Source: Arthrobacter sp. CAU 1506
GTDB lineage: Bacteria > Actinomycetota > Actinomycetes > Actinomycetales > Micrococcaceae
Length of the DNA stretch: 64,000 nucleotides
Direction of reading: 5' to 3'
Assembly: GCF_005047635.1 (NCBI RefSeq)
Contig: NZ_SUKC01000005.1
Coordinates: 62,001 to 126,000, forward strand
Shown here: positions 1-64,000 of the stretch, in pieces
How positions within the stretch are numbered: the first letter of the stretch is position 1
Layout of the letters: each line of letters begins with the position of its first letter
Notes under the pieces: model-generated
The model's input: only the letters and a program-made list of their open reading frames with translations
Told to the model about the DNA's origin: nothing
Database searches by the model: none
Program-made: the position numbers and the translations under genes

Positions 1-408
1 GGCGATGGCCCGCCAGCCGGCTGAATCGGCCAGGCCGCTGCGGATGAAACCGAAGAAGCCGCGTTTCGGCCGGAACGGTGCCGGCTCCGCCACATGCTGC
101 TGCAGCAGGGACGCCGCCAGCGACCGCTGCACCGTTCCCCAGTAGCGGGCCGCAGCTATCAGGGCCGCCGCCACCACCAGTCCGACGACAGTCACGGCCA
201 GCGACGCCCCAAGCGAGACGGTGGCCACCGCGTAGGTGAAACCGAACGGTGCCAGCAACAGCGCCGCGAAGTGGTAGAGGAATTCGCGCCAGGTCTGCCG
301 CTGGAAGAAGCCGGTCAGGAACCGGTACGGTGCGGTGCCGTCGGCCCGGCGGGAGCCGGCAGGTTCCGGCAGATGGAGGGCGGCATTCGGCGCCGCGATG
401 TTCGTCAT
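1..408 (-). CDS. Sensor histidine kinase, N-terminal part (cut by window edge)
   Basis: The reading frame is open from the ATG at 406-408 to the left edge (136 codons), so only the N-terminus is present. After a short polar leader it contains two adjoining hydrophobic segments (about residues 46-88) preceded by YRFLTGFFQRQTWREFLYH and followed by a cytosolic stretch with FRPKRGFFGFIRSGLADSAGWRAIA. This pattern (arginine-rich lead-in, paired helices, then a repeat of an xxWRxxx segment) matches the 'putative sensor' membrane domain found at the front of many actinobacterial two-component histidine kinases. The kinase core and any partner response regulator lie outside the window, so the kinase call is inference from family knowledge. 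A sensor-domain-only protein is the alternative. Confidence 0.6.
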   Translation of the reverse strand, partial: MTNIAAPNAALHLPEPAGSRRADGTAPYRFLTGFFQRQTWREFLYHFAALLLAPFGFTYAVATVSLGASLAVTVVGLVVAAALIAAARYWGTVQRSLAASLLQQHVAEPAPFRPKRGFFGFIRSGLADSAGWRAIA

Positions 409-522
409 GAGTACAGCTTGCTACCTAACCGCATCAGCCAGAAGCAGGCGGGCCCCCGAACCGCACGGGGGTTACCCCCCGTTTCGGGGCGCCCGGAGCG
501 CTTTCCTCGGCCCGGAGGCCGG

Positions 523-897
523 TCAGGCCTTCTTGCCGGCTTCCTTCACGCGCTGCTCTTCCGCGCGCACCGCGGCGAAGGAGGCGCGCTCGGCAACCAG
601 CCATTGCGGCGGATCCTGCAGCAGCGCGGTGATCTCCGCCGTCGTCAGCGCTTCGGTGATGCCGCCGCGGCCCAGGCCGGATATGGAGACGTTAAGTTTG
701 CGCGCTACCTCGGGCCGCGGATGCGGGCCGTTGCGGCGCAGGTCGGCCAGCCACTGGGGCGGATCCGTCTGCAGTTTGTTGAACTCTTCGCGCGAAATCA
801 GGCTGTCCTGGAACTCCTGCGGGGCAGCGGGCAGATAAATGCCCAGTTTCTTGGCGGCCGTGGCCGCTTTCATGGACTGGGAGGTTTTCGCGCTCAT
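523..897 (-). CDS. DUF5997 family protein
   Basis: The product is a 124-residue soluble protein matching the actinobacterial DUF5997 family, whose function is not known. It carries two copies of DPPQWL (about residues 45-50 and 96-101), suggesting an internal duplication. The segment between them (PEVARKLNVSISGLGRGGI, about 62-80) resembles a helix-turn-helix, although I cannot confirm the fold. It is divergent from the orphan LysR-type ligand-binding protein, with only 36 bp between the start codons, so the two must share a control region. The C-terminus is lysine-rich. The family call is confident and any DNA-binding role is inference. Confidence 0.8.
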   Translation of the reverse strand: MSAKTSQSMKAATAAKKLGIYLPAAPQEFQDSLISREEFNKLQTDPPQWLADLRRNGPHPRPEVARKLNVSISGLGRGGITEALTTAEITALLQDPPQWLVAERASFAAVRAEEQRVKEAGKKA

Positions 898-933
898 GGG
901 CCCAGCCTATCCGCCCTGCGCTACGGTGATGAA

Positions 934-1749
934 GTGCAGCAAGCAGACCACGAGCCGAAAACGCCGCCCCCGCCCGCCGGAATAACGGTTGGCTACGTGC
1001 CGGGCGTGACGCCGGGGAAGTGGACGCGCCGTTGGGCGGAGCGGCTGCCGGACGTTCCGCTGACCGCTTTCCAGTGCGGGCAGGACGAACAAACCGCCAT
1101 CCTGCGCGATGGCCGGGCGGACCTGAGCTTTGTGCGGATACCGGTGGACCGCGAGGGCCTGAACGTCATCCCGCTGTACACCGAACTGCCGGTGGTGGTT
1201 GCGCCGAAGGAACATGAGATTGCCCTGTACGACGACGAGGTGCCGTACCAGGAGATCGCGGCAGAGAACTTCCTGGACCCGGAGGAGATGGGCGGGGCCA
1301 AGACCGGCATCGAGGTAGTGGCCTCCGGAGGGGGATTGATGATCCTGCCCATGTCCGTGGCCCGGCTCTACAACCGCAAGGATGTGGTGTACCGGACGGT
1401 GACGGACCAGCCTGAGACGCAGATCGGCCTCGCCTGGCTGGCGGACCGGACGGACGCCGCCATCGAGGAATTCATTGGAATTGTCCGGGGACGCACGGCC
1501 CGCAGTTCGCGCCAGCCGTCGGTGCAGGAACAGCAGGAGAAAACCAAGGGCCGCAAAACCTCCAAAACCTCCAAAAACACAGCACAGAACGACGGCGGAG
1601 CCGCAGGGAAGGGCGCCAACGCGGGCAAAGGCTCCGGTGGGAGGCGGCAGGGCGGCTCCGGCCCGGCAGCTGGCAAGCAGTCCGGCAAGGGCAAGCCCGG
1701 CGGCGGACGCACGCCCAAGGGACGCGGGCCACGCCGCGGGCGCCGGTAG
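934..1749 (+). CDS. LysR-type substrate-binding domain protein without a DNA-binding domain
   Basis: The chosen start is the GTG at 934, which begins MQQADHEPKT; codons upstream run into the divergent gene. The 271-residue product starts directly with a type-2 periplasmic-binding fold of the LysR effector class (ITVGYVPGVTPGKW at residues 17-30, then DGRADLSFVRIP and VASGGGLMILPMSVARLY). The winged helix-turn-helix of a normal LysR regulator is missing. From about residue 195 the tail is disordered and very rich in Lys, Gly and Arg, which could bind nucleic acid non-specifically. No signal peptide is present, so it is cytosolic. It is probably a ligand sensor working with the divergent DUF5997 neighbour; that partnership is inference. 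Confidence 0.75.
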   Translation: MQQADHEPKTPPPPAGITVGYVPGVTPGKWTRRWAERLPDVPLTAFQCGQDEQTAILRDGRADLSFVRIPVDREGLNVIPLYTELPVVVAPKEHEIALYDDEVPYQEIAAENFLDPEEMGGAKTGIEVVASGGGLMILPMSVARLYNRKDVVYRTVTDQPETQIGLAWLADRTDAAIEEFIGIVRGRTARSSRQPSVQEQQEKTKGRKTSKTSKNTAQNDGGAAGKGANAGKGSGGRRQGGSGPAAGKQSGKGKPGGGRTPKGRGPRRGRR

Positions 1750-1800
1750 CGGCGGTCCGCTGGATCCCGGCTCCGCGGTGGGGTTGGCTAGGCTTCAGCT

Positions 1801-2580
1801 ATGACCGTGAGCAGCCCTGACCATCTGGACGATACCGATCTTGCGGCCTGGCTGGTGCGCGCCGCCGGAACCCTGGCCAATGGAATGCGGTCGGGGGTGA
1901 CCACCTTCGAGGAGAAGACCAGCATCTCCGACGTCGTCACCGCTGCCGACCATGCCGCGGAAAAGCTGGTGGTGGACACGCTGCGGGAGTTGCGGCCGGA
2001 CGACTCGATTCTGGGCGAGGAAGGCTCCAGCCACCAGGGAACGTCGGGCCGGACCTGGGTGATCGACCCGGTGGACGGGACCTATAACTTCTTTACCGGC
2101 GGGCACTATTGGTGTTCGGCGCTGGCGCTGACCGACGACGCCGGGTCCCGGTTGGGGGCGGTCTACCATCCCGCCGAGGACGTGCTGTGGCTCGGCGGTC
2201 GGGACCTGCCCACGGCCCGCAACGGCCTGCGGGTGGGTGAAATCGCCAGCGCCCCGCTGGCGGCCAGCTGCGCGGCGGCGTACCTGCACCACACCTATTT
2301 GCGCGACGAAGCCGCAGGCGAACCCTATCTGCGCACGCTGCTGGGTTCGGCCACCTACCGTTCCTGGGGCTCCGCGTCCTGCGAGCTGGCGGCCACCTCC
2401 GCCGGGATCTTCGGGGTCTGGTACCAGCAGGGGCTGCCGGACTGGGACTGGCTGCCGGGCAAGGCGCTGGTGGAAGCGGCCGGCGGGACCACCGCCGTCG
2501 TCGAGGTGGATGGCTACCGCTGGTCGGTGGCGGGCGGCAGGCAGCAGGTGGCCGAGGCCGTCACCCTGTTGCAGGGGTGA
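1801..2580 (+). CDS. Inositol monophosphatase family protein (histidinol-phosphatase-like)
   Basis: The product (259 aa) is a Mg2+-dependent sugar or inositol phosphatase. The family motifs are all visible: DVVTAADHAAEK (44-55), the metal-binding acidic pair in LGEEGSS (71-77), the signature WVIDPVDGTYNF (86-97), and the C-terminal metal/catalytic Asp in GLPDWDWLPGKALVEAAGG. The length matches the family. Members hydrolyse inositol-1-phosphate, histidinol phosphate or 3'-phosphoadenosine phosphates, and sequence inspection alone does not separate these. The LGEEG and DWDWLPGKALVEAAGG features are also seen in HisN-type enzymes. It starts at an ATG with only a weak ribosome-binding site. The enoyl-CoA hydratase follows 44 bp downstream on the same strand. 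Confidence 0.85.
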   Translation: MTVSSPDHLDDTDLAAWLVRAAGTLANGMRSGVTTFEEKTSISDVVTAADHAAEKLVVDTLRELRPDDSILGEEGSSHQGTSGRTWVIDPVDGTYNFFTGGHYWCSALALTDDAGSRLGAVYHPAEDVLWLGGRDLPTARNGLRVGEIASAPLAASCAAAYLHHTYLRDEAAGEPYLRTLLGSATYRSWGSASCELAATSAGIFGVWYQQGLPDWDWLPGKALVEAAGGTTAVVEVDGYRWSVAGGRQQVAEAVTLLQG

Positions 2581-2624
2581 GGCGGATCGGGTTTCGGTGC
2601 CGGCCGACGTGGCATAGTGGGGCT

Positions 2625-3422
2625 GTGGAGAAGACCTACGAAACCATCCAGCTGGAATGCCTGGGCGAATTGGCCACGCTTGTCATCAACCGCCCCGGCT
2701 CGCTCAACTCGCTGAACACCCAAGTGGTGGCAGACCTCGCGCAGTTCGTCGCCGACATCCGGTCGCCTGAAGGCCAGGAAGTCCGCAGCATCCTAATCAC
2801 CGGCGCCGGCGAAAAAGCGTTCGCGGCCGGCGCCGACATCCGGGAACTGGCGTCGATGGGGCCCGACGAAGCAGAGGCACACAGCGCGGCCATGCAGGAC
2901 CTCACCCGCTTGCTCGAGACCCTGGACCTCCCCGTGATCGCCTGCGTCAACGGGTTCGCCCTGGGCGGGGGCCTCGAACTGGCACTGGCCTGCGACTTCA
3001 TCTACGCCACGGAGAACGCGAAGTTCGGTTTACCGGAAGTCGGCCTGGGCCTCATCCCTGGTTTCGGCGGCACCGTACGGCTCCCGCAGCGGATCGGCCC
3101 CGGCTTGGCCAAGGAGCTGATCTACACCGGACGCAGCATCGGCGCCGCCGAAGCGCTGCGGATCGGCCTGGCCAACGCGGTCTTCGCTACCAAGGACGAC
3201 ATGCTGGATGCTGCGGCAGCCACCTGCCGGGAGATTTCCGCGAAATCTCCGGCCGCCGTCGCGAACGCCAAGCGGACGGTCGATGCGGCGCTCGGCCTGC
3301 CCACCGCCGATGGGCTTCGAGTGGAGCGCCGGGCCTTCGGGAAGGCCTTCACCACGGAGGATTCACGGATCGGCCGGGAGGCCTTCCTCGACAAGGTGGC
3401 GCCCGCCTTCACCGGGCATTAA
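2625..3422 (+). CDS. Enoyl-CoA hydratase / isomerase family protein
   Basis: The start is taken as the GTG at 2625 (MEKTYETIQLE); the longer open frame adds a non-conserved arginine-rich leader. The 265-residue product has the crotonase fold. The oxyanion-hole elements are KAFAAGADIRELASM and GFALGGGLELALACDFIYA. Both catalytic glutamates are present, in ALGGGLELALACD and LPEVGLGLIPGFGGT, as expected for a true hydratase rather than an isomerase or hydrolase. It would hydrate trans-2-enoyl-CoA in beta-oxidation or in a degradation pathway for branched or aromatic acids. No other beta-oxidation gene is adjacent, so the specific pathway is unknown. Confidence 0.9.
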   Translation: MEKTYETIQLECLGELATLVINRPGSLNSLNTQVVADLAQFVADIRSPEGQEVRSILITGAGEKAFAAGADIRELASMGPDEAEAHSAAMQDLTRLLETLDLPVIACVNGFALGGGLELALACDFIYATENAKFGLPEVGLGLIPGFGGTVRLPQRIGPGLAKELIYTGRSIGAAEALRIGLANAVFATKDDMLDAAAATCREISAKSPAAVANAKRTVDAALGLPTADGLRVERRAFGKAFTTEDSRIGREAFLDKVAPAFTGH

Positions 3423-3490
3423 AGGCGGGCGCGGGCTGGACGGTGGCTGGAACCGGTCAGCAGGAACTTTTCGGCCGGAATCGGAATCGG

Positions 3491-3916
3491 TCAGTGCGTG
3501 GTGCGGTGCCAGGCTGGGTCGTACTGGGTGGCGAGTCGGGCCAGGGTCAGTGCCGCCAGCATCAGGCCGAAGTCGCGCAGCGCCACGTCGTAGAACCCTG
3601 ACAGCGTCAGCAGGTTGATGATGATGCCAGCCAGCCAGAGGGCCACAACGTAGGCGGCGTAGCGTGGCTTGATCCAGACCAAGATGCCGGCGGCGATCTC
3701 GACGACGCCGACGATCATCATGGCCGTATGGGCACTGAAGGGGAGCAGGCTGACAAGCCAGGGTGCCAGGTACTGTTCCCAGTCGGTGAGCAGATTGAAG
3801 AACTTGTCCAGCCCCATCAGGATCGGCAGGACGGTGAACCCCAGCCTGAGCATCCAGAAGGCGCCGTAGGCGGGGTCGGTCCGCACCCGCTGCAGCGTTG
3901 GAGTGGTGGTAGCCAT
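3491..3916 (-). CDS. DoxX-like four-helix membrane protein
   Basis: The 141-residue product has four predicted membrane segments: FWMLRLGFTVLPILMGLDKF, SAHTAMMIVGVVEIAAGILVW, AAYVVALWLAGIIINLLTL and DFGLMLAALTLARLA. The first helix pattern GxxxLxxGxxKFxxLL resembles the DoxX / SURF4-like group of small integral membrane proteins, but the match is loose and I assign no biochemical role. An excellent Shine-Dalgarno (GGAGGTTCCG before the ATG, minus strand) supports the start. A perfect 10-bp inverted repeat lies just upstream (3932-3962), so expression is probably controlled by a dedicated repressor or activator encoded elsewhere. Confidence 0.6.
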   Translation of the reverse strand: MATTTPTLQRVRTDPAYGAFWMLRLGFTVLPILMGLDKFFNLLTDWEQYLAPWLVSLLPFSAHTAMMIVGVVEIAAGILVWIKPRYAAYVVALWLAGIIINLLTLSGFYDVALRDFGLMLAALTLARLATQYDPAWHRTTH

Positions 3917-3931
3917 CGGAACCTCCGGTAA

Positions 3932-3962
3932 ATTCTAAAAACCGAATAAGTATTTTTAGAAT
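3932..3962. promoter_or_regulatory. Inverted-repeat operator candidate upstream of the DoxX-like gene
   Basis: ATTCTAAAAA at 3932-3941 is repeated in perfect inversion as TTTTTAGAAT at 3953-3962, around an 11-bp AT-rich centre. It lies 16 to 46 bp upstream of the start codon of the minus-strand DoxX-like gene, over the expected promoter. In DNA of this GC content such an AT-rich perfect palindrome is unlikely by chance. It lacks a T-run in a terminator position and the spacing suits a dimeric regulator. The cognate regulator is not visible in the window. Confidence 0.55.
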
Positions 3963-4007
3963 CCTCCGAACCGATCCTAAAGTCAATGGCCCCGTGGCTG
4001 CATGCCG

Positions 4008-5681
4008 CTAATGCTCGGGACGCCACGCCTCGGTCTGGGTGAGCCGCTTGATCACGGCGGGCCCGCCGATGCTGGCCAGGACGGAACGCTCCCCGACGAT
4101 CACCAGCAGGCTGCGTGCCCGGGAGGCACCCACGTAGAGCATCTCGCGGGCCCGCTCGGGATCGGCGAACCCATTGACGGCCAGCACCACCACGGAGCGT
4201 TCCAGCCCTTTGAAGCCCAACACGTTTCCGTAGAACACGTCGCTGTCGTCGAAGAAGGCGTCCCAATATCCCCGCCAGCCGAGCGCATCCACGTCCTGCT
4301 GCTGTACCGGGTGCTTTCGCTTGGTAGTCAGCAGTGCCACTTGCTGCGGAGCCCAGCCTTCACGCTCAATCAACTGGTTGACGGCATCATCGGCCCGTTC
4401 AATGACGGCGCCGGCCGACGCCTCCACCATCCGGATCCGGGGGCCGGAGAGGCCTCGGGGGATTGCCAGTTCGGTGGACAGTGCGCCGGACAGTGCAGCG
4501 ATCTGCTTGGTATTGCGCAGGTTCTCGTTCAGCACGAAGGGCGGCGCCTCGATCGGCGGCCGGCCTTCGCGGCCGAAGATCCGCTGGTCGTCGTCCATGA
4601 AGACATACAGCCCGCCGGCATCGGGATCCTTCAGGCAGACCAGGACTGACTCCCACCAGAGCGCACCGAAGTCCTGGCCTTCATCAACCACGATGGCGTC
4701 GAAGAGCTCGCGGTCCGGTTGGATTTTGGCCAAGCGCTTGAGTGTGCGGGGCAGGTAGTGCTCGTAGTACTGGTTGGTCAGCAGCCTGGGATCCAGTGGA
4801 TGGTGCGCGCCCCAGCGCACCGGCAGGTCGTGGAACATACCCACGTGGGCGGGGCGCTCGGACGGTTTCCAACCGGCGGTTTCCGTCTCGAAATAGCGGG
4901 CCAGGCCCCGGCTGTAGCAGAGCAGGGCCACCCGTTTTCCGTTGCGGGCCAGCCTCCGGGCCTGCTCCAACGCCAGCCACGTCTTGCCTGTCCCGGCTCC
5001 GCCGATGATCCGCGCGCGCTGCTGGTTTTTCAGGACGTCAAGGATGGCGGCCTGGTCGCGGGTCATTTGGTCGGCGCGGCCTTCATGCTCTGCTGCAGCG
5101 GAGAGGGCTCCGTTGCCCTGCAGCGGTCGCGTCAGCTGCGCCAGGATGCGGTCGGCGACATCCGGCGCGGTGTCGCCGTCGCCGTCGCCGCAGAAGTTGA
5201 TCGCCTCCCGGACAGCATCGTCCGGGTACTTCAGGTCCTGGCTGCCGATGACCATGGCCCGCCTCAGGCCGGGAATGTCCCAGTGCCGCGGGACCGAAGT
5301 GTAGGGAAAGGCCAGCAGATGCGCGAAGCGGACCTGCCGGCCGAGCCCCAATTGGGCGCCGAGATAGCGCTGGAGCATATGCCGGCCGTCTTGGACCTGG
5401 ATCAGCGGGTCTTTGATCCGGTGCTGCTGGCCGTTGCTGGCTTGGTGCCACTGCCCCGCGTCGTAGCTGACATGGCCGCCCTTTACTTCGATGGCTGCGA
5501 TTCCGACACCGGGCCAGATGACCAGCAGATCGATTTCCCGCTCCGCGCCGTTTTCGATGAGGCTGACTGAATGCAGCAATGAAGCGGACGGCGGCAGCGT
5601 ACGCACCAGCGCATCCCAGACCTCCCGCTCGGCATGCCTGTCCCGGCCGAACTCAGGCTGTTCCGGAAAACAGCGCGGCAT
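4008..5681 (-). CDS. NERD-domain nuclease / superfamily 1 helicase
   Basis: The start is placed at 5681 (MPRCFPEQPEFG), where GAGGGGGGCGGT precedes the ATG; the longer frame starts 12 codons earlier without a better site. The 557-residue product combines an N-terminal nuclease-related domain (EREVWDALVRTLP, DLLVIWPGVGIAAIEVKGG, with the restriction-like E-V-K) with a UvrD-like helicase. Visible helicase motifs are Walker A GGAGTGKTWLALEQA, Walker B DAIVVDEGQDF, FMDDDQRIFGR, NLRNTKQIAALSG, VLGFKGLERSVVVLAV and YVGASRARSLLVIVG. It should unwind and possibly cut DNA in the cytosol. Such fusions are found in repair and in phage-defence settings, but no partner gene flanks it here, so the role is open. 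Confidence 0.85.
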   Translation of the reverse strand: MPRCFPEQPEFGRDRHAEREVWDALVRTLPPSASLLHSVSLIENGAEREIDLLVIWPGVGIAAIEVKGGHVSYDAGQWHQASNGQQHRIKDPLIQVQDGRHMLQRYLGAQLGLGRQVRFAHLLAFPYTSVPRHWDIPGLRRAMVIGSQDLKYPDDAVREAINFCGDGDGDTAPDVADRILAQLTRPLQGNGALSAAAEHEGRADQMTRDQAAILDVLKNQQRARIIGGAGTGKTWLALEQARRLARNGKRVALLCYSRGLARYFETETAGWKPSERPAHVGMFHDLPVRWGAHHPLDPRLLTNQYYEHYLPRTLKRLAKIQPDRELFDAIVVDEGQDFGALWWESVLVCLKDPDAGGLYVFMDDDQRIFGREGRPPIEAPPFVLNENLRNTKQIAALSGALSTELAIPRGLSGPRIRMVEASAGAVIERADDAVNQLIEREGWAPQQVALLTTKRKHPVQQQDVDALGWRGYWDAFFDDSDVFYGNVLGFKGLERSVVVLAVNGFADPERAREMLYVGASRARSLLVIVGERSVLASIGGPAVIKRLTQTEAWRPEH

Positions 5682-5910
5682 ACCGCCCCCCTCAACATCA
5701 ACGCAGTGGTTTACCACACAGACTACCTAATGCCGGTCATCGGCCCGCCTGCGCCCGACAAGAGCGGGTTCGCCGCAGGCATTGGCCTTGAATGATCAGC
5801 AAACGTGGCAATTCGTTGCCGTGCTATCGGCCGTTCTGTAGCGTTAAGACAGGTGGCAGCTGACGAAAGCGGCGCACGTGGCGCCGTTCCTCAGCGAATG
5901 GAGGATGATC

Positions 5911-6615
5911 ATGGCAAGTGTGGATGAAACCATTGAGATCGCCCGGCCCGCCGAGAGGGTCTACGCCGAATGGTTACGCTTTGAGTCCTTTCCCTCTTTT
6001 ATGCACGGTGTGAAGTCCGTGATCCAGACGTCCGACACCACCCACCATTGGGTCACGAAAGTGGGCGGCGCACAGCGCGAATTCGACACCACCGTGACCG
6101 AGGAAGAACCCGGACGGCGGATTGCCTGGAGCAGCGAAGGCGGCGTCAGGCACAGTGGAACCGCGACCTTCGGTGCGGTCAACGCCGAGACCACGTCCAT
6201 GCACATTCATATCGACTGGGAGCCGGGTTCGCTGCTGGAGAAGGTGGGCTCCGGGCTGGGCTCTGACCACCGGGAGGTGCGCAACGAGCTGTGGCGCTTT
6301 AAGGAATTCGTGGAATCGGGAGGATCGGAAACCCACGATGTGGGGGACAAGCACTTCTACGGCGGAACCTTTGCGGGCGGTTTCCCGCCTAAGTTATCGT
6401 CGCAGCCAGACATCCCCCGCAATGAGGACGCCAATGCCTACAGCCGGGATCCGGACCTGAGCGAGGCAGAGCGCCGAAGACTCCATGTCAGGCGGCATGG
6501 CCAGGAGCGGGAAGGCCACGACGAACCGCGCGAATGGGCCGATGATCCGATGCTGGACGACCCCGCGCTGCGCGAACCGCGGGCCAAGGACGACAGCACC
6601 GGTCCAACCAGCTAG
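5911..6615 (+). CDS. SRPBCC family protein (polyketide cyclase / START-like fold)
   Basis: The start is the ATG at 5911, six bases after GGAGG; an ATG at 5905 is too close to the same site. The 234-residue product opens with SVDETIEIARPAERVYAEWLRFESFPSFMHGVKSVIQ, the typical first strand and helix pair of the SRPBCC ligand-binding fold (coenzyme Q-binding / cyclase-like group). It continues through VGGAQREFDTTVTEEEPGRRIAWSSEGGVRHSGTATF. The fold ends near residue 150. The last 80 residues are charged and probably disordered, with many Asp, Glu and Arg. No enzyme function can be given. The 229 bp upstream of the start hold no gene. Confidence 0.75.
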   Translation: MASVDETIEIARPAERVYAEWLRFESFPSFMHGVKSVIQTSDTTHHWVTKVGGAQREFDTTVTEEEPGRRIAWSSEGGVRHSGTATFGAVNAETTSMHIHIDWEPGSLLEKVGSGLGSDHREVRNELWRFKEFVESGGSETHDVGDKHFYGGTFAGGFPPKLSSQPDIPRNEDANAYSRDPDLSEAERRRLHVRRHGQEREGHDEPREWADDPMLDDPALREPRAKDDSTGPTS

Positions 6616-6652
6616 CGATGCTGCAGTTGGGGACGGCGGGTCAGTGCCGTAG

Positions 6653-7768
6653 TCAGGAACGAACGCTGATCCGCTCGATTGACTCCGTCGCCTTCTGCGA
6701 TAGCTCCTCGGACAACGGCGCACTCTTGGCGGAGTCCGCCGCATCTGCCTGGCCCTCGGGGCTCAGCACGTACTGTCCGAAGGCCTTCACCAAGTCCACC
6801 TTGCTCTGGTCCTCATACGTCGAGCAATAGATGTGGTAGGACACCAACATCAAGGGGTAAGCTCCGGCCGCGGTGGTCGCCCGGTCCAGTTCCAACGCCA
6901 GGTCGTGTGCCGGCCTGCCTTCGACCTGCTTGGCCTGGTCGAGCGCCGTGGCGGCTGCTTCCGCGCTGACCGGGACAAAGCTGTCACCGACTTTGAGGTT
7001 GGCCTTGCCCAGCGGCGCCCCGACGGCGGAATCGTCGGCGTAGGTCACGGCGCCTTTAGTCCCGGCCACCATGCTGACGACGCCGGTGGTCCCCTGGGCG
7101 TTTTCCCCGGCGAATTCAGCGGGCCAGGTGTCGCTCGGCTCTGCCGTCCAGGTATCGGGCACAACGGCATGGAGGTACTCGGTGAAGGTCTCCGTGGTGC
7201 CGGAGTCCTCCGAGCGGTTCACTGGCGTGACCGGCAGGTCGGGCAGTTCAACGCCCGGGTTGTGCTTGGCAATGGCGGGGTCGTTCCAGGACTTGATCTC
7301 GCCCTGGAAGATCTTTGCGATGGTCTCGGCATCCAGATTCAGTTCGGTGATGCCGGGAAGGTTGAACGCCACGGTGATCGGTGAGATGTATGCCGGGACG
7401 TCGAAGGCGCCGTCCGGTCCGCAGACCTTCCGCGACTCTTCCAACTCTTCGTCGTCCAAGAATGCGTCCGAGCCGGCGAAATCGACGGCCCCGGCCAGGA
7501 AGGCGGTGCGGCCGGCGCCGGAGCCGTCGGGGGAATACTGCACCTGCGCATCGGTGTGGAGCAGGCCGAATCCTGCCACCCAGGCATCCATGGCGGCGTT
7601 CTGCGAAGATGCTCCGGCTCCGGTCAGCGTGCCGGAGAGCGTGGAGCCCTGCTGAGCGGCGGATTCTTGCGCCGGACCCAGCGGGTAATCGGAGCCGCAG
7701 GCGGCCACGGACAAGGACAGGAGGACGGCGGCGCCCAGGGCGGGCGCGCGGAATTTCAGCTCAGGCAT
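6653..7768 (-). CDS. pstS: Phosphate ABC transporter substrate-binding lipoprotein PstS
   Basis: The start is the ATG at 7766-7768. The 371-residue product begins with a lipoprotein signal peptide (ALGAAVLLSLSVAAC, lipid-anchored Cys24) and continues as a PstS-type phosphate-binding protein: LTGAGASSQNAAMDAW, QVQYSPDGSGAGRTAFLAGAVDFAGSD, ITVAFNLPGI, VNRSEDSGTTETFTEYL and TKGAVTYADDSAVG. SGAGR and RSEDSGTTE are the phosphate-contacting loops. It acts outside the membrane, feeding phosphate to PstCA-PstB. Those genes are absent on either side, so this is an orphan copy or the operon has been split. It lies 40 bp downstream of the FAD/Rieske gene on the same strand. Confidence 0.9.
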   Translation of the reverse strand: MPELKFRAPALGAAVLLSLSVAACGSDYPLGPAQESAAQQGSTLSGTLTGAGASSQNAAMDAWVAGFGLLHTDAQVQYSPDGSGAGRTAFLAGAVDFAGSDAFLDDEELEESRKVCGPDGAFDVPAYISPITVAFNLPGITELNLDAETIAKIFQGEIKSWNDPAIAKHNPGVELPDLPVTPVNRSEDSGTTETFTEYLHAVVPDTWTAEPSDTWPAEFAGENAQGTTGVVSMVAGTKGAVTYADDSAVGAPLGKANLKVGDSFVPVSAEAAATALDQAKQVEGRPAHDLALELDRATTAAGAYPLMLVSYHIYCSTYEDQSKVDLVKAFGQYVLSPEGQADAADSAKSAPLSEELSQKATESIERISVRS

Positions 7769-7808
7769 CCGGACCAGCGTACCCGTGCGTTGGCGCGAAC
7801 CCAAGGCG

Positions 7809-9314
7809 CTATCGTCCCTCCAGGTCTCTGACGGCAGGACCTTCCAGTACCGTTCCGTCGGCGCTGAAGCGGGATCCGTGCAACGGGCAGTCCCAGCTGG
7901 CTTCGGCGTCGTTCCAAGACAAGACGCCGCCCAGATGCGTGCACACCGCGCTGACCCGGTGCGTGGCGGAATCCACGGTGCACACGCCGACCGGCCGAGC
8001 GTTCTCACGCACCACTGTTCCCTGCCCCTCGGGCGGTGCAGTTTGCGTGGTCCGGGTCAGCCCGCCCAGCCATCCGGACAGCATTTCCAGCCCCACCGAC
8101 GCGTTGGTCTCGGCCGTGCTGGCTGCATCCCGCCCGGAGATGCGGGACTTGTAGAGCTCCTTGGCCCAGTGGTTGTCCCCGCCCAAGATGGAGGCGGAGA
8201 GTGCCAGCGCAGCGGCAACCCCGTTTGTCATGCCCCACTTGTTGAATCCGGTGGCCACGAGGATCCGCTTTTCGCCGGGCAGGACTGGTCCGACATACGG
8301 CAACGAACCGGCGGGTTCATAGTCCTGGGCGGACCAGGTATGGGTGGGTTCGGCCCCGGGAAAATGTTGCTGAGTCCAGCGCAGCAGGTCTTCGACAAGT
8401 CCGCGGGTGTGGCTCTGCCGTCCGACCACGTGGCCGTTGCCGCCAGCCAGCAGGAGCTCCCGGCCGCCACCCCGAGCGGTGCGCAAGGAGCGGGTAGGCG
8501 CGTCGATGGAGAGATACATTCCGGCCGGAATGTGGCCCGGGACGGTGAAGGCGGCGGCATAGGACCGCTTGGGCGTCAGGACGCCGAAGTGGCCTCCGCG
8601 GTTGAGCATGGGTGTTCCGGTGGCCAGCACCAAGGTTCCGGTCTGGACGTCGCCCAGGCGGGTGCGCACCGTGACGGTCCGTGCCCCGGTGCCAACGCCG
8701 CCGTCGTTCGCATGGCTCACTCCCGTGACCCGCATGCCCTCGAAGACCGACCCGCCGCGGCTGCGCAGTTCGGCAACCAGCGCTGCGAGCAGCCGCATCG
8801 GGTGGAGCTGCGCCTGGTCCGCCAACCGCAGCATGCCGGTGACAGCGAACGGCAGCTCGCCGGAGCCGGCGACCGCCTCCACCGGCAAACCGGCGGCCTG
8901 GCTGGCACGCTGCTCGGCGGCAAGATCATCCGCTCCGTGCGGAGTCGTAGCGTACGTGTAGGCGTCGCGCCGGTCGTACTCCACCTGGTGTTCGTCGCAG
9001 TACCGCAGAATCCACGCCTGCGCTTCCTGCTGTGCCGCAACATAGGCAGCGGCAGCGGCGGAATCATGGTGGCTGCTGATGCGGGAGAGCTGGCCGCCCT
9101 GCAGGAGGGACACTTTGGCGGTGGTATGGCCGGTGGTGGCGGCGCCGATGGACCGGGCCTCCAGCACTGCGACCCGCTGGCCGGCCCTGGCGAGCAGGAC
9201 CGCCGTGGCCAGCCCGGTCAGGCCGGCACCGGCGACGACCGAATCGAACCCGGACTGGCCGGTATACGTATCAACGGGAATGCCGTCTGCGGTATCTAGC
9301 CAGAGCGAATGCAT
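7809..9314 (-). CDS. FAD-dependent oxidoreductase with C-terminal Rieske [2Fe-2S] domain
   Basis: The start is the second in-frame methionine (MHSLWLDT, 9314), preceded by AAAGGA on the minus strand. In the 501-residue product a DAO-type FAD-binding fold comes first (SVVAGAGLTGLATAVLLARAGQRVAVLEA, then GHTTAKVSLLQG). The rest of the oxidoreductase includes QDYEPAGSLPYVGPV and VATGFNKWGMTNGVAAALALS. The last 90 residues form a Rieske domain whose cluster ligands are visible as CTHLGG and CPLHGSRF. This architecture (glycine/D-amino-acid oxidase plus Rieske) is widespread, with undefined substrates. It probably transfers electrons from an oxidised substrate through the iron-sulphur centre. pstS follows directly. 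Confidence 0.88.
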   Translation of the reverse strand: MHSLWLDTADGIPVDTYTGQSGFDSVVAGAGLTGLATAVLLARAGQRVAVLEARSIGAATTGHTTAKVSLLQGGQLSRISSHHDSAAAAAYVAAQQEAQAWILRYCDEHQVEYDRRDAYTYATTPHGADDLAAEQRASQAAGLPVEAVAGSGELPFAVTGMLRLADQAQLHPMRLLAALVAELRSRGGSVFEGMRVTGVSHANDGGVGTGARTVTVRTRLGDVQTGTLVLATGTPMLNRGGHFGVLTPKRSYAAAFTVPGHIPAGMYLSIDAPTRSLRTARGGGRELLLAGGNGHVVGRQSHTRGLVEDLLRWTQQHFPGAEPTHTWSAQDYEPAGSLPYVGPVLPGEKRILVATGFNKWGMTNGVAAALALSASILGGDNHWAKELYKSRISGRDAASTAETNASVGLEMLSGWLGGLTRTTQTAPPEGQGTVVRENARPVGVCTVDSATHRVSAVCTHLGGVLSWNDAEASWDCPLHGSRFSADGTVLEGPAVRDLEGR

Positions 9315-9435
9315 TGATGCTGTCCTTTCGGCCTGTACTACACACCACACCCCGTCCCCGCTGGCGCGTCAAGGCCCAAAGTGCACGGACACCTGACAGG
9401 ATGGAAGCAACGACGGCCGGCGGAAGGCGGAGGGC

Positions 9436-10002
9436 ATGAAAACTGCGGTGCTGATGATCGATTTGCAGAACGCGTACTTCGAGGACCCCGCGTTGGCCAG
9501 CCGGCGGGAATCCGTGGTGGAGGCGGCAAATCTGCTGGTCAGGACCGCGACGGCGGCGCAGGTACCGGTGCTGCTGGTGCGCACCGAGCACCAGCGCGAC
9601 CAATCGACCTGGACGTTGAACATGCTCGATGACGACCAGGGCTTCATCTTCGAGGGCAGCGAACAGGCCAGTTTCCTGCCGGGGCTGCTGACCGATGGGC
9701 TGGAAAGCATCGTCAAAACCCGCGACAGTGCGTTTTTCGGTACCGGTCTGGCCGAGCGGCTGCGCCGCGAAGGGGTGGAACGGCTGGTGCTGGCGGGCGT
9801 CGCCACACACGACTGTGTGGCGCAGACGGCGGCAGATGCCTTTGCCCACAACTTCCGCGTGGTCTTCGCCAAGGACGTCATTGCCTCGACGAATGAAGAC
9901 TATGCCGGCTCCATGCTGCAGATCCTCGGCGAGGAGTACCGCCAGCCGGTGCTGGGACGGGGCGCGATAGCGGAGCTGCTGGCCGGAGCCCGCGAACGCT
10001 AA
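9436..10002 (+). CDS. Isochorismatase-like cysteine hydrolase
   Basis: The product (188 aa) belongs to the cysteine hydrolases of the isochorismatase / nicotinamidase superfamily. The catalytic triad is visible: Asp9 in VLMIDLQNAYF, Lys94 in IVKTRDSAFFGTGL, and Cys127 in LAGVATHDCVAQTAADA with the usual cis-peptide context. Likely reactions are amide or N-carbamoyl hydrolysis, or isochorismate cleavage. The substrate cannot be read from the motifs. The gene stands alone, divergent from the FAD/Rieske gene and convergent with the TetR gene, whose stop codon lies about 10 bp away. Confidence 0.85.
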   Translation: MKTAVLMIDLQNAYFEDPALASRRESVVEAANLLVRTATAAQVPVLLVRTEHQRDQSTWTLNMLDDDQGFIFEGSEQASFLPGLLTDGLESIVKTRDSAFFGTGLAERLRREGVERLVLAGVATHDCVAQTAADAFAHNFRVVFAKDVIASTNEDYAGSMLQILGEEYRQPVLGRGAIAELLAGARER

Positions 10003-10012
10003 ACCCGCCCGC

Positions 10013-10603
10013 TCAGTCCTCCGAGAGCAGGTGGCACCAGGAGTCCGTCAGGGTCTCCAGGCAGGTCTCGCGGTCCACGAACCAGCCGGTTCTGATCCAC
10101 CGCTGCGACAGGTACTCAAGCTGGCCGAAGGCGAGCACGCAGCGGATACGCCGGCTGGACGATTCAAACCGTCCGGCACGGTCCAGTCCGGTCGTCATGT
10201 CCGCCGCCACGTCGCGGAACCAGTCCTCCAGTGTGCTGGCGACCTCGGGTTCGACCGGGGCTGCCTGGTAGACCGCATGGAGGTAGGGGCGGGTTGCCTC
10301 CCACTGGTCGAACTTGCGGTTGAGCCAGGTCCGGATCAGGTCCCGCTTGCCCAGCTCCACCACGGTTGACAGGGACGGATCGTCCACGCTGGTGAGGATG
10401 GCGTCCACTGTCTTGACCACCTCGCTCATCAGTTGGGCCTTCGACGCGAAGTGCAGGTAGAACGTGGTCCGGGTGGTGCCGGCGCCCGCCGCGATGTCAT
10501 CGATGGTCGTGGCCGCATAGCCCTTGGACTCGAAGAGTTCCAGACCCGTATCCAAGAGGAGTTGCCGGGTCTGCTGTTTCTGGACTTCGCGGAGTGTTGC
10601 CAT
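10013..10603 (-). CDS. TetR/AcrR family transcriptional regulator
   Basis: The product is 196 residues. The N-terminal helix-turn-helix is clear: TRQLLLDTGLELFESKGYAATTIDDIAAGAGTTRTTFYLHF (about residues 12-52), followed by SKAQLMSEVV and an all-helical ligand domain. It is divergent from the adjacent MFS exporter, the classic layout of a repressor that controls an efflux gene and itself. No Shine-Dalgarno precedes the ATG, but TATCCT lies about 8 to 13 bases upstream of it on the minus strand, so the message may be leaderless (inference). The ligand is unknown and is presumably a toxic compound exported by the neighbour. Confidence 0.9.
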   Translation of the reverse strand: MATLREVQKQQTRQLLLDTGLELFESKGYAATTIDDIAAGAGTTRTTFYLHFASKAQLMSEVVKTVDAILTSVDDPSLSTVVELGKRDLIRTWLNRKFDQWEATRPYLHAVYQAAPVEPEVASTLEDWFRDVAADMTTGLDRAGRFESSSRRIRCVLAFGQLEYLSQRWIRTGWFVDRETCLETLTDSWCHLLSED

Positions 10604-10749
10604 GCGTCACAGGATAGTCGTTGGCGCAGCAGTCTCTTGACAGCGCGAGCGTTGCGGCGCGGAGAGTGGCCCTGCCGAGACGCCATCCAGCCGTGGAATG
10701 GCGCGAATACTGCCCCGCTGACCAGTAAAACGACATTGCGCACTTTCAC

Positions 10750-10779
10750 TTGACAGTGTGTTGTCTCAGTCACTAGTGT
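10750..10779 (+). promoter_or_regulatory. Promoter candidate for the MFS exporter, with palindromic site
   Basis: TTGACA at 10750-10755 and TAGTGT at 10774-10779 are separated by 18 bp and resemble a housekeeping -35/-10 pair. They drive toward the MFS gene with an untranslated leader of about 110 bases. The -10 region overlaps CACTAGTG (10771-10778), a perfect 8-bp palindrome, and GACA-N6-TGTC (10752-10765) lies between the boxes. Both could be contacted by the divergent TetR regulator. The promoter was assigned by eye. Confidence 0.45.
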
Positions 10780-10899
10780 AGTCGCCATCACAGGGTCTGT
10801 AGTGGCGTATCACACTTCAGTTGCATGGCCGCAGATAGGTCCTCAGGCCCATCCCGCACATCCATGTGCCACCCGTTCCGCACCATCAAGGAGTTCCAC

Positions 10900-12513
10900 A
10901 TGAGCCAGGGCCAGGAGACCGTCGCGTCACCGCAGTCCTATCCACCGCCGCAGGCGCCGCCGGTGGACACCGCGCCGTCCCGCGCCAAGGGCACCTTGGC
11001 CGCCGCATCGCTGGCGGTGATGGTGGCACAGATCGCCAACGCGTTGCCCGGCGCCCTGAACGGCGAGTTCCAGCTGACGTTCAACACCTTCGGCTCCCAG
11101 CTGACGTGGATTACCGCGGCATTCATGATCCCGGTGGTGGTCTTCGAACTGACCTTCGGTGTGTTGGGCGACAAGTATGGCCACCGCAAGCTGGTTCTCG
11201 GCGGTGCGCTGCTGGTCATGATCGGTTCGCTGGTCTGCGCGATCTCACCGACCGTCCAGGCCATGTGGATCGGCTCCGCCATCAATGGTCTCGGCGCTGG
11301 CGCCATCTTCCCAGCGTCGCTGGCCCTCGTCGCGTCGGTGGCCCGGACCATGCAGGAGCGGGTGCGCGGCATCGCCATCTGGGCAGGCTTCCTGTCCGCC
11401 GGTTCGGCCCTGTCCCCCCTGCTCGGCGGCATGTTCGCCGGCTTTGGATGGTGGCGCGGCGCTTACGCCGTCGTGGTGCTCACCGGCCTCGCCGCCCTGC
11501 TGCTCACCGCGCTGCGTTCTGCCGAAGCCAAAGTGGCCCGGGAGCGCCGGCTGGACATCTGGGGCCAGATCACATTTGCGCTGGGCCTGATCCTGATTCT
11601 GTTCGGCCTGGTGCAGGGCCCCGAAGACGGTTGGACCGCCTCCCATGTGGTGGTCGCGCTGGTGGCCGGCACGGTCCTGCTGGCAGTCTTCGTGGCAATC
11701 GAACTGCGGGTTGAGTCACCGCTGCTGGAGCTGAGGCTCTTCCTGAACCGCCAGTTCGCCATCTCCTCCGTCGTCGCCGTGGTCGGCATGTTCGCCTTCC
11801 TGGGCGCCTGCTTCTCCACGAGCATGTGGCTGGGCCCGGTCCAGCACCAGAATCCGCTCTACCTCGGCCTGCTGTTCCTGCTGCTGCAGGGCCCGGCGTT
11901 CGTGTTGATCCCGGTGCTGTCACGGCTCCAGACCCGGGTCTCCTCCCGCTGGCTGATGACCTTCGGCTTCTTGGCCATGGCTGCGGGCGCCTTCATCAAC
12001 TCCAACGCAGACGTGACCAACCGCGACGTCACCACCTTCGTGCTGCCCTCCCTGCTGGTGGGCCTGGGCTTTGCCTTCACCTTGAGCCCGATGACTGCCG
12101 TTGCCGTTAACTCCGTGCCGCGGGAAATGACCGGCATGGCCAGCGCCACCACCAACCTGCTGCGGGACCTCGGCTTCGCCCTGGGGCCCGTACTGGTGGG
12201 CGCCATTGCACTGTCGGCCGCGGGCGGCCAGTTGATGGCGTCGCTGCAGACCTCCGGTTTGGCGCCGGACCAGCTGGGTCCGGCGATGGGTATTGCCGAA
12301 GCAGGCGGCCCCATCGCGCTGAACAGCATTCCTGAAGGTGTTCCCGGATCGGGCGCCAGCCAGTTCGCGCTCGAGGCCTTGGGCAGCGGATTCACCCAGG
12401 CCTTCCTGGTGATTGCCGTCGCGGCGCTGGCCGCGGCCTTGCTCAGCTTCTTCGGCCTGCGCGGTGTCCGCGAGATCGATCCGGAGGCAGCAGCAGTGGA
12501 GGCCGCCGCTTAG
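10900..12513 (+). CDS. MFS transporter, DHA2-type drug exporter
   Basis: The start is the ATG at 10900, six bases after AAGGAG. The 537-residue product has about 14 hydrophobic segments, as in the DHA2 (14-helix) branch of the major facilitator superfamily. The family A-motif region FGVLGDKYGHRKLVLGG follows helix 2 (about residue 85-100), and INGLGAGAIFPASLALVASV and GIAIWAGFLSAGSALSPLLGG follow. A proline-rich cytosolic leader of about 30 residues precedes helix 1. It probably exports hydrophobic drugs or metabolites by proton antiport. The divergent TetR gene is its likely regulator. It converges on a second, unrelated-looking DHA2 exporter across one strong hairpin. Confidence 0.88.
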   Translation: MSQGQETVASPQSYPPPQAPPVDTAPSRAKGTLAAASLAVMVAQIANALPGALNGEFQLTFNTFGSQLTWITAAFMIPVVVFELTFGVLGDKYGHRKLVLGGALLVMIGSLVCAISPTVQAMWIGSAINGLGAGAIFPASLALVASVARTMQERVRGIAIWAGFLSAGSALSPLLGGMFAGFGWWRGAYAVVVLTGLAALLLTALRSAEAKVARERRLDIWGQITFALGLILILFGLVQGPEDGWTASHVVVALVAGTVLLAVFVAIELRVESPLLELRLFLNRQFAISSVVAVVGMFAFLGACFSTSMWLGPVQHQNPLYLGLLFLLLQGPAFVLIPVLSRLQTRVSSRWLMTFGFLAMAAGAFINSNADVTNRDVTTFVLPSLLVGLGFAFTLSPMTAVAVNSVPREMTGMASATTNLLRDLGFALGPVLVGAIALSAAGGQLMASLQTSGLAPDQLGPAMGIAEAGGPIALNSIPEGVPGSGASQFALEALGSGFTQAFLVIAVAALAAALLSFFGLRGVREIDPEAAAVEAAA

Positions 12514-12535
12514 TCGGCCCCGCAGAAACAACGGA

Positions 12536-12563
12536 GCCGGTCATCCCCTGCGGGATGACCGGC
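12536..12563. terminator. Bidirectional terminator between convergent MFS genes
   Basis: GCCGGTCATCCC (12536-12547) pairs perfectly with GGGATGACCGGC (12552-12563) around a CTGC loop. The 12-bp stem sits between the stop codons of two convergent exporter genes, 22 bp after one and 36 bp before the other. No long T-run is visible on either side, as is common in high-GC actinobacteria. Confidence 0.75.
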
Positions 12564-12599
12564 TTCCGAGAGCCGTGCCGGCGTAGGCCGCAGGCGGCT

Positions 12600-14075
12600 T
12601 TAGCGGCTTGCGGCTGGTGGCAGGCGACGCACGAACGGGGCGCAGACGACGGCAACGAGGCCCAGGATGCCGCCGACCGTGAAGGCGACCCGTACGCCGT
12701 CGACCAGGGCGACGTTGTCCGCGATGCCGCTTGAAGCGGCCATGGTGGTGCCGACAGTCATGGCGGCGATCAGCACTGCGGTGCCGGCCGCGCCGGCCAG
12801 CTGCTGCAGCGTGTTCATGATGGCGCTGCCGTGGCCGTACTGTGCGCGCGGCAGGGCGCCCAAGGCGACGGTCATCAGCGGCGTCATCAACATGGCCATG
12901 CCGATGCAGAACACCGTGTGGAAGGCGACGATCACGGCGAGCGGCGTATCAATGTGGACACTGCCCAACAGCCACTGTCCCCCGGCCAGCAGCACGGCGC
13001 CCGGAATGACGATCGGGCGAGGGCCGACCTTGTCATAGATGCGGCCGACGATCGGGGACACGATGCCCTGAATCAGACCGCCCGGGAGCAAGGCCAAGCC
13101 GATGGTCAGAGTGCCCAGGCCCATGCCGTTCTGCATGAAGATGGGCATGACCATGACGGTGCCCAGCATGGTCGCCATCGCGATCATGACGATCACCACG
13201 GAGATGCGGAAGTTGTGCACCTTGAACGGACGCAGATCCAGCAGGTCCGATTCGGTCTTGCGCAGCGCACGCTGGCGGTTGACGAACAGCACCAGGGCGA
13301 TCACGCCCACCACGAGGGCGGCGATCGGTGCCCACGCCCCATCCATCAGGTCCGCAATGGAGGAGAGCGCGTAAACGATGCCGCCGAAGGCAAAGGCGGA
13401 AAGGATGACCGAGAGGACATCCAGCGGAGCCTTGCGGGTCTCTTTGCCGGTCTTGATGGCGAAGACGCCGAAGAGGAACACGATGATGGCCACCGGAATC
13501 ATCAGGCCGAACACCCAGCGCCAGTTCAAGGAGTTGATGATGGCGCCGGACAGGGTGGGGCCGATGGCTGGTGCCACGGAAATTACCACCGAGTTCAGGC
13601 CCATCACCGTGCCGCGATGCTGGACCGGGACGGAGGTTAGCGTGGTGGTCATCAGCAGCGGAAGAATGATCGCGGTGCCGCCTGCCTGGATGATGCGCGC
13701 GATCAGCAGGACCGCGAAGGTTGGCGCAACGGTGGCCAGCGCCGTGCCGACGATGAACAGCAGCAGCGCGGCGATGAAGAGGCCTTTGGTGGTGAAGCGC
13801 TGGAGCATGAAGCCGGTAGTGGGAATGACCACGGCCATGGTGAGCATGAAACCGGTGGTCAGCCACTGCGCGGTGGTCGCCTGAACGTTGAGGTCGGCCA
13901 TTAGGTTGGGCAGGGCGACGGTCAGCACAGTCTCGTTGAGGATCATGATCAGCGCTGACAGCACCAGTGCGGTAATTACGGCGGCGACGCGCTTGGGCGA
14001 GATCCTTTCAGGCTCTACGGCGCGCGCCGCCTCCACCTCTCCGGGCGGAACTTTCTCCTCGAGGACGTCTTTCAT
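12600..14075 (-). CDS. MFS transporter, DHA2 family (EmrB/QacA-like)
   Basis: The start is the ATG at 14075 (MKDVLEEKVPPGE), five bases after AAAAGG. A GTG two codons earlier is also open. The product has 491 residues and about 14 membrane helices. It carries the DHA2 motif C region (LNETVLTVALPNLMADL), with QWLTTGFMLTMAVVIPTTGFMLQRF and RIIQAGGTAIILPLLMTTTL. It probably expels cationic or lipophilic toxic compounds using the proton gradient. It is co-directional with, and downstream of, the MarR gene. A 6-4-6 palindrome between them suggests direct control by that regulator. It faces a second DHA2 exporter across the terminator at 12536-12563. Confidence 0.9.
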   Translation of the reverse strand: MKDVLEEKVPPGEVEAARAVEPERISPKRVAAVITALVLSALIMILNETVLTVALPNLMADLNVQATTAQWLTTGFMLTMAVVIPTTGFMLQRFTTKGLFIAALLLFIVGTALATVAPTFAVLLIARIIQAGGTAIILPLLMTTTLTSVPVQHRGTVMGLNSVVISVAPAIGPTLSGAIINSLNWRWVFGLMIPVAIIVFLFGVFAIKTGKETRKAPLDVLSVILSAFAFGGIVYALSSIADLMDGAWAPIAALVVGVIALVLFVNRQRALRKTESDLLDLRPFKVHNFRISVVIVMIAMATMLGTVMVMPIFMQNGMGLGTLTIGLALLPGGLIQGIVSPIVGRIYDKVGPRPIVIPGAVLLAGGQWLLGSVHIDTPLAVIVAFHTVFCIGMAMLMTPLMTVALGALPRAQYGHGSAIMNTLQQLAGAAGTAVLIAAMTVGTTMAASSGIADNVALVDGVRVAFTVGGILGLVAVVCAPFVRRLPPAASR

Positions 14076-14123
14076 GAACACCTTTTCTGGTCGAGTGGGG
14101 GTGGGCGGCAGACCTGCTGCCTA

Positions 14124-14139
14124 ATACTTACAAAAGTAT
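14124..14139. promoter_or_regulatory. MarR-type operator candidate
   Basis: ATACTT (14124-14129) and AAGTAT (14134-14139) form a perfect inverted repeat with a four-base centre. The site is in the 102-bp gap between the MarR gene and the MFS gene it precedes, some 50 to 65 bp upstream of the exporter start. The AT-rich 16-bp palindrome is typical in size for MarR dimers. Assignment to this particular MarR is inferred from position. Confidence 0.6.
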
Positions 14140-14177
14140 AAGTGTAAATCAGAAGGGCGACGACGCGGCTCAAGGCT

Positions 14178-14651
14178 TCAGCTCGGTTCGCTGATCAGGG
14201 CGGCCAGGCGTTGGAGTGCCGGAAGGCTGTCCGCGAGCTGCTCTTGCTCCTCGGGACGGAGCTTCGCGGCCGCAGCTGCAAGTGAATCGGCCCACGCCGT
14301 CTCCAAAGTCATTCGAATGCGCTGTGACTCCTCGGTCGGGTGCAGCGTGACGTACCGTTTGTCGGCAGCGTCGCGGATGCGGGTCACCAGTCCTCGCGCA
14401 ACTAATTCCCGAAGCTGCGTACTGACATTGCTGAAGTGCCGGTCCAAGCGGGCGGCTACTTCGGCGACGGTGATGCCGGGGTGGGATTCGATGACGCGCA
14501 TGATGTCCAGCATGCCGTTCGGCAGCAGCGGGATTCCGGCATTCTCATGCGATTTCCGGCGCACATCGGACGAAATGTCGATCAGCGCCACGGCAAGTTG
14601 GCGGTGGTCCACGGCGCGGCCCTGCACGGCGCCGGGCGGGGTGTTCTCCAT
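14178..14651 (-). CDS. MarR family transcriptional regulator
   Basis: The start is taken as the ATG at 14651 (MENTPPGAVQGRAV). The ribosome-binding site (GGGGG directly before the ATG) is poor, so a nearby alternative is possible. The 157-residue product has the winged helix-turn-helix of the MarR family: LPNGMLDIMRVIESHPGITVAEVAARLDRHFSNVSTQLRELVARGLVTRIRDAADKRYVTLHPT, including the wing D-x-R-x-x-x-L-x-x-T. It very likely represses the downstream DHA2 exporter on the same strand. A chemical inducer, perhaps an exported drug or phenolic compound, is inferred from the family. Confidence 0.88.
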   Translation of the reverse strand: MENTPPGAVQGRAVDHRQLAVALIDISSDVRRKSHENAGIPLLPNGMLDIMRVIESHPGITVAEVAARLDRHFSNVSTQLRELVARGLVTRIRDAADKRYVTLHPTEESQRIRMTLETAWADSLAAAAAKLRPEEQEQLADSLPALQRLAALISEPS

Positions 14652-14790
14652 CCCCCAAGCATAAGTTGCGGCCTTGGGCGGGCGGTCGGACGACGGGCGG
14701 GACCTTGGCATCCGGTCCATCGGCTGGAACCCTAGCCCGCGGGCAGCGTGCCACGTAGCCTGAGGTGAGTACCGCCAGAAGGGACGTGCC

Positions 14791-15033
14791 ATGGACCAGG
14801 ACATCCAGAAGTACATCAGTGCGCTGGTCGAGAAAGAACAGCAACTGCGGGATTCCACGCCGGAGGAGCCGGACAAGGCCTCGGCCCGTGCCGCCGAACT
14901 CCGCCGTCTAGAAGAGCAGTTGGACCAGTGCTGGGACCTGCTGCGCCAACGTCGGGCCAAGCGCAAAGCCGGCGAGGATCCCGGCGAAGCGGAGACCCGG
15001 CCGGTCGATGAAGTGGAGCATTACCGCCAGTAG
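14791..15033 (+). CDS. DUF2630 family protein
   Basis: The product is 80 residues, strongly charged and helical. It contains the family signature IQKYISALVEKEQQLR and RRLEEQLDQCWDLLRQRRAKRKAG, and ends in VDEVEHYRQ. DUF2630 proteins are short actinobacterial proteins of unknown function, predicted to form a coiled-coil helical hairpin. AAGGGA lies eight bases before the ATG. The gene is convergent with ku (21 bp between stop codons). No function is assigned. Confidence 0.85.
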   Translation: MDQDIQKYISALVEKEQQLRDSTPEEPDKASARAAELRRLEEQLDQCWDLLRQRRAKRKAGEDPGEAETRPVDEVEHYRQ

Positions 15034-15054
15034 GCCCGCGGCATGGCCGGGGAG

Positions 15055-15912
15055 TCAGGCGCCCTTGGACGCTTTCGACTTGGAGCCGGATTTCTTCTTG
15101 GAATCGGAGGAGCCGGAAGACGACTTGGCTTCCCGGTTCTTCTCCACGCTGCGACGCAAAGCATCCATCAGGTCCAGGACCTTGCCGCTTTCTGCCTCTT
15201 CCTCCTGGCCGAAGGTCTTCTCGGTGTCCAGCGCCTCGCCCTGTTCCAGCTTCGCTTCGATCAGGGTGCGCAGCTGTTCCTGATACTCGTCGGTGTAGTT
15301 GGCGGGGGTGAAATCCGAGGAAAACGAATCCACCAGTGCCGCCGACATCTCCTTTTCCTTGGCAGAGATGCGAACCGTTTCTTCCAAGGAGGGGAAGCTG
15401 GCCTCCCGCACTTCGTCCTCCCAGAGCAGGGTCTGGAGCATCAGGACTTTGCCGCGGACACGCAGTGCGGCCAGCCGGGACTTTTGCCGCAGCGCGAACT
15501 GCACGATGGCCGTGCGGTCCGTATCCTCCAGCGTCTTGCGCAGCAGCACATAGGCTTTGGAGGACTTCGAGTCCGGCTCCAGGTAGTAGCTGCGGTCGAA
15601 CATGATCGGGTCGATCTGGTCGCTCGGAACGAACTCGACCACTTCGATTTCGCGGCTCTTTTCCACCGGCAGCGACTTGAATTCCTCGTCGGTGATTACC
15701 ACCGTGTGCTCGCCGTCGTCGTACGCCTTGTCAATGTTCTGGTAGTCGACCGTCTTGCCGCAGACCTCGCAGCGGCGCTGGTACCGGATGCGACCGCCGT
15801 CCTTGTCGTGGACCTGATGCAGGCTCACGTCATGGTCTTCGGTGGCACTGTAAAGCTTGACCGGCACGTTGACCAGCCCGAAGGCCACGGCTCCCTTCCA
15901 GATGGCTCTCAT
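15055..15912 (-). CDS. ku: Non-homologous end-joining protein Ku
   Basis: The start is the ATG at 15912 (MRAIWKGAVAFGLVNVPVKLYSA), the conserved beginning of bacterial Ku; the longer frame runs over the ligD promoter. The 285-residue product is a Ku core that forms a homodimeric ring on broken DNA ends. Visible features include DHDVSLHQVHDKDGGRIRYQ, a CEVCGK cysteine pair, YYLEPDS and KAYVLLRKTLEDT. The C-terminus is a basic, serine-rich tail (about residues 262-285, many Lys), which in this family helps DNA binding and recruits LigD. It is divergent from ligD with 82 bp between starts, so the two-component repair system shares a promoter region. Confidence 0.95.
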   Translation of the reverse strand: MRAIWKGAVAFGLVNVPVKLYSATEDHDVSLHQVHDKDGGRIRYQRRCEVCGKTVDYQNIDKAYDDGEHTVVITDEEFKSLPVEKSREIEVVEFVPSDQIDPIMFDRSYYLEPDSKSSKAYVLLRKTLEDTDRTAIVQFALRQKSRLAALRVRGKVLMLQTLLWEDEVREASFPSLEETVRISAKEKEMSAALVDSFSSDFTPANYTDEYQEQLRTLIEAKLEQGEALDTEKTFGQEEEAESGKVLDLMDALRRSVEKNREAKSSSGSSDSKKKSGSKSKASKGA

Positions 15913-15994
15913 GGCACTAGTGAACACCCGCAGGCAGTACAAAGCCAGAGGCAAGCTACTAGCCAACTGGGCGGTCGGCGGAGAGACTGGCGGT

Positions 15995-18577
15995 ATGGCC
16001 ACCCGGAAGTCCAGTCAGCAGGAGACCGTCACTGTCGACGGCCACCGGCTCAGGCTGACCAACCTGGACAAGGTGTTGTATCCCGAGACCGGGACCACCA
16101 AGGCGGAGGTCATTGCCTATTACTCCGAGATCGCGGAGTACCTGATTCCGCATGCAGCCGACCGGCCGGTTACCCGGAAACGGTGGGTCCACGGCGTCGG
16201 CACCGCCGCAGAACCGGGCCAGGTGTTCTTCCAGAAAAACCTGGACAAGTCGGCGCCGGACTGGGTCCAGCGGCACTCTATCGAGCACAAGAGCAATATC
16301 AACGTCTACCCGCTGGCCAACGACCGGGCAACGTTGACCTGGCTGGCCCAGATCGCTGCCTTGGAAATCCACGTGCCGCAATGGAAATTCGGTCCGCGCG
16401 GCAAGATCAACAATCCGGACCGGATGGTGCTGGACCTGGATCCCGGTGAAGGAGCGGGATTGACGGAGTGCGTTGAGGTGGCGTTCCTGATCAAGGACAT
16501 CCTGGAGGGGATGGGTCTTGACCCGAGGCCGGTCACGTCCGGCTCCAAGGGGATCCATTTGTACGCCGGGCTGGACGGCAAACAGACATCGGACGAGGTC
16601 AGTCAGGTGGCCCATGAACTGGCACGGGTGCTGGAAGCCGATCATCCTGACCTGGTGGTCAGCGACATGAAGAAGTCGCTCCGCAAGGGCCGTGTCCTGG
16701 TGGACTGGAGCCAGAACAACTGGGCCAAGACCACCATTGCCCCGTACTCGCTGCGTGGTCGGCCGCATCCCACCGTGGCAGTGCCCAGGACCTGGCAGGA
16801 ATTGCAGGACCCGGATCTCACCCATTTGGACTTTCAGCAGGTGCTGGAGCGGGTTAAGCAGACCGGTGACCCGCTCGCGGGGATGGCCGGCGGCCGCGCT
16901 GACGAAGAATCGCTGGCCGCGGCGCCGGCGGCCGACCGGCTGAGCGTCTACCGGTCCATGCGCGACCCGGACCGCACACCCGAACCGGTACCGGCGGCCG
17001 TCTCGCAGCGGGGGCCGGAGGACGGCCCGGTTTTTGTGATCCAGGAGCACCACGCCCGCCGGCTGCACTACGACGTCCGACTGGAACATGAGGGAGTGCT
17101 GGCGTCTTGGGCTGTGCCCAAGGGCCCCCCGGTAACTACCGGCAAGAACCATTTGGCCGTCCAGACCGAGGACCACCCGATGGAATACGCCACCTTCGAG
17201 GGCACTATCCCCAAGGGCGAATACGGCGCCGGGGTGATGACCGTTTGGGACAGCGGCACCTATGACGTGGAGAAGTGGCGGGACGGCAAGGAAGTCATCG
17301 TGGTGCTGCACGGCAGCCCGGAGGGCGGTTTGGCTAACGACGGCGGTCCCTCCGGGGCGCGCCGGTACGCCTTGATCCAGACCGGCGGCGAGGGCGGCAA
17401 GAGCAACTGGTTGATGCACCTGATGAAGGACCAGCCGCGCGCAGAAACCGGGACGGGCCAGGGAACACCGTCGAAGGACAAGGACAAGGACAAGGACAAG
17501 GACAAGGACAAGGACAAGGACAAGGGGGCGGCCGCCGCACCGGCGGCGTCGGCGGCGTCGGTCAGCGCCGGGGCAGCTCCGGGGCAGGCCGGTGCGCCCC
17601 AGCCGGTAAAGCCGATGCTGGCGGTCCAGGGCACCGAGGCATCCATCGACGAGGACGACGGCTGGGCGTACGAGATGAAATGGGACGGGATCCGCGCCGT
17701 CGCCGTCGTGGCGGAGGGCAAGGTGCAATTGATCAGCCGCAACGGCCTGGACATGACCAAAACCTACCCGGAGCTGGCGGACTTGCCTGATCATGTGTTG
17801 GCCCAAACCGCGGTGCTGGATGGCGAAATCGTTGCCCTCGATGCCAAGGGACGGCCGGACTTCGGCCGGTTGCAGAACCGGATGAACTTGGTGAAGGATG
17901 CCGATATTCAGCGGGCGGCCAAGAAGTATCCGGTGGAGTATTTCCTCTTTGATTTGCTGGAATTGGACGGAACGGCAACGCTTGGGCTGGAATACTCCCA
18001 ACGGCGCGAAATCCTCAAGGAAGCGGTGGAAGCGCCCGAGGACGGACACATCCAGGTTCCGCCGGAACTGGACGCAGCGGTGAAAGAAGCTGTCGCAGCC
18101 AGCAAGGAGGTGGGCCTCGAGGGCATCATTGCCAAGCGCACGGATAGCAACTACACGCCGGGCCTACGGACAAGGAGCTGGATCAAGATCAAGAATCATC
18201 TGACCCAGGAAGTGGTCATTGTGGGCTGGCGGCCGGGCAAGGGGTCCCGTGCCCGCAAGGTCGGCTCGCTGCTGGTGGCGGTGCCCGACGGGGTGGAACT
18301 GAGCTACCTTGGCCGCGTCGGTTCCGGCTTGACCGAACGGGAACTTGCCGAAATCGGATCCCGGTTGAAGAAAATGTCCCGCAAGACGCCGCCGCTTGAC
18401 GGCGTGCCGGCAGCGGATGCCTCGGACGCGCACTGGGTCCGGCCCGCGCTGGTCGGCGAGGTTCAGTTCAGCGAACGCACCGAGGCCGGAAAACTGCGGC
18501 ACCCGGTCTGGCGGGGCTTCCGGCCGGACAAGAAGCCGTCGGACGTCGTCGTCGAAATTCCGCTGCTGATGCCCTGA
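15995..18577 (+). CDS. ligD: ATP-dependent DNA ligase LigD (polymerase-phosphoesterase-ligase)
   Basis: The start is the ATG at 15995 (MATRKSSQQ). The 860-residue product has all three LigD modules in the mycobacterial order. The primase-like polymerase (about 15-290) has the catalytic acidic pair in DRMVLDLDPGEG (near 147). The 3'-phosphoesterase (about 345-490) has QEHHARRLHYDVRLE. The ligase (about 540-860) has the adenylated Lys562 in EMKWDGIRA. It fills, trims and seals double-strand breaks held by Ku, whose gene is divergent. The linker holds an unusual run of alternating Lys-Asp encoded by a hexanucleotide repeat (17474-17524), followed by an Ala-rich stretch; this helps make the protein longer than the 759-residue Mycobacterium tuberculosis enzyme. 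Confidence 0.96.
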   Translation: MATRKSSQQETVTVDGHRLRLTNLDKVLYPETGTTKAEVIAYYSEIAEYLIPHAADRPVTRKRWVHGVGTAAEPGQVFFQKNLDKSAPDWVQRHSIEHKSNINVYPLANDRATLTWLAQIAALEIHVPQWKFGPRGKINNPDRMVLDLDPGEGAGLTECVEVAFLIKDILEGMGLDPRPVTSGSKGIHLYAGLDGKQTSDEVSQVAHELARVLEADHPDLVVSDMKKSLRKGRVLVDWSQNNWAKTTIAPYSLRGRPHPTVAVPRTWQELQDPDLTHLDFQQVLERVKQTGDPLAGMAGGRADEESLAAAPAADRLSVYRSMRDPDRTPEPVPAAVSQRGPEDGPVFVIQEHHARRLHYDVRLEHEGVLASWAVPKGPPVTTGKNHLAVQTEDHPMEYATFEGTIPKGEYGAGVMTVWDSGTYDVEKWRDGKEVIVVLHGSPEGGLANDGGPSGARRYALIQTGGEGGKSNWLMHLMKDQPRAETGTGQGTPSKDKDKDKDKDKDKDKDKGAAAAPAASAASVSAGAAPGQAGAPQPVKPMLAVQGTEASIDEDDGWAYEMKWDGIRAVAVVAEGKVQLISRNGLDMTKTYPELADLPDHVLAQTAVLDGEIVALDAKGRPDFGRLQNRMNLVKDADIQRAAKKYPVEYFLFDLLELDGTATLGLEYSQRREILKEAVEAPEDGHIQVPPELDAAVKEAVAASKEVGLEGIIAKRTDSNYTPGLRTRSWIKIKNHLTQEVVIVGWRPGKGSRARKVGSLLVAVPDGVELSYLGRVGSGLTERELAEIGSRLKKMSRKTPPLDGVPAADASDAHWVRPALVGEVQFSERTEAGKLRHPVWRGFRPDKKPSDVVVEIPLLMP
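17474..17524 (+). repeat. Hexanucleotide microsatellite coding (Lys-Asp)8-Lys in ligD
   Basis: Eight perfect tandem copies of AAGGAC plus AAG run from 17474 to 17524 in the ligD frame. They encode 17 alternating Lys and Asp residues (about 494-510) between the phosphoesterase and ligase modules. A multiple-of-three unit means that slippage would lengthen or shorten the linker without shifting the frame. Confidence 0.95.
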
Positions 18578-18712
18578 CCTGGCGGACCCAAAGGCTTAAA
18601 AGATTTTGCACCGAACCCCTATCATTCTGCGGATGAATCGTTAGTCTTTACCCAGAGGAACTTCAGGGGGAAGTTTCCGGGGGATGTTTCTTGGGGAAGA
18701 AGGCAGAACCTC

Positions 18713-19795
18713 ATGGGGAGTTCATTTAAGCCGACTATTCGCGACGTGGCTGAGCGGGCCGGAGTCTCGCTGGCAACGGTGTCCTATGTCCTGTCCGGGC
18801 GGCATGGGGGGTCGACCCGGATCAGCGAGCCCACCAAAGCCAGAGTGGTGGAGGCCGCGAAGTCGCTGGGCTACGTGCCCAACCATGCGGCCCGCGGCAT
18901 GCGGCGCGGGCGGACGGACACGGTCGCCGTCGTGGTGGAAAACCTGGATTCGGCCTGGGACCGGCAGTTGGCAGAAGTGGCCAACCGCGTGCTGCCGGAA
19001 CACGGCTACCGCGTGGTGGTCCTCCTGGGCCAGGAAGCGTGGCGGAACTTCATGCTCTCCGGCGGCGCAGACGGTGCCATTCTGGGGTTCAGCACCGAAA
19101 CGCCGGAGGAAGACCACACGCTGCGCGATCTCGCGGACCGCGGCGTGGCCCAGGTGGTGGTGTCGCAGTTCCAGCAGCCCGATGGGTTCGATGTGGTCTC
19201 CGTCGACGCAGAAGCCGGCATTGCGCAGGCGGCCGCCTATTTAGCGGACAGGCACAGCCGCATCGCCGTGCTGCACCGTGGCGGGCCTGCACCGGGCCCC
19301 CGCGGTACCCGGCTGGGGCTGTTCCGGCAGGCCATGGCCGACCTCGGCGTGGAGCTGGACGAGAACCTGATCCGGGCCACGCATGGGTCCTGGCGGGAGG
19401 CGTACCAGGTGGCAGGCGAGCTCCTGATGCTGCCCGATCCGCCCACCGCGTTCTTCACCACCGCGGATCTGGAGGCACTGTGCGTTTCCGGTTCCGCCAC
19501 CGCGGCCAAACTCCGGATCCCGGACGATATGGAAATCATTTGTGTGGAGACCTCGGACCTGGGGCATTACTTCGACCCCCCGTTGACGTCGGTTGGCCCG
19601 GATCCGCTGGTGGGCACCGTGGTGGACCTGCTGATCGACCGGCTGGAGGGGCGGACGGCGCAGAGCAGTGGACGCCTGGTGCCTGCGCCGTGGAAGCTGC
19701 ACCACCGGGGAACCACGGTGGCCGGCGTGTCCGGGGAGGAGGCGGCCGACGGCTCCGACGAGGCAGCCGACAGTGTTTCCAACGGGGTGCCCTAG
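18713..19795 (+). CDS. LacI family transcriptional regulator
   Basis: The product is 360 residues. The LacI helix-turn-helix is complete: TIRDVAERAGVSLATVSYVLSGR (about 8-30), followed by the hinge SLGYVPNHAARGMRRGRTDTVAVVVENL. A periplasmic-binding-type sensor domain fills the rest (AQAAAYLADRHSRIAVLHRG, AFFTTADLEALCVSG, SVGPDPLVGTVVDLLIDRLEG). The last 25 residues are acidic and unconserved. Downstream on the same strand are an alpha/beta hydrolase, a PfkB-family sugar kinase and a HAD phosphatase, so it may control a carbohydrate-use cluster. The sugar is unknown. Confidence 0.92.
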   Translation: MGSSFKPTIRDVAERAGVSLATVSYVLSGRHGGSTRISEPTKARVVEAAKSLGYVPNHAARGMRRGRTDTVAVVVENLDSAWDRQLAEVANRVLPEHGYRVVVLLGQEAWRNFMLSGGADGAILGFSTETPEEDHTLRDLADRGVAQVVVSQFQQPDGFDVVSVDAEAGIAQAAAYLADRHSRIAVLHRGGPAPGPRGTRLGLFRQAMADLGVELDENLIRATHGSWREAYQVAGELLMLPDPPTAFFTTADLEALCVSGSATAAKLRIPDDMEIICVETSDLGHYFDPPLTSVGPDPLVGTVVDLLIDRLEGRTAQSSGRLVPAPWKLHHRGTTVAGVSGEEAADGSDEAADSVSNGVP

Positions 19796-19830
19796 CCAGC
19801 CGACGCGCGAGCCGGGGCTAAAGTTCAGGG

Positions 19831-20724
19831 ATGGACTGCATGCGGCACAGCTACGGCCCGGATCCCAGTCAGTACGCCGAACTGTACCTGCCGGACCGGA
19901 GGCGGTACCGCGCCGTCGTCGTCCTTATCCACGGCGGTTACTGGCGTGCCGCCTACGCGGCCGATCTGGCACGGCCGCTGGCGGCGGACCTGGCCGGGCG
20001 CGGCTGGATCTGCTGGAACGTCGAGTACCGCCGGGCGGGCAACGGCGGCGGCTGGCCGGAAACGTTCGACGACGTTGCCTCCGGCATCGACCAGCTCGCC
20101 ATTGAGGCGCAACGGCTGGGGTTCGCTGCCGACCATGTGGTGGGGCTAGGCCATTCGGCGGGAGGCCAGTTGGCCGTGTGGGCCGCCGGGCGCGGCCGGT
20201 TGCCGTCGGGGGTTCCGGGACTGCGTGCGCCCGGGGCGGCTCCTCGGGTGGAGCTCGACGCGGTGCTCAGCCAGTCCGGGGTGTTGGATTTGGCGCGTGC
20301 CCACGAGCTGGGCCTGAGCGACGGGGCGGTGGAGAACCTGCTGGGCCGGCCCAGCGACCCATCCGCGGCGGACGTTTCCACGGCACCGCGTGCGGGCCGT
20401 GACGGCGGAGGGGCGAAGAGTGCAGGCACGGACGTCACTGGAGCGGAAACCATCGGAACGGAAGGCGGGGGGTTGGATGGATCCGACCCGTACCGGCTGG
20501 CTGATCCGATGTGGAACCTGCCGTTGCCGGCGCCGGTCTACGCGTTCCATGCGGACCAGGATGCGGACGTGCCGCGGGAGCTGTCCGAGCGCTATGTTGC
20601 GGCTGCCCAGGCGGCCGGCGGCCAGGCCGAACTGATCCTGGTTCCGGGGGACCACTTCGACCTGATCAACCCTGCCTCGGAGGCGTTTGCCCGGATCCGG
20701 CAGGTGCTGGCGCGGCTGGGCTGA
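19831..20724 (+). CDS. Alpha/beta hydrolase (HGG-type esterase / kynurenine formamidase-like)
   Basis: The 297-residue product starts at ATG 19831 or, equally plausibly, at ATG 19840. It has the hydrolase motifs in order: oxyanion-hole HGGYW (near 36-40), nucleophile elbow GHSAGGQ (near 108-114), then an acid in FHADQDADVP and the histidine in VPGDHFDLINP. The HGGYW motif and short lid resemble kynurenine-formamidase-type esterases. A Gly/Thr/Ala-rich stretch of about 40 residues (about 180-220), probably disordered, interrupts the fold after LLGRPSDPS. It lies 35 bp downstream of the LacI gene and 41 bp before the kinase start, so the three may be co-transcribed. Confidence 0.8.
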   Translation: MDCMRHSYGPDPSQYAELYLPDRRRYRAVVVLIHGGYWRAAYAADLARPLAADLAGRGWICWNVEYRRAGNGGGWPETFDDVASGIDQLAIEAQRLGFAADHVVGLGHSAGGQLAVWAAGRGRLPSGVPGLRAPGAAPRVELDAVLSQSGVLDLARAHELGLSDGAVENLLGRPSDPSAADVSTAPRAGRDGGGAKSAGTDVTGAETIGTEGGGLDGSDPYRLADPMWNLPLPAPVYAFHADQDADVPRELSERYVAAAQAAGGQAELILVPGDHFDLINPASEAFARIRQVLARLG

Positions 20725-20765
20725 TACCGGTGCCGCAACCGGCGCCGCTCTGCTACCTTGGCAAT

Positions 20766-21680
20766 GTGCTCACGGTCATAGGCGAGGCGCTGGTGGACGT
20801 GGTCCGGTCCGATACCCGACCGCCCCGCGCGCATGTTGGCGGAAGTCCCATGAACGTAGCGGTCGGGTTGGCGCGGCTGGGCCATTCCGTCCAGTTCGTG
20901 GGCCGGTACGGCAAGGACCAGTTTGGGGACCTGATCCACAGCCACCTGCGGCGCAACTCCGTGCTGGTGCCGCTGGACCCGGACGGCTCGCCCACCAGCA
21001 CCGCCACCGCCCGCCTGGATCCCACCGGTGCCGCCCGCTATTCGTTCGACCTGCTCTGGGAACTGCCGGAACTCGAACAGGCCAGGCCGCGGCTGCTCGA
21101 CGAGACGGTGTGGCTGCACACCGGCTCGATCGCCACCATGCTGGAGCCGGGTGCGCACACCGTGTTCAGGACCGTGCAGCGGGCGCACCCGCGGGCACTG
21201 GTCAGCTACGATCCGAATTGCCGGCCCACCCTGATCACCGACCGGGACTTTGCCCGCCGGCAGGCGGAGAAGTTCGTGGTGCTGGCCGACGTGGTGAAGG
21301 CCTCCGACGAAGACCTGCGGTGGCTGTACCCGGACCGCACCGTCGAGGAGACGGCACGGGACTGGCTGAAGCAGGGGCCGGCCGCCGTGGTGGTCACCAG
21401 CGGCGCGAAAGGCAGCTGGGGCGTGGTCCGTGCCGGAGCGGTGGCAGCCGGTGCCCCGGCGGTGTCCGTGGTGGACAGCGTCGGCGCCGGTGACGCCTAT
21501 ATGTCCGGGCTGCTCGATGCCCTGCTGCAGGCCGGGTTTTCCGGGTCGGCGCGGCGGGAGAGGTTGCGGGACATGGCCACCTCCACACTCGAAGGCCTGA
21601 TGATCCACGCGGCCCGGTCTGCCGCCATCACGGTCTCCAGGGCCGGGGCGAACCCGCCGCATCGGGACGAGTTGGCCTAG
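20766..21680 (+). CDS. PfkB family carbohydrate kinase (fructokinase-like)
   Basis: The start is the GTG at 20766 (MLTVIGEALVDVV), in frame and at the conserved first strand; the longer frame upstream overlaps the hydrolase. The 304-residue product is a ribokinase-fold sugar kinase. The N-terminal signature HVGGSPMNVAVGLARLGHSVQFVGRYG and the C-terminal signature VVDSVGAGDAYMSGLLDALL with the catalytic Asp are both present. VSYDPNCRPTLI and VVVTSGAKGSWGVV are also characteristic. It phosphorylates a hexose or pentose, fructose being most likely, with ATP in the cytosol. It sits in a co-directional run after LacI and the hydrolase and before a HAD phosphatase. Confidence 0.88.
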   Translation: MLTVIGEALVDVVRSDTRPPRAHVGGSPMNVAVGLARLGHSVQFVGRYGKDQFGDLIHSHLRRNSVLVPLDPDGSPTSTATARLDPTGAARYSFDLLWELPELEQARPRLLDETVWLHTGSIATMLEPGAHTVFRTVQRAHPRALVSYDPNCRPTLITDRDFARRQAEKFVVLADVVKASDEDLRWLYPDRTVEETARDWLKQGPAAVVVTSGAKGSWGVVRAGAVAAGAPAVSVVDSVGAGDAYMSGLLDALLQAGFSGSARRERLRDMATSTLEGLMIHAARSAAITVSRAGANPPHRDELA

Positions 21681-21720
21681 CCCGGCGCCCTGGCGGCAGC
21701 TTCGTCCCTAGACTGGTGCA

Positions 21721-22557
21721 ATGCGCCTCATCGCCAGCGACCTGGACGGAACCATCATCGGCCGGGACGGGAAGATCAGCCCCCGCACCGTCCGTGCCTT
21801 CCGCAGTGCCGCGGCCGCCGGCGTCGAAATTGTCTTCGTGACCGGCCGGCCGCCGCGCTGGCTCACCCCGTTGGCCGAGCAGATCGGCCACCGCGGCCGG
21901 GTGATCTGCTCCAACGGGGCCGTGGTCTATGACCTGGTATCCGGACAGGTTCTCTCCGCGCAGGCGTTGCCCTATGAAAACATCCTCGACGTGCGCGACA
22001 TCATCCTGCACCTGCATCCGTCGGCGACCTTCGCGGCGGAAACCACCGAGGGCTTTCAACTGGAGCCGGGCTTTATCCAGCCAGGCTCGGTGGAACTGCT
22101 GGACGGTATCGTTCCCCAACTGCTGCCGGACAGTCTGCGCCGCACCGATTCGGTGGTGAAGCTGCTGGCCCGGGGCACCGACCTCGATCCGGATGACTTT
22201 CTGGCAGAGGTTGGCCCGGCGGTAGGCCATCTGGCGGCGGTTACGCATTCGGCGCCGGGCAATCCGCTGCTGGAAATGGCACGGCCCGGGATTAACAAGG
22301 CGGTCACGCTGGCGGAGTATGCGGGCTCGCTGGGCATTGATGCCCGGGATGTGGTGGCCTTCGGCGATATGCCCAACGACATCGAGATGCTGCAGTGGGC
22401 GGGGGCGGGGTACGCCTTGGCCTCAGGGCATCGGAGGGCGCTCGAAGCGGCTGAATTCCGTGCTCCGGCTTTCAAGGACGACGGCGTCGCCCAAGTGATC
22501 GAGGACCGCTTGGCGGGCCGCCAGCAAACGCCGCGCGGACCGTTGGCCACCGCCTGA
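21721..22557 (+). CDS. HAD superfamily phosphatase, Cof-type (IIB)
   Basis: The product is 278 residues. All four HAD motifs are visible: I IASDLDGTIIG (nucleophile Asp8), II FVTGRPPRW, III the lysine in GINKAVTLAEYAGSLGI, and IV VVAFGDMPNDIEMLQWAGAGYAL. A type-IIB cap domain lies between motifs II and III. Cof-type enzymes dephosphorylate sugar phosphates, pyridoxal phosphate or flavin precursors with low specificity. The position directly after a sugar kinase suggests sugar-phosphate housekeeping, as inference. It converges with the nitrilase-like gene (8 bp between ends). Confidence 0.88.
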   Translation: MRLIASDLDGTIIGRDGKISPRTVRAFRSAAAAGVEIVFVTGRPPRWLTPLAEQIGHRGRVICSNGAVVYDLVSGQVLSAQALPYENILDVRDIILHLHPSATFAAETTEGFQLEPGFIQPGSVELLDGIVPQLLPDSLRRTDSVVKLLARGTDLDPDDFLAEVGPAVGHLAAVTHSAPGNPLLEMARPGINKAVTLAEYAGSLGIDARDVVAFGDMPNDIEMLQWAGAGYALASGHRRALEAAEFRAPAFKDDGVAQVIEDRLAGRQQTPRGPLATA

Positions 22558-22565
22558 TCCGCGGT

Positions 22566-23300
22566 TTAGGAGCCGCGGCCCGCTCCGACCGCCGCCGCTT
22601 GCGGCCGGGTTCCGGGACCTTCGGACAGATACCGGCGGGCAAACCAGCTGGGGCCCACGGTCCGCTGCCTCGCGGACAGGGCCAGGTCGGCAAAAATCAA
22701 CTCTTCGAAGAGGCCCGCCTCCGCGGATACTCCGGCGCCCGGCGCGGCAATGAAGCTGCGGCCCGGGCCGTTCCACGCCACGGCCGGCCCAGATCCGCGC
22801 CGGCGGGCCAGTGCCCGAAACCAGCCGTCCCGTCCGGCGCTGCCGCCGGGCACCACCAGCAGTTGGGCGCCCTCGTCGGATACCGACCGGCGGGTCCGGC
22901 GGACGGTGCCCCCGGTGGCTGAACCGGCGTCGTCCTCGGTGGCGAGACTGATCAGCCGCCCGTTCAGTGGCACCACAGCGGTTGAGTCCGTGCAGGCCTG
23001 GAGCTCGCCGGCGGCGTCCAGCAGCCAGAGTTCCGTCCCGGTGCCCGCGCGGCTTGTCTCAGTCCACGCGCGGCTCCCAGTGCCGGGGCGGTTTGCTGCC
23101 CCGGTGCTTGTGCCAGCGGCAGCGGCCACCCCGTGGTGCGCCGCAAGCCTGCCGAGCTCGCGGCGGAAGCCCGGCGGGAAACACGAGGGCAGGACCAGCA
23201 GCTCGGCGCCCAGTCCGGCCGCCTGTTCCAGCCAGCGCTGGCTGCGCACCACCGCGCCATCGCCGTGCAGCCCGGCAGCCTGCACAAGGGCAATGCGCAT
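22566..23300 (-). CDS. Nitrilase-superfamily-like protein, catalytic residues apparently lost
   Basis: The start is the ATG at 23300 with AGGAGGAACTC directly before it on the minus strand; the much longer open frame upstream is antisense to the glycerophosphodiesterase. The 244-residue product begins MRIALVQAAG and reaches AELLVLPSCFPPGF, the exact context of the nitrilase catalytic glutamate, but the Glu is replaced by Ser39. The region expected to carry the nucleophile (LISLATEDDAG, then GAQLLVVPGGSAGRDGWFRALARRR) has no Cys. It therefore looks like a carbon-nitrogen hydrolase relative that can no longer catalyse, or has a different activity. It is divergent from the phosphodiesterase with 48 bp between starts. 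Confidence 0.6.
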   Translation of the reverse strand: MRIALVQAAGLHGDGAVVRSQRWLEQAAGLGAELLVLPSCFPPGFRRELGRLAAHHGVAAAAGTSTGAANRPGTGSRAWTETSRAGTGTELWLLDAAGELQACTDSTAVVPLNGRLISLATEDDAGSATGGTVRRTRRSVSDEGAQLLVVPGGSAGRDGWFRALARRRGSGPAVAWNGPGRSFIAAPGAGVSAEAGLFEELIFADLALSARQRTVGPSWFARRYLSEGPGTRPQAAAVGAGRGS

Positions 23301-23348
23301 GAGTTCCTCCTGGTCGGCAACGGTGGGCGGGCCGGTAGAGTACCGGGT

Positions 23349-24152
23349 GTGAGCAGTGCCAGCCCGTACCTCAATCCTACGTTTCCCGGTTCCGGGCAGG
23401 GCCGGCCGCTGGCATTGTCCCACCGCGGCTTCTCGCTGGCCGGACAGGAAAACTCGATGGCCGCGTTCCGGGCCGCCGTCGATTTGGGCTTCCGTTACCT
23501 GGAAACCGACGTCCGGGCTACCAGCGATGGCATGCTGATGGCGTTCCATGATCCGACGCTGGACCGCACCACCGACGGCCGCGGCGAGCTGGCCGCGCAT
23601 ACGGCCGGACAGCTGGCGCAGGTGCGCATCTCCGGGGAGCCGATTCCCAGGTTCGAAGAGCTGCTGAGCGCCTGGCCGGACGTATGCCTCAACGTGGATG
23701 TAAAAGACATGGCCGCGGCCGACGAACTGGCCCGGCTGATCGAAGCCCACGGAGCGCATGACCGCGTGCTGGTTACGTCCTTCTCCGACCGCCGCCGCTT
23801 CCGGGTTCTGCGCGGCCTCAGCCGTCCGGTCGCGGGTTCGGCAGGCGTATATGCAACAGCGGGAATCTACCTGCTGGGCTTCGTGGGGCTGGCTAAACAG
23901 CTGGCGAGGCTGCTCCGGGTGCAGGCCGTGCAGGTGCCGGTAAAGTACGGCCGGTTTACCGTGGTGACAAAGGGATTCGTGCGCCGGTGCCACCGCGCCG
24001 GCCTCCAGGTGCATGTCTGGACCATCAACGAGCGCGCCGAAATGCAGCGACTACTGGCGCTGGGCGTGGACGGACTGATCTCCGACCGCGCCGACATTCT
24101 GGCCGAGGTGATGGCCGAACGCGGCAGCTGGCCGCAGAGGGAGTCAACATGA
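23349..24152 (+). CDS. Glycerophosphodiester phosphodiesterase
   Basis: The start is the GTG at 23349 (MSSASPYLNPTF). The 267-residue product contains the GDPD catalytic region: His25 in LALSHRGFS, Glu52 and Asp54 in YLETDVRATSDG, and His67 in MAFHDPTLDRTTDG. VHVWTINERAEMQRLLALGVDGLISDRAD closes the TIM barrel. It hydrolyses deacylated phospholipids to glycerol-3-phosphate and an alcohol. There is no signal peptide, so it acts in the cytosol. Its stop codon overlaps the ATG of the glycerate kinase gene (ATGA), so the two are translationally coupled. Confidence 0.92.
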   Translation: MSSASPYLNPTFPGSGQGRPLALSHRGFSLAGQENSMAAFRAAVDLGFRYLETDVRATSDGMLMAFHDPTLDRTTDGRGELAAHTAGQLAQVRISGEPIPRFEELLSAWPDVCLNVDVKDMAAADELARLIEAHGAHDRVLVTSFSDRRRFRVLRGLSRPVAGSAGVYATAGIYLLGFVGLAKQLARLLRVQAVQVPVKYGRFTVVTKGFVRRCHRAGLQVHVWTINERAEMQRLLALGVDGLISDRADILAEVMAERGSWPQREST

Positions 24153-25270
24153 AGGTCCTGATCGCACCGGACAAGTTCAAGGGAACGCTGTCGGCGGCGG
24201 AGGCGGCCAGCGCCATGGCCGACGGCGTGCTGCGGGTCTATCCGGACGCCCACGTCCAACTGCTTCCCATGGCCGACGGCGGCGAAGGGACCTTGGAGGC
24301 CGCCCTCGCCGCCGGCGCCGTGGAGCACACCGACCGAGTTGTCGGACCATTGGACCGGGAAGTGACTGCCTCCTGGGCCTTGCTGGAAGGCCCGGACCGC
24401 AAGACCGCCGTCATTGAAACCGCCCGTGCCTCCGGGCTGCTGCTCACCGAGCCCAGCGTGCAGTCCGCGCTGGCGGCCCATTCCTACGGCAGCGGCCAGC
24501 TGATCGAGGCGGCGCTGGATGCCGGAGCCACCGAAATCGTGCTGGGTGTCGGCGGGTCCGCCATGACGGACGGCGGGTCCGGCGCGTTGCGCGCCCTCGG
24601 GCTGAGCATCTACAACGACGGCGGCGCCGAAGTCCTGCTCGGGGGTGCGGCCTTGGCGACCGCCCATCTCCTTGATTCCTCCGGCCTGGATCCGCGGCTG
24701 GCCAAGACCGTTATCCGGATAGCGGCCGATGTGGCGAATCCGCTGTACGGCCCGGACGGTGCCGCGCACGTCTTCGGTGCACAGAAGGGAGCCGACGCGG
24801 TCTCGTGCCGGCTGCTCGACGAAGCCCTGCAGCGGTGGGCGCAGCTGCTGCTGCAGGCAACCGGCCGCGATGTCAACGTAGCCGGTGCCGGTGCCGCGGG
24901 TGGTTTCCCGGCCGGATTCATGGCCTTAACCGACGCCGGCGTGGCGCGGGGGTTCGAGGTCGTCGCAGACCTGGTGGGGCTGGATGCCGCCTTGGCCGAT
25001 GCCGATCTGGTGCTGACCGGCGAGGGCTCGCTGGACCGGCAATCGGAGTTTGGCAAGGTGCCGCTGGGTTTGGCCGGACGCGCCCACGAACGGGGAATCG
25101 CCGTCGTCGTCGTGGCAGGTCAGATCAGCTTGTCGCCGGACACACTGGCCGTACACGGCGTGCACGCGGCCGCCAGCTTGGTGGACGCGGCCCGCAGCGA
25201 GGAGCAGGCGATGGCCCACGCCGCACGATATGTCACGTTGGCCACGCAGCACGCCCTCGAAGGGGCCTGA
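24149..25270 (+). CDS. Glycerate kinase
   Basis: The start is the ATG at 24149, overlapping the upstream stop as ATGA and preceded by AGAGGGAG. The 373-residue product matches the GlxK/GarK type I glycerate kinase family: MKVLIAPDKFKGTLSAAEAASAMADG at the N-terminus, LLPMADGGEGTLEA, EIVLGVGGSAMTDGGSGAL, VANPLYGPDGAAHVFGAQKGAD and LVLTGEGSLDRQSEFGKVP. It phosphorylates D-glycerate with ATP, feeding glycolysis from glyoxylate, glucarate or serine breakdown. Coupling to a glycerophosphodiesterase is an unusual pairing whose meaning is unclear. Confidence 0.93.
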   Translation: MKVLIAPDKFKGTLSAAEAASAMADGVLRVYPDAHVQLLPMADGGEGTLEAALAAGAVEHTDRVVGPLDREVTASWALLEGPDRKTAVIETARASGLLLTEPSVQSALAAHSYGSGQLIEAALDAGATEIVLGVGGSAMTDGGSGALRALGLSIYNDGGAEVLLGGAALATAHLLDSSGLDPRLAKTVIRIAADVANPLYGPDGAAHVFGAQKGADAVSCRLLDEALQRWAQLLLQATGRDVNVAGAGAAGGFPAGFMALTDAGVARGFEVVADLVGLDAALADADLVLTGEGSLDRQSEFGKVPLGLAGRAHERGIAVVVVAGQISLSPDTLAVHGVHAAASLVDAARSEEQAMAHAARYVTLATQHALEGA

Positions 25271-25297
25271 GCCAGCGGCCAGACCTATCATGAGGGC

Positions 25298-25813
25298 ATG
25301 AGCAGTACCTTGGTCCCGTCCTCCGCGGCAGTGCGTCAACGCTTCCTTCCATCCCTGGTGCTCTGGCTGGCCCTTCCCATGGCCGTGCTGGTACCGCTGT
25401 GGGTGGTGGCCGGACGGGTATTGTTCGGGATCGGCGGCCAGATGGTGCTCTGGCTGGGCATCAGCCTGGGCCCGGTGCTGCTGGTACTGCTGCTGCTCAG
25501 TGGCCTCAAGCTGGCCGAGGCGGCGCGCCGGGGTGTGTTGCTTCCGGTGCGGGCCGTCGCGGCGCCGGCTCTCGCCTGGCTGTCGGCGATTGCCTTTGGT
25601 TTCACTGTCCCGGACTTCGGCGGCGGTGCCGGCGACGGTGCATCCATCATGTCGCTGTTGGCCGGTCCGTCCGCGCTCGGGATGTCCACGGCGCTGTGCA
25701 ACCCGTGCGGCATCATTGCCCTGGCGTTGACCATCGCAGCCACGGTGTTCGCTTTCGCTGCCGCGGCCGACGGTAAGCCGGGGGCCCGGCGACCGGGCCA
25801 CGCCAACGACTGA
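25298..25813 (+). CDS. Hypothetical membrane protein
   Basis: The product is 171 residues, with hydrophobic segments at about 17-41, 45-70, 84-104 and 135-157, suggesting four membrane helices. The third loop is Gly-rich (PDFGGGAGDGASIMS), and CNPCG precedes the last helix. I recognise no family. It lies 27 bp after the glycerate kinase and converges with the SulP gene (26 bp between stops). The reading frame is well supported by codon use, with G or C in most third positions. Confidence 0.65.
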   Translation: MSSTLVPSSAAVRQRFLPSLVLWLALPMAVLVPLWVVAGRVLFGIGGQMVLWLGISLGPVLLVLLLLSGLKLAEAARRGVLLPVRAVAAPALAWLSAIAFGFTVPDFGGGAGDGASIMSLLAGPSALGMSTALCNPCGIIALALTIAATVFAFAAAADGKPGARRPGHAND

Positions 25814-25839
25814 GCCGGCCCCCGGCGCCGGAGGCCTAG

Positions 25840-27486
25840 CTAGGGCTGTCGCGCCTCGCGGTTCCGCCGGACATGGCTGCGGGCATGGTCCACCGCAGCG
25901 TCCAGCTCCCCGAACAGGTGCTTGTGGTGCCGCAGCGATTCCAAGACGCCCACCCGGCGGGCCAACTGCAGGTGCCGGTCCTGGATGCCCTTGATGAGCA
26001 CGGTGATGCCCCGGCGCTCCAGGGCGGTGATCAGGTCCGCAATGACCTTCGCGCCGGTGGCGTCGAGGATCTGCAGCTGAGACATCCGGATGATCACCAC
26101 CTGCACGTTGTGGATGGCGCTTGCCCGCTCCAACACGCGGTCCGCCACACCGAAGAAGAGGGCGCCGTCGAGCCGAAACACCGCAATCTGCTCGTCGCCG
26201 TCCTGGGCGGGGCCGGGGATTTCTTCGCGGTGCACGCCGCTGGAATTGACCAGTGACCGGAGGGCGAAGAAGGCCGCAACCACGATGCCGATGGCCACGG
26301 CCTGGATCAGGTCGAAGGACACCGTGATGATCGCGGTGATGATGAAGACCGCTGTGTCCGCCCGGGTGGAGCCCAGCACGCTGCGCAACGTGTTGAGCGA
26401 GACCATCCGGAAGGCGGTCACCATCAGCACGCCCGAGAGTGCGGCCAGCGGGATCTGCGAAACCGGCCCGGTGGCAAAGTAAACCACCGCCAGCAACACC
26501 AGTGAATGCACGACGGCGGAGGCACGGGTGCGTGCGCCCGCCCGGAGGTTGACGGCCGTGCGGGCAATGGCCCCGGTGGCCGGCATGCCGCCAAAGAAGC
26601 CGGACGCCAGCGAGGCCAAGCCCTGCCCCACCAGTTCGCGGTCCGCGTCGTAGGGCCCGGTGTCGGAGATGGAGGCCGCCACTCGGGCAGAGAGTAGTGA
26701 CTCGATGGCGGCCAACGCAGCGATGGTCACGGCCGGTCCGGCCAGCGCGGCAACCATGGCGAAATCGACGGACGGCAGGGACGGCGCCGGCAGGGCACTG
26801 GGCAGGGCGCCGATTCTGGTGACATCCAGCCCGGCCAGCTGGGCCACCAGCGTGGCGACGATGATACCGATGATCGAGCCGGGCAGCTGGGGATGGATCT
26901 TGGGTGCCCCCAGCATGATGGCGGCCACGATCAGCACGAGGACAACGGGCCAGAACATGCTGGCCAGGGACGCGGTGCTCAAAGCCTGGATCGCCGAGAC
27001 CGCCGCGTTGGTACTCGGGCCCGGCACTGTCCCAAAGGCAGCCGGAATCTGCTGCAGGAAGATGATGACGGCGATTCCCAGCGTGAAGCCTTCGATCACT
27101 GGCCACGGGATGTAACTGACCGCGCGGCCCAGCTTCAGCACCCCGGCGACGAGTACTATCAGCCCGGCCATCAGGGTCACCACGGCCAGTGAGGAGAGGC
27201 CGTAGTTGGCGAGGACGGGTGCCAGCACCACCACCATGGCTCCGGTGGGACCGGATACCTGGATGTTGGAGCCGCCGAAAACCGCGGCGACAATGCCGGC
27301 AATGATGGCAGTGATCATTCCGGAGGCGGCACCGGCGCCGGAACTCACGCCGAAGGCCAGCGCCAGCGGCAGGGCAACAATGCCGACCGTGATGCCAGCC
27401 ATGAGGTCGTTTTTCCACGTGCGCGGAAGCTGGGCGTAGTCCGAAGCGCCGGGCAGCAGAGCGGCGGCTCCCTTCAAAGCCTTCAC
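25840..27486 (-). CDS. SulP family inorganic anion transporter with STAS domain
   Basis: The product is 548 residues: about 12 membrane helices (up to about residue 400) and a C-terminal cytosolic STAS domain (about 430-530). Family features include WKNDLMAGITVGIVALPLALAFGV near the start and FGGSNIQVSGPTGAMVVVLAPVL. IEGFTLGIAVIIFLQQIPAAFG and PATGAIARTAVNLRAGARTRAS lie further along. The STAS phosphate-site-like region is VVIIRMSQLQILDATGAKVIADL. Substrates in the family are sulphate, bicarbonate or other anions. The ATG overlaps the stop of the upstream ArsR gene (27483-27486), so regulator and transporter are one operon. No sulphate-assimilation or carbonic anhydrase gene is adjacent. Confidence 0.93.
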   Translation of the reverse strand: MKALKGAAALLPGASDYAQLPRTWKNDLMAGITVGIVALPLALAFGVSSGAGAASGMITAIIAGIVAAVFGGSNIQVSGPTGAMVVVLAPVLANYGLSSLAVVTLMAGLIVLVAGVLKLGRAVSYIPWPVIEGFTLGIAVIIFLQQIPAAFGTVPGPSTNAAVSAIQALSTASLASMFWPVVLVLIVAAIMLGAPKIHPQLPGSIIGIIVATLVAQLAGLDVTRIGALPSALPAPSLPSVDFAMVAALAGPAVTIAALAAIESLLSARVAASISDTGPYDADRELVGQGLASLASGFFGGMPATGAIARTAVNLRAGARTRASAVVHSLVLLAVVYFATGPVSQIPLAALSGVLMVTAFRMVSLNTLRSVLGSTRADTAVFIITAIITVSFDLIQAVAIGIVVAAFFALRSLVNSSGVHREEIPGPAQDGDEQIAVFRLDGALFFGVADRVLERASAIHNVQVVIIRMSQLQILDATGAKVIADLITALERRGITVLIKGIQDRHLQLARRVGVLESLRHHKHLFGELDAAVDHARSHVRRNREARQP

Positions 27487-27887
27487 CGTAACGGGGCCTC
27501 TTTGACGGCGGCTCCGGCCGTCGATGGGACGGACTCGCCGGCCGGCGGGCTGAAGCCGGCCAGTTGCTGCGTTGTGGTGTGCAGGAGTTGCTGCAGCAGG
27601 CTGCGTGCCACGGTCAGCAGGTCGGCCACTTGCGGATAGGCCAAGCGGTAGAACACCTGCACGCCGCGCCGCTGTGCCACAACCAGGTTGTACCGCCGCA
27701 GCACTGCCAGATGCTGGGAGAGATTCGACGCTTCCTGGTTCGTGCCCTGCATCAACTCGGTCACGGTCACCTCTGCTGTATCTGCGAGCAGTTCCAGTAC
27801 CCGGATCCTCACCGGGTGGGACAGCCCTTTGAACAGATTCGCTTTGACTTCATACAGCGGGGCATCGGCGGCGGGAAAGCGGTCCAC
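27483..27887 (-). CDS. ArsR/SmtB family transcriptional regulator
   Basis: The product is 134 residues with a GTG start at 27887 preceded by AAGGA. The ArsR winged helix is clear: YEVKANLFKGLSHPVRIRVLELLADTAEVTVTELMQGTNQEASNLSQHLAVLRRYNLVVAQRRGVQVFYRL. The helix-3 metal motif ELCVCDL of classical SmtB/ArsR sensors is absent and there are no cysteines, so a metal-thiol sensor is unlikely. It overlaps the SulP transporter gene by four bases and probably controls this operon. Two 10-bp direct repeats lie immediately upstream. Confidence 0.92.
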   Translation of the reverse strand: MDRFPAADAPLYEVKANLFKGLSHPVRIRVLELLADTAEVTVTELMQGTNQEASNLSQHLAVLRRYNLVVAQRRGVQVFYRLAYPQVADLLTVARSLLQQLLHTTTQQLAGFSPPAGESVPSTAGAAVKEAPLR

Positions 27888-27898
27888 GGGATTCCTTC

Positions 27899-27935
27899 AG
27901 AAGTTCATTACTTTAGAAGTCCATCATATAACGGA
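27899..27935 (-). promoter_or_regulatory. Promoter/operator candidate of the arsR-sulP operon
   Basis: AGAAGTTCAT (27899-27908) and AGAAGTCCAT (27915-27924) are direct repeats differing at one position, starting 16 bp apart. They lie 12 bp upstream of the ArsR start. On the minus strand TTATATG follows just upstream of them and could be the -10 box. This suggests an operator covering the transcription start, bound by the ArsR product. The promoter is not defined further. Confidence 0.45.
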
Positions 27936-27961
27936 TTACGGGTTCCGTTCTGGCAACGAAG

Positions 27962-28002
27962 ACGCCCGCACCCGGCCTGCTGCAAGGCCTGGGTGCGGGC
28001 GT
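27962..28002. terminator. Hairpin terminator downstream of the first P450 gene
   Basis: ACGCCCGCACCC (27962-27973) pairs perfectly with GGGTGCGGGCGT (27991-28002), and the intervening bases can form a smaller GGCC/GGCC stem. The hairpin lies 43 bp beyond the stop of the minus-strand P450 gene and upstream of the divergent-side arsR promoter. No T-run follows. Confidence 0.65.
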
Positions 28003-28044
28003 AGGTGAGGGTAGTGGCTCAGGGCCGGTGTCGGCCGAGTCGGC

Positions 28045-29220
28045 TCAGGCCGGAACCACCTCAAGAACGGGCAGGCTGTCCAGGCCGCGGCTGGAGTTGT
28101 TGATCTTCCGCACTCCCTCGCCGACGGTAAACGACTTCACCCGGCGGCGGAGCGCGTCGAGCACCGCGAAGGCCTCAAGCCGGGCCAGGCCCTGTCCTGC
28201 ACACCCATGCACTCCGTACCCGAAGGACAGGTGGTCGATCGGGTTGCGTTCCACGAGGAAGGCGTCCGGATCCTGATAGTGACGGGGGTCCCGGTTTCCA
28301 GCACAGAAGAGGAGGGCCACCTGGGAGCCGGCCGGAATGACCGTGCCGTCAACGTCGACGTCCTTCGTGGTGCCGCGGCCTTGGGCGTGCATCAACGCCT
28401 CATAGCGAAGCGTCTCGTTGAAGGCAGCGGGAATGAGCGAGGCGTCCTGTCGGAGCAGTTCATACTGGTCGGGGTTCGCACCAAAAGCCGCGATGGCGTT
28501 GCCGATCGCCGCGATCGTCGTGTCCAGGCCCGCCGCCACGTACTGGTGCACGATCTTGCCGCAGTTCGCGGCCGGTATCTCGCCGCGGTGGCCGGCGTCG
28601 AAAATGGCCCGGCCCATGCTGCCCTCAACAAGTTCCTCGCGCTGAAGCGTGGTGGCCCAGTGGAACAGTTCCCCGGCCAGCGGGAAGTTCTGCGCGGTGC
28701 GTTCGTTCATCGGTCCAAGCACATTGAACGCCGCAGCCCCCCAATCCAGGATCTTGTTGCGGACGTCGCCCTGCACCCCAATGAGGTCCAGAACCACCTG
28801 AAGCGGCAGTTCGCGGGCAAGGTCGCCGATGGCGTCAAACGAGCCACGCTCCACCACGCCGGCCACCAGATCGTCGGCCTTCTGGTCAATGCTGGCCTTC
28901 AGCTTGCGCAGCGCGCGCGGGGAGAGGTTCTCGGTGAGGGCGCTTCGCAGGGCCTCGTGCTGCGGCGGATCCGTGGCCAGGCTGGTGCCGATCAGGGCGC
29001 CGTTCATGTCCGGATTGAAGGCGACGGCAGTCGACGAGAAGGCTTCCCAGTTGCCGAGGGCTTCGCGGATCTCCTGGTACCGGGTCAACACCCAGACGTC
29101 ATTCTTTTCAAGTCGCACCGCAGCGGCCTGCTCGCGCAGTTCGGTGAATACCGGGTAGGGGTCGAGCAATACTTCGTCGGACCAAAGGTCGATATCGGAC
29201 GTCTGCAACACTGCAACCAT
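28045..29220 (-). CDS. Cytochrome P450 (first copy)
   Basis: The start is the ATG at 29220 (MVAVLQTSDIDLW), preceded by GAGGTG. The 391-residue soluble P450 has the oxygen-activating I-helix VAAGLDTT (about 228-235), the K-helix ETLR (269-272) and the haem loop FGYGVHGC with the thiolate Cys340. The FGYGVHGCxGQ haem loop and AGLDTT helix occur in bacterial P450s such as the CYP199 group that attack aromatic acids and ethers, but substrate assignment is speculative. It needs electrons from a ferredoxin; a suitable one is encoded at 30081. It is clearly paralogous to the P450 at 34602-35783. The HtaA-domain gene lies 188 bp upstream on the same strand. Confidence 0.95.
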   Translation of the reverse strand: MVAVLQTSDIDLWSDEVLLDPYPVFTELREQAAAVRLEKNDVWVLTRYQEIREALGNWEAFSSTAVAFNPDMNGALIGTSLATDPPQHEALRSALTENLSPRALRKLKASIDQKADDLVAGVVERGSFDAIGDLARELPLQVVLDLIGVQGDVRNKILDWGAAAFNVLGPMNERTAQNFPLAGELFHWATTLQREELVEGSMGRAIFDAGHRGEIPAANCGKIVHQYVAAGLDTTIAAIGNAIAAFGANPDQYELLRQDASLIPAAFNETLRYEALMHAQGRGTTKDVDVDGTVIPAGSQVALLFCAGNRDPRHYQDPDAFLVERNPIDHLSFGYGVHGCAGQGLARLEAFAVLDALRRRVKSFTVGEGVRKINNSSRGLDSLPVLEVVPA

Positions 29221-29354
29221 TCCGTGGCACCTCGCATCGTGTAGAGGGCGCAGCAAGCGGCAGGCGCTACTGCGGGCTTCGGGCATTGACCGTGACCCGG
29301 ATCATGTGTCCGGCGCCACTACGGTTATCCAACGACGTCCGCCCGCATAATACA

Positions 29355-29397
29355 AATGAATGTTTTGAATGATGATTATGTGTTTTGTGCATTCATT
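29355..29397. promoter_or_regulatory. AT-rich inverted repeat upstream of the first P450
   Basis: AATGAATG (29355-29362) and CATTCATT (29390-29397) form a perfect 8-bp inverted repeat with 27 bp between. The segment between is strikingly AT-rich for this genome, and on the minus strand TATTAT lies at 29349-29354 as a possible -10 box. It lies between the HtaA-like gene and the P450 gene, 135 to 177 bp upstream of the P450 start. This looks like the P450 promoter with a regulator site. No regulator gene is present in the module. Confidence 0.45.
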
Positions 29398-29408
29398 GGC
29401 GGCACAGC

Positions 29409-29867
29409 CTACGGGATTGCCGGGTAGAGCATGACCGGACTCAGCGCCGTGCCGGCCGGGTACTGGCCACCCAGCAGGAAGGCGCCTTCGCCGGTGAGAA
29501 CTGTGGCGAAGCTCGCTGCGCCCGTCGATGTCTCGGGTTGCCGGGTCAGCCGGGAGATGGCCACGAACCGTTCCTGGTTGCTGCCGCCGCGTTCCCGGAT
29601 CAGCAGAACCGCTCCGGCATCGTCGAAGTCCACGCGTGGGTCCTGAAATTCGACGTCGAGCATGCCCCAGTGTCCGCTCAATCTGACCGAGCCGGCGAAT
29701 TCCATGCTGCCACCAGAGCCGGATGCGGCCTCGCCTTCCCGCAGAGGAAACCAAAAACCTTCCGGACGCCTCTCTGCCGGCTCTTTGACGTCGATCCGGC
29801 CGTCGTCGAGCGACTCGATGTAGGCCGTCAGGCTTGTCTTGATTGGCCAGAGTATTCCTGCGCCCAT
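29409..29867 (-). CDS. Small cytosolic HtaA-domain protein
   Basis: The start is the ATG at 29867 (MGAGILWPIKTSLTAYI), preceded by GGGGG at a proper distance. The 152-residue product is essentially one HtaA domain: W-x-I-K-x-S-L-x-x-Y-I at the start, FWFPL, GGSMEFAGSVRLSGHWGMLDVEFQDPRVDF in the core (positions 52-81). In corynebacterial HtaA, a surface haem-uptake protein, a Tyr in the first motif and a His in the core help bind haem; here Tyr16 and His66 are in equivalent-looking places. Unlike HtaA it has no signal peptide and no membrane anchor. Its place between two P450 genes and a ferredoxin suggests a cytosolic haem-related or ligand-binding role, as inference. Confidence 0.7.
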   Translation of the reverse strand: MGAGILWPIKTSLTAYIESLDDGRIDVKEPAERRPEGFWFPLREGEAASGSGGSMEFAGSVRLSGHWGMLDVEFQDPRVDFDDAGAVLLIRERGGSNQERFVAISRLTRQPETSTGAASFATVLTGEGAFLLGGQYPAGTALSPVMLYPAIP

Positions 29868-29920
29868 GTCTGCCCCCTGCACTGGCCGCACCCGGATCTG
29901 TTCCAGGCACGTGGTGAATG

Positions 29921-29987
29921 TTGACGTTACAAGAACACGTCCGAATATGGTTTCCGCCGCGTCGCTTTACGGTGTGGATTTTCACAC
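29921..29987 (+). promoter_or_regulatory. Promoter/operator candidate for the ferredoxin gene
   Basis: TTGACG (29921-29926) and AATATG (29944-29949), spaced 17 bp, resemble a -35/-10 pair reading toward the ferredoxin. GTGTG (29972-29976) and CACAC (29983-29987) form an inverted repeat around GATTTT just downstream of the predicted start site, where a repressor could bind. The region also lies upstream of the divergent HtaA-like gene. Confidence 0.35.
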
Positions 29988-30080
29988 GACAGTATGTATT
30001 CTGAGCGTAAGCAAGATCACAAACCGGATTAGTGCGGGTTGGGACAATATGGCGGCGGCGCTGCCGTGAGGAAGGTCAAG

Positions 30081-30269
30081 ATGAAGATTGTTGTCGACTG
30101 GCCGCGGTGCGAGGGGCACGGGCTGTGTGAAGAAGCGGCCCCTCAGCTGATGCACCTCGACGACGAGGGGGAACTGGTCGTGGACGTTGAAGACGTAGAT
30201 GCTGCGAACCTCGAAGCAGCGAAGGCTGCCGTCCGCGTCTGCCCCGTGGCAGCCCTCCGGCTCGCATGA
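30081..30269 (+). CDS. P450-type ferredoxin with CxxHxxC cluster motif
   Basis: The start is the ATG at 30081 after GAGGAAGG; upstream codons are not conserved. The 62-residue product is a small single-cluster ferredoxin. Cysteines are Cys10, Cys16 and Cys54 (CEGHGLC and CPVAAL). The second cysteine of a [4Fe-4S] CxxCxxC motif is replaced by His13. This is the variant seen in ferredoxins that serve actinobacterial P450s, which hold a [3Fe-4S] or His-ligated cluster. The acidic middle region (GELVVDVEDVD) suits docking. It almost certainly supplies electrons to one or both flanking P450s. No ferredoxin reductase gene is in the window. Confidence 0.9.
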   Translation: MKIVVDWPRCEGHGLCEEAAPQLMHLDDEGELVVDVEDVDAANLEAAKAAVRVCPVAALRLA

Positions 30270-30384
30270 CGGCGGTGGCCCTGAACTACCGGATCCCGGT
30301 ACCGCGTCTGCGCAAACTGAGTGTCAAGGCTCCTGATCCCGCATCTGCGGCCTAGTCGGGCGTGTCAAAAACAGTGCAATTCGT

Positions 30385-30400
30385 GCAACTAAAGCGTTGC
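30385..30400. promoter_or_regulatory. Operator-like palindrome upstream of the ABC importer operon
   Basis: GCAAC (30385-30389) and GTTGC (30396-30400) are inverted around six bases; with flanking bases the arms extend to GTGCAAC and GTTGCGC with one mismatch. The site is 25 bp upstream of the short leader ORF and about 100 bp upstream of the ATPase gene. GTGCAA occurs once more at 30374-30379. The cognate regulator is not in the window. Confidence 0.4.
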
Positions 30401-30424
30401 GCGACTGCCACACAAGGAGGTGCT

Positions 30425-30502
30425 GTGCAGTACTCGTTTACACAGGTGATCCCCTGCCTTCACGGCCCGGGCCCCGCGCTCTCGGAGCGGATGCCGCGAT
30501 GA
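30425..30502 (+). CDS. Short leader ORF (25 aa) coupled to the ABC ATPase gene
   Basis: AAGGAGG (30414-30420), the best ribosome-binding site in this region, is followed after four bases by a GTG at 30425. The frame runs 25 codons (MQYSFTQVIPCLHGPGPALS...) and its TGA overlaps the ATG of the sugar ABC ATPase as ATGA (30499-30502). No other in-frame start for the ATPase uses that Shine-Dalgarno. This is the layout of a leader peptide translated first, with the transporter gene coupled by termination-reinitiation. It has no recognised homology, so whether the peptide has a function is unknown. Confidence 0.5.
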   Translation: MQYSFTQVIPCLHGPGPALSERMPR

Positions 30503-32031
30503 GCACAACAGCACGACTCGAAGTGCGCGGGTTGTCGAAAACATTCGCGGGAGTGACGGTGCTCGCCGACGCTCAGCTGGTCATCGAGCCGGGCGAAGTG
30601 CACGCGCTCGTCGGACAGAACGGCTCCGGGAAATCGACGCTCATCAAACTCATCAGCGGCGTCTATCGAGCAGATCCGGGTGGCGAAGTCTTCGTCGACG
30701 GACACCGCATCGGCACTCCAATCAACCCCGGCGGCCTGCATGAGCAAGGCCTGGCCTTTGTGCATCAGGACCTTGGCTTAGTGAACGACCTCAGCGTGCG
30801 TGAGAATGTCCGGGTGGGGCGCCATGCGACCCGGCCGTTCACAGGGTGGATCGACAAGGTCCGGGATACCGAGGCGGTACAGCAAGCCTTCGATTTTCTG
30901 GGCGTCCAGATAGATCCGCATGCCAAAGTCGCAACGCTCAAGCCGAGCGAACGCGTCGCCGTCGCCGTTGCACGTGCGCTCCAGGAGCGGACGCCCGGCA
31001 GCGGCGTTGTTGTCTTCGACGAGTCGTCCCGCGCCATTCCACACGAGGCACTTGACGACTTCTACGGCATGATCCGGCTGCTCGCCGACCAAGGCACCGC
31101 CGTGCTGATTGTCAGCCATGACCTCAGGGAAGTCCTGCGGATCGCCGACCGGGTCACGGCGCTGCGTAACGGCAGCGTGGTGGAGATGGGCGTGCCGACG
31201 GCTGAACTGGACGAGGCGGCGCTCACCCGGCTGGTGTTGGGCCACAACGGCGAGCTGGACGATTACGCCAGCTCGATGCCCGCCACCGTAGGCGACGGTG
31301 GTGTTGAGCTGAGAGACCTCAGCGGCGGACGTATTCGCGGGGTGAGCGCTCAGATTAGACGCGGCGAGGTAGTGGGTTTCACGGGCACTGTCGACTCCGG
31401 CCTATCCAGCCTGGCGCCCCTGATCGGTGGTGCCATCCAGGGCCAGGGGCAGGCCGTGGTGGATGGAAGGACGCTCGACCTAGGTTCGTCGTCCCCGTCG
31501 GCTGCCTTGCGCGCAGGGATCGCCTACATCCCGCAGGACCGCCACGGCGAGGGCCTCGCTACCGAGCTCACCGTCGAGGAAAACGTGACGATCCCGCATC
31601 TCAGGATGAAGGGGAGGCCTTGGCGGTCGGGCGGAAGGTGGCAGCGGTCGGAAACCAACGCTGTTCTGGCCGGCTTCGACGTGCGCCCGCATGATCCGCG
31701 CGCCGTGGTTGCCACCCTCAGCGGCGGCAACCAGCAAAAGGTGCTGATGGGCAAGTGGCTGCTGGGCGGACCCAGCCTCCTGGTGCTTGATGACCCGACT
31801 CAGGCGGTAGACGTTGGCGCGCGCGGCTCGGTGTTGCGTGCTACCAGGCAAGCAGCCGTCGATGGCGCCGCCGTCGTCCTGTGCAGCAGTGAACCGGACG
31901 ATCTGGTGTCAGTGTGCGACCGCGTCCTTGTACTGAACGAGGGGGAAGTGGCAGTGGAGTTGGTTCGACCGTTTACAGCTGAAGACATTCTCGCCGCAGT
32001 GTTCGGCGCTACCGATGGAGGACTGGAATGA
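30499..32031 (+). CDS. CUT2-type sugar ABC transporter ATP-binding protein (two NBDs)
   Basis: The start is the ATG at 30499 (MSTTARLEVRG). The 510-residue product has two fused ABC ATPase domains, as in RbsA/MglA/XylG. Domain 1 has Walker A VGQNGSGKSTLI, though its signature and Walker B (LKPSERVAVAVARAL, VVVFDESSRAI) are degenerate. Domain 2 lacks a proper Walker A but has an intact signature LSGGNQQKVLMGKWLL and Walker B LLVLDDPTQAVDVGAR. This split of functions is normal for the family. It powers import through the downstream permease, whose ATG overlaps its stop (32028-32031). The substrate may be a sugar, autoinducer-like molecule or glycoside; the flanking P450s suggest a compound to be oxidised. 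Confidence 0.93.
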   Translation: MSTTARLEVRGLSKTFAGVTVLADAQLVIEPGEVHALVGQNGSGKSTLIKLISGVYRADPGGEVFVDGHRIGTPINPGGLHEQGLAFVHQDLGLVNDLSVRENVRVGRHATRPFTGWIDKVRDTEAVQQAFDFLGVQIDPHAKVATLKPSERVAVAVARALQERTPGSGVVVFDESSRAIPHEALDDFYGMIRLLADQGTAVLIVSHDLREVLRIADRVTALRNGSVVEMGVPTAELDEAALTRLVLGHNGELDDYASSMPATVGDGGVELRDLSGGRIRGVSAQIRRGEVVGFTGTVDSGLSSLAPLIGGAIQGQGQAVVDGRTLDLGSSSPSAALRAGIAYIPQDRHGEGLATELTVEENVTIPHLRMKGRPWRSGGRWQRSETNAVLAGFDVRPHDPRAVVATLSGGNQQKVLMGKWLLGGPSLLVLDDPTQAVDVGARGSVLRATRQAAVDGAAVVLCSSEPDDLVSVCDRVLVLNEGEVAVELVRPFTAEDILAAVFGATDGGLE

Positions 32032-33029
32032 GTGCCACAACAACGACCCCGGTCCAAGCCCGACCGGAACCCGCCCGGCTCCGAAGGTTCTGGGCCATCG
32101 TGCTGCAGCGCTACAGCCTGGTGTTGCTCTGGCTGCTGATGATCATCGTGCTCATCATTGCGGTACCGGGCGACGTCAGCCTCGTGAGTGCGCTGCGTGC
32201 GGTCCTCGGACAGCAAACGCCGCTGATCTTCCTGGGGCTGGCCGTGGTCATCACGATGGCGGTGGGGGAGTTCGACCTATCCTTCGCAGGGATCTTCGGG
32301 ATCGCTGCCGTCACCGTCCCCGCCCTGGTGGTGCTGCACGGCTGGCCGTATCCGCTCGCGGCACTGGCCGCACTCGTGGTTGCCTTGGCCTTCGGGGCGA
32401 TCAACGCCGGACTGATCGTCGGCGTGGGCATCAACTCCGTCGTGGTGACCCTCGGCGTTGCCAGCGTGGCGGGCGGCCTCGCGTTCCTTTTGTCGGGGGA
32501 GACAACGGTCAGCGGGATGGACCCGGCACTGTCGGGGCTGGCGCTGGGCCGCTTCCTCGGCCTCCCCCTGGTGTTCTGGTACGGCCTGGTCCTGGCGGTG
32601 GTGGTCACCTATGTCATGAGCGCGACGCCGCTCGGCCGGCACATGTTGTTCGTTGGCGCGAACCGCTCAGTGGCCCGGCTCGCGGGCGTGTCCGTCTCCC
32701 GGGTCCGCACCGGAGCCTATCTGTCCTCCGCATTGCTCTGTGGCTTCGCGGGCGTGGTCATTTCCACCGGCCTTGGCGGTTTCAATCCGGGCACCGCAAC
32801 GACGATGCTGATGCCCACGTTTGCGGCCGTCTTCTTGGGTACCGTCGCGGTTGTGCCCGGTCGGTTCAACCCCATGGGTACATTGATTGCCGCATACTTC
32901 CTGCTCACCGGGGTATTCGGCCTGCAGTTGCTTCGTCTGACCGGTTGGGTCACCGAAGTCTTCTTCGGCGTCGCCCTCGTCGCGGCCGTCACCATCTCGT
33001 TCCTCCTGCAGCGCAGGGTCCGCGGCTGA
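32028..33029 (+). CDS. CUT2-type sugar ABC transporter permease
   Basis: The product is 333 residues with about nine to ten membrane helices and belongs to the RbsC/MglC/XylH permease family. Recognisable elements are LGLAVVITMAVGEFDLSFAGIFGIAAV, the family site GEFDLS near helix 3, INAGLIVGVGINSVVVTLGVASVAGGLAF, and VGANRSVARLAGVSVSRVRTGAYLSSALLCGFAGV, the ATPase-contacting loop. The ATG overlaps the ATPase stop as ATGA. A strong hairpin 23 bp after the stop ends the operon. The binding-protein gene that completes the importer is convergent, at 33376-34557. Confidence 0.93.
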   Translation: MSATTTTPVQARPEPARLRRFWAIVLQRYSLVLLWLLMIIVLIIAVPGDVSLVSALRAVLGQQTPLIFLGLAVVITMAVGEFDLSFAGIFGIAAVTVPALVVLHGWPYPLAALAALVVALAFGAINAGLIVGVGINSVVVTLGVASVAGGLAFLLSGETTVSGMDPALSGLALGRFLGLPLVFWYGLVLAVVVTYVMSATPLGRHMLFVGANRSVARLAGVSVSRVRTGAYLSSALLCGFAGVVISTGLGGFNPGTATTMLMPTFAAVFLGTVAVVPGRFNPMGTLIAAYFLLTGVFGLQLLRLTGWVTEVFFGVALVAAVTISFLLQRRVRG

Positions 33030-33051
33030 GTCCTGGCGGTAAAGCGAAGAT

Positions 33052-33086
33052 AGCCACGGCCTGCCCGCGAGGGACAGGCCGTGGCT
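33052..33086 (+). terminator. Rho-independent terminator of the ABC importer operon
   Basis: AGCCACGGCCTG (33052-33063) pairs with CAGGCCGTGGCT (33075-33086), and TTTTC follows. CCC/GGG can extend the stem into the loop. The hairpin begins 23 bp after the permease stop codon, reading in the same direction, with the T-run on the correct side. Confidence 0.85.
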
Positions 33087-33180
33087 TTTCGCTGCCCGGC
33101 GGCGCGCGGTCATTCCGCCCAGCCTCGGGCCGGCTGAGGCAGAGCCCCGGTGAGCCGGTGGGGATTCGCAGGTCCCCGGC

Positions 33181-33204
33181 GCGCCGGAGCGCCGGAGCGC
33201 CGGA
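33181..33204. repeat. Tandem 8-bp repeat, three copies
   Basis: GCGCCGGA occurs three times head to tail from 33181 to 33204 and a partial further copy precedes it. It is in the convergent intergenic region and codes for nothing recognisable. It is a short tandem array that may vary in copy number. Confidence 0.8.
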
Positions 33205-33279
33205 GCTCGGGGTATGCGGGCAGCCCGGTGGGCCACTGCATCGGCGGCGGCGCAACTAATCGACGGCGGCGCAACGAAA

Positions 33280-33321
33280 GGGGGGTGTCCTGCAGCTTGT
33301 CGTGGCTGCAGGACACCCCCC
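33280..33321. terminator. Strong 16-bp hairpin downstream of the binding-protein gene
   Basis: GGGGGGTGTCCTGCAG (33280-33295) pairs perfectly with CTGCAGGACACCCCCC (33306-33321) across a 10-base loop, and CGAA/TTCG can extend the base. It sits 54 bp beyond the stop codon of the minus-strand substrate-binding protein and most likely terminates that transcript; it could also stop read-through from the other side. Confidence 0.75.
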
Positions 33322-33375
33322 CTTCGTCCGGGTTGTCTCAGTGAGAACTGCGACGGCGACCGCTCGTCGGGTTGG

Positions 33376-34557
33376 TCAGTCCAGTCCCCAAAGCTTAGTG
33401 AAGCCCTCGCGGAATGAAGCGTCGCCGTACCATTCGCCGGAGGCTTCAGCTTCCGGAGTCAGCGTCAGCGCCTGGGTGGCTTCCTGACTGAACAGCATGC
33501 GGTAGGGGAACTTCAGGTTCTGCACGCTGGGCTGCCCGCTCATCATCCGCAGCGTTTGGTCCGCGGAATACCATCCCAGCGCCTGCAGGTTGGTGCCGAC
33601 TTCAGCGTTCATGAAGCGACCGTCCGCCAGCAGCTGCATGACCGCGAGCGAACCTTCCATGCTGATCACCTTGACGTCGTCCGGGCTGATGCCCGCCGAC
33701 TGCAGACCCTGCTGGATCGGCTGCACCAGGCTGTCGGCCAGGGCGTGGATATGGGTGATGCCGGGGTTGGCCACCAGAGCGCTGCTGATCTGGCTGGGCA
33801 GTTTGTCCATCTGCCCGGTGTTGATCTCCTGGAAGGTCACCTTGCAGTCAGCACACTTCTCCTTGTAGGTCGCGAGTGCGCCCTGCTCCATCCACAGCTT
33901 GGTCGCCGGGGTGTCCGACAGGCCGACGGCCAGGACATCTGCCTTGGCGTTGGAGTCGGCGATGACCCAGTTGGCCATCCAAGCTTGCATTTCGACATTG
34001 TCCGGCGACAGGTAGCCCACCTGCTTCGGGTCACCCGGTCCGGCCGGAGCAACCTGGGTGTACAGCAGCGGGATGCCTGCCTTGGTGACCGAGTCAAACG
34101 CGACGCTGGCGAGTTCATAGGGAACGGATCCGGAAATCACGGCACCGGCGTCGGCCTGAACGGCCTGGTCGATGCAGGTGGCGATCGACTGGGGATTGGC
34201 CTTGCCATCGCACACCTGGAGGGACACCCCGGCTTCCCCGAGTGCCTCCTCCAGTGCGTCGGCGATGACGGTGAACATCGGCACAGATAGCGTCGCGGCG
34301 ACGTAGTAGACGGTTGATCCGGACAAGTCGGCGACGCCTTCGAGGGCAGGTCCGGGAGCCGTGAACTCCCCAACCGGCTGCGAAATGGTCTCGACGATCT
34401 CCTGGGCTGCCTGTGCTGCCGGTGACAGTTCCTGCGCCGGTTCTGATGCGGCAGGTGCCGCATCAGAACCGGCGCCGCATGCTGCGAGCGAGACCGCGGC
34501 CGTTGCCACGACCAGGCCCCGCAGCACGTTGGTGATTCGTTTCTTCATGTTGTTCAT
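33376..34557 (-). CDS. Sugar ABC transporter substrate-binding lipoprotein
   Basis: The start is ATG 34557 (MNNMKKRITNVLRG); the ATG three codons later is also possible. The 393-residue product has a lipoprotein signal peptide ending at LAAC (Cys27). It then has a periplasmic-binding type 1 domain of the ribose/galactose group: TVYYVAATLSVPMFTVIADALEEAL, ATCIDQAVQADAGAVISGSVPYEL, GISPDDVKVISMEGSLAVMQLLADG and VGTNLQALGWYSADQTLRMMSG. It binds the import substrate outside the cell for the CUT2 ATPase and permease encoded on the opposite strand. It lies 44 bp after the second P450 gene on the same strand, so oxidation and uptake genes appear to share a transcript. Confidence 0.9.
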   Translation of the reverse strand: MNNMKKRITNVLRGLVVATAAVSLAACGAGSDAAPAASEPAQELSPAAQAAQEIVETISQPVGEFTAPGPALEGVADLSGSTVYYVAATLSVPMFTVIADALEEALGEAGVSLQVCDGKANPQSIATCIDQAVQADAGAVISGSVPYELASVAFDSVTKAGIPLLYTQVAPAGPGDPKQVGYLSPDNVEMQAWMANWVIADSNAKADVLAVGLSDTPATKLWMEQGALATYKEKCADCKVTFQEINTGQMDKLPSQISSALVANPGITHIHALADSLVQPIQQGLQSAGISPDDVKVISMEGSLAVMQLLADGRFMNAEVGTNLQALGWYSADQTLRMMSGQPSVQNLKFPYRMLFSQEATQALTLTPEAEASGEWYGDASFREGFTKLWGLD

Positions 34558-34601
34558 TCCCTCTTTTCTTTTCTCCCCGAGGGGATGGCTGGTTGGCGCC
34601 C

Positions 34602-35783
34602 TCATGAGATGGGGTGCGCCTGAAGCGGCAGATGAGCGAGGCCGTTGATCAGCGGGTGTTCGCGCTGCTCGGGAGTGCCGGTGAGTTCGAAGCTGTCGAC
34701 GCGCCGCAGCAGCGACGCGATCACGCTGTGCGCTTCCAATCGCGCCACGGCCTGGCCGACGCAGCCGTGCACGCCATAGCCGAAGGACAGGTGGTCGACA
34801 GGGTTGCGCGATATGTCGAAGACGTCGGGATCGGCATAATGCCGCTCATCCCGGTTGGCACTTTGGAAGTGGAGGAACACACGCGAGCCCGCCGGGATGG
34901 CTGCATCGCCAACCTGCACGTCGCGCGTGGTGAGCCTGAAGAACCCCCGCACGGGCGGCCACATCCGCAAGGTCTCCTCGAACAGGGGAGAAGTCAAGGA
35001 TGGATCCGCTTTCAGAGCCTCCCAGAGGTGCGCCTGTTCGGCCATGACCCGGAGCAGCGCGCCCAGGGCGTTCGCGGTAGTGTCCAAGCCGGCAACCAGC
35101 AGGGCATTCATTTGAAGTTGCGCACTGTGCTCGGTCAGGACACCGGCGTCGACGGCATCCAGGACTGCCGCACCCCAACTGCCCGGCCGAAGACTGGAGC
35201 GGTTTGAGACGGAGGCGATCCAGTCAAGGAACGAGATGACGGTTGGCATGTCGGCTTCCAAGCGGGCGTCTGCCGGGCCGAAAGTGCGGTTGACCGCGTC
35301 CGAGCCGACGAACAAATGATCTCGCGGTTCATCCGGGATCCCGATCAAATCGCCAACAATGCGGGCGGGAATGACCCGGGCCAAATCCACCACACCGTCG
35401 AAGGTGCCCCGACCAACCACTTCTGCGGTGATGGCATCTACTTCGCTGGCGATCCGTTCACGCAGCTTGGCAATGGCGCGCGGGGACGTCTGTGAAGCGA
35501 GTACCCCGCGGATCATGTCATGCTCGGGCGGGTCCGTGGCGATGATGGCGCCGCGGATGGCGTCGTTGGCCGAATCCAGCAACGCAACGCCCTCCGCGGA
35601 CGAATAGGTCTCCCAATCGATGGCAGCCGCCCGCACCTCTTCGTATCGCGTGAGCACCCAGAAGTTGTGCTCTTTGACGTACACCGCAGGGCCCGCTTCC
35701 CGCAGGTCCCGCAAGAGCGACGGATCGTCAGATGCGTCGAAAATGTTGACGCTTGCTGGTGGTGCTCCGGATGCGGCTGGCAT
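34602..35783 (-). CDS. Cytochrome P450 (second copy)
   Basis: The start is the ATG at 35783 (MPAASGAPPASVNIF), after a good AGGAGG. The 393-residue product has I-helix VAGLDTT (230-236), K-helix ETLR (270-273) and haem loop FGYGVHGC with Cys341. It aligns by eye along its length with the first copy: both share TDPPxH, SPRA, a DLAR-IP/LP segment, LIG, and NPxDHLSFGYGVHGCxGQ. They are therefore paralogues within the same module and may act on successive or related substrates. The substrate-binding-protein gene follows 44 bp downstream. A perfect palindrome at 35961-35974 lies upstream. Confidence 0.95.
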   Translation of the reverse strand: MPAASGAPPASVNIFDASDDPSLLRDLREAGPAVYVKEHNFWVLTRYEEVRAAAIDWETYSSAEGVALLDSANDAIRGAIIATDPPEHDMIRGVLASQTSPRAIAKLRERIASEVDAITAEVVGRGTFDGVVDLARVIPARIVGDLIGIPDEPRDHLFVGSDAVNRTFGPADARLEADMPTVISFLDWIASVSNRSSLRPGSWGAAVLDAVDAGVLTEHSAQLQMNALLVAGLDTTANALGALLRVMAEQAHLWEALKADPSLTSPLFEETLRMWPPVRGFFRLTTRDVQVGDAAIPAGSRVFLHFQSANRDERHYADPDVFDISRNPVDHLSFGYGVHGCVGQAVARLEAHSVIASLLRRVDSFELTGTPEQREHPLINGLAHLPLQAHPIS

Positions 35784-35960
35784 GTCCGTCCTCCTACGAC
35801 GATGCGGCTCGTCGCGGATCCGGCGGCGTCCTCGCGTAGAGCAGAAGCTCAGTGGTGCGAGGCGTAGCGGGATGCCGCAACGTTGCGACGAAAAAGTCCC
35901 TGGTCTGCTTCGCCGGGGAGTTGAGTCCACCGGCGACTGGACGACAGCGTGGCACACTGC

Positions 35961-35974
35961 TGACTACATAGTCA
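35961..35974. promoter_or_regulatory. Perfect palindromic operator candidate upstream of the second P450
   Basis: TGACTA (35961-35966) and TAGTCA (35969-35974) are inverted around two bases. The site is about 180 bp upstream of the P450 start, within an AT-richer stretch. A 6-2-6 palindrome of this kind resembles binding sites of GntR-type dimers, but no regulator gene of that family is in the window, so the assignment is open. Confidence 0.45.
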
Positions 35975-36113
35975 ACAGAATTTACAGAATGTTGTGCGAC
36001 ATTTATCGAGCGCTCAGTGAGAACCCGGCGCCCGCTGGGCAGCGGCTCCGGGAGATCAGAAACCCAGCCACGGCGTCACCCAACTCGGCGGCAAAGTCGG
36101 ACGGGGCCGCTCT

Positions 36114-36168
36114 CACAGCCGAAACGGATGCGGTGGGCGCCGCTCCACAGCCGAAACGGATGCGGTGG
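36114..36168. repeat. 23-bp direct repeat, two copies
   Basis: The same 23 bases (starting CACAGCCGAAACGGATGCGG) occur at 36114-36136 and 36146-36168, a period of 32 bp. The copies are identical. They lie in a gene-free stretch about 140 to 180 bp beyond the palindrome of the second P450, and their function is unknown. Confidence 0.9.
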
Positions 36169-36214
36169 ATAAACCCGGATCTGAACCTGGGCGCTGGCTA
36201 CGCCGATGAAAAAA

Positions 36215-36253
36215 GGCCGAGCGGACCCGAGAAAGGGGTAAACGCGCTCGGCC
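36215..36253 (-). terminator. Rho-independent terminator reading leftward
   Basis: GGCCGAGCG (36215-36223) pairs with CGCTCGGCC (36245-36253). On the minus strand the stem is followed by a run of T (plus strand A-run at 36208-36214). It is placed to end a leftward transcript, and the nearest upstream minus-strand gene is dodecin, 240 bp away, leaving a long untranslated tail or an independent small RNA. Confidence 0.75.
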
Positions 36254-36344
36254 CAGCACTGTATGAAGCGCGGGGGTGGTGGAACGACCAGCGACCGCAG
36301 ACGGCGCTGCGTCATCCCCTCCGGCGCAGAGGCCGCAGGGGAGA

Positions 36345-36384
36345 GGGGAACATTTTGTCAGCGGCGGGGAAAGGTTTGTCAGCG
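36345..36384. repeat. 19-bp imperfect direct repeat with 21-bp period
   Basis: 36345-36363 and 36366-36384 match at 16 of 19 positions; both begin GGGGAA and end TTTGTCAGCG. The 21-bp period equals two turns of the DNA helix, so both copies face the same side, as for tandem protein-binding sites. Confidence 0.7.
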
Positions 36385-36492
36385 AGCCGAAGCGGTTACT
36401 GCTCGGCTCGGATATCGGCGGAAGGCGTCCGGCGCCACAACGAAAGATGGATGGCTCGCGTTGACCGCCGGGCGCCCTCGTCGAGGCCGGGG

Positions 36493-36702
36493 TTAGCTTT
36501 CGTGCCGGAAGCCGAGCTTGATGGTCACCTGCCAGTCCGAGATCTTGCCTTCATTGAGGTGGCCGCGGACAGATTTCACCTCAAACCAGTCGAGATTGCG
36601 CAACGTCTTGGATGCTTCGGCAATGGCGTTGGAGACCGCGGCGTCGATGCCCTCCGGCGACGTTCCGACAATCTCCGTGACGTTGTAAACGTGGTTGGCC
36701 AT
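36493..36702 (-). CDS. Dodecin family protein
   Basis: The product is 69 residues, the usual dodecin length: VYNVTEIVGTSPEGIDAAVSNAIAEASKTLRNLDWFEVKSVRG then a second pair of strands IGLxxGKISDWQVTIKLGF-like (NEGKISDWQVTIKLGFRHES). The Trp in LDWFEV and the Gln in DWQV are the flavin-stacking and flavin-contacting residues in this family. Dodecins form hollow dodecamers that store or buffer flavin (or coenzyme A) in the cytosol. An AGGAGG precedes the ATG at ideal distance. Confidence 0.93.
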   Translation of the reverse strand: MANHVYNVTEIVGTSPEGIDAAVSNAIAEASKTLRNLDWFEVKSVRGHLNEGKISDWQVTIKLGFRHES

Positions 36703-36841
36703 GCTTCCTCCTTGCGGACGTTCCCCGGGGTGGACTCCCCGAGGATGTCAGCAACGCTAGCGGCGGGCCTTCACCCGGTCTAGGTCCCGGCGGCCCGAAA
36801 GCAGGGCGGCACCGGGAGTTGGCGCGTCAGAGGAGGGCCGG

Positions 36842-38155
36842 TTAGCCGAGCTTGGACGGTTTGACGCCCTCGTCTTCCGCCGAGTCCACCGGCTCGGTGC
36901 CGCGCCAGCGGGCAACCATACTCATGCCGTGGAAGATGATCAAAGCCGCGGCGGTGCCCAGCGCGATGCCTTCGAACGTGAGCTCGCCAACCGTCCAGGT
37001 GAAGTTGGCAATGCCGACCACCAGGGCAACGCCGGCCACCGACAGGTTGATCGGGTTGGCGAAGTTCACCCGGTTCTGGACCCAGATCCGCACGCCGAGG
37101 ATGCCGATCATGCCGTAGAGCACCACGCCGGCACCGCCCAGGACCCCAAGCGGAACGGTGGCGATGGCGGCTCCGAACTTCGGGAATAGGCTGAGCAGGA
37201 TGGCGACGATTCCGGCCACCCAGTAGGCGGCGGTGGAGTAGACCTTGGACGCTGCCATCACGCCGATATTCTCGGCGTAGGTGGTGGTGCCGGATCCGCC
37301 ACCGCTGCCTGCCAGCACGGTGGCCAGACCATCGGCCATCAGGGCGCGGCCGGTTACGGGGTCCAGATCCTGACCGGTCATCGCCGACACAGACTTCACG
37401 TGGCCGATGTTCTCTGCCACCAGCACCAGGACCACGGGGACAAACAGGCCGATCACGGAGATGTGGAACTCCGGGGCATGGAATTGCGGCAGTCCGAACC
37501 AGTCAGCGTCATCGATGGCGGAAAAGTCCACTTCGCCTTGCAGGACGGCCACCACGTAGCCGACGAGCACGCCGATCAAAATGGAGAGCCGGCCGAGCAG
37601 TCCGCGGAACAGCACGGTCACCAGCAGGATGGCCACCACCGTGACCAGTGCCGTCACTGGGGCTTCATCGAAGTTCGCCTTAGCAGTCGGTGCCAGGTTG
37701 AGTCCGATCAGCGCCACGATGGCACCGGTCACCACCGGCGGCATCACTACATGGATCCAATGCGTGCCGGCCTTGTGCACGATGAGTCCGATCAGGAAGA
37801 GCACCGCGCCCGCCATGATCAGGCCGCCGAGCGCTCCGCCGATGCCGTGCTGGTTCATCGCAGCGCTAATGGGAGCAATGAACGCAAAGCTGGAGCCCAG
37901 GTAGCTGGGAATCCGGCCGGCCGTGATCAGCAGGAACAGGATGGTGCCGACGCCGGAGAAAAGCAGCGTGGTGGCCGGCGGAAATCCGGTCAGCAGCGGA
38001 ACGAGGAAGGTGGCGCCGAACATGGCGATCACATGCTGGGCGCCGATGCCGATGGTGCGCGGCCAGGTCAGGCGTTCGTTGGGAGCGACGAAACTGCCGG
38101 GCTTGATGGTCTTGCCATCTGCGTGGATTTTCCAGTCTGTGCCCAGCCTGCTCAT
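36842..38155 (-). CDS. NCS2 nucleobase permease (uracil/xanthine type)
   Basis: The start is the ATG at 38155 (MSRLGTDWKIHADG), preceded by GGAAGG. An in-frame TTG seven codons earlier is less likely. The 437-residue product has about 14 hydrophobic segments. NCS2 features include GIGAQHVIAMFGATFLVPLLTGFPPATTLLFSGVGT, LGSSFAFIAP and the signature VLVLVAENIGHVKSVSAMTGQDLDP with the substrate-contacting Glu. GGSGTTTYAENIGVMAASKVYST follows. This matches the UraA/uracil-xanthine permease group, which imports nucleobases with protons. The gene stands alone, divergent from the SDR gene. Confidence 0.92.
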   Translation of the reverse strand: MSRLGTDWKIHADGKTIKPGSFVAPNERLTWPRTIGIGAQHVIAMFGATFLVPLLTGFPPATTLLFSGVGTILFLLITAGRIPSYLGSSFAFIAPISAAMNQHGIGGALGGLIMAGAVLFLIGLIVHKAGTHWIHVVMPPVVTGAIVALIGLNLAPTAKANFDEAPVTALVTVVAILLVTVLFRGLLGRLSILIGVLVGYVVAVLQGEVDFSAIDDADWFGLPQFHAPEFHISVIGLFVPVVLVLVAENIGHVKSVSAMTGQDLDPVTGRALMADGLATVLAGSGGGSGTTTYAENIGVMAASKVYSTAAYWVAGIVAILLSLFPKFGAAIATVPLGVLGGAGVVLYGMIGILGVRIWVQNRVNFANPINLSVAGVALVVGIANFTWTVGELTFEGIALGTAAALIIFHGMSMVARWRGTEPVDSAEDEGVKPSKLG

Positions 38156-38296
38156 GCGTGTGCCTTCCAGCGACAAAGGGGAGTGGTTCGTGGAGAATGT
38201 TACCGGTGCGTAGGGTGCCGCAGCCTATGTTGCATGCCCGCACATATTTTACGGCAGACGGACGGCTGCGCTGCGGCCCGGATCGAACGGACAAGC

Positions 38297-39193
38297 ATGG
38301 GCATATCAGCGCGTGGACGGACCGTCCTCATCACCGGCGGAGCCATGGGAATGGGCCGGCTGTACGCAGAACGTGCGGTGAGCGAGGGCGCCAAGGCCGT
38401 TATCCTCTGGGACCGCGACGCCGACGCCTTGGCAGCCACCGCCGACGAACTCCAGTCCCTGGGCGGCGCCCGGATCCACCCCTACGCGCTAGATGTGTCC
38501 TCGCTCGCGGAGGTGAACCGGACGGCCGCGGAAACGATGTCCGACGCGGATGTGCCCGATGTCCTGATCAATAACGCCGGTATTGTGCGCGGCAAGTATT
38601 TCTGGGACCACACGGACGCGGACATCGACGCCGTGATGCAGGTCAATACGCTGGCGCCGATGCGCGTGACCCGCTCCTTCCTGCCCCGGATGATTGAACG
38701 GCGCACGCCAGCCCGCATCCTCAATGTCGCTTCGGCCTCCGGGACGCTCTCGGTGCCCAAGATGAGCGTCTACACCGCTTCCAAATGGGCCGTGATCGGC
38801 TGGAGCGATTCGGTCCGCTTGGAACTGGAGGAGGCAGGCCACGGCCACGTGCGGGTGACCACTCTCATCCCCAGCTACATCAAGACCGGGATGTTCGAAG
38901 GGGCGCGCGGACCACTGCTCACGCCGCTGATGGAACCCGAATACGTGGTCAACAAGGCCTGGACGGCGCTGATGGAGGGCAAAGCCCGTGTGCAGCTTCC
39001 CTGGTCGGTGCCGCTCGGCAGCGCCCTGCGCGGGCTTCTGCCCCAGCCCGTCTGGGACGTGGTGGCCGGGCGGGTCTTCAAGGTGTACCAGTCTATGGAC
39101 CACTTCACCGGACGGCCGACGCCCACGCCGGACGCGGCGCCCGCTGCCGACGGCGGCCCTTCCGACACCAACGGACGCGGAACCACCGCGTGA
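38297..39193 (+). CDS. Short-chain dehydrogenase/reductase
   Basis: The start is the ATG at 38297 (MGISARGRTVLITGG); the long upstream frame is antisense to the permease. The 298-residue product has the classical SDR layout: cofactor loop TGGAMGMGR, NNAG (in VLINNAGIVRG), the catalytic serine in NVASASGTLS, and YTASK with catalytic Tyr and Lys. The Asp in LWDRD after strand 2 favours NAD(H). The C-terminal 30 residues are Pro/Ala-rich. Its stop overlaps the GTG of the aldehyde dehydrogenase (GTGA, 39190-39193). Together they suggest alcohol to aldehyde to acid oxidation; the substrate is unknown. Confidence 0.9.
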   Translation: MGISARGRTVLITGGAMGMGRLYAERAVSEGAKAVILWDRDADALAATADELQSLGGARIHPYALDVSSLAEVNRTAAETMSDADVPDVLINNAGIVRGKYFWDHTDADIDAVMQVNTLAPMRVTRSFLPRMIERRTPARILNVASASGTLSVPKMSVYTASKWAVIGWSDSVRLELEEAGHGHVRVTTLIPSYIKTGMFEGARGPLLTPLMEPEYVVNKAWTALMEGKARVQLPWSVPLGSALRGLLPQPVWDVVAGRVFKVYQSMDHFTGRPTPTPDAAPAADGGPSDTNGRGTTA

Positions 39194-40578
39194 GCGCGCG
39201 AACCGACACCCCCGCCGTGGCCGACAAAGTTGCCGCGGTCCGGAAGACTTACGATTCGGGCAGGACACGGCCCCTTGCCTGGCGCCGCCACCAACTGCAG
39301 GCCTTGGTCCGACTGCTGACCGAAGGTGAAGCCGAGCTCAGCGCCGCGCTGCAACGTGACCTCGGCAAGAACGCCCTGGAAAGCTACCTCACCGAAATCT
39401 CGATCACCCGCGCCGAAGCCGGACACGCGCTCAAACACCTTGCCGACTGGATCCGGAGCCGGCGAGTACCGGTCCCGCTGGGATTGCTTCCGGCGTCGGC
39501 ACGCACAGAACCGCAGCCGCTGGGAGTGGTGCTGATCATCGCGCCGTGGAACTACCCGGTCCAGCTGCTCCTGGCGCCGCTGGTCGGGGCGCTGGCGGCG
39601 GGCAACGCAGCTGTCCTCAAGCCCAGCGAACTGGCACCGGCATCCTCCCGCGCCCTGGCGCGGCTGCTGCCCGAGTATCTGGACGCTGAGGCGGTCACCG
39701 TGGTCGAAGGCGGACGGGAGGCATCGACGGCGCTGCTCGCCGAGCGCTTCGACCACATCTTTTTCACCGGCGGCGAGCAGGTGGGAAAAGTGGTCCTGCG
39801 CGCTGCAGCCGAGCACCTGACGCCGGTGACACTCGAGCTGGGAGGCAAGTCCCCCGCCGTCGTGATGGGCGGCAATCTGCGCGCTGCCGCGCGCCGGCTG
39901 GTCTATGGGAAGCTGCTGAATGCGGGCCAAACCTGCGTGGCTCCGGACTATGTCCTGACAACCGAAGCGCTGGCGCCGGCACTGGTGAAGCAGCTCGGCC
40001 GGGCAGTCCGCGAGATGTTCGGCGAGGACCCGGCCAGGAGCGCGGACTTCGGCCGCATAGTGAACGAAGGCCACTTCGACCGGCTGGCCTCCTACCTGGC
40101 GGACGGCACGGTGGCGTCCGGCGGACGGACCGATCGGGAGCACTTGTACATCGAGCCCACTGTGCTGACCGGTGTCTCCCCGGATGCCGCAGTGATGCAG
40201 GAGGAGATCTTCGGACCGATCCTGCCTGTGCTGACCGTTGCGGATCTCACGGAGGCGATGGACTTCATCAACTCCCGTCCGGCACCACTGGCCGCTTATC
40301 TGTACTCATCCTCCGCTGCCGAGCGGCGCCGGTTCGAACACGGGATCCGGGCCGGGAGCATCAGCCACAACGCCAGCACCATCCAGCTGGCCGTGCCGGA
40401 ACTGCCGTTCGGAGGCACCGGTGCCAGCGGAATGGGCGCCTATCACGGCAAGCACACCTTCGATACGTTCAGCCAGCTCCGGCCGGTCTTCTCCAAGGGG
40501 AGGCTGCTGGACACGCTCCGGGTGGCTTATCCCCGGTACAACGGTGCCAAGACCCGGATCCTGCGCCGACTGCTCTAG
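39190..40578 (+). CDS. Aldehyde dehydrogenase (class-3-like)
   Basis: The start is the GTG at 39190 (MSARTDTPAVADKV), coupled to the SDR stop. The 462-residue length and the motifs LIIAPWNYPVQLLLAPLVGALAAGNAAVLKPSE, FTGGEQVGKVVLRAAAEHLTPVTLELGGKSP and NAGQTCVAPDYVL match the shorter ALDH3-type enzymes, which lack the long N-terminal extension. The first and last of these hold the NAD site, the general base Glu and the catalytic Cys. PFGGTGASGMGAYHGKHTFDTFS is the usual end of the fold. It oxidises fatty, benzylic or coniferyl-type aldehydes with NAD(P). Alcohol-to-acid conversion with the coupled SDR is inference. A terminator follows 9 bp after the stop. Confidence 0.93.
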   Translation: MSARTDTPAVADKVAAVRKTYDSGRTRPLAWRRHQLQALVRLLTEGEAELSAALQRDLGKNALESYLTEISITRAEAGHALKHLADWIRSRRVPVPLGLLPASARTEPQPLGVVLIIAPWNYPVQLLLAPLVGALAAGNAAVLKPSELAPASSRALARLLPEYLDAEAVTVVEGGREASTALLAERFDHIFFTGGEQVGKVVLRAAAEHLTPVTLELGGKSPAVVMGGNLRAAARRLVYGKLLNAGQTCVAPDYVLTTEALAPALVKQLGRAVREMFGEDPARSADFGRIVNEGHFDRLASYLADGTVASGGRTDREHLYIEPTVLTGVSPDAAVMQEEIFGPILPVLTVADLTEAMDFINSRPAPLAAYLYSSSAAERRRFEHGIRAGSISHNASTIQLAVPELPFGGTGASGMGAYHGKHTFDTFSQLRPVFSKGRLLDTLRVAYPRYNGAKTRILRRLL

Positions 40579-40587
40579 CCGGATTCC

Positions 40588-40613
40588 CCGGCTCCCCGCA
40601 GGCGGGGAGCCGG
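40588..40613. terminator. Terminator between ALDH and pgm
   Basis: CCGGCTCCCC (40588-40597) pairs perfectly with GGGGAGCCGG (40604-40613), and GC/GC can extend into the loop. TTT follows on the plus strand. It lies 9 bp after the ALDH stop and 10 bp before the end of the convergent pgm gene, so it probably serves both. Confidence 0.8.
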
Positions 40614-40623
40614 TTTGGTCTCG

Positions 40624-42270
<1,647 letters not shown>

Positions 42271-42422
42271 GCCTCAAGCATGCCAAAAAACCCGCCGATC
42301 GGTAGCGGTCCGGGACAGGAACCGGCGGTCACACCCGCACATCCGGCGCCCGCCTAGACTGGTATGGCACCCGCATCACAGCTGCATGACGCAGCGACAT
42401 CACCCCAGGGGGAATCCAGAGC

Positions 42423-42854
42423 ATGTCCGGCACGGAGAACAGGCCGCCTTTTAACGATCCGAAGCACCCCGGCTGGTACACCGATCCGAACGCCGGCCAG
42501 GTGCCGTCCCAGCCCGAGGCGCCGCACCCGTACTCCTACCAGCCCGGTCCGGGCGCCCAGCCGTACGCCGGGCAGCAGCCGTATGGCGGGCCGGACTACA
42601 ACCAGCCGATGTACTACACGCCGCAGGCGCAGCCGAAGGGCCTGAGCATTGCGGCGCTGGTGCTCGGCATCGTCTCCGTGGTGACGTTCGGCTTCATGTT
42701 CGTCCCGCAGATCCTGGCCATCGTGTTCGGCCACATCGCCCTCGGCAAGGAACCGGCTGGCCGCAGCCTCGCGATGGCCGGACTGATCATGGGCTACGCG
42801 GTGGCAGGCATCTGGTGCCTGCTGATCTTCATCGGCATCCTCGGCAGCATGTAG
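42423..42854 (+). CDS. DUF4190 domain membrane protein
   Basis: The product is 143 residues. A Pro/Gln/Tyr-rich cytosolic leader (about 1-70) contains HPGWYTDPNAGQ, a DUF2510-like tryptophan motif common in actinobacterial envelope proteins. It is followed by two membrane helices (about 73-97 and 118-140) separated by FGHIALGKEPAGRSLAMAG, the DUF4190 signature. The family's function is not known. The gene is single, preceded by GGGGGAATCCAGAGC and followed by the two giant hairpins. Confidence 0.82.
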   Translation: MSGTENRPPFNDPKHPGWYTDPNAGQVPSQPEAPHPYSYQPGPGAQPYAGQQPYGGPDYNQPMYYTPQAQPKGLSIAALVLGIVSVVTFGFMFVPQILAIVFGHIALGKEPAGRSLAMAGLIMGYAVAGIWCLLIFIGILGSM

Positions 42855-42887
42855 TCCCGCCCCGGTGGCCCACTTCCGCCATTGACT

Positions 42888-42933
42888 ATTCAGTTACGGC
42901 CCTTCTGAACGCTCAGAAGGGCCGTAACTGAAT
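42888..42933. terminator. 21-bp perfect hairpin after the DUF4190 gene
   Basis: ATTCAGTTACGGCCCTTCTGA (42888-42908) is followed by a four-base loop (ACGC) and its exact 21-base inverse complement (42913-42933). The stem starts and ends in A/T, giving an A-run and T-run character on both sides. It lies 33 bp after the DUF4190 stop and is a strong candidate terminator; its length without mismatch is unusual. Confidence 0.8.
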
Positions 42934-42955
42934 AATTGATCAGGTAGACGCCGCT

Positions 42956-43010
42956 AACGACGGCGATGCCCGGGCGAGGAGCCAATCCTCACCCGGGCAT
43001 CGCCGTCGTT
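42956..43010. terminator. 19+5-bp hairpin before the peptide-transporter gene end
   Basis: AACGACGGCGATGCCCGGG (42956-42974) is repeated in perfect inversion at 42992-43010, and inside it GAGGA and TCCTC add five more pairs around a GCCAA loop. It is 14 bp beyond the stop of the minus-strand peptide transporter and 22 bp from the previous hairpin, so each convergent gene has its own structure. Confidence 0.8.
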
Positions 43011-43024
43011 GTTTGCAGCGCTAT

Positions 43025-44536
<1,512 letters not shown>

Positions 44537-44623
44537 TCAGCGACACGCATTGTCATATCCTTGCCCCGCCAGGGCGCGGGTGATAATGCGTTTGCGCAGG
44601 TCAGCGCGGGGTTCTCCGGCAGG

Positions 44624-46006
44624 TCAGCGCACGCTCTCCAGCTGGGCGGCGACGGCGAGCAGCGCGGCCTCGGAGCCCGGCCGGCCGATCAGCTGGATGC
44701 CCATGGACAAGCCCTCCTCGGTGGTGCTGACCGGAACGGCAATGGCGGGCAGGCCGCACACATTCACCAGCGACGTGAAGGGCGAATATTGGCACTGGCG
44801 CATGTAGTCCACATCCGCGCCCGTGGAGGTGTACCAGCCGACCGGCCGCGGCGTCTGCGCCAGCGCGGGCGTGAGCATCAGGTCGTAGCGGCCGAACTGG
44901 GCCCGGGTGTGCTCCTGGAAGTGTGACAACACGGACAGGGCTTCGGCCAGGGCCTCTGGCTTGCGCTTCGCGGCCCGGCGGCGGAAAGCCCGGGTGAGCG
45001 GCATGAGCTGCGGTTCGCGGCCGGCCGGCAGCTCCAGCCCGGCCAGGCCGGAGGTCCACACCGTGGCGAAAGCGTCCGGGTAGCGGTTGTCGTAGCGGAC
45101 CTCCGCGTCCGCCAGCTCGTGCCCCAGCCCCAGCAGCAACTCCATCGCTGTCTCGAGCGCCTGGTCCGCCTCCGGATCCAGTGAGAGCGGGTACGCGGAC
45201 TCGAACGGAGAGTCGGTGCTGACGCCGATCCGGAAACGGCCCTCGGCCCGGAGTGCGGCGCCAAGGAAATCCGGTTCCGTGCCGAAGGCCGCCCGGGCCA
45301 AGGGCTCATCGGCCATGGCGTCCATGAGCAGGCCGGCGTCGGCTGCGGTGCGGGCCAAGGGTCCTGCCACCACCAGCTGGCCGGCGTCCTCACCGGTGGT
45401 GCCGGCGGGCAGCCGGCCGCGTCCGGGCTTAAGTCCCACCAGTCCGGTGGCGGCTGCCGGAATCCGCACCGAACCGCCGCCGTCGGACCCCGGGGCAAAG
45501 GGCAGCATCCCCGCCGCGACGGCGGCGGCGCTGCCGCCGGAGGAGCCGCCCGGGCTCAGTGTGGGGTCCAGTGGATTGCGGGCCGGAGGCGCCACGTGGT
45601 TCTCGCTATAGGAGGTCAGGCCGAACTCCGGCACCTGGGTCTTGCCCAGGGTGATGCTGCCGGCGGCTTCCAGGACGTCCACCAGCGGGTGGTTCGCCAG
45701 TGCCGGCCGGTGATCCAGGGCGGCGCTGCCATGTGTGGTCGGAAGGCCTGCCACGTCGGTGAGGTCCTTGTAGGCGAGCGGAAGCCCGTGCAGTCGGCCC
45801 AGCGTCCCGCCCCGTGCCTGGTGGTCGTCGGCGGCGCGCGCGTGCTTGAGCGCCTGGTCCGCGCCCACGGTAATGAAGGCGCCGAGCCGTGGATTCAGTG
45901 CCTCGATCCGGCGGAGATAGTGGTCCGTCAGTTCCCGGGCCGACAGTTCGCCGCGGGCCACGGCGTCGCGCTGGGCAACCGCCGTCAAATCATGCAGTGC
46001 AGTCAT
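44624..46006 (-). CDS. Amidase (amidase-signature family)
   Basis: The start is the ATG at 46006 (MTALHDLTAVAQRD); the longer open frame is antisense to the peptidase gene. The 460-residue product contains the Ser-cisSer-Lys machinery: Lys in PLAYKDLTDVAGLPTTHGS, and the signature LSPGGSSGGSAAAVAAGMLPFAPGSDGGGSVRIPAAATGLVGLKP with the cis-Ser and nucleophile Ser. It hydrolyses amides to acids and ammonia. It is not GatA in the strict sense, as no gatC or gatB is adjacent and the C-terminal region is shorter. The substrate is unknown. It lies 73 bp downstream of the peptidase E gene, same strand. Confidence 0.92.
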   Translation of the reverse strand: MTALHDLTAVAQRDAVARGELSARELTDHYLRRIEALNPRLGAFITVGADQALKHARAADDHQARGGTLGRLHGLPLAYKDLTDVAGLPTTHGSAALDHRPALANHPLVDVLEAAGSITLGKTQVPEFGLTSYSENHVAPPARNPLDPTLSPGGSSGGSAAAVAAGMLPFAPGSDGGGSVRIPAAATGLVGLKPGRGRLPAGTTGEDAGQLVVAGPLARTAADAGLLMDAMADEPLARAAFGTEPDFLGAALRAEGRFRIGVSTDSPFESAYPLSLDPEADQALETAMELLLGLGHELADAEVRYDNRYPDAFATVWTSGLAGLELPAGREPQLMPLTRAFRRRAAKRKPEALAEALSVLSHFQEHTRAQFGRYDLMLTPALAQTPRPVGWYTSTGADVDYMRQCQYSPFTSLVNVCGLPAIAVPVSTTEEGLSMGIQLIGRPGSEAALLAVAAQLESVR

Positions 46007-46079
46007 CGCCCGTAACTGTAGCCCCGCCTGGCGGTGCGGGCCAATCCTGCCGCGCCCCGCTGTGGGTAGTCCGCCTCGC

Positions 46080-46823
46080 TCAGCCGAGGAAGCGCGCCTC
46101 GATCGGTTCTTCCACCGCAATGGCTTCCGGCCCGTCGCCGGCCTGCGCGGTGACCCGGTAGGCCAGTTTCCCTTCGGTCTCGCTGACGGCCGCGGCCAAT
46201 TCGATGCCGTGATAGACCAGCCCCACCCCGTCGTCGGTGCAATGAGTCTCGCCCAGGATGCCGTCTGCCACCAGCCGGTGCACCAGCGGCCGGCGCTGCG
46301 GTTCCGAGTCGTAGTGGACGCCATTGTCATAGGGCAGCAGCCCCAGCCCGTTGGTGACCGGCCGCAGTTCGGGGCCGAAGGAGTCGGTGGTGCCGCCGCG
46401 GAACCAGCAGATGGAGCCCGCGGAGACGCCGGCCAGGACCACCCCGGCGTGCCAGACCCGCCGGAAGATGGAATCCAGTCCGTGGACCCGCCACACCGCC
46501 AGCAGGTTGGCCACTGAACCGCCGCCCACCCAGACCACGTCCTGGCTGAGCAGGTGCTCCTCGAGGTCGGGCACGTTGGGCATGGTGAACAGGTTGAGAT
46601 GGCTCAGGTCATACCCGACCGTGCGGGCCGCCTCGTCCAGTTCAGCCTGGAACCAGCGCTGGTCGCCACCTGCGGTGCCCAGGTGCGTCACCCGCGGCGC
46701 CCGCCCGCTGGCCCCGGACAGGTCGACGGCGTGGCGCACCAGATGATTGAACGCGATCCGGCTGCGCACCCCGGCTTTGATTCCTCCGGAGGTGGCCAGG
46801 ATGGTCGGCTGGTCTGCGGCCAT
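46080..46823 (-). CDS. Peptidase E-like protein (peptidase S51 family)
   Basis: The product is 247 residues with a class-I glutamine-amidotransferase-like fold. The nucleophile elbow is AGVSAGSICW with Ser134, and VVWVGGGSVANLLAVWRVHGLD and GVHYDSEPQRRPLVH supply the rest of the S51 active site (His and Glu). Peptidase E cleaves N-terminal Asp dipeptides; S51 relatives include cyanophycinase. The gene is 73 bp upstream of the amidase and three genes from a peptide transporter on the same strand, so a peptide/amide scavenging group is plausible. Confidence 0.85.
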   Translation of the reverse strand: MAADQPTILATSGGIKAGVRSRIAFNHLVRHAVDLSGASGRAPRVTHLGTAGGDQRWFQAELDEAARTVGYDLSHLNLFTMPNVPDLEEHLLSQDVVWVGGGSVANLLAVWRVHGLDSIFRRVWHAGVVLAGVSAGSICWFRGGTTDSFGPELRPVTNGLGLLPYDNGVHYDSEPQRRPLVHRLVADGILGETHCTDDGVGLVYHGIELAAAVSETEGKLAYRVTAQAGDGPEAIAVEEPIEARFLG

Positions 46824-46953
46824 GGATACCCCTGTCTCATTAAGGTGCAGCGGACGATCCCACTATAGGCTTGTGATGCGGCCAAATTGCCGGGTCGCGT
46901 GCTAAAGAATTCATCAGCGGCGGCAGTGGCTGCCGCGCATTGTGGAGGTTGCC

Positions 46954-47280
46954 ATGAGCGATGTCGAGAACGTGGACGTCAACAGCGTAGGCGGCGACGC
47001 CACCATTCTGGACGTGCGCGAGGACTACGAATGGGAAGCCGGGCACATCGCCGGCGCGGTGCATATCCCGCTTAACGAGTTGCCCCTGCGCCTGGAGGAA
47101 TTGGACCCGGATGTGGACCTGCATGTGGTGTGCCGCAGCGGCGGCCGCTCCTTCCGGGCCACCGAGTGGTTGAACGGGAACGGGTATTCCGCCGTGAACA
47201 TCAGCGGCGGCATGGGTGCATGGCTGGACGCCGGCAAGCCCATCGTGTCCGAGGACGGGCAGGAGCCCCGGGTCCAGTAA
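46954..47280 (+). CDS. Rhodanese-like domain protein
   Basis: The start is the ATG at 46954 (MSDVENVDVN), six bases after GGAGG; a GTG four codons earlier overlaps the ribosome-binding site. The 108-residue product is one rhodanese domain: ATILDVREDYEWEAGHIAGAVHIPLNEL, active loop VVCRSGGRS with Cys60, and VNISGGMGAWLDAGKP. It carries sulphur as a persulphide in the cytosol. Its stop codon overlaps the start of the prephenate dehydratase gene (TAATG), so the two are coupled; no metabolic reason is obvious. Confidence 0.9.
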   Translation: MSDVENVDVNSVGGDATILDVREDYEWEAGHIAGAVHIPLNELPLRLEELDPDVDLHVVCRSGGRSFRATEWLNGNGYSAVNISGGMGAWLDAGKPIVSEDGQEPRVQ

Positions 47281-48206
47281 TGACCACCGTCTACACCTTC
47301 CTGGGGCCGGAGGGCACTTTCACCGAAGCAGCCCTCCTCCAGGTCCCCGGGGCAGCAGACGCGCGCCGGATCCCGGCTTCCAATGTCGAGGCCGCCCTGG
47401 ATGCGGTCCGCTCGGGCGAAGCAGGAGCCGCGATGGTTCCGATCGAGAACTCGGTCGAGGGCGGCGTGAGCGCCACACTGGACGCGATAGCCGGGGGCGC
47501 GCCGCTGCAGATCATCGGCGAACAGTTGGTGCCCATCCGCTTTGTCCTCGCCGTCCGGCCGGGGACGGAGCGCCAGTCGATCTCCGTGGTCTCCACCCAT
47601 CCGCACGCGTGGGCCCAGTGCCGGGCGTGGTGCAGCGAGAATATTCCGCAGACGGCATATCTGCCCGCGTCGTCGACAGCGGCGGCCGGAGTGGGGCTGC
47701 TGGAACCGGGCGCTGGACACCAAGCCGCGATCTGCTCTCCGCTGGTTGCCCAGCAGCGCGGCCTGCAAGTGCTTGCCGATGACATCGGAGACATTCCCGA
47801 CGCCGTCACCCGCTTCATCCTGGTCAGCCGGCCCGGTGCACTGCCCGCGCCGACCGGTGCGGACAAGACCACGCTGGTGGTCCCGCTGCCGCAGGATCAT
47901 CCAGGAGCGCTAGTGGCGATTCTGGAACAGCTATCCAGCCGCGGGGTGAACCTGAGCCGGATCGAGTCGCGGCCCACCGGGCAGTTCCTGGGCGACTATT
48001 TCTTCAGTCTGGATGCCGAAGGGCATCTGGCCGAAGAGCGGGTGGCAGACGCGGTGCGCGGGCTGCATCGGCTCAGCCCCGGCCTGAGGTTCCTTGGCTC
48101 CTATCCGCGGGCCGACCGCCGCGGCCACACCGTTCCGCGCAGCAACCAGGACGACGCGTTCCTGAAGGCGGATGGCTGGGTCAGGGACTTGCTGCTGTCC
48201 CGCTGA
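47280..48206 (+). CDS. pheA: Prephenate dehydratase
   Basis: The start is the ATG at 47280-47282, overlapping the rhodanese stop. The 308-residue monofunctional enzyme has a catalytic domain (YTFLGPEGTFTEAAL, MVPIENSVEGGVSATLDA, and the catalytic Thr in DIPDAVTRFILV). A C-terminal ACT domain follows (TLVVPLPQDHPGALVAILEQLSSRGVNLSRIESRPTG), which binds phenylalanine for feedback inhibition. It converts prephenate to phenylpyruvate in phenylalanine biosynthesis. Compared with many homologues it has a tail of about 30 residues after the ACT domain, ending in FLKADGWVRDLLLSR. Confidence 0.95.
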   Translation: MTTVYTFLGPEGTFTEAALLQVPGAADARRIPASNVEAALDAVRSGEAGAAMVPIENSVEGGVSATLDAIAGGAPLQIIGEQLVPIRFVLAVRPGTERQSISVVSTHPHAWAQCRAWCSENIPQTAYLPASSTAAAGVGLLEPGAGHQAAICSPLVAQQRGLQVLADDIGDIPDAVTRFILVSRPGALPAPTGADKTTLVVPLPQDHPGALVAILEQLSSRGVNLSRIESRPTGQFLGDYFFSLDAEGHLAEERVADAVRGLHRLSPGLRFLGSYPRADRRGHTVPRSNQDDAFLKADGWVRDLLLSR

Positions 48207-48286
48207 GCGCCCCCGCGGGGTACCGGTGGTTGGGTATGGTCAGTATGCTGAGGAAAACGGCCCTCGGGACCACAGATCGGAGCACC

Positions 48287-48616
48287 ATGACACAGCAGAA
48301 CGGCAGGGACCAGTACCAGGACGGGGAGCCGACCCCGGAGGAGGCGCTGAACCAAACCGCCAGCGAGAGCCGGGTGGGTGACCTCGGCGACCAAGGAAAC
48401 GACCTGCGCTTCGCCGAAGAGCAGCAGCTGATCCACCAGCAGGCCGCCGGCCAGTTCCCGGTTCCCGCAGAGGAAGATCTGCAGCAGCCGGACGCCGAGA
48501 TTCCGGCCCTCGAAGCGGACGAGCAGCCCATCGACATCCCGGGCGAAGAGCTGCACGACACCGACGAAGCCGACTCCAGCGACGATCCGCTCAACGCCGG
48601 CGGCGACGACACCTAA
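48287..48616 (+). CDS. Small acidic, probably disordered protein
   Basis: The product is 109 residues, starting MTQQNGRDQYQDGE at the ATG preceded by CGGAG. It is dominated by Asp, Glu and Gln, has no hydrophobic core, no cysteine and no membrane segment, and carries repeated short helices (RFAEEQQLIHQQAAG, EEDLQQPDAE). I do not recognise a family. Similar short acidic proteins are common in Arthrobacter-type genomes. Codon use matches its neighbours, supporting a real gene. It is 80 bp after pheA. Confidence 0.65.
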   Translation: MTQQNGRDQYQDGEPTPEEALNQTASESRVGDLGDQGNDLRFAEEQQLIHQQAAGQFPVPAEEDLQQPDAEIPALEADEQPIDIPGEELHDTDEADSSDDPLNAGGDDT

Positions 48617-48662
48617 GCGCCCGGTGTAATCCCTCCCCTGTGACGGCGGCGGCCGCCTGCTC

Positions 48663-49745
48663 CTAGGCGGGGCGGGCGCTGCCGGCGGTCGGGATCGATG
48701 CGGTCCGGACGGCCAGCGATCGCGGCCTGACCTCAACGGTTAGCGACGTGACCGGCCCCGAGTGGTCGCCGTCCAGCTGGGTGCCCATCGGGTCGTGCGC
48801 GGTAATCCGAACCGTCCGTCCACGGTGGTATTCGATCACCGGAATCGGCGCTGCGTGCCGGACCAGGGTCTTGGCCGCAATCCAGAGCCAGCCGACCACG
48901 CTACGCGGGCTGAGCACCACAATGTCCAGTTCGCCGTCGTCGATCTCCGCGGTGGGGATGAAATCGATTCCCGCCGGGAGCTTCCCGCAGTTGGCCAGCA
49001 GGATGCTGCGCACCCGCCGTGGCTGGGCCGGCTGGCCGTCGATGCTGACCATGACCCGTTTGCGCTGCCCGGCCAGGTGGCGGACACCGGCTTCTGAGTA
49101 GGCCACCCAGCCGAAGCGGCGTTTGAGGTCGTCCCGGGTATCGGCCAGCACGTCCGCGTCCACCCCGATGCCGGCGATCACCAGGAAACTGTCATGCACA
49201 CGTGAGCCGGTGGCCGAGTTCTCCAGCGTGATGTCCGCCGTATCGATCATCCGGATAACACCGTGCAACGCCACGTTGATATTGGCCTGCAGGGCACTCG
49301 GCTCCAGACCGAGGTTCCGCGCCAGCAGGTTCCCGGTGCCCAACGGCAGCACGCCCATCGGCATCTGGGTGCCTGACAGTTCCGAGGCGACCACCCGGAT
49401 GGTGCCGTCCCCGCCGCCGGCAATCACGACGTCGGCCCGCTCTTCCAGGGCGCGTCTCGCCTGACCGTGGCCCGGGTCCTCGGGAGTGGTTTCCAAGACC
49501 AGCGGAGGGCTCCATCCGGCCGCGGCACAGGCAGCCTCCACCTGCAGCCGGGCTTCGGCCGCGCCGTTCTTGACCGGGTTCAGGATGAACACCACGCGCT
49601 GGTCGGGCAGGGCCGGAGACGGCACCGCAACCGCGGACCCACCCTCCATCCGCCGCCGGGAAGCCCGCCGAACGCCCAGCCAGATCACCAGCAAGGCGGC
49701 CGCAACAGCGGCAACGATGAGGGCGACGATCCATTCGGCAGGCAT
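48663..49745 (-). CDS. Membrane-anchored diacylglycerol/lipid kinase
   Basis: The start is the ATG at 49745 (MPAEWIVALIVAAVAAALLV), preceded by AGGAG; the longer frame is antisense to serS. The 360-residue product has one N-terminal membrane helix (about 5-26) and then a DagK/YegS-type lipid kinase: VVFILNPVKNGAAEARL, the nucleotide loop VVIAGGGDGTIRVVAS (GGGDGT at 110-115), MGVLPLGTGNLLARNLGL, GIGVDADVLADT and IDDGELDIVVLSP. It phosphorylates diacylglycerol or a related lipid at the membrane with ATP. The membrane anchor is typical of actinobacterial members. The stop is 46 bp beyond the end of the small acidic protein gene, convergent. Confidence 0.9.
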   Translation of the reverse strand: MPAEWIVALIVAAVAAALLVIWLGVRRASRRRMEGGSAVAVPSPALPDQRVVFILNPVKNGAAEARLQVEAACAAAGWSPPLVLETTPEDPGHGQARRALEERADVVIAGGGDGTIRVVASELSGTQMPMGVLPLGTGNLLARNLGLEPSALQANINVALHGVIRMIDTADITLENSATGSRVHDSFLVIAGIGVDADVLADTRDDLKRRFGWVAYSEAGVRHLAGQRKRVMVSIDGQPAQPRRVRSILLANCGKLPAGIDFIPTAEIDDGELDIVVLSPRSVVGWLWIAAKTLVRHAAPIPVIEYHRGRTVRITAHDPMGTQLDGDHSGPVTSLTVEVRPRSLAVRTASIPTAGSARPA

Positions 49746-49853
49746 GGTGCTCCTAGGATATCCAGCGGCGCCCCTGTGTACGCCCGCTGCATCGCTGCCG
49801 ATGCCGGTCGGCGCGGATCGAGGGCGGAACGCCTTATTCGGTACCCTTAGCAG

Positions 49854-51143
49854 GTGATCGATGTAAACGAACTCCGCGCCAATCCAGAGATCTTCCGTGC
49901 CTCGCAGCGTGCCCGGGGCGCTGACGAGTCCGTCGTCGACGCCGTCATCGCCGCCGACGTGGCGCGCCGTGAAGCGATCAACCGGTACGAGGGACTGCGC
50001 GCCGAGCAGAATGTCTTCGGCAAGAAGGTGGCGCAGGCCAAGGGCGAGGAAAAGGCAGCCCTGCTGGCGCAGGTCAAGGAGTTGGCGGCGTCGGTCAAGG
50101 AGGCGCAGGCGGCATCGGATGCTGCACAAGGCCAGCAGGAGTCGCTGCTGCGCAGTATTCCGAACCTGATCGAGGAAGGTGTTCCCGCCGGCGGCGAGGA
50201 CGACTTCAACGTGGTCAAGACCGTCGGCAAGCCCCGCGATTTCGGTCCGGACGGCTTCGAGCCCCGGGACCATCTGGCCATCGGCGAGTTGATCGGCGCC
50301 ATCGACATGGAACGCGGCGCCAAGGTGTCCGGCTCGCGCTTTTACTTCCTCAAGGGAGTGGGCGCCCGGCTGGAGATCGCGCTGATGAACATGGCGCTGG
50401 ACCAGGCGGTGTCCAACGGCTTCATCCCGATGATCACCCCCACACTGGTTCGCCCGGAAACGATGCAGGGCACCGGCTTCGATGTGGAGCACGACGACGA
50501 GATCTACCGCCTGGAGCGCGACAACCTGTACTTGACCGGTACGTCGGAGGTCGCTTTGGCGGGGTACCACGCGGACGAAATCCTTGACCTGTCCGCCGGT
50601 CCGACCCGTTATGCCGGCTGGAGCTCCTGCTACCGCCGGGAGGCCGGCGCCGCCGGCAAGGACACCCGGGGCATCATCCGGGTGCACCAGTTCAACAAGC
50701 TGGAAATGTTCATCTACTGCCCGGTCGAGGAAGCCGCCGACGAGCACGCCCGGCTGCTGGCTTGGGAAGAGGAAATGCTGGCGAAGGTGGAACTGCCCTA
50801 CCGGGTGATCGATACCGCCGCAGGCGACCTCGGCATGAGCGCGGCCCGCAAGTTCGACTGTGAGGCATGGGTGCCCACCCAGCAGGCCTACCGGGAGCTG
50901 ACCTCCACCTCCAACTGCACCACCTTCCAGGCCCGCAGGCTGAACATCCGCGAACGCCAAGTCTCGGCCGAGGGCGAGAAGAAGGGCACACGGGCTGTCG
51001 CCACCCTGAACGGGACCCTGGCCACCACGCGCTGGATCGTGGCCATCCTGGAACACCACCAGAACGCCGACGGTTCGGTGAACGTCCCCGCTGCCCTGCA
51101 GCCCTACCTGGGCGGCATGGAAGTGCTTCCCGTGCTCTCCTGA
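49854..51143 (+). CDS. serS: Seryl-tRNA synthetase
   Basis: The product has 429 residues with a GTG start. The N-terminal arm is a long antiparallel coiled coil (about 30-105, ending in [13 protein letters not shown]) that binds the tRNA-Ser long variable arm. The class II catalytic core follows: motif 2 [30 protein letters not shown] and motif 3 [17 protein letters not shown], plus [18 protein letters not shown] and the serine-binding [17 protein letters not shown]. It charges tRNA-Ser. The promoter is shared with the divergent lipid kinase (108 bp between starts). Confidence 0.97.
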
Positions 51144-51269
51144 CAGCAGGTTCCACGGCCGGGTCCCTGGCCCGGGAAGCGTCTAGGGACCCCCGGGCGT
51201 TCACCAGCCTGTCATTCGCCCGTAGAAAACTTCTACCCGTCCGTAGCTTGGTCATGCTTCACTAGGTGG

Positions 51270-52175
51270 ATGACAACTACAGCTGATAAGGCTCACGCTG
51301 GCATCGACGACCAGCGGATAGCAGCAGAAAACACGAAAGATCAGTCCAGCGCGGCCCTGCGCGAAAACTTTGTGGAGAACGGGGCCCGCAAACTGGTGGC
51401 CTTGGACGTGGACGGCACCCTGGTCAACCACGACGGCCACATGAGCGATGCCGTCCGCGAAGCGGCTCGCGCCGTCGTCGACGCCGGCCACGAAGTGGTC
51501 GTTTCCACCGGTCGGTCGCTGAATGCCACGCTGCCGATCATCGAGTTGATCGGCATGACCAAGGGGTACGCGGTGTGCTCCAACGGCGGCGTCACCCTGC
51601 GGATCGACACCTCGCTGGACGCCGGGTACGAGGTGGTCGACCGGGTGACGTTCAACCCCGGCCCCGCCCTGCGCGTGATGCGTTCGAAACTGCCGACCGC
51701 GAAGTTTGCGCTGGAAGACGAAGAGGGCAACTTCCTGGCCACCGAGCGCTTCCAGGACGCCAGCTTCGGCATCGAAGCCAAGGGCGTGGATTTTGAAACA
51801 CTGCTGGAATCCACCGCCGTGCGCGTGGTGGTATCCAGCGCCGAGAACACTCCCGAAGAGTTCAAGGAAGCCATCGACACCGCCGGGCTCAAGGGCGTGA
51901 CGTACTCAGTAGGCTGGACGGCCTGGCTGGACATCGCGGCCAACGGCGTCACCAAGGCCAGCGCCTTGGAAGCGCTGCGCCGAAAGCTGGATGTGGAGCC
52001 GTCGCACACGGTTGCCATGGGCGACGGGCGCAACGACATCGAAATGCTGGATTGGGCCGCCCGCGGCGTGGCCATGGGACAGGCGCCCGAGGAAGTCATC
52101 GCCGTCGCCCACGAAGTCACCGGCACCGTGGAGGAAGACGGAGCGGCCCCCATCCTGCTCAGCCTGCTGGACTAA
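51270..52175 (+). CDS. HAD superfamily phosphatase, Cof-type
   Basis: The product is 301 residues. HAD motifs: I LVALDVDGTLVNHDG (about residues 42-56), II VVVSTGRSLNATLP, III lysine in GVTKASALEALRRKLDV, IV TVAMGDGRNDIEMLDWAARGVAMG. A IIB cap domain lies between motifs II and III. The N-terminal 35 residues are polar and not part of the fold, so a later start is possible, but AGGTGG precedes this ATG. It is the second Cof-like phosphatase in the window. It follows serS by 126 bp, an order seen in Arthrobacter-type genomes. Confidence 0.88.
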   Translation: MTTTADKAHAGIDDQRIAAENTKDQSSAALRENFVENGARKLVALDVDGTLVNHDGHMSDAVREAARAVVDAGHEVVVSTGRSLNATLPIIELIGMTKGYAVCSNGGVTLRIDTSLDAGYEVVDRVTFNPGPALRVMRSKLPTAKFALEDEEGNFLATERFQDASFGIEAKGVDFETLLESTAVRVVVSSAENTPEEFKEAIDTAGLKGVTYSVGWTAWLDIAANGVTKASALEALRRKLDVEPSHTVAMGDGRNDIEMLDWAARGVAMGQAPEEVIAVAHEVTGTVEEDGAAPILLSLLD

Positions 52176-52206
52176 AACCCGGGCTGGTGCAGGTGGTTGG
52201 CGGGGG

Positions 52207-52632
52207 TCAGGCTGCGCTGATCCCGAAGAGGCCGATGACCAGGGCCATGACCAGGAACGTGACCAGTTCGTGCACGATGTTCAGCACGGTCAGCCCGGCC
52301 GGGCGCCCCTCGAAGGCATCATGGGTGACAAACCGTGCCGCGGTAAAGCCTGCCCACAGGATCACGGCGGTCAGCACGGTGTTCCAGAGGAAGTTGCCGC
52401 CGTAGAAGTCCTGCGCGATGGCAGCCGAGCCCGCCAGCACCCAGGCGCTGATGAAGCTGACAATCAGCGTGATGATGATAGGGCGCACGGCGTTTTTGCC
52501 GTCACCGGGGCTGACCTTGGCGACCTTCATCCAATAGTTGCCGAAGACCTTCGGCGTGTACCAGATGGAGCCGACGACCATGGTCGAAATGGTGGCCACG
52601 ATGACCGCCCAGACGTTAATTTCGGGGACCAT
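52207..52632 (-). CDS. DUF1761 family membrane protein
   Basis: The start is the ATG at 52632 (MVPEINVWAVIVAT), seven bases after AAAGGAG. The 141-residue product has about four membrane helices and the DUF1761 signature: VWAVIVATISTMVVGSIWYTPKVFGNYWMK at the start and ILWAGFTAARFVTHDAFEGRP in the middle. The function of this family is not known. It is downstream of, and co-directional with, the SatD/MarR-like gene (97 bp apart). Confidence 0.85.
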   Translation of the reverse strand: MVPEINVWAVIVATISTMVVGSIWYTPKVFGNYWMKVAKVSPGDGKNAVRPIIITLIVSFISAWVLAGSAAIAQDFYGGNFLWNTVLTAVILWAGFTAARFVTHDAFEGRPAGLTVLNIVHELVTFLVMALVIGLFGISAA

Positions 52633-52729
52633 GTGTGCACTCCTTTGTTCCACGCCGCCGACGTATTGCCGGCGGCATCCTCACACGGAGTCTAAACGCC
52701 GCACCCTCCGTTGCCATGCACGCGGCCGG

Positions 52730-53356
52730 TCAGTAGGGCAGCGCGGCGGCCGGCAGCGACCGCGGCCCGTAGACCAGGTCCAGCAGCCGCGCCGCAGCCG
52801 GACGGCACGCCCATTCCTCCACCCAGTGCGACCGGACCACTGCCTTGCTCACGGCCTGGCTGGTAATGCCCAGTTCCTCGGCAATGAACTTTTGCTGGCC
52901 GCGGGCCCCCGGCGTCATCAGGTCCAGGACCTTCCACTCCGCGTCGGTGCGGGTGGCGACAATCTGGCCAAGCAGCCGCAACACCGCCTCTGCCTCGGCC
53001 GCGACGTCCGCGTCCGGGCCGGAGACGGCCAGCGGGACGCGCTCGCCGGTTTTCTGCGCACGGTTCACGGCGCGGCGGGCATAGACCAGCCCGTACCCCT
53101 CGGCGTCCTTGATCTCCGCCGGCAGCGGCAGCCGCAGTTCACCGACGCCAATGCCCACGTGCCAGCGCCGGCTGCGCAGCGCGATCAGCGCCGCGTCGAT
53201 GGCCGTGGAAGCATCCGCAACCGCGCCGATGGCTTCGTCGCCGACGGAACGCTGGAAGGCGATGGCCGCGGGCAGGTGGCGCAGCGACTTGATCAGTTCG
53301 GGCACCAGGTCGCCCACCTCGCGGGAATCGCGCTGGTTGACCGTGAGCACATACAT
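52730..53356 (-). CDS. SatD-like protein with C-terminal MarR-type helix-turn-helix
   Basis: The product is 208 residues. The N-terminal part (MYVLTVNQRDSREVGDLVPELIKSL, GVGELRLPLPAEIKDAEGYGLVYARRAVNRA) resembles the SatD/nucleotidyl-cyclase-like small proteins. The C-terminus has a winged-helix element: AEWKVLDLMTPGARGQQKFIAEELGITSQAVSKAVVRSHWVEEW. SatD-type proteins are linked in other bacteria to acid stress and to membrane partners, but I cannot assign a role. It is the upstream member of a pair with a DUF1761 membrane protein. The helix-turn-helix suggests DNA binding. Confidence 0.7.
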   Translation of the reverse strand: MYVLTVNQRDSREVGDLVPELIKSLRHLPAAIAFQRSVGDEAIGAVADASTAIDAALIALRSRRWHVGIGVGELRLPLPAEIKDAEGYGLVYARRAVNRAQKTGERVPLAVSGPDADVAAEAEAVLRLLGQIVATRTDAEWKVLDLMTPGARGQQKFIAEELGITSQAVSKAVVRSHWVEEWACRPAAARLLDLVYGPRSLPAAALPY

Positions 53357-53499
53357 GGCACCAGTATTGCCTCCACCCCGGTGGGAACAACCGATTTCGG
53401 TTGGTGGCGTGTCCGGTGCGCACCAACGGCAGGCGGCCCGGACCCCAAGGGGCCCGGACCGCCGTCGTTGTTGCCGCCGTCGCCCGGCGGAAGCGTCAG

Positions 53500-54024
53500 C
53501 TAGACGTCGCGGCCCTGCGGCTCGTCAGCGGCCGAGTGCTCGCCCTGCGCGGCAAAGCGCTTGATCGAGGCTTCCAGCTCGGCTTCGGCAGCTGCGCGGT
53601 CCGCCCAGCCCTCGGCCTTGACCCACTTGCCCGGCTCCAGGTCCTTGTAGCGGGTGAAGAAATGCTCGATCTCCTTGACCAGGAACTCCGGCACATCGGA
53701 GAGCTCCTGGATGTGGTCGAAACGCTTGTCGGCCGGAACGCACAGCACCTTGGCGTCCCCGCCGCCGTCGTCGGTCATGTTGAACACGGCGATCGGGCGG
53801 GACTCGACCAGCACGCCCGGCAGCAGGTCGAAGTCCTGCAGCATGACCATGGCGTCCAGCGGATCGCCGTCTTCGCCCAGCGTGTCCTCGAAGTAGCCAT
53901 AGTGCGTGGGGTACTGCATGGAGGTGAACAGCACCCGGTCCAGGCGGAGGCGGTGGGTTTCGTGGTCGATTTCGTACTTGACCCGGGATCCCTTGGGGAT
54001 CTCGATGGTGACGTCATGCTGCAT
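53500..54024 (-). CDS. ppa: Inorganic pyrophosphatase
   Basis: The product is 174 residues, a family I soluble pyrophosphatase. The conserved cluster is visible: [53 protein letters not shown], with the metal-binding DGDPLDAMV motif (about residues 52-60) and [16 protein letters not shown]. It hydrolyses pyrophosphate and so pulls biosynthetic reactions forward. The ATG ([12 protein letters not shown]) is preceded by AAGGAG. It is divergent from dacB, the usual actinobacterial order. Confidence 0.96.
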
Positions 54025-54188
54025 GGCTTCGCTCCTTGGAGACGTTCAGACTTTTGGCTTCGGCGCCGCCGGTGCACAACCGTGGCCCGGCGCCGACTAC
54101 GCTTAACGATATCGGTCTTGCCTTCGCCCCCCGGCATCGGGGTTGAGCCGGGCGAAAAGCAACAATCACAATCCTCAGGAGGGGCAGC

Positions 54189-55607
54189 ATGGGGCGTGGC
54201 TTCCGCGTGCTCACCTCAGGCCTGCTGGCCGTGGTGTTCGCCGCGCTGGCCGTGCCCGCAGGATTCAACCTGGCGCAGGCCATCGAGTGGCCTCAGCCGG
54301 AGCCGGTCATCAGCACGCCCGCGGCGCAGTTGCCCCCCACCACGCTGGCCGAAGTCCCCTTGGCGACCGGACCGAGCGGCACCGCTCCGCTGCCCGATCC
54401 GGCCACGTTGAAACCAGCGCTGGAGAAGGCCTTGGCGTTCGACGGCGCAGGCAGCTTCACCGGGACGGTCACCGATGCGGCCAGCGGCGAGGTGCTGTAC
54501 AACAAGGCCGCCACCGACCCCGTGATTCCGGCGTCGAACCTGAAGACACTCACCGCGGTCGCCGCGCTGGAGTCGCTCGGCGCGGACCGCCGGCTCTACA
54601 CCACGGTCAAACGCGGCAGCAACCCGGGGGTGCTGTTCCTGGTGGGCGGCGGCGATACGTTGTTGGGAGCCGGGGAATCACGGCCCGGCGCGGTCTTGGG
54701 TGAAGCAGGACTGGCAACGCTGGCGGAGCAGGCAGCCGGGAAACTGGCTGCCAGCGGCTACACCGGTGAGCTGACCGTGGTGGTGGACGATTCGCTCTAC
54801 TCCGGGCCAACCATCAGCGCCGCCTGGGATCCGGGCGATGTAAAGAACGGCGAAATAGCCCCCGTCTACCCGCTGGCGCTGAATGCCGGGCGGGACCAGG
54901 CCGACGGCGGGGGCGATCTGGTGGCCGATGCCGCCGGTCTGGCCGGGGCCGCCTTCAGGGATGCGCTGGCCCAAGCTCTGGCCGGGAAGGACCTGACCGT
55001 GGCGGCCACGGTGGGACGCGATGCGGCACCGGCGGACGGGACCGTGCTGGCGGAGGTGCAGTCCGCGCCGGTCGCCGACCAGGTGGCCTACATGATGCAG
55101 CATTCGGACAACTACGTGGCCGAGGTGCTGGCACGCAACACGGCAGTGGCCGTGGGCAAGCCCGGCTCCTTCGGCGGCGGCACCGAGGCCGTGCGGGAGG
55201 CGGCCGAACGGCTGGGCATCCCGGTGGCGGGGATGGTGCTGGCCGATGCCAGCGGGCTCTCGATGAAAAACCGGGTCAGTCCCGAGCAACTGGCCGCTGC
55301 GGTCACCTTGATCGCCACCGCCGAGGACCCGGACCTGCGGGCAGGCATCGGTTCGCTGCCGATCGCCGGCCTGACCGGCACCCTGTCCGGCCGGTACCTG
55401 CAGGCCAACGCCGGCGGCGCCGGACTGGTCCGCGCCAAGACCGGCACGCTGAACTCGGTGACATCGCTCAGCGGCTACGTGGCCAGCGCGGACGGACGGC
55501 TGCTGATTTTCGCCTTCGTGGCCAACGGGCTGAACGGCTCGATCGACGCCGCCCGCACCGCCGCCGACCGGGCCGCCACCGTGCTGGCCGGCTGCGGCTG
55601 CCGCTGA
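54189..55607 (+). CDS. dacB: D-alanyl-D-alanine carboxypeptidase/endopeptidase (PBP4-type)
   Basis: The product is 472 residues with a signal peptide (residues about 1-31, ending FNLAQA) and a class C penicillin-binding domain. The three active-site motifs are present: SxxK as IPASNLKTL (Ser116, Lys119), SxN as MMQHSDNYVAE, and KTG as VRAKTGTLNSVTSLSG. A large insertion follows the SxxK motif (about 175-300), as in DacB/PBP4. It trims or cleaves peptidoglycan peptides outside the membrane and is inhibited by beta-lactams in relatives. AGGAGGGGC precedes the ATG. Confidence 0.93.
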   Translation: MGRGFRVLTSGLLAVVFAALAVPAGFNLAQAIEWPQPEPVISTPAAQLPPTTLAEVPLATGPSGTAPLPDPATLKPALEKALAFDGAGSFTGTVTDAASGEVLYNKAATDPVIPASNLKTLTAVAALESLGADRRLYTTVKRGSNPGVLFLVGGGDTLLGAGESRPGAVLGEAGLATLAEQAAGKLAASGYTGELTVVVDDSLYSGPTISAAWDPGDVKNGEIAPVYPLALNAGRDQADGGGDLVADAAGLAGAAFRDALAQALAGKDLTVAATVGRDAAPADGTVLAEVQSAPVADQVAYMMQHSDNYVAEVLARNTAVAVGKPGSFGGGTEAVREAAERLGIPVAGMVLADASGLSMKNRVSPEQLAAAVTLIATAEDPDLRAGIGSLPIAGLTGTLSGRYLQANAGGAGLVRAKTGTLNSVTSLSGYVASADGRLLIFAFVANGLNGSIDAARTAADRAATVLAGCGCR

Positions 55608-55665
55608 CCGGGCACCGATCCGGGAGCCGGGGAGGTAGTGACCGGCTTGGCGCTGGTGTGATCTG

Positions 55666-56838
55666 ATGGAACGCATGGACAGCAGCGCACCCACCCCCAG
55701 TGAATCCGGCGCCTCCTCTGGCCCGCCCCCGCGGCTGGTCAATTGGGAACTGGCCGCCGCCACGGCAGCAAAACTGACCCCGGCCGGTCCCCGAATGAAG
55801 GGATCGGAAATCCGTGCCACCGTCGAAGAGCTGCGGCGGCTTGCCGAGGTATCGGTGGACCACGTGCACCGCATCACCGGACTTGACGCACCCCGCGACC
55901 TCCGCGATTCCGAGGTGCTGATCATCGACCGCGCCGGATGGTCAAAGGCCAACGCCCGCAGCTTCGAAGTCATGCTGGCTCCAGCCCTCACCGCGCTCGC
56001 CGAGAAACGCCCGGAGCAGCTCAAGAGCGCCACCACCGTCGTGGGCGGCGCTCTCACCGGCACCCAGATGGGCGCCATCCTCTCCTTCCTGTCCAGCAAG
56101 GTGCTGGGCCAGTACGACCCGTTCTGCTCGCTGCTGCCCGGCGGTCCGGCGGCCGGACGGCTGATGCTGGTGGCACCCAACATCGTGACGGTGGAACGCG
56201 AACTGAATGTGGTGCCGTCCGACTTCAGGTTGTGGGTCTGCCTGCACGAGCAGACGCACCGGGTGCAGTTCGCCGCGGCGCCCTGGCTGCGCGACCACAT
56301 GATGGAGCAGATCGGCGAGCTCTCGTCGTCCCTGGTGGAAAAGGCGGACACCCTGGGCGAGCGGCTGCAGCAGACGGTCAAGGCAGCCGTCGCCGCGACC
56401 AAGGACAGCGGCAAGGACGACGGCGGAGCGCCGGGTTCTTCGCTCAAAGGTTCCGTCCTGGAGTTGATCCAGGGGCCGGAGGAGAAAGCGGTCTTCTCGC
56501 ACCTGACGGCGGTGATGAGCCTGCTGGAGGGCCACGCCAACGTGGTGATGGATGCGGTGGACGCCTCGATTGTGCCGACGGTGAAGACCATCCGCCAACG
56601 CTTCAATGCCCGCGGTCAGAGCCGCGGCGCGCTGGAGAACTGGGTCCGCAGGATCATGGGACTGGACGCCAAGGCGCGGCAGTACTCCGATGGTGCCAAG
56701 TTCGTCCGTGCCGTGACCCGGCAGGTCGGCATGGAAGGCTTCAACGCCGTGTGGGAGCGTCCGGAAAACCTGCCCACGGAAGACGAGATCCACCATCCCG
56801 ACCTGTGGATCAGCCGCATGGACCTTAGCCGCGCATGA
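55666..56838 (+). CDS. Zinc-dependent metalloprotease (DUF2342 / F420-biosynthesis-associated type)
   Basis: The product is 390 residues. A clear zinc motif HEQTHRVQF (HExxH at 194-198) sits in RLWVCLHEQTHRVQFAAAPWL, with EGHANVVMDAV further on as the likely third ligand region. The N-terminal VNWELAAATAAKLTPAGPRM is characteristic of this actinobacterial family, annotated in genomes as zinc-dependent metalloprotease. Its substrate is unknown. The gene always lies near tilS and hpt in related species. Its stop overlaps the tilS start (ATGA, 56835-56838). A start at the fourth codon (55675) is equally possible. Confidence 0.9.
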   Translation: MERMDSSAPTPSESGASSGPPPRLVNWELAAATAAKLTPAGPRMKGSEIRATVEELRRLAEVSVDHVHRITGLDAPRDLRDSEVLIIDRAGWSKANARSFEVMLAPALTALAEKRPEQLKSATTVVGGALTGTQMGAILSFLSSKVLGQYDPFCSLLPGGPAAGRLMLVAPNIVTVERELNVVPSDFRLWVCLHEQTHRVQFAAAPWLRDHMMEQIGELSSSLVEKADTLGERLQQTVKAAVAATKDSGKDDGGAPGSSLKGSVLELIQGPEEKAVFSHLTAVMSLLEGHANVVMDAVDASIVPTVKTIRQRFNARGQSRGALENWVRRIMGLDAKARQYSDGAKFVRAVTRQVGMEGFNAVWERPENLPTEDEIHHPDLWISRMDLSRA

Positions 56839-57947
56839 GCGGTGTGGCAGCAGGCCGGCGCAAGCCCCGGCTCCATCCGCATCTGGGGGCCGTCCGGCAC
56901 CAGCTGCGCCAAGCGCTGGATGAATGTGGACCGGCCCCCGCCGGCGCGGACTCTGCCGAGGCCCCGCTGCTGCTGGTGGCCTGCAGCGGCGGGCCGGATT
57001 CGCTCGCCTTGGCCATCGCCGCGGAGTTTTTCAACCGCCCCGCGCGCAACGGCGTCCGTCCCTATCGGGTGGGAGCCGTCGTCGTCGACCATGGACTGCA
57101 GCCGGGCAGTGCCGAGGTGGCCGAGGGGGCGCGGCTGCAGCTCGAATCGCTGGGCCTGGCACCGGTGCAGGTGCGCCGCGTGCAGGTGGAATCCGCCGGA
57201 ATGGGGCCGGAAGCTGCCGCCCGCACCGCGCGCTATGCGGCCCTTGATGCTGCGGCGGCGGAATTCGGGGCGGCCGCAGTCCTGCTGGGGCACACGCTGG
57301 ACGACCAGGCAGAACAGGTGCTGCTGGGCCTGGGCCGCGGTTCCGGCACCCGCTCGCTGGCCGGCATGCCGGTGAAGCGGGGCCAGTACCTGCGTCCGTT
57401 CCTGGCGCTGCGGCGGCGGGATACCGAAGAAGTCTGCGCCGTGGCCGGACTGCAGCCCTGGCACGATCCCACGAACTCGGATCCGCGCTTCATGCGCTCG
57501 CGCATCCGGACCCGGGTGATGCCGTTCCTGGAGGAGGAAATGGGCCCCGGCGTGGCAGAGGCATTGTGGCGTTCGGCCCGGATCCTGGCCGCGGATGCCG
57601 AGTACCTGCAGGCGCAGGCGGTCGAAGAATACCGCCGGGTGCGGCTGGCGACGCCGGACGGAGTGGAGTTGCAGCGGGACGGGATGGAACGGCTTCCGGC
57701 CGCCATGAAGCACCGCGTGATCGCGTTGGCAGCCGCGGAGCTGGGTGGCGAGAATCCCAGCTACGAACGGCTGCAGGCGGCCGAAACGCTGCTGCGCCGT
57801 CAAGGCTCCGCTGGCCCCGTGCAGTTGGCCGGATTCGTCAGCGTCTACCGACGGACTGCCGCCAATTCGGTTCCCCAAGATGGCACCGGCTATGGCAATC
57901 TTGTGTTGAGAACAACTGACCGCAGCCCCGGTCAGTCAGACCGCTAG
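56835..57947 (+). CDS. tilS: tRNA(Ile)-lysidine synthetase
   Basis: The product is 370 residues. The PP-loop ATP-binding motif is LLVACSGGPDSLALAI (SGGPDS at 51-56), and the family motifs GAVVVDHGLQPGSAEVAEGA, LGHTLDDQAEQVLLGLGRGSG, RPFLALRRRDTEEVCAVAGLQPWHDPTNSD and RSRIRTRVMPFLEEE follow. It modifies cytidine 34 of tRNA-Ile(CAU) to lysidine, changing both codon and amino-acid specificity; it is essential in most bacteria. It starts within the metalloprotease stop and precedes hpt by 12 bp. Confidence 0.95.
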   Translation: MSGVAAGRRKPRLHPHLGAVRHQLRQALDECGPAPAGADSAEAPLLLVACSGGPDSLALAIAAEFFNRPARNGVRPYRVGAVVVDHGLQPGSAEVAEGARLQLESLGLAPVQVRRVQVESAGMGPEAAARTARYAALDAAAAEFGAAAVLLGHTLDDQAEQVLLGLGRGSGTRSLAGMPVKRGQYLRPFLALRRRDTEEVCAVAGLQPWHDPTNSDPRFMRSRIRTRVMPFLEEEMGPGVAEALWRSARILAADAEYLQAQAVEEYRRVRLATPDGVELQRDGMERLPAAMKHRVIALAAAELGGENPSYERLQAAETLLRRQGSAGPVQLAGFVSVYRRTAANSVPQDGTGYGNLVLRTTDRSPGQSDR

Positions 57948-57959
57948 ACCCGGGAGCAA

Positions 57960-58514
57960 GTGGTGGATTCCAACGACGTCCAGGCAGACCTCAAGCACGT
58001 CCTCTACACCAAGGAGCAGATCCAGCAGCGCATTACCGAGCTGGCTGCCCAGATCGATAAGGATTACGAAGGGCGCGATCTGCTGATCGTCGGCGTCCTC
58101 AAAGGCGCGGTGATGGTCATGGCAGACCTGGCGCGCGCCCTGCACAGCCACGTCAAGATGGACTGGATGGCGGTCTCCTCCTACGGCTCCGGCACCCAGT
58201 CCTCGGGCGTGGTCCGGATCCTGAAGGACCTGGAGACGGACCTGATGGGCAAGCATGTGCTCATCGTGGAGGACATCATCGACTCCGGCCTGACCTTGTC
58301 CTGGCTGAAGACCAACCTGATTTCCCGCGGCCCGGCCAGCGTGGAAATCTGCACGCTGCTGCGCAAACCCGATGCCGCCAAGGTGGAGATTGACGTCAAG
58401 TACGTCGGCTACGAGATCCCGAACGAGTTCGTCGTGGGCTACGGGCTGGACTACGCCGAGCGCTACCGCAACCTGGACTTCATCGGCACGCTGGCGCCGC
58501 ACATCTACGAATAA
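57960..58514 (+). CDS. hpt: Hypoxanthine phosphoribosyltransferase
   Basis: The product is 184 residues with a GTG start 6 bases after GGGAGC. The PRPP-binding loop is [17 protein letters not shown] (about 98-112) and the N-terminal [24 protein letters not shown] contributes the pyrophosphate loop. C-terminal [33 protein letters not shown] is the base-binding region. It salvages hypoxanthine and guanine to IMP and GMP. It sits between tilS and ftsH, the standard actinobacterial context. Confidence 0.95.
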
Positions 58515-58671
58515 GCGCTGCACCGTCTTCCGCAGGCCGCGCTACGCCGAGAGGGAACTAATCGGCTCCGCCGAGCGTGAATGAAGACGGACGGTGTATA
58601 GCTGTAGTAGCCCACCGGGCTGCCATCACGCGCGGACAAGCAGGAGGGACGGGCGCAAGCCCCCAAGTCGC

Positions 58672-60711
58672 ATGAAATTGAAGAACCTTTTCAAGGGACC
58701 AATCATCTGGATTGTCCTGGTCTTGGTCATCCTCCTGATTGCCGTGCCCAACCTGGCCGGCCCGCAGTCGTCGCGGGTGGACACCAGCGTGGGTCTTTCG
58801 CTGCTGCAGGATAAAAAGGCGGAACAAGCCCGGATCAACGACGGCGCCCAGAGCGTCGACCTGACGCTGCGCGACGATCTGGTGATTGACGGCGCCAACA
58901 AGGGCAAGTCGATTACCTTCTTCTACAGCCGTGACCGCGGACCGGACATCGTCAAAGCGATCAACACCTCCGGTGTGGACAACTTCACCGACCAGCCGGT
59001 GGAAAACAACTGGTTCATGAGCTTCATCAGCCTGATCCTGCCCATCCTGATCATCGGCCTGATCTTCTGGTTCCTGCTCTCGCGCATGCAGGGCGGCGGT
59101 TCCAAGGTCATGCAGTTCGGCAAGTCCAAGGCGAAGATGATCTCCAAGGACATGCCCCAGGTGACCTTTGCCGACGTCGCCGGGGCGGACGAGGCCGTGG
59201 AGGAACTGCACGAGATCAAGGAGTTCCTCTCCGAACCGGCAAAGTTCCAGGCCGTGGGAGCCAAGATCCCCAAGGGCGTGCTGCTCTACGGCCCGCCCGG
59301 TACCGGCAAGACGCTGCTGGCCCGCGCCGTGGCCGGCGAGGCCGGTGCACCGTTCTTCTCGATTTCCGGTTCGGACTTCGTGGAGATGTTCGTGGGCGTC
59401 GGTGCCTCCCGTGTCCGTGATTTGTTCGAGCAGGCCAAGGCCAACGCCCCGGCCATCATCTTCGTGGACGAAATCGACGCCGTGGGCCGGCACCGTGGCG
59501 CCGGCGTGGGCGGCGGAAACGACGAACGCGAGCAGACGCTGAACCAGCTGCTGGTGGAGATGGACGGCTTCGACGTGAAGACCAACGTCATCCTGATCGC
59601 CGCCACCAACCGCCCGGATGTGCTGGACCCGGCATTGCTGCGCCCCGGCCGCTTCGACCGGCAGATCTCCGTGGAGGCACCGGACCTCGAAGGCCGCCAC
59701 CAGATCCTCCAGGTGCACGCGGCCGGCAAGCCGATGGCCCCCGGCGTGGACCTGAAGTCGCTGGCCAAGCGGGCCCCCGGATTCACCGGTGCAGACCTGG
59801 CCAACGTGCTCAACGAAGCGGCGCTCTTGACCGCTCGTTCCAACGCCCAGCTGATCGACGACCGGGCATTGGACGAGGCCATCGACCGGGTGATGGCTGG
59901 CCCGCAGAAGCGCTCTCGCGTGATGAAGGAGCATGAGCGCAAGATCACCGCGTACCACGAAGGCGGGCACGCGCTGGTCGCGGCCGCGCTGCGCTACTCC
60001 GCCCCGGTCACCAAGGTCACCATCCTGCCTCGCGGCCGGGCCCTGGGCTACACCATGGTGGTGCCGGAGGAAGACAAGTACTCCGTGACCCGGAACGAAC
60101 TGCTGGACCAGTTGGCCTACGCCATGGGCGGCCGGGTGGCCGAGGAGATTGTCTTCCACGATCCGTCCACCGGTGCCTCGAACGACATTGAGAAGGCCAC
60201 CGGCACCGCCCGGCAGATGGTCACGCAGTACGGCATGAGCGAACGCGTCGGTGCCGTGAAGCTGGGCCAAGGCGGCGGCGAGCCGTTCCTGGGACGCGAC
60301 ATGTCGCATGAACGCAACTACTCCGACCACGTGGCGTTTGTGGTGGACGAGGAAGTTCGCCGGCTGATCGACGACGCCCACGACGAGGCCTACGCGATCC
60401 TGACCGAGAACCGCGACGTGCTGGACCGGCTGGCCCTGGCCCTGCTGGAACGCGAAACCCTGAACCAGAGCGAGATCGCCGAGATCTTCCATGACCTGCG
60501 CCGCCGCGACCTGCGCGATGTGTGGCTGTCCAAGGAGACCCGGCCGGTCCACGACATTCCGCCCGTTGTCTCGCGGCGGGAGCGCGAAGCCGCAGCCAAC
60601 GGCCAGCAAGAAGAAGAAAGCCATGCGGCCGTGATCGTGGACCCGAATCCGGCCGGCGGAGACCTGCCGGAGGACGAGGGCCGAGGCGGCGTTCTGGGCA
60701 CCAGCGGCTAG
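58672..60711 (+). CDS. ftsH: ATP-dependent zinc metalloprotease FtsH
   Basis: The start is the ATG at 58672 ([13 protein letters not shown]); the longer frame adds no conserved residues. The product is 679 residues, with two membrane helices (about 9-30 and 114-133) flanking an extracytoplasmic loop. The AAA+ module follows: Walker A GPPGTGKT (about 207-214), Walker [12 protein letters not shown] and [10 protein letters not shown] zinc peptidase ends the protein, with HEGGH (about 429-433). It degrades membrane and soluble proteins at the inner face of the membrane. The C-terminal tail is acidic and unconserved. In the 157-bp leader, CCGTCTTC (58523-58530) is inverted as GAAGACGG (58583-58590). 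Confidence 0.97.
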
Positions 60712-60721
60712 GATCGCATAC

Positions 60722-61330
60722 GTGACCGATTACGATGACGTCGTTGCCGAACTGGACTTTGACCCGCAGATCGACCTGCCCCGGATCGAAAAAGCGGTGC
60801 GCGAGATCCTGATCGCCGTCGGCGAAGATCCGGACCGCGAAGGCCTGCTGGATACCCCGCAGCGTGTCGCCCGTTCGTATGCTGAGGTCTTCGCCGGACT
60901 GCACCAGGACCCGGCAGAGGTCCTCGGCACCACGTTCGACATCAACCACGAAGAAATGGTGCTGGTCAAGGACATTCCGTTCTACTCGACCTGCGAGCAC
61001 CATCTGGTGCCGTTCCATGGCACGGCGCATATTGGCTACATCCCGTCGCATGACGGTAAAGTGACCGGGCTGAGCAAGCTGGCCCGCCTGGTGGAGATCT
61101 ATGCGCGCCGCCCGCAGGTGCAAGAACGCCTCACCACGCAGATCGTGGAGGCCCTGGTCAAGTACTTGGAACCCAAGGGCGCGATCGTCGTCGTCGAATG
61201 CGAGCACATGTGCATGTCCATGCGCGGGGTGCGCAAGCCCGGGGCCAAGACGGTCACCTCGGCCGTGCGCGGCCAGTTGCGCGAGCAGGCCACCCGGGCC
61301 GAGGCCATGAGCCTGATTATTGGACGATAG
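60722..61330 (+). CDS. folE: GTP cyclohydrolase I (FolE)
   Basis: The product is 202 residues with a GTG start 10 bp after ftsH. Zinc ligands are visible in [12 protein letters not shown] (Cys91, His94) and [14 protein letters not shown] (Cys164). [36 protein letters not shown] is the other family signature, and [16 protein letters not shown] ends the catalytic pocket. It makes dihydroneopterin triphosphate from GTP, the first step of folate synthesis. It begins the fol cluster. Confidence 0.97.
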
Positions 61331-61356
61331 CGAAAAGATAGAGACGGTAGAACTAG

Positions 61357-62262
61357 ATGGATTCACTCGCCGCAGTCCCCGGAACCGGGCCCGCAACCTC
61401 GCCCCTGCCCGTGCTGCGCAAGGCACGCGCACCGAAGAAGTTTGCGGACCTGCCCACCGACCGGGCCGTCGTCATGGCCATATTGAACGTCACGCCGGAC
61501 TCCTTCAGCGACGGCGGGGAACACGCCAACCGCGAAGCGGCGATCGCCTACGGCCTGAAGCTGCTCTACGGCGGCGCCGACATCATCGACGTGGGCGGGG
61601 AATCCACCCGCCCGAACGCCGACTCCATCACGCCGGAAGAAGAGCAGCAGCGCATTTTGCCGGTGATCGAGGCGTTGGCCAAGGCCGGCGCCCTGATCAG
61701 CGTGGACACCATGCACGTGGACACCGCAGCGAAGGCCCTTGATGCCGGGGCAGCCATCATCAACGACGTGTCCGGCATGACCTTCGACCCGGAGATGCCG
61801 GCGCTGGTGGCGGAGCGGAAGGTTCCCTACATCCTGATGCACCGGCGCGGCGACGCCCGCCATGCGGATCCGAAGGCGGATTACCAGGACGTGGTGGCCG
61901 AAGTCCTCGCGGAACTGACGGAACTGCGCGACAAGTTCGTTGCCGCCGGGGTTGCGCCGGAGCAGATCATTCTGGATCCGGGCCTGGGCTTCTCCAAGAA
62001 TGCCGAACACAACTGGGAACTGCTGCGCGCCACCGGGCAGTTCGCCCAGCTGGGACACAAGCTGCTGATCGGTGCGTCCCGCAAGCGGTTCCTCGGCTCG
62101 TTGCTGACGTCCGCCGGCAAGGCCGCCGCGCCCAAGGAACGCGACGAGGCCACACTTGCGGTCTCCGCACTGGCCGCGGCCAACGGCGCGTGGGGCGTGC
62201 GAGTGCACGACGCCGGTGCCTCCCTGGACGCGGTCAAGGTCGCCGCTGCCTGGGCCAAGTAG
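61357..62262 (+). CDS. folP: Dihydropteroate synthase
   Basis: The product is 301 residues, a TIM-barrel enzyme. Pterin and sulphonamide site motifs are visible: VMAILNVTPDSFSDGGEHAN, ADIIDVGGESTRPNAD, LISVDTMHVDTAAKALDAGAAIINDVSGM, ILMHRRGD, IILDPGLGFSKNAEHNWELL and LLIGASRKRFLG. It joins 4-aminobenzoate to dihydropterin pyrophosphate and is the target of sulphonamides. The N-terminal 35 residues are an extension beyond the core; an internal start is possible. It is 26 bp after folE and 8 bp before folB. Confidence 0.96.
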   Translation: MDSLAAVPGTGPATSPLPVLRKARAPKKFADLPTDRAVVMAILNVTPDSFSDGGEHANREAAIAYGLKLLYGGADIIDVGGESTRPNADSITPEEEQQRILPVIEALAKAGALISVDTMHVDTAAKALDAGAAIINDVSGMTFDPEMPALVAERKVPYILMHRRGDARHADPKADYQDVVAEVLAELTELRDKFVAAGVAPEQIILDPGLGFSKNAEHNWELLRATGQFAQLGHKLLIGASRKRFLGSLLTSAGKAAAPKERDEATLAVSALAAANGAWGVRVHDAGASLDAVKVAAAWAK

Positions 62263-62270
62263 GGCGGGTC

Positions 62271-62654
62271 ATGGCGGCAGGACAACCGGCGCGCCCGGAC
62301 ATCATCAAGCTCACCGGCATCGCCGCGGTGGGCTATCACGGCGTGCTGGAACACGAGCGCCGCGACGGGCAGCGGTTTATTGTGGACGTTGCCCTGCACA
62401 CGGACATCCGGCCGGCGGCGGCCGGCGACGACCTGACGAAGACCGCCAACTACGCCGAACTCGCGGACCAAGTGGAAGCGATCATCACCGGCGAGGCGCT
62501 GCAGCTGATCGAAACCCTGGCCGAACGGATCGCGGATCACGTGCTGCGCACCTTCTCCGTGGCGGCGGTGGAGGTCACCGTGCACAAACCGCACGCGCCC
62601 ATCCAGGTGGAGTTTTCCGACGTCAGCATCAGCATTTACCGGGAGCAGCCATGA
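62271..62654 (+). CDS. folB: Dihydroneopterin aldolase
   Basis: The start is the ATG at 62271 (MAAGQPARPDIIKL). The 127-residue product contains the family motifs IIKLTGIAAVGYHGVLEHERRDGQRFIVDVALH (active Tyr and Glu), TANYAELADQVEAIITG and VEVTVHKPHAPIQVEFSDVSISIYRE. It converts dihydroneopterin to 6-hydroxymethyl-dihydropterin and glycolaldehyde. The stop overlaps the folK start (ATGA, 62651-62654). Confidence 0.95.
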   Translation: MAAGQPARPDIIKLTGIAAVGYHGVLEHERRDGQRFIVDVALHTDIRPAAAGDDLTKTANYAELADQVEAIITGEALQLIETLAERIADHVLRTFSVAAVEVTVHKPHAPIQVEFSDVSISIYREQP

Positions 62655-63160
62655 GCGTGCGCGCCGTGCTGGCGCTGGGCAGCAACCTGGGCGAACGCAG
62701 CGACACGCTCTCGCACGCCGTGGCAGACCTGGTGGACACCCCGCACGTGCGGCTGCGCGAAGTGTCAGCGGTGGTGCAGACCAAGCCGGTGGGCGGTCCC
62801 GAGGACCAGCCGGATTACCTGAACATGGTGCTGGAAGTGGAGACCGACCTGGATCCACACCAGCTGCTGGCCCACTGCCAGGCTGTGGAGAACAAGCATC
62901 ACCGCACGCGGGAAGTGCGTTGGGGCCCGCGGACCCTGGACGTGGACATCATCACCTACGGTGACCTGACCCTGAACGATGACGACCTGGTCATCCCGCA
63001 TCCGAGGGCACACGAACGCGCCTTCGTGCTGGCGCCCTGGGCTTGGATGGATTCCAACGCCACGCTCAACGGCATCCCGGTCGGCGAACTGGCGAAGGCG
63101 GCCGGGGACCTGGACGGCGTCGAGCCCTACGAAGCCGAACCGTTCGAAGCCGGGCAGTAG
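62651..63160 (+). CDS. folK: 6-hydroxymethyl-7,8-dihydropterin pyrophosphokinase
   Basis: The start is the ATG at 62651, coupled to folB. The 169-residue HPPK has the glycine-rich start AVLALGSNLGERSDTL and the catalytic acids in WGPRTLDVDIITYGDLTL, followed by LVIPHPRAHERAFVLAPWAWMD. It transfers pyrophosphate from ATP to the hydroxymethyl pterin, giving the substrate of folP. The C-terminus is acidic (EPYEAEPFEAG). A DUF3180 gene follows 22 bp downstream. Confidence 0.95.
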   Translation: MSVRAVLALGSNLGERSDTLSHAVADLVDTPHVRLREVSAVVQTKPVGGPEDQPDYLNMVLEVETDLDPHQLLAHCQAVENKHHRTREVRWGPRTLDVDIITYGDLTLNDDDLVIPHPRAHERAFVLAPWAWMDSNATLNGIPVGELAKAAGDLDGVEPYEAEPFEAGQ

Positions 63161-63182
63161 TGTCCGGCGGGGTGGGGGCTTC

Positions 63183-63680
63183 GTGAGGACCATCAGGTAC
63201 CGCTACCTGGCGACCATCGCCGTCGTCACTGCGGCGCTGGGCTGGATGGGCAACCAGATCACCGAGCGCAACGGGCTGCCGGTGCCGTTCCTGCATCTTT
63301 CCTCGCTGGTCACGATGGCGGCCATCGCCGTGTTCACGCTGGTGCTGGGCCTGAAAGTGCGTCGCTGGCGCAACGGAAAACGGGACAAGGAATTGAATCC
63401 GGTGCTGGCCGCCCGCACTCTGGTGTTGGCCCAGGCCTGTGCGTACGCCGGTTCGTTGATTTTCGGCTGGCACACCGGCATTTTGGTGGACCAACTCGTT
63501 TTGCTGCTCTACCGGCCGGGCCTCGGAGCGTTGCCGGCCGTGCTGGCTATGATGGGCGGTGGCCTGATCATGGTGGTGATAGGGCTGGTGGTGGAGCGCT
63601 TCTGCAAGCTCCCGCCTGAAGACACCGACGCGGCCAAGAACAACGGAACCGAGGCCCAAGGCGAGGGAGAATATGCCTAG
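63183..63680 (+). CDS. DUF3180 family membrane protein
   Basis: The start is the GTG at 63183 (MRTIRYRYLATIAV), preceded by GGTGGGGG. The 165-residue product has four hydrophobic segments: YLATIAVVTAALGWMGNQIT, LSSLVTMAAIAVFTLVLGL, RTLVLAQACAYAGSLIFGW and GALPAVLAMMGGGLIMVVIGLVVERFC. This matches DUF3180, an actinobacterial family regularly placed after folK. Its function is unknown. The last 25 residues are acidic. Its stop overlaps the next gene by eight bases. Confidence 0.88.
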   Translation: MRTIRYRYLATIAVVTAALGWMGNQITERNGLPVPFLHLSSLVTMAAIAVFTLVLGLKVRRWRNGKRDKELNPVLAARTLVLAQACAYAGSLIFGWHTGILVDQLVLLLYRPGLGALPAVLAMMGGGLIMVVIGLVVERFCKLPPEDTDAAKNNGTEAQGEGEYA

Positions 63681-64000
63681 CGAAGCGATCGACCCGGCGT
63701 GGATCAACTGGATCCGGGTCTCGCCCAAGTACATCACGGTACAACTGATCGGCTGGGCGATCTTCACCGTGGTTGCACTCGCCGTCCTGTCCGTACCGCT
63801 GGCCCTGTTGCTGACCGGCGTGTGGCCCGATTTCCCCGCCTGGCTTGCCTGGCTGCTGAGCGTGGGCACCCTGGTGGCCCGCATCTGGATCGGACTGCTG
63901 ATTCCGCGCCAGGTCAGGGCCATCGGCTACGCGGAACGAGACGAAGACCTGCTGATCCGGCGCGGCCTGTTTTTCCAGCGCGTCATGGTGGTTCCCTACG
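63673..64000 (+). CDS. PH-domain membrane protein, N-terminal part (cut by window edge)
   Basis: The ATG at 63673 overlaps the DUF3180 stop. The frame is open to the right edge (109 codons). It begins MPSEAIDPAWINWIRVSPKYI, has two membrane helices (about 26-48 and 55-76), and then AIGYAERDEDLLIRRGLFFQRVMVVPY, the signature start of a bacterial PH domain (bPH2 / YdbT-like). Such proteins are usually encoded as a pair after DUF3180 in Actinobacteria, so a second PH-domain gene probably lies just beyond the window. Function is unknown. Confidence 0.82.
   Translation, partial: MPSEAIDPAWINWIRVSPKYITVQLIGWAIFTVVALAVLSVPLALLLTGVWPDFPAWLAWLLSVGTLVARIWIGLLIPRQVRAIGYAERDEDLLIRRGLFFQRVMVVPY

Follow-up and report, generated by a model that had tools for sequence, protein, structure and literature searches.

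A putatively horizontally assembled catabolic locus of Arthrobacter sp. CAU 1506, encoding two CYP199-like P450s, a CUT2-type importer and an HtaA-domain protein that may exchange heme with P450

The O-demethylases of the PbdAB/CYP199A type, from Rhodococcus jostii RHA1 and Rhodopseudomonas, are the closest solved relatives of the two cytochrome P450s studied here (P450A and P450B), and excerpts of the PbdA literature give Arg84, Ser87 and Ser237 as its carboxylate triad (PMC11530827). The HtaA and ChtA hemophores of Corynebacterium are described, in excerpts of a further study, as secreted or surface proteins capturing heme outside the cell, the heme pocket of C. diphtheriae HtaA comprising an axial tyrosine in helix 1, a helper residue in the beta6-beta7 loop and a propionate tyrosine (PMC12494546). 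Further points of comparison are the CUT2 ABC importers of the RbsABC and AraGH type, and the Ipu isopropylamine cluster on plasmid pTC2 of Paenarthrobacter aurescens TC1, in which a P450, a ferredoxin and a reductase are accompanied by a small HtaA protein (AAur_pTC20205), in likeness to the locus presented here. To our knowledge, the route by which heme reaches P450s in bacteria has yet to be settled.

In this work, we analyzed a stretch of 64,000 nucleotides from Arthrobacter sp. CAU 1506 (contig NZ_SUKC01000005.1, positions 62,001 to 126,000; hereafter the window, in whose numbering all coordinates are given), which includes seven contiguous genes with no unrelated gene in between. All seven were confirmed at the positions and in the families given by the original prediction, by means of Pfam and, for the ferredoxin, direct reading of the open reading frame list. 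The same prediction had regarded them as one compact module; the contiguity stands and the single run does not, as the genes are arranged in three runs of alternating strand. The first run (minus strand) contains P450A (28045..29220), a CYP199-like P450 of 391 aa with the heme motif FGYGVHGCAG, and a single-domain HtaA-type protein of 152 aa (29409..29867). The second (plus strand) comprises a small P450-type ferredoxin of 62 aa (30081..30269) with a CxxHxxC pattern (CEGHGLC...CP), a CUT2-type double-NBD ATPase (30499..32031; two Pfam ABC_tran stretches) and a CUT2-type permease (32028..33029; BPD_transp_2, E 6.9e-25) whose gene overlaps that of the ATPase by 4 bases. The third (minus strand) is constituted by a Peripla_BP_4 binding lipoprotein (33376..34557), with a lipobox-like LAAC stretch at its start, and by P450B (34602..35783), a second CYP199-like P450, whose gene lies upstream of that of the binding protein at a distance of 44 bases. 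In correction of the original prediction, gene calling placed the starts of P450A and of the binding protein at 29220 and 34557, respectively. The HtaA and ferredoxin genes diverge across a spacer of 213 bases (29868..30080), an order that recurs in three loci of the same genus (L127, L128 and L129) and in three Georgenia loci (L209, L210 and L213), and the permease and binding protein genes converge with a gap of 346 bases, so that the importer genes are divided over two opposed runs. Neither a ferredoxin reductase nor a regulator was found inside the locus, whereas in relatives the P450A part is usually accompanied by the two.

Both P450s carry the heme-cysteine motif, AGLDTT and ExxR, match the Pfam p450 profile (E 5.7e-24 for P450A and 4.9e-25 for P450B), share 41% identity and have 9g9q (PbdA) as best solved match (E 1.4e-72 for P450A). 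One difference from the PbdAB/CYP199A systems is that a ferredoxin adjoins P450A in the window. O-demethylation had been offered originally as one example of the chemistry; for the benzoate type carried out by CYP199A enzymes this is not favoured, and was dropped, because the carboxylate triad is not kept: at its places, sequence alignment puts Ala75, Gly78 and Gln226 in P450A, and glycine and alanine replace the two serines in P450B, where an arginine at the first place was aligned across a gap. An identity with CYP1232, which we take to be the P450s of the papaverine pathway, was also discarded, the name not being found in the literature searched. No close relatives of P450B were found among plasmids or in the tree set, all 1,346 plasmid records lying below 60% identity, with the 12 listed at 36-40% and the best in the tree set at 40%. 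In the tree, P450A is sister to copies from Leucobacter and Microbacteriaceae (support 96/96), not to same-genus copies, and on this grouping the whole locus looks horizontally assembled.

The HtaA protein, left without a role in the original prediction, is the most informative part of the locus. It scored 65.6 bits with the PF04213 profile (E 1.1e-17), for which the curated cut-off is 24, and its best solved match was 8smu, HtaA-CR2 (E 9.7e-8). Sequence alignment gave Ser12, Tyr16, Gly65-His66 and Tyr136 as heme-pocket residues; from these, Tyr16, His66 and Tyr136 align with Tyr361, the helper histidine after Gly411 (presumably number 412) and Tyr490 of HtaA-CR2. The Pfam family and the same serine, axial tyrosine, helper histidine after glycine and propionate tyrosine are therefore common to this protein and the CR-domain hemophores of Corynebacterium, from which it differs in being single-domain, in having no hydrophobic N-terminal stretch and in adjoining a P450. 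Conservation extends to the small HtaA relatives defined below: all 84 retain the axial and propionate tyrosines, 82 the helper histidine and 69 a serine at the propionate position, this serine being missing in 10 of the 11 partners of fusion P450s. No hydrophobic 17-residue stretch above 1.6 (Kyte-Doolittle) was present at the N or C terminus of the window protein, and an N-terminal one was seen in two of the 84 small relatives. By its hydropathy profile, it does not resemble a secreted or surface-anchored hemophore.

Using the window HtaA as query, 95 HtaA loci were examined, with one best HtaA per stretch. They comprise every match whose open frame does not exceed about 300 aa, except for G040:C3:64202, which was masked by a better long match nearby in the same stretch, together with a number of longer matches, two loci on plasmids and the locus of the window itself. 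Eleven loci whose frames are long or hold several domains were excluded (clear membrane stretches being present only in L194, L202, L204 and L206), which gave 84 small loci, among them L196, counted as small for its gene call of 168 aa despite an open frame of 529 aa; since L082 and L083 lack a genome baseline, the expectation test covered 82. For a query that is itself P450-linked, and with relatives within a genus not being independent, a P450 gene of the same orientation lay no more than 500 bases from the small HtaA gene in 22 of the 82 loci (0.21 expected, or 0.27 with larger P450 counts), and 41 loci had a P450 within 5 kb (1.79 expected, or 2.34). The lower expectations rest on P450 match counts, replaced in some P450-rich genomes by the larger candidate count, which the higher expectations use throughout. 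If all 11 long loci are counted as small, close pairing amounts to 22/95; a P450 anywhere in the stretch accompanied 48/84 small loci versus 0/11 long ones. Further, at 45% identity the HtaA proteins fell into 28 clusters, 10 of them including a close pair and 23 having a P450 in the stretch, and the close partners belong to seven P450 families (clustered at 40% identity), one of which consists of P450-reductase-flavodoxin fusions. Mapping the trait "P450 within 1.2 kb" onto the HtaA tree takes 8 changes, and well-supported branches force no fewer than 4 of them. Furthermore, an Ipu-type P450 cluster accompanies HtaA in all six plasmid records (E up to 1e-5); in the Ipu clusters of P. aurescens TC1, P450 family and chemistry differ from those of the window. 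Pairing of small HtaA genes with unrelated P450s is thus supported. No report linking HtaA-domain proteins to P450 genes in genomes was found in the open-access literature, among the matches listed, and the two papers in which the terms "HtaA domain" and "cytochrome P450" occur together deal, as far as their excerpts go, with other subjects.

According to Pfam, the double-NBD ATPase, the single BPD_transp_2 permease and the Peripla_BP_4 lipoprotein display the three-part composition of CUT2 importers of the RbsABC and AraGH type, with the differences that the window binding protein is encoded on the opposite strand and that relatives of this importer adjoin ring-cleavage-type genes. The closest orthologs seen are two in Candidatus Leucobacter sulfamidivorax (ATPase 71% and 65%, permease 67% and 62%, binding protein 45% and 41%), and no P450 lies near either of them within stretches of about 19.5 kb. 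The suggestion that a sugar or glycoside is imported was not favoured, given the ring-cleavage type of the commonest gene families beside the importer clade (best 25 of 65 families; the count drew on 13 of 15 importer loci, without the near-duplicates L040 and L043, and on 125 of 152 listed genes, six single genes being dropped as well, in a list that does not extend to L035, L037 and the distant L049-L051). It was set aside because, among the best 25 of 187 ATPase models, no curated sugar model reached its cut-off, the scores being far below. A significant importer-P450 linkage in its own right was likewise discarded, as a P450 was present in 5 of 21 importer stretches; some of the genomes hold dozens of P450 candidates (98 in G541).

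These results bear on the original reading of the locus as one co-inherited module that imports and oxidises one molecule, with HtaA in a minor part. Its genes are contiguous, and a complete CUT2 importer follows a P450A-type catabolic run in Blastococcus tunisiensis and Candidatus Leucobacter sulfamidivorax (ATPases 45% and 35% identical to that of the window, respectively), which makes import followed by P450 oxidation plausible. A fixed importer-P450 set did not hold: the 26 named P450A-family loci include a ferredoxin in 23, an FAD reductase in 21, a LysR gene in 18, HtaA in 5 and a CUT2 importer in those 2, leaving 24 of the stretches examined (some of which stop at contig ends) with no importer. 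The P450-free Leucobacter stretches, the two opposed runs of importer genes and the lack of a close P450B relative in the plasmid and tree sets point in the same direction. Free separation of the P450 genes and the importer in relatives had been named as what would overturn the single module, and separation is largely what the neighbourhoods display; we consider that reading unlikely. Another possibility arises from contig C42 of the same genome, which bears a P450A-type pathway cluster of PTE-family hydrolases, an FAD monooxygenase, an alpha/beta hydrolase, MBL and CocE-type hydrolases, LysR, a ferredoxin (77% to that of the window) and, beside it, a 77% match to the usual FAD reductase of P450A-type clusters, with no P450 or HtaA; the cluster of same-genus genome G151 has both at the place empty in C42. 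In the window genome, P450A is the only close match (72%; next 40%). The P450A part might replace the missing P450 in trans, the importer and P450B serving something else, although P450A groups with Leucobacter copies instead of the same-genus lineage, for which reason a move of P450A from the C42 cluster was rejected, and which would make P450A a xenolog that may have a new substrate; we hold the in-trans role to be conceivable, if somewhat doubtful.

Regarding HtaA itself, two large clusters of 17 and 14 members, with a P450 in 0 and 2 stretches, imply that HtaA must also act without P450s, and it is not required beside one, since 21 of the 26 P450A-family stretches have no HtaA and the second Ipu cluster of P. 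aurescens TC1, on pTC1, has none annotated. Such optional presence is expected of a protective factor, and HtaA could be a scavenger or buffer that soaks up the heme of P450s inactivated on hard substrates, limiting damage and recycling iron, with no loading role. In vitro, according to excerpts of a study on Dietzia (PMC8027190), an HtaA borne by vesicles withdrew heme from P450 as well as from catalase and lignin peroxidase, a finding that also speaks for the heme exchange with P450 proposed below. Nevertheless, same-strand pairing within 500 bases is tighter than a general buffer needs, and the window genome has about ten P450s but one HtaA match, so a pure scavenger seems rather improbable. 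It is very doubtful that HtaA travels as a passenger with catabolic islands, its ligand being the substrate or some other hydrophobic compound instead of heme and its linkage reflecting the frequent presence of P450s in such islands: the nearly P450-free clusters would fit, as does L164, in which HtaA lies in a catabolic-looking cluster without a P450 (judged by eye) and which makes shared-cluster linkage a partial alternative, but the conservation of the heme-coordinating tyrosine and helper histidine, and close pairing across seven P450 families, argue against it.

Our own reading, to which we give an even chance, is that of a horizontally assembled catabolic island of two joined parts, with a cytosolic HtaA exchanging heme with P450. 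The first part, P450A, HtaA and ferredoxin, would represent an actinobacterial P450 unit in a form that lacks the usual reductase, and for which electrons could come from the C42 FAD reductase. The second, P450B and an importer from a clade of aromatic-type catabolic clusters, would take up a small molecule, probably one with a ring, that is then to be oxidised, import and oxidation being presumably coupled. In HtaA, Tyr16 would serve as the heme ligand, with His66 assisting, and the protein would either load new apo-P450 or take heme from damaged P450. Given that small HtaA genes neighbour unrelated P450s in many soil bacteria, the window protein may be a cytosolic carrier of heme to or from P450s. 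A broader proposal, put forward tentatively and at somewhat less than even chance, is that actinobacteria possess a family of cytosolic HtaA-domain proteins acting as dedicated P450 heme-delivery chaperones, which would have a common origin with the secreted hemophores, would form operons with P450s of many unrelated families and would accompany P450 units on their transfer from one genome to another, the window being a case in point.

If cytosolic HtaA loads or salvages P450 heme, it would act in P450 maturation or repair, a role open to experimental test, and could possibly help to make P450s active in industrial hosts. A domain known from extracellular heme capture would then be recast as an intracellular heme carrier.

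The original prediction had assigned seven genes to one compact module that imports a molecule and oxidises it; gene order and family matches in the window bear out all seven genes and their names, and the arrangement has a partial functional logic for import and oxidation, but the locus is a mosaic rather than a single module. Three runs compose it: P450A (28045..29220) and HtaA (29409..29867) on the minus strand; the ferredoxin (30081..30269), ATPase (30499..32031) and permease (32028..33029) on the plus strand; and the binding lipoprotein (33376..34557) and P450B (34602..35783) on the minus strand. The ATPase and permease genes overlap by 4 bases and 44 bases separate P450B from the binding protein gene, with spacers of 213 bases between the divergent HtaA and ferredoxin genes and 346 bases between the convergent permease and binding protein genes. 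Both P450s carry the heme-Cys, I-helix and ExxR motifs; the window contains no tRNA according to ARAGORN and no Rfam match at gathering scores. Within this 4.24-Mb genome, the island is flanked by SulP and xanthine/uracil-type permease genes (named by Pfam and by eye) lying ~9 kb apart, whereas the same flanks are ~100 to 460 kb apart on one contig in 5 of 9 genus relatives, which places the island at a rearrangement junction; of the other four relatives, three have the flanks on separate contigs and one gave no SulP match.

The P450A part of the island (P450A, HtaA and ferredoxin) resembles a unit found in three genomes of the same genus (G151, G062 and G122, Arthrobacter mangrovi), where a P450-LysR-HtaA run diverges from ferredoxin and FAD reductase genes; in the window's island both LysR and the reductase are missing, and the importer occupies the usual reductase place. 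One scan of the species-genome collection returned 34 loci, some of them cut by contig ends. The 26 in which P450A matched with 300 bits or more were counted as P450A-family; a ferredoxin gene accompanies 23 of them, a reductase gene 21, LysR 18 and HtaA 5 (three Georgenia, A. mangrovi and Tersicoccus solisilvae). In the P450A tree, the sisters of the window copy are Candidatus Leucobacter sulfamidivorax and a Microbacteriaceae MAG (96/96), and the same-genus copies form a separate clade. Window P450A is 70-71% identical to the genus copies, which share 87-95% among themselves, and the corresponding values for HtaA are 41-45% and 64-86%; at the level of sequence, this pattern agrees with the placement of window P450A outside the same-genus clade. 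P450A-family genes matched in two or three pieces in Tersicoccus sp. Bi-70 (L130/L232), Kocuria atrinae (L234) and Pseudonocardia sp. CNS-004 (L235), which may mean a disrupted gene or a reading error in the record.

Another contig of the same genome, C42, holds a catabolic run (the end of stretch L249 and L246:1-10004) which by Pfam comprises an FAD monooxygenase, an alpha/beta hydrolase, a CocE-type hydrolase, LysR and a PTE-family hydrolase, together with a second PTE and an MBL hydrolase named by likeness to their G151 copies, and closes with a ferredoxin and then an FAD reductase. Its LysR and reductase are as near to the genus copies as those of G151 are. The G151 run additionally holds a P450, HtaA and an MFS transporter, all missing from C42 at the corresponding places; a different MFS-like gene lies past the C42 reductase. 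With the G151 P450 as query, the sole close match in the window's genome was P450A (72%), followed by P450B (40%). Similar runs with P450A relatives occur on Caballeronia insecticola plasmid p2 and in Blastococcus tunisiensis and Leucobacter, the three sharing with C42 PTE hydrolases, FAD monooxygenase, esterase, MBL, CocE-type hydrolase, LysR, ferredoxin and reductase.

At E 1e-20, 11 of 345 family genomes yielded a match to the binding protein, and at E 1e-35 so did 16 of 394 class genomes; each count includes the window's genome, and the remaining matches are at 25-38% identity. The nearest importer orthologs seen lie in Candidatus Leucobacter sulfamidivorax, in two operons (ATPase 71%/65%, permease 67%/62%, binding protein 45%/41%). 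Going by eye, LysR, FAD monooxygenase and VOC-type genes adjoin one, and genes for a nitrilase and for a flavin monooxygenase-like protein adjoin the other; neither BLAST nor HMM found a P450 in these two stretches. A separate complete CUT2 importer follows the P450A run in Leucobacter (ATPase 35%) and Blastococcus (ATPase 45%). The commonest Pfam families among 125 neighbour genes of the importer clade were Glyoxalase/dioxygenase (12), FAA_hydrolase (10), Amidohydro_2 (9) and LysR (8), followed by Aldedh, Ldh_2 and TPP enzyme (6 each), and a CUT2-type binding protein is among the membrane-protein knockouts described in a study of Rhodococcus phthalate ester degradation (PMC13188901).

Regarding substrate, the best solved match of both P450s was 9g9q, the structure of PbdA, in which Arg84, Ser87 and Ser237 are reported to hold the benzoate carboxylate (PMC11530827). 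In the printed alignments, these places are Ala75, Gly78 and Gln226 in P450A, and P450B has Gly and Ala at the serine places, with an Arg aligned across a gap. Since this triad is mostly replaced in the window P450s, and WRPPS is kept in P450s adjoining two importers from the class search (L044 and L048), P450A and P450B probably do not bind benzoate in the PbdA manner.

The association of HtaA with P450s is well supported. We compared 95 loci, comprising small-frame HtaA matches in 394 genomes of the class and 395 of the family, a number of longer matches, two loci on plasmids and the window itself. P450s were located with an HMM built on those of the same stretches; expected numbers were based on P450 counts from whole-genome searches (larger counts in brackets). 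A same-strand P450 lay within 500 bases of HtaA in 22 of the 82 small HtaA loci with such a genome baseline vs 0.21 (0.27) expected, and within 1,200 bases in 25 vs 0.32 (0.41); within 5 kb on either strand there were 41 vs 1.79 (2.34). Clustering the HtaA proteins at 45% identity gave 28 clusters, of which 10 held at least one close pair and 23 at least one stretch with a P450. At a 40% cut, the P450s lying within 1.2 kb of HtaA formed seven families; a copy with a broken frame was excluded from this grouping. Two large HtaA clusters, of 17 and 14 members, had a P450 in 0 and 2 loci, respectively. One HtaA (L164:7927-8487) lies in a P450-free cluster with two extradiol-type dioxygenases, an MFS transporter and a hydrolase (by eye).

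Eleven loci (L137, L192, L193, L203, L136, L173, L181, L187, L189, L190 and L094) have HtaA adjoining P450 genes whose called products are ~1,000-1,250 aa long. Domain scans of two of these, L137 and L192, show the order P450 - Pyr_redox_2 - flavodoxin, which is not known to occur in the described self-sufficient P450 classes and which no literature title among the matches listed concerned.

On plasmids, all six records with HtaA carry an Ipu-type P450 cluster, annotated ipuC in Paenarthrobacter aurescens TC1 and spanning the record start in one case; the HtaA hits did not include four more records whose P450 is a relative at 60-69% identity. The pTC2 isopropylamine cluster encodes an HtaA-domain protein, the conserved hypothetical AAur_pTC20205 (L256:8965-9462, CP000476), and none is annotated in the pTC1 copy. 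A proteome study lists P450s encoded by both TC1 clusters (PMC6776027).

Window HtaA matches HtaA-CR2 (8smu) at E 9.7e-8, and an alignment of 17 small HtaA proteins shows no variation at W7, Y16, F40, G59, H66, G68, L88 and Y136. For the hemophores, an axial Tyr (Tyr49/Tyr361/Tyr129), a helper His (Tyr in ChtA) and propionate contacts by Ser45/Ser357 and Tyr197/Tyr490 have been described (PMC12494546). All 84 small HtaA proteins keep both the axial and the propionate Tyr; 82 have the helper His, which is Tyr in the other two (L183 and L186), as in ChtA, and 69 have the propionate-position Ser. A hydrophobic N-terminal stretch occurs in 2 of the 84.

Three features fit a proposed role for HtaA as a heme carrier, either loading heme into P450s or salvaging it from them: the conserved pocket, an N terminus that does not look suited to export, and the range of P450 families with which it is paired. 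Heme exchange between the two is chemically possible, since a vesicle-borne HtaA of Dietzia is reported to have taken heme from a P450 (PMC8027190). HtaA is neither bound to P450s throughout nor required: P450 neighbours are rare or absent in two large HtaA clusters, and there are P450A loci without HtaA. Taken together, the main point of this locus is the pairing of a cytosolic HtaA with P450s.
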